The translations under genes and the position numbers were made by a program. Positions 1-20,542 of a stretch of 20,542 nucleotides of DNA are shown here, piece by piece (the stretch's first letter is position 1; each line of letters begins with the position of its first letter). The DNA comes from a bacterium (lineage in GTDB: Bacteria; T1Sed10-126). The notes beneath the pieces were generated by a model. That model did not search any database. It was not told the origin of the DNA and saw only the letters and a program-made list of their open reading frames with translations. The stretch is from assembly GCA_003557545.1 (NCBI GenBank), contig PWOD01000020.1, positions 1-20,542 of the forward strand, written 5' to 3'.

Positions 1-1165
<1,165 letters not shown>

Positions 1166-1219
1166 TCATTCCTCCTAAAAATTTTCTATTTACTCTGTAG
1201 TCAATAATTAAAATCCTCT

Positions 1220-1507
1220 TCAACCAACTTTGGCGAGAATATCATCTCCATTTAAGATTAAATACTCTTCGCCTCCAACTTCTACCTCAGATCCGGAATA
1301 TTTTCCGAAAATTACACGGTCACCGGCTTCAACATCCGCCTGCACCAGCTCACCATCTTTTTTTTCACCCGGACCAACTGAAATCACTTCAGCCTGCTGA
1401 GGCTTTTCCTGTGCTGATTCGGGAATAACAATCCCACTGGAGGTTGTTTCCTCCTCCGCTTTCAAAACCTTTACCACTACTCGATTACCTAAAGGTTGCA
1501 ACTCCAT
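1220..1507 (-). CDS. groES: 10 kDa co-chaperonin GroES
   Basis: Lid of the GroEL chamber, forming a heptameric ring in the cytoplasm. From ATG at 1505-1507 the product is 95 residues, the usual length. It starts MELQPLGNRVVVKVL and carries the mobile loop region (EEETTSSGIVIPESA, residues about 19-33). It ends with the typical GGEEYLILNGDDILAKVG strand. Two further in-frame starts lie upstream (ATG at 1511-1513 and one at 1538-1540), but GGAGGG at 1514-1519 is correctly spaced (6 bases) only for 1507. A sigma70-like promoter lies about 135 bases upstream. No CIRCE element (TTAGCACTC-N9-GAGTGCTAA) is visible, so HrcA control is not supported by this sequence. Confidence 0.97.
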   Translation of the reverse strand: MELQPLGNRVVVKVLKAEEETTSSGIVIPESAQEKPQQAEVISVGPGEKKDGELVQADVEAGDRVIFGKYSGSEVEVGGEEYLILNGDDILAKVG

Positions 1508-1543
1508 CTTCATCCCTCCGTTATAAAGTATTGTCCACAATTT

Positions 1544-1556
1544 TACCGTTTCGGTA
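1544..1556. repeat. Short inverted repeat in groES leader
   Basis: TACCG-TTT-CGGTA is a perfect 5-bp inverted repeat with a 3-base centre, lying between the candidate promoter and the groES ribosome site. It could be an operator or a small leader hairpin. It matches neither CIRCE nor the CtsR heptad repeat. Five-base arms are short enough to be chance. Confidence 0.3.
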
Positions 1557-1642
1557 TTTTACCTCTTCAAACACCTTAAAAGTTGATTGGTCTAAGCTGT
1601 CATCATTACCCCCAACAGCTTTAACCCGTAGAAGGACTGAAA

Positions 1643-1670
1643 AGTCTAAATTACTTAATTCATTTGTCAA
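1643..1670 (-). promoter_or_regulatory. Candidate sigma70-type promoter of groESL
   Basis: On the minus strand a perfect TTGACA (1665-1670) is followed after 16 bases by TAGACT (1643-1648, 4 of 6 matches to TATAAT). It points at groES and leaves a leader of about 130 bases. A GACT-GAAA-AGTC inverted repeat overlaps the -10 region. Confidence 0.45.
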
Positions 1671-1851
1671 GCAAAAAAGCTGCAATTTCCTCCATTATCA
1701 CCTCACCTTCATTTTTTTACCCTCTATGAGATTAAATAATTTAATTCCTCTCCCCCTGTAAACTTTTCAATCTCTTCAATTCATACAATCAACTTAATAA
1801 GTAACCAAATTATTCCCTCTTTTATTCCCAGATTTTTTATAGAAATTAGTT

Positions 1852-2604
1852 TCAGGGAAAGCGGCAGATATCCAGTCCCTTCAGCACCAGGTTAGGATCA
1901 ACAACTGAAAGGAGCCCTTCAAATCTTTCAAACTCGCCGGCCCAACCTCCAGTCCCAACAACCGGTAGATCCTCATCCAGTCCCAGATGCTTCTGCAACT
2001 TTTCAAGCAAATATTTAACCGCTCCAGCAGTTCCATAAAACAGCCCTGATTCCACAGCGTCCCGGCTGTTTTTACAGTTAAACTCTTCAGGTATACCAAG
2101 GGACAACCCGGATAATTTAGCGGCGGAATTAATTAACCTATCAAACGCCGGAACCATACCCGGGACTATTACTCCCCCCAGGTATTCCCCCTGTGAACTT
2201 ACCACCTCCACCGTCGTCGCCGTACCAAAATCAACCACGTATCCACCCCCATAGAAACGGTACGCTGCTTCTGCAGCTGCAATCCGATCAGCCCCAACCT
2301 CTTCCGGCCGGTCGATTTTAAGTACTATAGTGGTTTCCTTCCAGGGTGGGGCAAGTATATTTAGCTGACCGGACCAACCCTGCTTCCGGAACTTCAATAT
2401 CATTTCTGTTATTTTTGGAACAACTGAGACAACAGCCAGTTCAGAAATCTGACTTTTAAGATCATAACTATGGCTCAAATCATCCCACAAACTATCCTCG
2501 GTTCGAAGCCGCCTGGTAGAAAACTCCTGTCGGTTCCTAAACTCGCCGGAGCTTTGAACCGCAGCAACCGTTGTTGAATTTCCTACATCCAACAAAAGTT
2601 TCAT
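1852..2604 (-). CDS. coaX: Type III pantothenate kinase CoaX
   Basis: Phosphorylates pantothenate, the first step of coenzyme A synthesis in the cytoplasm. The product is 250 residues, normal for the family (about 255). The ASKHA-fold motifs are in order: DVGNSTT (6-12, phosphate 1), EEVGADR (101-107), VDFGTATT (124-131, phosphate 2), the following GGVIVPG segment (143-149) and GTGG (217-220). The ATG start at 2602-2604 is supported by AGGAGG at 2615-2620. The stop is followed by the groES leader with 344 bases between them, so it is probably a separate transcript from groESL. No birA neighbour is present, although coaX and birA are often linked in Firmicutes. Confidence 0.95.
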   Translation of the reverse strand: MKLLLDVGNSTTVAAVQSSGEFRNRQEFSTRRLRTEDSLWDDLSHSYDLKSQISELAVVSVVPKITEMILKFRKQGWSGQLNILAPPWKETTIVLKIDRPEEVGADRIAAAEAAYRFYGGGYVVDFGTATTVEVVSSQGEYLGGVIVPGMVPAFDRLINSAAKLSGLSLGIPEEFNCKNSRDAVESGLFYGTAGAVKYLLEKLQKHLGLDEDLPVVGTGGWAGEFERFEGLLSVVDPNLVLKGLDICRFP

Positions 2605-2980
2605 AGACTTTCTGCCTCCTCACTATCTCCAGCACAACTCCCACCGGAGCCGGGCCAGCAACCAATCCAACCAGCTCCACCCGAAGCAACTGGCCATTAA
2701 CAACCGTTTTGCCACCAGAACACCCATTTTTTGACCGGTATAATAGTCCAAATTATACCGGTCTGCTGCTCGCTATAAATTTTCAACATTACAGGAGTTT
2801 TATAATTAACAAGAGGGGCTCCGGTAAACCATTGTTAAATTTTCTTTACTACCCGGTTTCGGGAGGTTGTCTAAACACCTCTATCCCAATTGTCATCCAC
2901 AGTAGTTCAGACCACCAGGCCAGTTCAAGGATTATCTGGAAAGAACCACCCTGCGCAGCATCCAGAAAAATCTGCCATTG
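2605..2980. other. Intergenic region between thioredoxin and coaX
   Basis: A 376-base stretch with no convincing gene. The plus-strand frame 2709-2984 is open but has no recognisable family or ribosome site. A minus-strand frame just upstream of and overlapping the coaX start is also open but lacks ATG and a ribosome site. The standout element is the perfect 12-bp inverted repeat at 2733-2763, listed separately. No terminator-like T-run follows thioredoxin. Confidence 0.5.
2733..2763. repeat. Perfect 12-bp inverted repeat containing TATAAT on both strands
   Basis: The left arm GACCGGTATAAT (2733-2744) and right arm ATTATACCGGTC (2752-2763) are exact reverse complements around a 7-base centre. 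Each arm carries a TATAAT-like box. An A-run, not a T-run, follows on the minus strand, and a T-run precedes it on the plus strand. It therefore does not fit a standard intrinsic terminator for the leftward thioredoxin gene. It could be an operator over a coaX promoter or an RNA hairpin. Confidence 0.6.
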
Positions 2981-3304
2981 TTAATCCAGATGACAGTCAA
3001 TCTGCTTTTGTAGACTTTGTTTTGGTACAGAGCCAACTATCTCTTCTACCTTTTCTCCATCTTTAAACAACATTAAAGTAGGAATGCTGCGAATCCCAAA
3101 CTGCCCGGCCAGATCCTGATTATCATCCACGTTAACCCGGTAAAAATCAACACTGTCCCCATACTCCAATGCCAGCGCCTCTATACGTGGTTCAAGCTGT
3201 TTACAAGGACCACACCAGTCTGCATAAAAATCAATAAAAACCGGGGCTTCTCCCCCATTTATCACCTGTTCAAAAGCTTCAGCCTCTAACTCCGGTATAT
3301 TCAT
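2981..3304 (-). CDS. trxA: Thioredoxin
   Basis: Small cytoplasmic dithiol oxidoreductase. It has 107 residues, normal for thioredoxin. The active site WCGPCK is at 30-35 (cysteines 31 and 34), preceded by the family-typical FIDFYAD. The cis-proline loop IRSIPTLMLF (71-80, Pro75) and a G-x(n)-K helix end follow as expected. The ATG at 3302-3304 has GGAGG at 3312-3316, seven bases away. A near-consensus promoter (3341-3369) points at it. It appears to be single and divergent from pcm. The acidic QIDCHLD tail includes an extra cysteine near the C-terminus, which is not typical but is of unknown meaning. Confidence 0.96.
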   Translation of the reverse strand: MNIPELEAEAFEQVINGGEAPVFIDFYADWCGPCKQLEPRIEALALEYGDSVDFYRVNVDDNQDLAGQFGIRSIPTLMLFKDGEKVEEIVGSVPKQSLQKQIDCHLD

Positions 3305-3340
3305 TGGTCAACCTCCGATTAATTGGATAAACGCATTAAG

Positions 3341-3369
3341 ATTATATTCCCCGTTAGAGCTCAAGTCAA
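3341..3369 (-). promoter_or_regulatory. Promoter of trxA
   Basis: On the minus strand TTGACT (3364-3369) and a perfect TATAAT (3341-3346) are separated by exactly 17 bases. The spacing and sequence are near the sigma70/sigmaA consensus. The expected transcript start is about 30 bases upstream of the trxA ATG. Confidence 0.7.
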
Positions 3370-3565
3370 ACACTCATTAATTTTAATCAGCTGCCCACTA
3401 TACCCTCACCCGGACAATTCTCCCATTACGCTGATATATCCCGATTATTCTCTAAACTGATCAGTCACCAACAAAATCCTCCCGAGATCAAAAGTTTGTC
3501 CCAGGTAATTTATCACCCCTCAGCTTAATCCAATCAGATAACACAGCTGGTCTTCCTTGAATTGT

Positions 3566-3594
3566 TTGATATTATTAAACAGATACCGGTTAAT
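3566..3594 (+). promoter_or_regulatory. Candidate promoter of pcm operon
   Basis: TTGATA (3566-3571) and GTTAAT (3589-3594) are spaced by 17 bases and lie about 40 bases upstream of the pcm start. The -35 matches 5 of 6 and the -10 matches 4 of 6. In this AT-rich stretch other pairings are possible. Confidence 0.35.
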
Positions 3595-3632
3595 TTTCTT
3601 CAAATTATCCAAAATTTACCGGGGTGGTTAAA

Positions 3633-4388
3633 ATGTACCAACGGCTGTTCTTTCTTATTCTCACAGTTGTAATAATCTGCTCCCTTCCCCTTACGGCCAG
3701 AGCCGATACCTATCCGGTTTCATGTGAGGATCAGGAGTTTTTTCAAATCGAACGTCATAACCTGGTCGAACAGCAACTTACCACAGCCACTTCTGGCCAG
3801 ATTCCTCTGACTGACACTAAAATCATAGACAGTTTAAAAACAGTTTATCGTCATGCATTTGTACACCCCGAACTTCACAGATATGCCTATCAAAACCGTC
3901 CCCTTCCGATCGGTTTCGGACAGACGATTTCACAACCCTATATTGTCGGTTTGATGACTGAGCTGCTCAAACCACGAGCCGAACACCGGGCTTTAGAAAT
4001 TGGAACCGGTTCCGGCTACCAGGCCGCCATCCTGGCCGAACTGGTAGAGACAGTCTATTCAATCGAAATAATCCCCGAACTCGCTAAACAGGCACAAACA
4101 GCCCTGGACGCCTGTGGTTATGATAATGTAAAAATTAAAACTGCTGATGGTTATTATGGCTGGGAGGAATACGCTCCCTACGATTTAATTATCTTGACTG
4201 CTGCCGCCAGCCATATTGCTCCCCCCCTGATTGAACAGCTTTCAAAGGATGGAAGAATGATAATCCCGGTTGGCCCACCCTATGAAGTCCAAACCCTGAT
4301 GCTGGTTGAAAAAACCGCTGATGGGTCAATTAGACAACGCAGTATTATGCCAGTCAGATTTGTCCCGTTTTTACGTGATGATGACTGA
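3633..4388 (+). CDS. pcm: Protein-L-isoaspartate O-methyltransferase, exported form
   Basis: SAM-dependent repair enzyme that methylates isoaspartyl residues in damaged proteins. ATG at 3633 follows GGGGTGG (3621-3627). An in-frame GTG at 3624 lies inside that ribosome site and is rejected. Residues 1-25 form a signal peptide: a short charged start, a hydrophobic core LFFLILTVVIICSLPL, then TARA before the likely cleavage. The rest matches the family: PIGFGQTISQPYIV, the SAM loop LEIGTGSGYQAA, the acidic YSIE strand, and the PVG and RFVPFLRDDD ends. The enzyme is usually cytoplasmic, so export here suggests repair of periplasmic or envelope proteins. How SAM would be supplied outside the cytoplasm is unclear. 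The stop overlaps the next gene by 11 bases. Confidence 0.93.
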   Translation: MYQRLFFLILTVVIICSLPLTARADTYPVSCEDQEFFQIERHNLVEQQLTTATSGQIPLTDTKIIDSLKTVYRHAFVHPELHRYAYQNRPLPIGFGQTISQPYIVGLMTELLKPRAEHRALEIGTGSGYQAAILAELVETVYSIEIIPELAKQAQTALDACGYDNVKIKTADGYYGWEEYAPYDLIILTAAASHIAPPLIEQLSKDGRMIIPVGPPYEVQTLMLVEKTADGSIRQRSIMPVRFVPFLRDDD

Positions 4389-6822
4389 TAACCAACAGTC
4401 ACACAGAGATCTCCCGCTAACCGGATTGTTAATTGCTATTTTTGTTGTCAGCGCTGCCGCACTTTCCTACCAGGTTGCTTTAACAAGAATATTTTCAATA
4501 AGCCAATGGCACCATTTCGCCCATATGATAATCAGTCTGGCGATGCTTGGTTTCGCCGCTGCCGGAACCTTTTTAGCCTTCTGCAAGAGTTCCAAAAACA
4601 ACCTGACCGACTGGCTAAAAATAGTCCTCTTACTCACTGCTCTATCCTTTCCTCTCTCTTACTGGCTATCCAGTATGATTCCTTTCGAAACCTTTCGTCT
4701 GACAACTCAACCTGTACAGCTACTCTATCTGTTGACAGTATATCTTGTTCTTGCCCTGCCTTTTTTTCTTGCTTCCTCCACCATTACAATTGGTTTTTTA
4801 ACTGTTCCCCATAAAATCGGCCTGGTCTATTTTAGCAATATGCTTGGTTCTGGAGCCGGAGCCCTGTTTACGGTAGGCTTTCTGTTTTTTCTTCCGGTAT
4901 ACCACCTTCCTTATACCATAGCACTGTTCAGCTCACTACCGGTTTTTTTGCTTTTTAAAAGTCGACGGGCTAAACAGCTGCTGGCAGTAATTCTATTCAC
5001 AGCTATCGTTATTACCCTGTTTGTCGGTATCAAACAGATTCCGATTTCCCAGTACAAACCACTGTCCTATGCTTTACAAAATCCCGATGCTGAAATTGTT
5101 GCCCGGGAAACCAGTCCCCTTTCAGAAATTACAGCGGTCCGTTCCTCAATGATTCGGGAAACTCCCGGACAGATTTCCAACTATCCCTATAGTAAATACG
5201 GTAGTATACCGGAACAGATTGTGCTCTATTTTGACGGTGGTTCTCCCTCCCCAATTATTAATTTTACAGGGGATACCCAACCAATTAGTTATCTGGATCA
5301 CACCACTTCAGCCCTGCCCTTCCATCTGGATCTTCCCCACGATAGGGTGGCAGTAATTGGTGCCGGAGGGGGTGGCGACATTCTGCTGTCACTCTATCAT
5401 GGCGCAGAAGATATCACCGCAATCGAAGTTGATCCTTCAGTCCACAAACTGCTGGCAGAAGATTTTGCAAAATTCTCGGGGAATCTCTATCATAACCCAA
5501 AAATCAGCTATTTACTGGAGGATGGACGGGGCTACCTACAGAAAACCCCTCAAACTTATGAGCTGATTAAATTCCCCCTGCTCGATGCCTTCACGGCCAC
5601 CGCCGCCGGAACCAACGCCCTGGCTGAAAGTTATCTTTATACCCGGGAAGCTATTCACCTTTATCTTGATCGACTAACCGAGCGGGGATGCTTGAGTTTT
5701 ACCCGTTGGCTGCGAACCCCTCCGAGGGATTTTATCAAACTCCTTGCCACAGTTATCGAGGTTTTAGATGAAAGAGGAGTTGAAAATCCGGGAGAGCACC
5801 TGCTGGCTATTCGATCCTGGAACACGGGAACACTGGTTGTAAGCCCCACAGCTTTTTCTCAACGATCTATTCACCAGCTGCAAAGTTTTGCTGATGACCG
5901 CTGGTTTGATCTGATCCATCACCCCACTATAGAATCAGCCGAAGTAAATCGCTTCATTGTTCTTAAAAATCCTGATTATTACAACGCCACCCAGGCCCTG
6001 CTTTCACCCCAAAGAGCTTCCTTTCTGGCTGAGCATCAGTTCAATTTAAATCCACCTGAGGATAATCGGCCCTACTTTCACCATTTTTTTCGCTGGCACA
6101 GCTTTATTCCCCTCTGGAAACAGCTGGGATCCGGTTCAATGCGTTATCTTGAATGGGGCTACGTAATTCTCCTGGCGACAATTTTACAGGCAGGACTAAC
6201 CGGTATACTATTTATATTAATTCCCCTCTGGTTACTTCGTTCCCTCAACCTTCTCCGACCGCTTCCCTGGATAATAATCGCTTACTTTGCTGGACTTGGA
6301 CTGGCCTATATTTTTTTGGAGATGGTATTAATTCAGAGATTTATGTTGTTTTTAAACTATCCAATTTATGCTATCGCTGTAGTCTTAACAGCCTTACTCT
6401 GTTTTTCAGGGGGAGGTAGTTACCTTGCTCATTTAAACCGAGAGTTTCCATTTAAAACGGCCCGCACCGCAATTATTGTAATTCTGCTAACCCTGCTGCT
6501 CTATCAGTTCAGCTTTCCCCTATTCTTTGATCTGGCGGCGGGCTGGAGCGATTTTTTTAAGATTTTAAGCTCCCTCCTACTGCTCGCACCACTGGCCTTC
6601 GCCATGGGTATTCCCTTTCCCCTCGGACTCCAGCTTTTAGCCAGTAAAAACCAATCCTTAATTCCCTGGGCCTGGGCGATAAACGGTAGTTTTTCAGTCA
6701 TCGGTGCTGGACTGGCAACTTTACTCTCTGTTCATCTTGGATTTTCCGCAGTTATATTTATCAGTGGGGGCTGTTATTTAATCGTTTTACTCCTTCTCCG
6801 CCTGCTGATCAGCTATATCTGA
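4378..6822 (+). CDS. Multi-pass membrane protein with spermidine-synthase-like SAM domain
   Basis: An 814-residue protein in three parts. An N-terminal block of about six or seven hydrophobic helices (residues about 15-220) comes first. A soluble Rossmann-like domain of the spermine/spermidine synthase superfamily has a glycine-rich SAM loop AVIGAGGGGDILLS at about 323-336 and acidic AIEVDPS at about 345-351. The late DNRPYFHHFF motif is typical of these membrane-linked members, and a second block of about six helices covers about 590-814. The usual catalytic Asp segment (D-x-x-D after the third strand) is replaced by KFPLLDAFTATAAG, so aminopropyl transfer is doubtful. Adjacent ATGs at 4378 and 4381 are both possible. 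Neither has its own ribosome site, and the 11-base overlap with pcm implies translational coupling. Its function is unknown. Confidence 0.85.
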   Translation: MMTDNQQSHRDLPLTGLLIAIFVVSAAALSYQVALTRIFSISQWHHFAHMIISLAMLGFAAAGTFLAFCKSSKNNLTDWLKIVLLLTALSFPLSYWLSSMIPFETFRLTTQPVQLLYLLTVYLVLALPFFLASSTITIGFLTVPHKIGLVYFSNMLGSGAGALFTVGFLFFLPVYHLPYTIALFSSLPVFLLFKSRRAKQLLAVILFTAIVITLFVGIKQIPISQYKPLSYALQNPDAEIVARETSPLSEITAVRSSMIRETPGQISNYPYSKYGSIPEQIVLYFDGGSPSPIINFTGDTQPISYLDHTTSALPFHLDLPHDRVAVIGAGGGGDILLSLYHGAEDITAIEVDPSVHKLLAEDFAKFSGNLYHNPKISYLLEDGRGYLQKTPQTYELIKFPLLDAFTATAAGTNALAESYLYTREAIHLYLDRLTERGCLSFTRWLRTPPRDFIKLLATVIEVLDERGVENPGEHLLAIRSWNTGTLVVSPTAFSQRSIHQLQSFADDRWFDLIHHPTIESAEVNRFIVLKNPDYYNATQALLSPQRASFLAEHQFNLNPPEDNRPYFHHFFRWHSFIPLWKQLGSGSMRYLEWGYVILLATILQAGLTGILFILIPLWLLRSLNLLRPLPWIIIAYFAGLGLAYIFLEMVLIQRFMLFLNYPIYAIAVVLTALLCFSGGGSYLAHLNREFPFKTARTAIIVILLTLLLYQFSFPLFFDLAAGWSDFFKILSSLLLLAPLAFAMGIPFPLGLQLLASKNQSLIPWAWAINGSFSVIGAGLATLLSVHLGFSAVIFISGGCYLIVLLLLRLLISYI

Positions 6823-7626
6823 TTTCTGCTGTTTTTTGGCTCTTTTAACCGTCTCCGAAAACCCCAGCAATTTTCTAACCAACCACGGAAACAGTTCGTT
6901 CAATATGCCTAAAAATTTAGTCGAAAAATGAGGGTGGATGCGAAATTTTTTCTTCCTCAAACCCGCAACAATTGCCGCTGCCACTCGGGCGGCCTCCTGG
7001 GTCGGGCCATGCTCAGGAAAGCTGAACCCCTCCGGCGCATAACGCACTGCGCTAGTTGAAAATTCAGTTTTAGTTCGCAATGGATAAACCACCTGAACAA
7101 CTATCCCCTGAGGAGCAAGTTCCTCCCGCAAGCTTTCACTGAACGATTCCAGGGCTGCTTTGCTGGCAGCATAATGGGCCATGACAGGAAACCCTGCTTT
7201 AGCTACACCCGAAGCTACATTAACAATTCTTCCTGCGGGAGAATTTTCTAACAGACCAACTAACTTCAAACTCAACTCAACAGTTCCAAAATAATTTGTT
7301 TCAAACAGTTTTCGGGCCTCATCTACCGGGATCTCATCCAGCAGCCCATAAATCCCATAACCGGCATTATTCACCAGTAGATCCAATCTTACCTCACGCC
7401 GAGTTATCAATTCCACACAATCCTGGATCATCTTACTATTCTGCAAATCAAGCACAACCGGCACTGCCTCACCCCGCTCAGCTACTATCTCCGAAGCCAA
7501 CTTCTCTAGCTTTTTTCGGCGTCTGGCGGCCAGATAAACCCTGTAATCAAGAGCGGCCAACAAACGGGCCGTCGCCCGACCAATCCCCCCTGAAGCGCCA
7601 CTGATCAGCGCAATTTTTTTAGTCAT
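6787..7626 (-). CDS. Short-chain dehydrogenase/reductase (SDR family)
   Basis: NAD(P)-dependent oxidoreductase of the classical SDR family, 279 residues. The motifs are complete: cofactor loop SGASGGIG (9-16), VNNAG (85-89), catalytic Ser139 and the Tyr152-x3-Lys156 pair in HYAASK. The basic AARRRKK after the second strand suggests NADP(H) preference. The substrate cannot be told. The lysine- and glutamine-rich C-terminal tail is longer than the core fold. The ATG at 7624-7626 follows the photolyase stop by 13 bases with only a weak ribosome site, so coupled translation is likely. Its 3' end overlaps the convergent membrane-protein gene by 36 bases. Confidence 0.9.
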   Translation of the reverse strand: MTKKIALISGASGGIGRATARLLAALDYRVYLAARRRKKLEKLASEIVAERGEAVPVVLDLQNSKMIQDCVELITRREVRLDLLVNNAGYGIYGLLDEIPVDEARKLFETNYFGTVELSLKLVGLLENSPAGRIVNVASGVAKAGFPVMAHYAASKAALESFSESLREELAPQGIVVQVVYPLRTKTEFSTSAVRYAPEGFSFPEHGPTQEAARVAAAIVAGLRKKKFRIHPHFSTKFLGILNELFPWLVRKLLGFSETVKRAKKQQKSDIADQQAEKE

Positions 7627-7639
7627 TTAGTAAGCCTGG

Positions 7640-9058
7640 CTAAGATTTAAAATTTTTAAACCGATTGATTGCTATTTCACGCCGACGACTATGTTCAACA
7701 ATCGGGGTCGGATAATCTTTACCCAGCTTAATCCCAGCCTCTTTTAATCGGGATTCAGAAACTTCAAACGGCGCCTGGATTTCATCGGCTGAAAGCCCCG
7801 AAAGTTCCGGACAATAATGCCGGACAAACTCACCGTCAGGGTCAAACCTTTCACCCTGGCGGACAGGATTAAAAATCCGAAAATATGGAGCTCCATCAGC
7901 CCCGGTAGAAGCACTCCACTGCCAGCCCCCATTATTGGCCGCAATATCACCATCCAACAGCCGGTTCATAAAATAACGCTCTCCAACACGCCAATCGGTC
8001 AATAAATCCTTTGTCAAAAACATCGCTGTTATCATCCGCAACCGGTTATGCATCCACCCGGTCTGATCAAGCTGCCGCATCGCAGCGTCAACAATCGGAA
8101 ACCCGGTCTGCCCTGCTTTCCATCGCTCAACCCACTCGGGCCTGTTTTCCCACTCTATATCGTCATATTTTTTAATAAAACTTTGCTCGGAGACATGGGG
8201 AAAATTAAAAATAATCTGATGATAAAAATCTCGCCAGGCCAGCTGAGCAACGAACTTCTCGACCGAATCGGGCATCTGCAACTGTTCATAACGATTCCGG
8301 CAGTCCCAGTACAACTTTCTCACTGAAATCAGGCCAAACCGTAAATAAGGAGATAGCTTTGAGTTGCCCCCCTCAGCAGGAAAATCTCGGATTTTCAGAT
8401 AATCCTCCAGGCGCTCGTGAAAAAAATCTTCCCACCGCTCGTTAGCTGACTGCTCACTGGCCGACCAGCTGTTCTCGGTGATTTTCTGTTCCATTCCTAA
8501 CTCTTCAGGTTCCGGGATAGTGCCACTTTCAACCTCACTGTTAAGGGCAAAATCTGTTACTGTTTCCACCGGTTCAGCCTTCTCCGCCATCTGCCATTTC
8601 CTGTAGTAAGGAGTAAAAATTCTATAAGCTGTGCCGGTAGTAGTAAGAATTTCATCCCGTTCGAAAAACAGCTGATCTTTCCAGCTTTTAACCCCTATCC
8701 CGGCTTCACACAAGGCTTCCCATGCTGCAGCATCACGAGATCTCTCGTACGGTTCATAACAACGATTCCAATGAACCTCGTCAACCTCTAACTGCCGGGC
8801 TAGCTTCACAACCTCTTCGACCGGACTACCACACCTGACAAACAGCTCCCCACCCTGATCACGCAGCTTATTTCGTAATGATCTAACCGCATCCATTTTG
8901 AATTTAAACCTATCACCACTGCGGAATTTCCAGTCAGCATGTGATTGATCAACAATCACCGCTGGATATAATGCTTCGGCCGCCCTGGAGGCCGACCAGA
9001 GGCCATAATTGTCAGTTGTTCGCAGATCACGACGAAACCAGAACATAATTTTTTTCAT
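7640..9058 (-). CDS. phrB: Deoxyribodipyrimidine photolyase (class I, CPD type)
   Basis: Light-driven repair of cyclobutane pyrimidine dimers in DNA. The 472-residue length is typical. The N-terminal antenna-binding Rossmann domain begins IMFWFRRDLRTTDN (residues 4-17). The FAD-binding helical domain shows SPYLRFGLIS, FVAQLAWRDFYHQ, and WMHNRLRMI near 335. GGWQWSASTGADGAPYFRIFNP follows near 372-393, with the Trp residues expected for electron transfer to FAD. These last blocks are diagnostic of class I photolyases. The ATG at 9056-9058 has GGGAGG just upstream. A functional photolyase implies an organism exposed to light for part of its life. It probably heads a two-gene unit with the SDR downstream. 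CPD rather than 6-4 specificity is inferred from overall pattern only. Confidence 0.95.
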   Translation of the reverse strand: MKKIMFWFRRDLRTTDNYGLWSASRAAEALYPAVIVDQSHADWKFRSGDRFKFKMDAVRSLRNKLRDQGGELFVRCGSPVEEVVKLARQLEVDEVHWNRCYEPYERSRDAAAWEALCEAGIGVKSWKDQLFFERDEILTTTGTAYRIFTPYYRKWQMAEKAEPVETVTDFALNSEVESGTIPEPEELGMEQKITENSWSASEQSANERWEDFFHERLEDYLKIRDFPAEGGNSKLSPYLRFGLISVRKLYWDCRNRYEQLQMPDSVEKFVAQLAWRDFYHQIIFNFPHVSEQSFIKKYDDIEWENRPEWVERWKAGQTGFPIVDAAMRQLDQTGWMHNRLRMITAMFLTKDLLTDWRVGERYFMNRLLDGDIAANNGGWQWSASTGADGAPYFRIFNPVRQGERFDPDGEFVRHYCPELSGLSADEIQAPFEVSESRLKEAGIKLGKDYPTPIVEHSRRREIAINRFKNFKS

Positions 9059-9108
9059 TAATTTTGCCTCCCGGTTTTAATTTCCACCGTACACTGATCC
9101 CATCAAAC

Positions 9109-9148
9109 CCGGTACTGTTTACAATCCTTCCCAAAGCAACTGTACCGG
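9109..9148. repeat. Imperfect inverted repeat upstream of photolyase
   Basis: The arms CCGGTACTGTT (9109-9119) and AACTGTACCGG (9138-9148) pair over 10 of 11 positions around an 18-base loop. They lie between the alcohol dehydrogenase stop and the photolyase start. No T-run follows on the minus strand, so an operator or RNA stem fits better than a terminator. Confidence 0.4.
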
Positions 9149-9185
9149 AGAGCTCTATTTTTACTTTAAATACTCAATAGCCTTT

Positions 9186-10352
9186 TTAACCTACTATGTC
9201 AAAGGGCATTTCTCCAGCCAGTGCAGCTCTATATATTTCATTTATATCGGATTTCTCATAGGTGCAGGGATTGGTATTCCCCGCCGGATCAGCATAAGCA
9301 GTTTCCACCAGCTCAGAAATTCCTGCCGCTTTAACCCCTTCTTCCTTCAACGAAGCTGGAATATCGAGGCTGCGCAACAGATCCCAGATTATCCGCCCAA
9401 CCTCCTGGGATGTCTGCAACCATGATAACCCTCCCCGCCGGCTGGCAAGAATTGGGAATAGACGGGAAACCTTACGCTGAACAACCGGTAGATTATAGGC
9501 TAATACGTAGGGTAGCATTATCGCATTGGCACGCCCATGGGGGACACCATATTTTGATCCTACGGCATGCGAAGTCGCATGACACAGACCAAGACCGGCA
9601 TTGCTGAAGGCCATGCCCGCAAGCATTTGCGCTTCCATCATCTTTTCACGTGCTTCCATATCTCGTTTACCATTTTTATAAGCCCGCGGTAAAAACTCAA
9701 CAATGATCCCAATCGCTTTCATCGCCAGCGCATCACTAAAATCAGTGGCACAGGTTGCCAGATATGACTCCAGAGCATGGGAAAAAGCATCCATCCCCGT
9801 GTTAACCGTTACAGAAGGGGGTAAACTCGTCGTCAACTCCGCATCACAAACAGCCACACTGGGAATAAAGCTGGAATCTCTCAGGACCACCTTGTTGCCG
9901 GAATCAGAATCTGTGATTACCAGGTACTGGCTCACTTCACTTCCAGTTCCCGCTGTGGTGGGAATAGCAATTAACGGAAATCTCCCCCAGCGAAAGGAAA
10001 CCGCAGGTTCAAAAGCCCCCTCCCTCGCAACGTAGACGATATTTTTTGCACAATCAATCGGACTGCCCCCTCCCACTGCCACAATCATACTGCAGTTCTC
10101 ATTTAAGAACATCTGTAATCCGGCAGTCACCTGATCAGTTGTCGGATCAGCCGCAACCTCATCGAAAACCGCGGTCTCAATCCCGGCTTTACCGAGGATT
10201 TCAGAGATCTCATCCGGTATACCAAGCTGCCTGATATCCTTATCGGTTACCAGCAGAGCTTTAGCCCCGGACTGCCCCTCCAGTATATCGGTTAATTTAT
10301 GCCGGCAACCACTACCCAGCATCAACATTGGCGAAAGATTATATTCGTGCAC
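9186..10352 (-). CDS. Iron-containing (type III) alcohol dehydrogenase
   Basis: NAD(P)-dependent metal alcohol dehydrogenase, 388 residues, the family norm. The nucleotide loop GGGSPID is at 94-100, and PTTAGTGSEVS at 131-141. The metal ligands expected from family alignment are Asp188, His192, His258 and His272, with conserved His262 between them (HATSH, then VPHGRAN). The start is GTG at 10350-10352 with AGGGA five bases upstream, and no better in-frame ATG fits. The substrate could be a short alcohol or aldehyde, lactaldehyde or butanol and cannot be told from sequence. A candidate promoter lies at 10387-10416. It is followed by photolyase after 127 bases, and co-transcription is possible but not shown. 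Confidence 0.93.
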   Translation of the reverse strand: MHEYNLSPMLMLGSGCRHKLTDILEGQSGAKALLVTDKDIRQLGIPDEISEILGKAGIETAVFDEVAADPTTDQVTAGLQMFLNENCSMIVAVGGGSPIDCAKNIVYVAREGAFEPAVSFRWGRFPLIAIPTTAGTGSEVSQYLVITDSDSGNKVVLRDSSFIPSVAVCDAELTTSLPPSVTVNTGMDAFSHALESYLATCATDFSDALAMKAIGIIVEFLPRAYKNGKRDMEAREKMMEAQMLAGMAFSNAGLGLCHATSHAVGSKYGVPHGRANAIMLPYVLAYNLPVVQRKVSRLFPILASRRGGLSWLQTSQEVGRIIWDLLRSLDIPASLKEEGVKAAGISELVETAYADPAGNTNPCTYEKSDINEIYRAALAGEMPFDIVG

Positions 10353-10386
10353 TTTACTCCCTCTCTTTCAATTTGTTTTCGCAGGT

Positions 10387-10416
10387 ATTGTAACTGAAAA
10401 ACCCACCGGTTGGAAA
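10387..10416 (-). promoter_or_regulatory. Candidate promoter of the alcohol dehydrogenase gene
   Basis: On the minus strand TTTCCA (10411-10416) and TACAAT (10387-10392) are separated by 18 bases. The -35 matches 4 of 6 and the -10 matches 5 of 6. It sits about 35 bases upstream of the GTG start. The rest of the 10353-10539 gap holds a short TCAC-CGAA-GTGA hairpin at 10432-10443. Confidence 0.4.
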
Positions 10417-10539
10417 GCTTTTTATAGCGTTTCACCGAAGTGATTTAATAAAAATACCTCCTGCCTTTGCAACCTGTTACATTCATGATAATCTTCAATC
10501 TTGTTAACTTATTTTTGGGGCCATGGATGGTGTATAAAA

Positions 10540-10992
10540 ATGACCAAAACAAATAATCGCTGTCGGCTCGTTGGAATTAACCATGTGGCTCTAACAGTAG
10601 ACAACATTGAGGAAGCACTGAGTTTTTATCGAAAACTGTTCGATTTTAAACTGCGCGGCCGTACCGACAAGGCCGCTTTTATCGATATGGGTGACCAGTT
10701 TCTGGCAATCAGCGAAGGGCCCCCACAGCCCCCCGATAAACATCGCCATTTCGGTCTGGTTGTGGATGACCGGGAACAACTACGAAAACAGTTGGAAGCC
10801 ATGCAGATTGAAATTCTTCCCACACCCGGACTTGATTTTATCGATCCCTGGGGCAATCGTATCCAGGTTGTAATCTATAATGAGATCCAATTCACTAAAA
10901 CCCAATCGATCTTACAGGGAATGGGATTTGAAAATCTTGATAAATCAGACCAGGCCCTGGCTGAACTACGAGCTAAAGATCTGATAGAGTAA
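10540..10992 (+). CDS. VOC-superfamily protein (glyoxalase/dioxygenase fold)
   Basis: A 150-residue single vicinal-oxygen-chelate domain, the fold of glyoxalase I, extradiol dioxygenases and fosfomycin resistance enzymes. The first module begins INHVALTVDNIEEALSFY (His15 in the usual metal position) and the second begins HRHFGLVVDD (His70). The final strand reads DPWGNRIQVVIY, with Gln109 where the family usually has the metal ligand Glu. The activity is therefore uncertain and could be binding only. ATG at 10540 is chosen; an in-frame TTG at 10501 would add 13 residues with no family support. The ribosome site is weak (GGATGGTG). A roughly 35-residue charged tail (about 116-150) follows the fold. 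No functional link with the neighbours is evident. Confidence 0.8.
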   Translation: MTKTNNRCRLVGINHVALTVDNIEEALSFYRKLFDFKLRGRTDKAAFIDMGDQFLAISEGPPQPPDKHRHFGLVVDDREQLRKQLEAMQIEILPTPGLDFIDPWGNRIQVVIYNEIQFTKTQSILQGMGFENLDKSDQALAELRAKDLIE

Positions 10993-11095
10993 TCAGCAGA
11001 ACATTTTGCCCGATCAATCTCCGGTTTTTCTACTACTAAATAACTTTGACTGACCAGGCCCAGGCGAGATAACCGGGCGGGGAGAAAAATTTAAG

Positions 11096-11115
11096 TAAGT
11101 TAAAATTTTAACTTA
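11096..11115. promoter_or_regulatory. Perfect 20-bp palindrome, Rex-box-like
   Basis: TAAGTTAAAATTTTAACTTA is its own reverse complement. Its core GTTAA-N4-TTAAC equals the inner part of the clostridial Rex operator consensus TTGTTAA-N4-TTAACAA, but the outer two bases on each side differ. It lies 134 bases upstream of the Mth938-like start, in an otherwise empty 257-base gap. An operator is a plausible reading. AT-richness raises the chance of coincidence. Confidence 0.45.
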
Positions 11116-11249
11116 AAAATAGTATTCTTAAACTGCTTAAAATAACAGCTCGTTACCCGTAACAATTGATAACTGTTTTCATCATACAACCTCTAACCGT
11201 GAGCTTTTGCCGGTGGTTAAAAAAGATCCCTCTCGACTGGGCTGATATA

Positions 11250-11591
11250 ATGAAAATTTCCAACTACAAATTTGGTAGTTTGCTGATGGCTGGGAAAAAA
11301 TTTACGAACGATATCATCATTCATCAAACCTGGATAGATGACTGGTGGCGGGCCAGCGGGCATAGCGTAATACCGGATGATTTAACTGAAATCATTCAAC
11401 GGAAACCACAATTTATTGTCTTTGGTTGTGGCGCCAGCAGCCAGATGCAGCTAACCAGATCAACTAAAAATCTACTGCAACAGAAAGAGATTAAATTTCT
11501 AACAAAAAATACCCAAGCTGCAGTAAAAAATTATAATCAACTACTTGAACAGGGAACCGACGTGGCCGGGGCTTTCCACCTTACCTGTTAA
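11250..11591 (+). CDS. Mth938-like domain protein
   Basis: A small 113-residue soluble protein of the Mth938/NDUFAF3-like family, whose biochemical role in bacteria is not established. Family-typical features are YKFGSLLMAGKKFTNDIII at the start (residues 5-23), WWRASGH near 33-39 and PQFIVFGCG near 52-60. It ends with NYNQLLEQGTDVAGAFHLTC. The ATG at 11250 gives the standard length. A longer frame opens at 11166 but adds 28 residues with no family match. No clear ribosome site is visible, which is unusual here. It is convergent with the DsrE-like gene, with 23 bases between stops. In the family the GTG/GCG loop is thought structural; I infer no enzyme activity. Confidence 0.82.
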   Translation: MKISNYKFGSLLMAGKKFTNDIIIHQTWIDDWWRASGHSVIPDDLTEIIQRKPQFIVFGCGASSQMQLTRSTKNLLQQKEIKFLTKNTQAAVKNYNQLLEQGTDVAGAFHLTC

Positions 11592-11614
11592 GCTACTCGA
11601 ACAATTACTCCGAG

Positions 11615-11935
11615 TCAAAAACTGACCACTTTATCAGCCGCTGCTATCAATTCCTGCAACTCTCCCATGGTCGAACGTTGATAAATTTCCGGGGTATTAC
11701 CACCTCTCAAATCGAGACATGTTCCACAGGCAAAGACCATTCCTCCCTTTACTACAAATTCAATCAATAAATCACGTACATTAAACTGTTTTCCTACCAG
11801 TTCGATCGCTTCCACACCCTTGCCCAATAAAAATATGGCGGCTTCACCATTCGTATTTTGAACCTGTCTGACCAATCTCAACGCTCCCCAGGCTGTTTCC
11901 GCCTCTGATACTGCAAGTATAACTAACAGTTCCAT
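11615..11935 (-). CDS. DsrE/DsrF-like family protein
   Basis: A 106-residue alpha/beta protein of the DsrE-like fold, which includes sulfur-carrier subunits (DsrE, TusD) and related small cysteine proteins. Residues 1-10 form the first strand MELLVILAVS, and VRQVQNTNGEAAIFLLGKGVE matches the family helix and second strand. GGMVFACGTCLDLRGG carries a Cys70-x2-Cys73 pair where a conserved cysteine is expected. A sulfur-transfer or thiol role is possible but not demonstrated, and no dsr or tus partners are in the window. The ATG at 11933-11935 has GGGAGG five bases upstream. The open frame extends to 12022 but without family similarity. The half-site array at 12094-12133 lies about 160 bases upstream and could regulate it. 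Confidence 0.82.
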   Translation of the reverse strand: MELLVILAVSEAETAWGALRLVRQVQNTNGEAAIFLLGKGVEAIELVGKQFNVRDLLIEFVVKGGMVFACGTCLDLRGGNTPEIYQRSTMGELQELIAAADKVVSF

Positions 11936-12093
11936 GCTAACCTCCCTTGTACTGAGCTGCCAGGTAAAACCCGACTTGTTCATTTGACTTCTGCCCGAAA
12001 CTATTTTACTAAGACATTCCAACTCCTATGATTACTTATTGTTAGAAACCTGTCAAAATATATCATTCTACATCTACCCCAACCACCCCACTC

Positions 12094-12133
12094 ATGCACA
12101 TATTCACATATGTAAATATTCACAATTGTGAAT
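12094..12133. promoter_or_regulatory. Array of alternating 8-bp half-sites (candidate operator)
   Basis: Five abutting 8-mers (starts 12094, 12102, 12110, 12118, 12126) are variants of ATTCACAN or its reverse complement. Their orientation pattern is forward, forward, reverse, forward, reverse. The last two form a perfect 16-bp palindrome (12118-12133). The two before form a palindrome with one mismatched pair (12102-12117), so the 16-bp units are also tandem repeats. This is the layout expected for cooperative binding by a dimeric repressor. The regulator is unknown. The spacing does not fit Rex or Crp sites. Confidence 0.6.
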
Positions 12134-12175
12134 TGGTCGATGGATTTTACTGGTCCTGAATAGCCGGCTATTATT

Positions 12176-12331
12176 TTACCTGCCTGTCATCAGAACAACA
12201 GCCGGCAAACGTCCGTTCAGTATTTTTTGACTGCTTCTGCGAATACTATCCAGTAGATTTTTGTTCACCGGCCATACCCATATTCCCCGGGCTGTAGCGC
12301 CAAACAACAATAGTTCAGGAGAACTCAAAAT
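12176..12331 (-). pseudogene. Coding relic, possibly universal-stress-protein-like C-terminus
   Basis: A 51-codon minus-strand frame with protein-like composition but no ATG start or ribosome site. It reads SPELLLFGATARG, then VNKNLLDSIRRSSQ and ends LPAVVLMTGR before a TAA stop. The sequence resembles the last strand-loop-helix-strand of UspA-type proteins (GATARG in the phosphate-loop position). Upstream frames are broken by stops in all phases. I read it as the 3' remnant of a decayed gene. The UspA assignment is a weak guess. Confidence 0.3.
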
Positions 12332-12523
12332 TTATCTAACAGATCAAACCCACTACTATTTCAATTAGATCAACGTCGGATACCCCCGTGACAATGACCA
12401 CAAACCCCGTTTTTTAATGATCGATTTATACAACAACTGGATCAAATAGCACCGTCCGACAACCTGATTATAGCCAACTTAATAGACCAAACTAACTTTT
12501 TTAGTTATATCTCTATTTTTGGG

Positions 12524-12553
12524 TTGACAACCAGATCTCCGGTCGTGTATAGT
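12524..12553 (+). promoter_or_regulatory. Probable promoter of the porin-znu operon
   Basis: A perfect TTGACA (12524-12529) and TATAGT (12548-12553, 5 of 6) are separated by 18 bases. The transcript start would fall near 12560, giving a leader of about 145 bases before the porin ATG. The AACTAA...TTAGTT inverted repeat lies just upstream at 12490-12506. Confidence 0.6.
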
Positions 12554-12706
12554 GCTGCTTAATAAAGTTTGGCGGGGTTAAGTTTTGGCTGGTTTATTCA
12601 GAAATATTAGCCGGAATTAGATGGTGCAACAATCCACCAAATCCCGACAAATAATTTTTGTTCGATGTTTTAAGTGTTACCAAAATCATCTGAGGAGTGA
12701 TCTGTT

Positions 12707-13879
12707 ATGAGATTTATCTGTTCGAGAAAAATTGCTACTATAGCTCTTTTTTCTCTTGTTATTACCATTCTGGGAAGCTCATCTCTACTGGCAACAGTAG
12801 GAGGACACAGCCACGGACAGGGTCGGGGTGGTCTGAGTGATATACCGTTAAACATTGGAGCTGCCTTTGATATTACCCAAGAGATTCGCAGTGAAGACGA
12901 TAATGAGTTTGAACTGCGTGCTCTGGAGTTGAATATAGGCGCACCGGTAGATCCTTATTTTGATGCTCTGGCGACCATAGCCTGGCACGAGGGAGAGTTT
13001 GAGCTTGAAGAAGCCTGGGTATCGGCTGTACTTCCATATAGTTTCAAGGTCCAGTTTGGCCGTGAGTTTCTTCCGTTTGGCTATCTGAACCGTGTGCACG
13101 AACATGATTTTCCACAGGTTGATCAGCCATTTGTAATAGAGGAGTTAACCACAGACCACGGATTTATCGGGGATGGAGCACATCTGGAATGGATGGCACC
13201 TTTTTTCAACCCGACTTTAACTGTAAACGTTGGACTTTATGATAATGTCCAGCACAGTGTTGGACGTCGTATTGAAGGCCGTCCGGCAGTGGCAAGACTA
13301 CAGAGCTATTGGGAATCAAAAGATGGAACCCACGCTATGCTTGGTGGTCTGTCTTATCTGACCGGTATCGGCAATCAGGATCTACTGGCCGGCCGGTTGG
13401 ATGCGGGTGACACAGGTAATATGGGTGCCGACAGAGGTCGAGCCCAGGGTTATATACAGTCGGTTGCAGGGGCAGACATTAAATACCGCTGGCGCCCGGC
13501 TGGCAGAACTTACCGGGGCTTAACAGTTGGTGCTGAATACCTGACTGTCGATTATGATCCAAATGAATTTTTTGACGCAGTAACCTCAGACTCACCATCG
13601 ATCTCTGATGATGGTTTTTATACCTATGCCCAGTGGGATTTTGATCGGTTCTGGGGAGTCGGTTATCGTTATGATGACTCGGATGTATTGTTTAGTGAAT
13701 ATACTGACGACGCGCGGATGACGGCGCACTCTGTTTATGCCGAATGGCGAGCCACCGAGTTTTCCCGACTGCGCCTACAGTACCAGCGGCGGGATGACGA
13801 ACGAAGCGAAGATGAAGAAAACCTAGTTATGCTGCAGGGTACTTATTTTCTTGGCTGGCATCCGCCACACAGATTTTAA
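12707..13879 (+). CDS. Outer-membrane beta-barrel porin-like protein of a metal-uptake operon
   Basis: A 390-residue exported protein. A signal peptide covers 1-29 (hydrophobic ATIALFSLVITILGSSSLLA, likely cut before Thr30). The mature N-terminus has a Gly/His cluster, GGHSHGQGRGG (32-42). The body alternates polar and hydrophobic residues in beta-strand fashion and includes VQFGREFLPFGYLNRVHEHDFPQ. The QFGRE-x-x-PFG pattern is shared with porin-type outer-membrane proteins. It ends WHPPHRF with a terminal Phe, the usual C-terminal signal of outer-membrane barrels. GAGGAG precedes the ATG by 9 bases. It lies 58 bases before the metal-binding protein gene and under one apparent promoter, so it probably admits or captures the metal ion at the outer membrane. 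It is not a TonB receptor, because no plug domain is seen. Confidence 0.85.
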   Translation: MRFICSRKIATIALFSLVITILGSSSLLATVGGHSHGQGRGGLSDIPLNIGAAFDITQEIRSEDDNEFELRALELNIGAPVDPYFDALATIAWHEGEFELEEAWVSAVLPYSFKVQFGREFLPFGYLNRVHEHDFPQVDQPFVIEELTTDHGFIGDGAHLEWMAPFFNPTLTVNVGLYDNVQHSVGRRIEGRPAVARLQSYWESKDGTHAMLGGLSYLTGIGNQDLLAGRLDAGDTGNMGADRGRAQGYIQSVAGADIKYRWRPAGRTYRGLTVGAEYLTVDYDPNEFFDAVTSDSPSISDDGFYTYAQWDFDRFWGVGYRYDDSDVLFSEYTDDARMTAHSVYAEWRATEFSRLRLQYQRRDDERSEDEENLVMLQGTYFLGWHPPHRF

Positions 13880-13937
13880 TGTTGACAGGAAGCTCTATCT
13901 TTTACTACTTTAAACTATTCTTCAGGAGGAGTTAATA

Positions 13938-14855
13938 ATGAAGTTTAAGTTGCTCAGTTTATTAATGCTGACATTAGTTATCAGTTTAAGCGCAGTGAAT
14001 CCAGGTTTCGCCCGACTGCGAGTTGTAACGACCCTGCCCGACCATGCGGCACTGGCCGAGTATATCGGTGGTGAACAGGTTGAAACCTATTCACTTTCCC
14101 GACCGCTGCAGGATGCCCACTACCTTGATGCGACTCCGGGTATGATCGTACGGATTGGCCGAGCTGATCTGTTTATCAAAAATGGCATGGAACTTGAGGA
14201 GGGTTGGATTCCGGAAGTCCTCCGTGAAACCCGTAACCGGGCAGTAAGACCCGGAGGACGGGGATACGTAGATGCTTCAAAAGGTATTAACGCGATTCAG
14301 GTTCCTGAACGGATCCATCGTGATATGGGTGATGTTCACCCCTCCGGTAATCCTCATTATACACTCGAACCGGTCACTTCTATACCTGCGGCTGAAAATA
14401 TTGCTGATGGGTTGATCCGGATCGATTCTGCCAACAGTGACTATTACCTTGAAAACCTAACCCGTTACATTGAGGAAAGTCAGGAACTGCTGGAAAAATG
14501 GCAGGCAAAGTTTGAGCCCCATCAAGGTACCGGGGTAATTGTCTATCATAAACATTTCGACTACATGTTAGAGGCACTGGGGATTGAAGTTGTCGATGCA
14601 ATAGAACCACTTCCCGGTTTGCCGCCGTCGGCCCGGCACGTTGCCCAGCTTCTTTCGGAATATGACTCCGAAAGGGTTAGTTTTGTGCTGATGGAACCCT
14701 GGCACGATGCGCGTGTATCACAACGAGTTGCTGATGGGATTGGAGTTGAGCTTGTAACCGGCTGTCCGACGGTCGGTTCCTGTGAGGGCGCAGACTCTAT
14801 CTTTTCACTGTTCGAAACCAACGCCCAAAAAATCCTTGACGCGCTGGAAAACTAA
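13938..14855 (+). CDS. znuA: Metal (probably zinc) ABC transporter substrate-binding protein
   Basis: Periplasmic cluster-9 binding protein (ZnuA/TroA family), 305 residues with a signal peptide ending NPGFA (about residue 25). Predicted metal ligands by family alignment are His61 (QDAHYLDATPG), His140 (HPSGNPHYTLEP), His206 (YHKHFDY) and Asp286 near the C-terminus. Histidine at the third site favours zinc over manganese, since Mn-type members usually have Glu there. The His-rich loop found in many ZnuA proteins is missing. Cys276 and Cys282 (GCPTVGSC) could form a disulfide. A very strong ribosome site (AGGAGGAG) precedes the ATG. It is second in the operon after the porin-like gene. Confidence 0.9.
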   Translation: MKFKLLSLLMLTLVISLSAVNPGFARLRVVTTLPDHAALAEYIGGEQVETYSLSRPLQDAHYLDATPGMIVRIGRADLFIKNGMELEEGWIPEVLRETRNRAVRPGGRGYVDASKGINAIQVPERIHRDMGDVHPSGNPHYTLEPVTSIPAAENIADGLIRIDSANSDYYLENLTRYIEESQELLEKWQAKFEPHQGTGVIVYHKHFDYMLEALGIEVVDAIEPLPGLPPSARHVAQLLSEYDSERVSFVLMEPWHDARVSQRVADGIGVELVTGCPTVGSCEGADSIFSLFETNAQKILDALEN

Positions 14856-14893
14856 CCAGCTGCCATTTAACTTAATTTAGGTTGTGAGTTCAA

Positions 14894-15631
14894 TTGAGTA
14901 TTATTGAATTTAATTCAGTCACCCTGGGTTACGCGAATAAAACTGTTTTAGAAGATGTTAACCTGAAAGTTGAACCCGGGGAACTGTTTGGTCTTGTCGG
15001 CCCCAATGGGAGCGGCAAAACCACACTTTTAAAAGCCATGCTCGGGCAGCTCAAACCATGGTCCGGATCAGTCAATTGGAAAACAACCAGTTCACGTTGG
15101 GGATATGTCCCTCAGCGTGAACAGGTTGATCCAATCTGGCCCGTAACTGTTCAAAAACTCCTCAGGATGACCGTTCGATCAACCCAAACAGCCTGGATTT
15201 TCAGTAAAGAAAAACCGGAAATTGTCGAACAGGTCATAGAAATGACAGGGCTAAAAAAATTCAGTAACCAGACCCTTGAAACCCTTTCCGGTGGCGAACT
15301 TCAAAGGGTTCTGCTGGCACGAGCGCTGGTAGTTGAACCGGATATTCTTCTACTTGATGAACCGACGGCAGCAATGGACCTGGTAGCCGCAGCACATTTT
15401 TTAGATTTAATAGTAAAGCTACACGAGATCTGGGAAATAACAGTTGTCTTGGTCAGCCATGATTTATCGGCACTGGCTGATCGAACCGACAGAATTGGCA
15501 TTCTCAGGTGCGGCAATCTGTACAGTGGGCCGACGGACAGTATGTTGACATCAAAAAATTTAAGTGACGTTTATGGAAGAAGCCTGAAGGTGGAAAAAAC
15601 AACAGATAAGACCGTAATCTACCCTGATTAA
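14894..15631 (+). CDS. znuC: Metal ABC transporter ATP-binding protein
   Basis: Cytoplasmic ATPase of the zinc-type importer, 245 residues. The Walker A GPNGSGKT is at 36-43, Q-loop Gln74 (YVPQRE), signature LSGGE at 131-135, Walker B ILLLDE at 151-156 and switch His189 (VSHD). The order and spacing are normal. The start is TTG at 14894, chosen because residues 2-10 (SIIEFNSVT) match the usual first strand and no ATG lies nearby; GTGAG is five bases upstream. It is 38 bases after the binding-protein stop and 19 before the permease, so it belongs to one operon. Confidence 0.93.
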   Translation: MSIIEFNSVTLGYANKTVLEDVNLKVEPGELFGLVGPNGSGKTTLLKAMLGQLKPWSGSVNWKTTSSRWGYVPQREQVDPIWPVTVQKLLRMTVRSTQTAWIFSKEKPEIVEQVIEMTGLKKFSNQTLETLSGGELQRVLLARALVVEPDILLLDEPTAAMDLVAAAHFLDLIVKLHEIWEITVVLVSHDLSALADRTDRIGILRCGNLYSGPTDSMLTSKNLSDVYGRSLKVEKTTDKTVIYPD

Positions 15632-15650
15632 CAGATTGAGGTTTTTTTAG

Positions 15651-16499
15651 ATGCTATCATCTTTATTAGAAATCTATTCCTTCCAGTTTATGCAATATGC
15701 TCTGGCCGTCGGAATGTTAGGCGGTGGACTGCTTGCTTTCCTGGGTATATTCGTCCATTTACGACGAATTGTATTCCTCGGAGCTGCCATGCCCCAGGTG
15801 ATCGGTCTTGGTATAGCACTGGCTGTATTTTTTGCTTTACCACCACTTGGCGGGGCTGTTTTTGGTGGGGCGGCCGGTATACTGATATTATCGATGCTCA
15901 GCGGACAACGACGAATCTCAAATGAGGGCTGGATTGGGCTGGCCTACGCGGCCGGTGGCTCATTCTCGGTAGTTCTAATAGCTCTTTCCCCGGCGCCCGA
16001 TGCCACTGTGCTGCGATTTTTCACCGGTGATGTGCTGGGCACCGGCCTGTATGATCTATATTATACGCTGGCTGTTACTATATCCGTGGGATTGATTTTT
16101 TTCTGGTTCTGGAGTCGGTTTGTAATGTGTGGTTTTGACCCTTCAATGGCTATGGCCCTGGGAATCAAAGTAAAATTCTGGGATGCCCTTTTATTTTTCT
16201 GCCTGGCAATTTCCCTTTCGGTAATAATGAATACCGCCGGAGGTATGCTGGCCTTCAGTATGCTAATAGGCCCGCCAGCTGCAGCCCTATTATTATTCCG
16301 TGATTTCAAAAAAATTATCATTACAGCTATCCTGACCGGTTCTCTCGCTGCTTTTGTTGGGCTGACTTTGTCATTCACCCACGACCTCCCGGGCGGTCCT
16401 GCCATGGCCAGCAGCGCCCTACTAACCGTTCCCTTGCTTTACCTTGTTCAAAAATTAATTGCCGCATTTACCTCACTAATCAAAAAGTTTACAGACTAA
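15651..16499 (+). CDS. znuB: Metal ABC transporter permease
   Basis: Integral membrane subunit of the ABC-3 (ZnuB/MntB/TroC) family, 282 residues with about eight hydrophobic segments. Family-typical features are GMLGGGLLAFLGIFVHLRR near the N-terminus, FVMCGFDPSMAMALGIKVKFWD in the cytoplasmic loop that contacts the ATPase, and GGMLAFSMLIGPPAAA near 205-220. The ATG at 15651 follows a GAGG site by nine bases. It closes the porin-binding protein-ATPase-permease operon. Its stop is 26 bases from the convergent DUF364 stop, with no obvious terminator between. Zinc is the likeliest ion from the binding-protein ligands, but Mn or Fe is not excluded. Confidence 0.92.
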   Translation: MLSSLLEIYSFQFMQYALAVGMLGGGLLAFLGIFVHLRRIVFLGAAMPQVIGLGIALAVFFALPPLGGAVFGGAAGILILSMLSGQRRISNEGWIGLAYAAGGSFSVVLIALSPAPDATVLRFFTGDVLGTGLYDLYYTLAVTISVGLIFFWFWSRFVMCGFDPSMAMALGIKVKFWDALLFFCLAISLSVIMNTAGGMLAFSMLIGPPAAALLLFRDFKKIIITAILTGSLAAFVGLTLSFTHDLPGGPAMASSALLTVPLLYLVQKLIAAFTSLIKKFTD

Positions 16500-16525
16500 A
16501 ACAGCCTCCCGGCCCCATAATTTAA

Positions 16526-17281
16526 TCAATCGGCATAAAAACAGAGCCGGGGAAGATCGACTAACCATGCGGCAGCAGCCACCGTGTTCCCAAAGAATGC
16601 ATGGTTACTATTGAATTCTTGAAAATATTCTATCAGCTCGTCGATACTACCATTTACCAGAGTTGAGCCTGTTGCCAGAACAAAATCACTGCTGGCGATA
16701 AGCTGTTGATTGACTTTTAGACCATCCTTTATAACTACTCCAGAAGAAATCTCCCGAAAAATCGTTTGAGGATTCAGATCGCTAACCTGCACCGCCTTTG
16801 GACCAAAATATTCAATACAAGCAGCAACTATTGCCGGCTGGTACCCAACTATTCCGACCCGTTCTACCTCCGGCCAGTTTTCCTGCAGCCATGCGACAAT
16901 TTTTTCACCACATTTTTCAGGTTGATCGTCACGACAATGCCGAGTTTTTTCTATCATACCAAGCTCAGACAGAACAGCGTTCATGGCGGCCACAAGCAGG
17001 GCACGGTCATGAGTATTGGTAAGTTTACTATCAACCAGCTTATCGATCGTTCCCCGGTAATTATCCGGTCGATCAGTGAAGGCCTGTCCACAGGATGAAC
17101 CGTAAGTTGCTTCAATCATTACCTCCTCACCGCGAAGCAAGGGATAATCATCCCTCTCCGGATCACCAATCGCCTCCTGAACCTCCAACCCCCGGACAGC
17201 AATAGTTATTTTTTCCCCCGAAAGAGAATTTTCAGCAACAATATCAACAAATCGATCTCGTGCTTTTTCCAGTATTCCCAA
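16526..17281 (-). CDS. DUF364 (DUF4213-linked) putative heavy-metal chelation protein
   Basis: A 251-residue cytoplasmic protein of the DUF364 family, annotated in domain databases as putative heavy-metal chelation with a Rossmann-like fold; no enzyme function is firmly known to me. Visible features are GEEVMIEATYGSSCGQAFTD (51-70) and a His115-Cys116 with Cys124 cluster (RHCRDDQPEKCGE) typical of the family. VGIVGYQPAIV (142-152), ATGSTLVNGSIDEL (203-216) and FFGNTVAAAA (229-238) follow. The start is TTG at 17279-17281, supported by AAGGAG ten bases upstream; no ATG fits. It lies convergent to the zinc permease and near a Mo/W transporter, which fits a metal-related role by association only. 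Confidence 0.85.
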   Translation of the reverse strand: MGILEKARDRFVDIVAENSLSGEKITIAVRGLEVQEAIGDPERDDYPLLRGEEVMIEATYGSSCGQAFTDRPDNYRGTIDKLVDSKLTNTHDRALLVAAMNAVLSELGMIEKTRHCRDDQPEKCGEKIVAWLQENWPEVERVGIVGYQPAIVAACIEYFGPKAVQVSDLNPQTIFREISSGVVIKDGLKVNQQLIASSDFVLATGSTLVNGSIDELIEYFQEFNSNHAFFGNTVAAAAWLVDLPRLCFYAD

Positions 17282-17395
17282 AATCCTTCAACTCCTTATA
17301 AAACTATTAATTAAACATACTTACCCTATATCAGAAAATCGGTTAAGCCCCAATTTCTGTGTAAAATTGATATGTGAAATCTGTTTTGTTTTTGC
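17282..17395. other. Short spacer upstream of DUF364
   Basis: AT-rich stretch carrying the DUF364 ribosome site (AAGGAG at 17292-17297, minus strand). It ends at the stop codon of the transposase relic. No confident promoter was found. Confidence 0.4.
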
Positions 17396-17715
17396 TTACT
17401 CATCTTTCCAGGACCAATACCGATGAACAAAGTATACATCAACATCAACTGTGTCAGCCAGCTCTTCATGGCCGGCAAATTCTCTACCCTTATTAATCGT
17501 TCAACTTCATTTCAATCTTCTTCGGTTATTCTCTGCGCAACCTTATTTTCTCGGCATTTCAAAGCAAATCTATCGGCCTGTTTATAACGGTAACCGCGTT
17601 TTCCGTTATTTCTTTTTAGCGACCGGCTGATCGGGGTTTTATAATCCCCGATTTCATCCGCTTTTAAACTGTTCCAGTTACCCCTCAGTTGTTTGATCCA
17701 CCGCCCGGTTATCAA
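17396..17715 (-). pseudogene. Decayed IS30-family transposase
   Basis: Two minus-strand pieces in adjacent frames. The first (17512-17715) resembles the N-terminal helix-turn-helix of IS30 transposases, with ISRSLKRNNGKRGYRYKQA matching the family pattern TISRE-(I/L)-(K/R)RN...GYRPKQA. The second (17396-17500) reads TINKGREFAGHEELA then DVDVYFVHRYWSWKDE before a stop. It matches the catalytic-core block T-x-DNG-x-EFA-x-HEE-(I/L)A...YFAHPYHSWERG. The middle of the roughly 320-residue enzyme is missing, and so is everything after the core block. The catalytic Asp of DNG is Asn and the block ends early, so the element cannot be active. Terminal inverted repeats could not be identified. Confidence 0.8.
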
Positions 17716-17839
17716 AAACTTCTTTTGCTTTCACGACAACATAGTCAATACTGGCCGGTTCCATGCGGCCCACCACTTCTTTAATCTCACCATTCATATT
17801 CTCTATCAATAATGGAAGAATACTTTTAATAAAATCCAT
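17678..17839 (-). CDS. Small ORF of 53 codons, unknown
   Basis: ATG at 17837-17839 is preceded by an AAGGGAAGG ribosome-site-like run about eight bases away. The 53-residue product starts MDFIKSILPLLIENM and continues EIKEVVGRMEP then IDYVVVKAKEVFDN. It has amphipathic helices and no cysteine. Its 3' end overlaps the start of the IS30 relic in another frame, so it may be a gene truncated by that insertion. The N-terminus of ISLre2-type transposases is a faint alternative. No function can be assigned. Confidence 0.3.
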   Translation of the reverse strand: MDFIKSILPLLIENMNGEIKEVVGRMEPASIDYVVVKAKEVFDNRAVDQTTEG

Positions 17840-18042
17840 TAGTCAAACCTTCCCTTCCAAACAGATAGAGGATGAGCGGCAAAACCACTCCAGTAAAAGA
17901 AGAAACCCGCCAGTTTCCAATGCTATTTTTCTCATAAGCAGCATTAATTTGCCGGGTTAATCTATGCCTGAATCAAAAATATCTGAGTAAAAAACCATAT
18001 CACATCCTCATCCGGTAAGGGCGAGGCCGACACCATGGTTAT

Positions 18043-18061
18043 AATTAAGAATTGCTTAATT
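18043..18061. promoter_or_regulatory. 7-bp inverted repeat, candidate operator
   Basis: AATTAAG and CTTAATT pair perfectly around AATTG. A further TTAAG half lies at 18065-18069. The repeat sits about 24 bases upstream of the candidate -35 of the Phd/MobA-like gene. Phd-type proteins commonly bind palindromes at their own promoters, so autoregulation is a reasonable guess. Confidence 0.4.
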
Positions 18062-18084
18062 CAGTTAAGATTTTTTACTTGCTT

Positions 18085-18112
18085 TTGACTGTTTTTCATA
18101 ATATTGTACATA
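18085..18112 (+). promoter_or_regulatory. Candidate promoter of the Phd/MobA-like and mod genes
   Basis: TTGACT (18085-18090) is followed after 16 bases by TACATA (18107-18112), a poor -10. The start of the gene lies about 55 bases further on. The AT-rich context offers other -10 choices (CATAAT at 18097), so the exact site is uncertain. Confidence 0.35.
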
Positions 18113-18167
18113 AAAGTGTTTTAGCGGTTTTTGCCAGATTTTAGTATGCCGGTTAACCACTGAGGAG

Positions 18168-18809
18168 GTGCTCAGGATTAAGGAAATTCACAATATTACG
18201 ACAGTGCGACAGAATTTACCGGGTATATTGGATGAGCTTGAGTCAGATATTATCATCACGCGCAACTACCGACCTCAAGCCATCATCAAACCACTGCAGG
18301 ATGACACAGACGAAAGACCTGCTCTTATTATTCTCGGGACAAAAGCCGAGAGTGAAAAGAAAGCAGAAAAAACCATATCCGAAATTAATTCTAACGCCGA
18401 GCTTTTTTCGCGGATTATTTTTGTCTGCAGTGATAAAACTCGCAAATATGGTTTTAAACTGAAGGGCTGTGACATCAGGTTGGTGATCAATGAAAAAACT
18501 GAATATCCAATAATCAGCCCGCTGAAAGACGGACTGGGTGGGTTGAATCCCGGTGATAATTTTTTTATCTTTACATTCCTATCAGCACCGGAAGCCACAA
18601 CCCGGCTGCCGTTGATCTGTGAGGCTGTGAAAAACTGCAGAGATGAGAAGAAACTGGTTGCCATGCTCACCCTGAACGGGGACCCGACCCACCCGATTGC
18701 GCTATCCTGCTCACTGCAGGATGAAATTATTAAGACAAGAAAAGAGCTGGGAATCCCTTATCTGATCCGCAAGTATGAGGACAACATAGTCTATAAAGAA
18801 ATAAACTGA
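18168..18809 (+). CDS. Phd/YefM-like domain fused to degenerate MobA-like nucleotidyltransferase
   Basis: A 213-residue protein. Residues about 4-43 read as a Phd/YefM antitoxin-type DNA-binding fold: a strand IKEIHNITT, a helix VRQNLPGILDELE, then DIIITRNYRPQAIIKPL, close to the family ITR-x-G-x-P-x-A. Residues about 50-213 resemble a MobA/MocA-type nucleotidyltransferase in strand order (ALIILG, RIIFVCSD, SPLKDGLGGLNPGDNFFIFTF, MLTLNGDPTHPIALSCSLQDEI). The signature L-x-GG-x-S-x-RMG and the metal-binding Asp of GD-x-P are absent (TFLSAPEA instead), so catalysis is unlikely. No toxin gene is adjacent; a Mo/W transporter follows after 66 bases. GAGGAGG (18162-18168) overlaps the GTG start. 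An ATT at 18177, eight bases beyond, fits the ribosome site better and would remove three residues. The likely role is regulatory, by inference only. Confidence 0.75.
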   Translation: MLRIKEIHNITTVRQNLPGILDELESDIIITRNYRPQAIIKPLQDDTDERPALIILGTKAESEKKAEKTISEINSNAELFSRIIFVCSDKTRKYGFKLKGCDIRLVINEKTEYPIISPLKDGLGGLNPGDNFFIFTFLSAPEATTRLPLICEAVKNCRDEKKLVAMLTLNGDPTHPIALSCSLQDEIIKTRKELGIPYLIRKYEDNIVYKEIN

Positions 18810-18875
18810 CTCAACCGTTGGCCAGCGGGCCGAGACGTCTACTATTATTATTATATTTTGAAAGGTTTGGATTTA

Positions 18876-19730
18876 ATGAAAAAACAAACGCTAATAGTAT
18901 TTTTACTTGCCCTTACTTTACTTCAGCCCTGGAGCTGCAGCCGCCATGACCGAGAGGAGCTGCTGGTTTTCAGTGGTGCTGCCAGCAAACCGGCAATTGA
19001 AGAGATCGCTGAAATTTACAAAGAAAAAACCGGAACCAGGGTGCAGGTTAACGTGGGTGGTTCCGGCAGTTTACTTGCCCAGATAGAGATGAGCGGTCAG
19101 GGTGATGTTTACATCCCGGGTTCACCGGATTATATCGAGATTGCCAACGAAAAGGAGCTGATTTATTCCGACTCAGTAGAAATAATAGCCTACCTGGTGC
19201 CGGGTATAATCGTACCTGCAGGTAATCCGGCTGGAATTAAAAGTTTACACGATTTAACCCGGCCGGGAATTAAAGTTGGAATTGGTAATCCTGAATCAGT
19301 CTGCCTGGGACTTTATTCTCTGGAAATTCTCGAGCATAATAACCTGCTTGAAGAAGTTCTGGCTAATACCGCGACTTATGCAGCAAGCTGTTCTAAAACA
19401 GCCAACCTGGCAGTTTTCAAGCGAGTCGATGCCGTGCTGGGCTGGAGAGTTTTCAAAGACTGGAACCCGGGGGAACTGGAGCATGTGGGACTTAAAAGCG
19501 ACCAGATTCCCAGACTGGCTTACATACCGGCTTCAATACCGGTGCATACCCGCAACCGGGTGGCGGCCCAAAAATTCATCGACTTTTTGCTGTCTGAAAC
19601 CGGACGGGAAATTTATGCTAAATACGGCTACATCTCCAGTCGCGAAGAGGCTCGCAGCTACAGCCCCGACGCGGCTATCGGCGGCCAATATAAAATCCCC
19701 GAGATTTACTACCGGTTGATCCATGAATAA
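18876..19730 (+). CDS. modA: Molybdate/tungstate ABC transporter substrate-binding protein
   Basis: Extracytoplasmic oxyanion-binding protein of the ModA/WtpA type, 284 residues. The N-terminal MKKQTLIVFLLALTLL forms a signal segment followed by Cys21, possibly a lipidated cysteine, although PWSC is a poor lipobox. The mature part opens LLVFSGAASKPAIEEIAEIYKEKTG, the family's first oxyanion site (SGAASKP, 33-39). NVGGSGSLLAQIE and QGDVYIPGSPDYI follow, also typical. ATG at 18876 is preferred over in-frame TTG 18858, because it leaves a clean signal peptide and has an AAAGG-type site. It overlaps modB by eight bases. Molybdate, tungstate or both cannot be separated by sequence reading. Confidence 0.88.
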   Translation: MKKQTLIVFLLALTLLQPWSCSRHDREELLVFSGAASKPAIEEIAEIYKEKTGTRVQVNVGGSGSLLAQIEMSGQGDVYIPGSPDYIEIANEKELIYSDSVEIIAYLVPGIIVPAGNPAGIKSLHDLTRPGIKVGIGNPESVCLGLYSLEILEHNNLLEEVLANTATYAASCSKTANLAVFKRVDAVLGWRVFKDWNPGELEHVGLKSDQIPRLAYIPASIPVHTRNRVAAQKFIDFLLSETGREIYAKYGYISSREEARSYSPDAAIGGQYKIPEIYYRLIHE

Positions 19731-20508
19731 CAGGTTTTTTACTGCTGTTCTTGTGGCGGTTACAACTCTGCTGCTATTTTTATTGCTATTCCTGATTGGC
19801 GGCTTGATTGTCAGACTCCTGACCTCCCAACCGCTGCGCCCTACTGATTACCGTTCAATTGCCTTTTCGATAAGGCTGTCCTTATACACGGCCAGTATTG
19901 CTGCTGTTATAGCAACATTAATCGGCGTCCCGATCGCTTATTTCCTTACCCGGCATGATTTTCCGGGACATAGCTTTATCGACACTCTACTCGATCTGCC
20001 GGTTTTTTTATCACCGATTGCCCTCGGTGCAATGCTAATGATATTTTTTAACACCCCCCTCGGACGCTGGATAGAAGGAATAACAGGCCCGGTAGTTTTT
20101 GAAGTCAAGGGGATTATAGTTGCCCAGTTTTTCGTAACTATCGGGCTTGGAATACGACTTCTAAAGAACACTTTTGAGCATATTGACCGTGATTATGAAG
20201 ACATATCCAGGGTGCTGGGGGCCAGCAAACTGCAGACTTTCCGGCGGGTGGTGCTGCCGCTTGCCCGCAGAGGAATTATCACTTCGCTGCTGCTTGTCTG
20301 GGCCCGGGCCGTGGGAGAATTTGGCGCAACAGTGGCTCTGGCAGGGGCAACTCCAATGAAAACCTCAACTATCCCGGTTGGCATCTATTTAAGTTTCGGA
20401 GCGGCCGATTTGCACAGCGCTACTGTATATATTTTGCTGCTGATTGCTGTTTCCCTGACTGTTCTATTTACAACCCGCTGGTTACTGGGTGTAAAAAATG
20501 GGAGTTAA
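19723..20508 (+). CDS. modB: Molybdate/tungstate ABC transporter permease
   Basis: Inner-membrane channel subunit, 261 residues with about six hydrophobic segments. The N-terminal region spans FFTAVLVAVTTLLLFLLLFLIGGLIV. PIAYFLTRHDFPGHSFIDTLLDLPVFLSPIALG is the family's first cytoplasmic-loop region. The EAA-type loop EDISRVLGASKLQTFRRVVLP (about 159-179) docks on the ATPase. The diagnostic RAVGEFGATVALAGATPMKTSTIP follows near 194-217. The start overlaps the modA stop by eight bases (ATGAATAA) and the stop overlaps modC by 11, indicating tight translational coupling. Confidence 0.92.
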   Translation: MNNRFFTAVLVAVTTLLLFLLLFLIGGLIVRLLTSQPLRPTDYRSIAFSIRLSLYTASIAAVIATLIGVPIAYFLTRHDFPGHSFIDTLLDLPVFLSPIALGAMLMIFFNTPLGRWIEGITGPVVFEVKGIIVAQFFVTIGLGIRLLKNTFEHIDRDYEDISRVLGASKLQTFRRVVLPLARRGIITSLLLVWARAVGEFGATVALAGATPMKTSTIPVGIYLSFGAADLHSATVYILLLIAVSLTVLFTTRWLLGVKNGS

Positions 20509-20542
20509 AGTTAAAAACTTAACTGTGGTGCAGGGAGATTTC
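20498..20542 (+). CDS. modC: Molybdate/tungstate ABC transporter ATP-binding protein (5' end only)
   Basis: The first 15 codons of an ABC ATPase, reading MGVKVKNLTVVQGDF. This is the usual first strand before the Walker A motif, which lies beyond the window. It overlaps the modB stop by 11 bases. The assignment rests mainly on operon position. Confidence 0.7.
   Translation, partial: MGVKVKNLTVVQGDF

Follow-up and report, generated by a model that had tools for sequence, protein, structure and literature searches.

A probable molybdenum-status repressor of an unrecognised type: Phd-pMobA, an antitoxin-type DNA-binding domain joined to a pseudo-MobA domain

What is the task of a protein that begins like an antitoxin, continues like a molybdenum cofactor transferase without its active site, and heads a molybdate transport operon? 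The question is raised by an open reading frame in a bacterial contig of 20,542 nucleotides (PWOD01000020.1), the whole of which was analysed and is referred to here as the window. In a first-pass annotation, this frame had been read as a Phd/YefM-like domain fused to a catalytically dead MobA-like domain, and a repressor function had been proposed for it. We find that the protein, which we name Phd-pMobA, is probably a type of molybdenum-status repressor that has not been recognised before. The features of the locus are collected in Table 1.

Table 1. Features of the Phd-pMobA locus and DUF364 copies in related contigs. Coordinates without a contig prefix are those of the window.
Feature	Coordinates	Strand	Basis
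DUF364 protein, divergent neighbour	16526..17281	-	PF04016 30.7 bits, cut-off 23
Predicted sigma-70 promoter TTTACT-17-CATAAT	18074..18102	+	TTGACA-17-TATAAT geometry in relatives
Predicted operator TTCATAATATTGTACATAAAAGTGTT, TGTACA core, overlapping the -10 box	18095..18120	+	PWM from other genomes
Shine-Dalgarno sequence GAGGAGGTG	18162-18170	+	Sequence; GTG 18168 falls within it
Phd/YefM-pseudo-MobA fused protein	18168..18809	+	213 aa; Pfam/NCBIfam matches and predicted model
N-terminal Phd/YefM DNA-binding domain, aa 1-45	18168..18302	+	PF02604 match, homologues, alignment, fold neighbours
Pseudo-MobA/MocA domain, aa 47-213	18306..18806	+	TIGR03310, VIA-align Z 16.2 to 2wee_A, alignments
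modA-like molybdate-binding protein	18876..19730	+	TIGR01256 73.1 bits, above cut-off
modB-like permease	19723..20508	+	TIGR02141 E 2.4e-50
Beginning of modC, truncated at the contig end	20498..20542	+	Sequence; modA-modB-modC order in relatives
DUF364 or look-alike copies	L145:967-1704; L111:1946-2671; L112:9933-10658; L074:11328-12074; window 16526-17281 (-)		

In the window protein itself, both domains are matched weakly. The Pfam model PF02604 (PhdYeFM_antitox) covers residues 6-45 with an E-value of 1.6e-4 and 21.8 bits, and does not reach its cut-off of 29.8; the NCBIfam model TIGR03310 (MocA) covers residues 76-211 with an E-value of 2.3e-5, also under the curated cut-off. Both assignments are settled by the stronger matches in relatives. 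A fused protein from another contig (L069) is above both cut-offs, with 34.3 bits for PF02604 and 29.5 for PF12804 (cut-off 27). The Caldisericota homologues in which Phd is a separate protein have 31-63.6 bits for PF02604 (E-values down to 1.5e-17), and all 19 of the 19 members of the pseudo-MobA family match the MocA model. A phmmer search of the PDB with the window protein gave only a chance match. The AlphaFold2 model of the window protein, made with seven relatives included, has a pLDDT of 86 and a pTM of 0.86. For residues 47-213, the best PDB match by VIA-align is Rv0371c (2wee_A, Z 16.2, rmsd 2.4 over 154 residues), and the MocA-type 3d5n is a further match (Z 15.8). IspD and GlmU come close behind the MocA-type proteins, as is expected within this superfamily. 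In the model, the N-terminal residues follow the strand-helix-two strands order of Phd-type domains. Folded alone, this domain has VapB46, the PfiAT antitoxin complex and a prevent-host-death protein as its Foldseek leaders, all of them weak (E-values of at least 0.56). Of the two folds named in the first-pass annotation, the MobA-type fold is found directly, and the Phd/YefM-type N-terminus is indicated weakly on its own and with the support of the relatives. Judging from the alignment of homologues, ATT 18177 is a plausible rare start codon, with a spacing of 6-7 to the Shine-Dalgarno sequence, and translation may begin there.

The C-terminal half has the fold and strand order of the cytidylyl- and guanylyltransferases MocA and MobA (PF12804, TIGR03310), and it shares their molybdenum gene context. 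Aligned with six intact MocA sequences, the family keeps the HP pair and the Ser of the S-S/x-K region but lacks the LxxGxSxRMG loop, the Asp of DxP and the C-terminal Asp segment. In the window protein the last of these, DxDxxxD in MocA, is missing because the protein ends before that point. We found no alternative alignment that restores the catalytic residues. The loss of the loop and of the DxP Asp is what had been proposed from the sequence, and the C-terminal segment can be added to it. Unlike the enzymes, the family has a joined DNA-binding domain and a set of invariant residues (K120, H175, P176, R191, K192, E193, G195 and Y198) that includes a new motif, RKExGxxY. Between pairs of close relatives, dN/dS is 0.08-0.24. 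Purifying selection together with invariant residues of its own indicates a protein that is under constraint and has taken on a new role, rather than an enzyme in decay.

The family is real and selected, and it is rare. It is present in 4 of 386 sampled genomes (G000, G014, G072 and G100), and in 4 of 340 genomes of one phylum. Whole genomes and GTDB contigs place the relatives in the lineage of the window, in Elusimicrobia-type MAGs, which make up two separate phylum groups, and in Caldisericota. None was found among plasmids or in a scan of viral contigs. Members have at least 95 bits with the family model, and enzymes with an RMG loop have at most 71; later matches to a wider family model, up to 85 bits, are also enzymes. 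Lower-scoring matches in other genomes were rejected as members, as they are enzymes of the MocA type that carry the RMG motif or something close to it. Phd and pseudo-MobA are fused in the lineage of the window and in the Elusimicrobia-type MAGs. In Caldisericota they are two genes, a phd gene (65-86 aa) and a pseudo-MobA gene (194-204 aa), that overlap or nearly touch. The occurrence of one pair in fused and split forms, a Rosetta-stone pattern, is independent evidence that the parts work together. In the open-access literature we found no description of a Phd/pseudo-MobA architecture or of a Moco-responsive pseudoenzyme repressor, and nothing relevant on TunR; earlier work elsewhere is not excluded.

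The gene neighbourhood ties the family to molybdenum. In the window, the ATG of the modA-like gene (18876) is 66 bases past the stop codon of the Phd-pMobA gene, as first described for modABC, with modC only begun where the window and the contig end. In relatives, neighbour names without a profile-model match were read by eye from the translations. An Elusimicrobiota contig (L109) has the order Phd-pMobA-porin-modA-modB-modC followed by XDH subunits, a Caldisericota contig (L120) has pMobA-modABC, and in L146 the gene pair closes a long series, modABC-moeA-moaA-moaC-mogA-MOSC-Phd-pMobA. The operon of L068 and L146 contains Moco synthesis genes. A relative's contig (L145) has DUF364-moeA-modABC-XDH-MoaD, with XdhC and MocA following on the opposite strand. 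In three more (L074, L110 and L112), phd-pMobA stands between mogA, upstream, and an ABC importer, downstream; L074 and L112 also have DUF364, and L074 and L110 have molybdenum hydroxylase (XDH) genes. In L069 and L128, Phd-pMobA is followed by a TonB-dependent receptor and an apparent ABC/ECF-type transporter, and L069 has XdhC. Several Caldisericota pairs, L114, L117 and L118 among them, have no close molybdenum gene. Counted with the modB model, modB is within 6 kb of pMobA in four independent lineages out of 17 where 0.17 are expected (P 1.6e-5). The recurrence beside molybdenum genes, on which the first reading depended, is seen in several phyla.

Some of these neighbours deserve a description of their own. 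DUF364 (PF04016) recurs in molybdenum clusters with pseudo-MobA in three lineages, where the copies of L074, L112 and L145 are look-alikes identified by eye. The domain has been linked earlier to molybdate/tungstate transport and to pterin chemistry (PMC2954201), and it may have a role in molybdate/tungstate or pterin handling. Upstream of DUF364 in the window (12707-16499), we read by eye a porin-like gene and then a znuABC-type metal ABC transporter. The transporter regions L069:8638-14678 and L128:1463-7681 perhaps encode a hitherto unrecognised system that takes up Mo, W or a pterin. In L120, right after modABC, there is a second MobA-like protein (4985-5557, minus strand) with a worn signature, ILAGRRKGK, and GNQP for GDQP.

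A candidate operator appears upstream of the fused genes. It is a 26-bp palindrome, TGCATTATAATGTACATAAAAATGCA, with ATG-NN-CAT at its centre, that lies over the -10 box of promoters with the layout TTGACA-17-TATAAT; the copy in L069 is a 12-bp inverted repeat without mismatches. The palindrome was first spotted by eye and was tested afterwards. A PWM of three Elusimicrobia sites, built with the window excluded, ranks 18095-18120 first in the whole window (12.6 versus 6.2). The three sites used singly rank it first or joint first each time, and a matrix of the G072 group alone again ranks it first. Scores of 20-25 bits are found for sites on which the PWM was not trained: at porin-modABC in L147, at modA and moeA in L146, at moeA in L068, and, in L037, upstream of the G100 gene for Phd-pMobA. 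Among these are the operons porin-modABC and moeA in a third lineage. There are no unrelated matches above 14.5 in the 737 kb scanned, and 2 Mb of simulated sequence has none that reaches 16. A derived pattern, which was drawn to include these sites, has a single perfect site in each of four genomes, every time just upstream of the Phd-pMobA gene. The operator of the window is only 5/12 symmetric, and 3 of 100 simulated windows contain a site that scores as high; it therefore leans on its position. A TGTACA core is present in the window site, in that of G100, and in the mod sites of G072 and G102. A plain search of the window for TGTACA is uninformative (4 sites, 3.2 expected), and information came only from the full palindrome with training on other genomes. 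YefM binds palindromes with the same core and covers the -10 box with one of them (PMC7730913); all the sites of this family cover that box too. At several carriers (G103, G451, G115, G161 and G132) the palindrome is absent or weak. A shared operator at the target promoters is thus present, by sequence only. Upstream of the promoter of the window, we observe a second inverted repeat, AATTAAGAATTGCTTAATT, at 18043-18061.

The well-known control routes for molybdenum genes are ModE and the Moco riboswitch. ModE controls mod operons and Moco genes, which is the role proposed here for Phd-pMobA, and does so with different domains, a LysR-type HTH with TOBE/MOP. With the ModE model (TIGR00637) we find no match in the genome of the window or in 28 other carriers (29 in total), nor in the window protein; as a control, the same search has matches in 7 of 14 well-known genomes. 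The Moco riboswitch (RF01055), an RNA and not a protein, controls genes for the transport of molybdate and the synthesis of Moco in response to cofactor status (PMC2408646). It has no match in the window or in its genome. Amongst carriers, it is found in none of nine with the fused protein and in 13 of 20 Caldisericota with split genes. Within the lineages that have modB, the riboswitch is present in 0/4 where pMobA adjoins modB and in 7/8 of the others (Fisher P 0.01); in several of the lineages that have it, it is about 1 kb upstream of modB. This contrast is partly confounded with phylogeny, and nonetheless G113, a member of Caldisericota, follows the rule. A regulator distinct from both known routes, as the first-pass annotation had it, agrees with carriers that have no detectable ModE and fused carriers that have no riboswitch.

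We consider it reasonably likely, with no binding data, that Phd-pMobA is an autoregulated one-component repressor of molybdenum uptake and Moco synthesis in which pseudo-MobA senses the cofactor. The Phd/YefM-type domain would dimerise and bind the 26-bp palindrome over the -10 box, and the bound repressor would block RNA polymerase at the operon that encodes it (in the window, Phd-pMobA-modABC) and, among relatives, also at the porin-modABC and moeA-moaA-moaC-mogA operons. The C-terminal half, with the nucleotide- and metal-binding residues lost and strictly conserved basic residues kept, would most likely bind the end product Mo-molybdopterin (Moco) as co-repressor, such that uptake and synthesis would be switched off when the cofactor is plentiful. 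The parts of this proposal differ in standing. The fold assignments, the loss of catalytic residues, purifying selection, the recurrence with molybdenum genes and the operator are computationally supported. A DNA-binding role is well supported by several independent computational lines, and no DNA binding has been measured. Repression as opposed to activation, dimerisation, Moco as the ligand and the sign of the co-repressor are inferred, without ligand-binding data; for ligand and sign, the inference draws on the fold, the invariance of the basic residues, the set of genes and the mutual exclusion with the riboswitch. The earlier idea of a repressor is supported in outline by a predicted operator on its own promoter and on mod/moe operons elsewhere.

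The alternative that survives best, which we still regard as unlikely, keeps the repressor and changes the ligand to the free oxyanion, molybdate or tungstate, so that Phd-pMobA would be a functional analogue of ModE. It is consistent with the position at the head of modABC and other ABC uptake operons and with the absence of detectable ModE in all carriers, and the invariant basic residues K120, H175, R191 and K192 could hold an oxyanion. Yet the fold belongs to a cofactor transferase and not to an oxyanion-binding TOBE/MOP domain, there are Moco synthesis genes within the operon of L068 and L146, and the exclusivity between pMobA and the Moco riboswitch at mod operons points to the cofactor. 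Less probable still is that pseudo-MobA is a carrier, storage or insertion factor for Moco, or docks on MogA, MoeA or MocA, while Phd provides an antitoxin-like autoregulation coupled to complex formation. The separate genes of Caldisericota show that pMobA is able to act as its own polypeptide, and mogA, moeA, MOSC and XdhC are nearby in several lineages, but an operator that is also at porin-modABC and moeA operons goes beyond autoregulation.

We give very little credence to a toxin-antitoxin module with pseudo-MobA as a new toxin. Phd-pMobA has the DNA-binding domain of Phd/YefM antitoxins (PF02604), and in Caldisericota the Phd/YefM gene directly overlaps a second gene in the usual antitoxin-toxin order. 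Elsewhere the two are a single fused chain that has pseudo-MobA in place of the toxin-binding half, and the N-terminal domain of the window protein is without the toxin-binding C-terminal segment of antitoxins. There is no toxin partner: in agreement with the first reading, no toxin gene adjoins Phd-pMobA among the ORFs of the window, where the neighbours are DUF364 and the mod genes, and PADLOC gives no toxin or defence family match. The strong tie to molybdenum operons and the shared operator also speak against a toxin. Equally improbable is a nucleotidyltransferase that has stayed active through unusual catalytic residues, a reading favoured by purifying selection and the invariant SxK, HP and RKExGxxY set, but for which all three MobA/MocA catalytic elements are missing and an intact MocA is encoded elsewhere in the genome (L136).

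As a cofactor-sensing repressor, Phd-pMobA would carry out a known task with a new kind of regulator architecture; that it senses the cofactor is an unproven and testable claim. It would add a third, protein-based control route for molybdenum genes, in which metabolic control has recruited a toxin-antitoxin DNA-binding domain. Specific target promoters can be predicted from it in several uncultured phyla. It would possibly also be the first protein known to read the cofactor and not the oxyanion. The most far-reaching form of the proposal, a first protein family that senses Moco itself, with a pseudo-transferase receptor and an antitoxin-type domain, in one chain or in neighbouring genes, that replace ModE and the riboswitch in uncultured phyla, remains tentative, and we would not yet bet on it. 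If the ligand is Moco, the family would open a genetic approach to a cofactor that is notoriously unstable.
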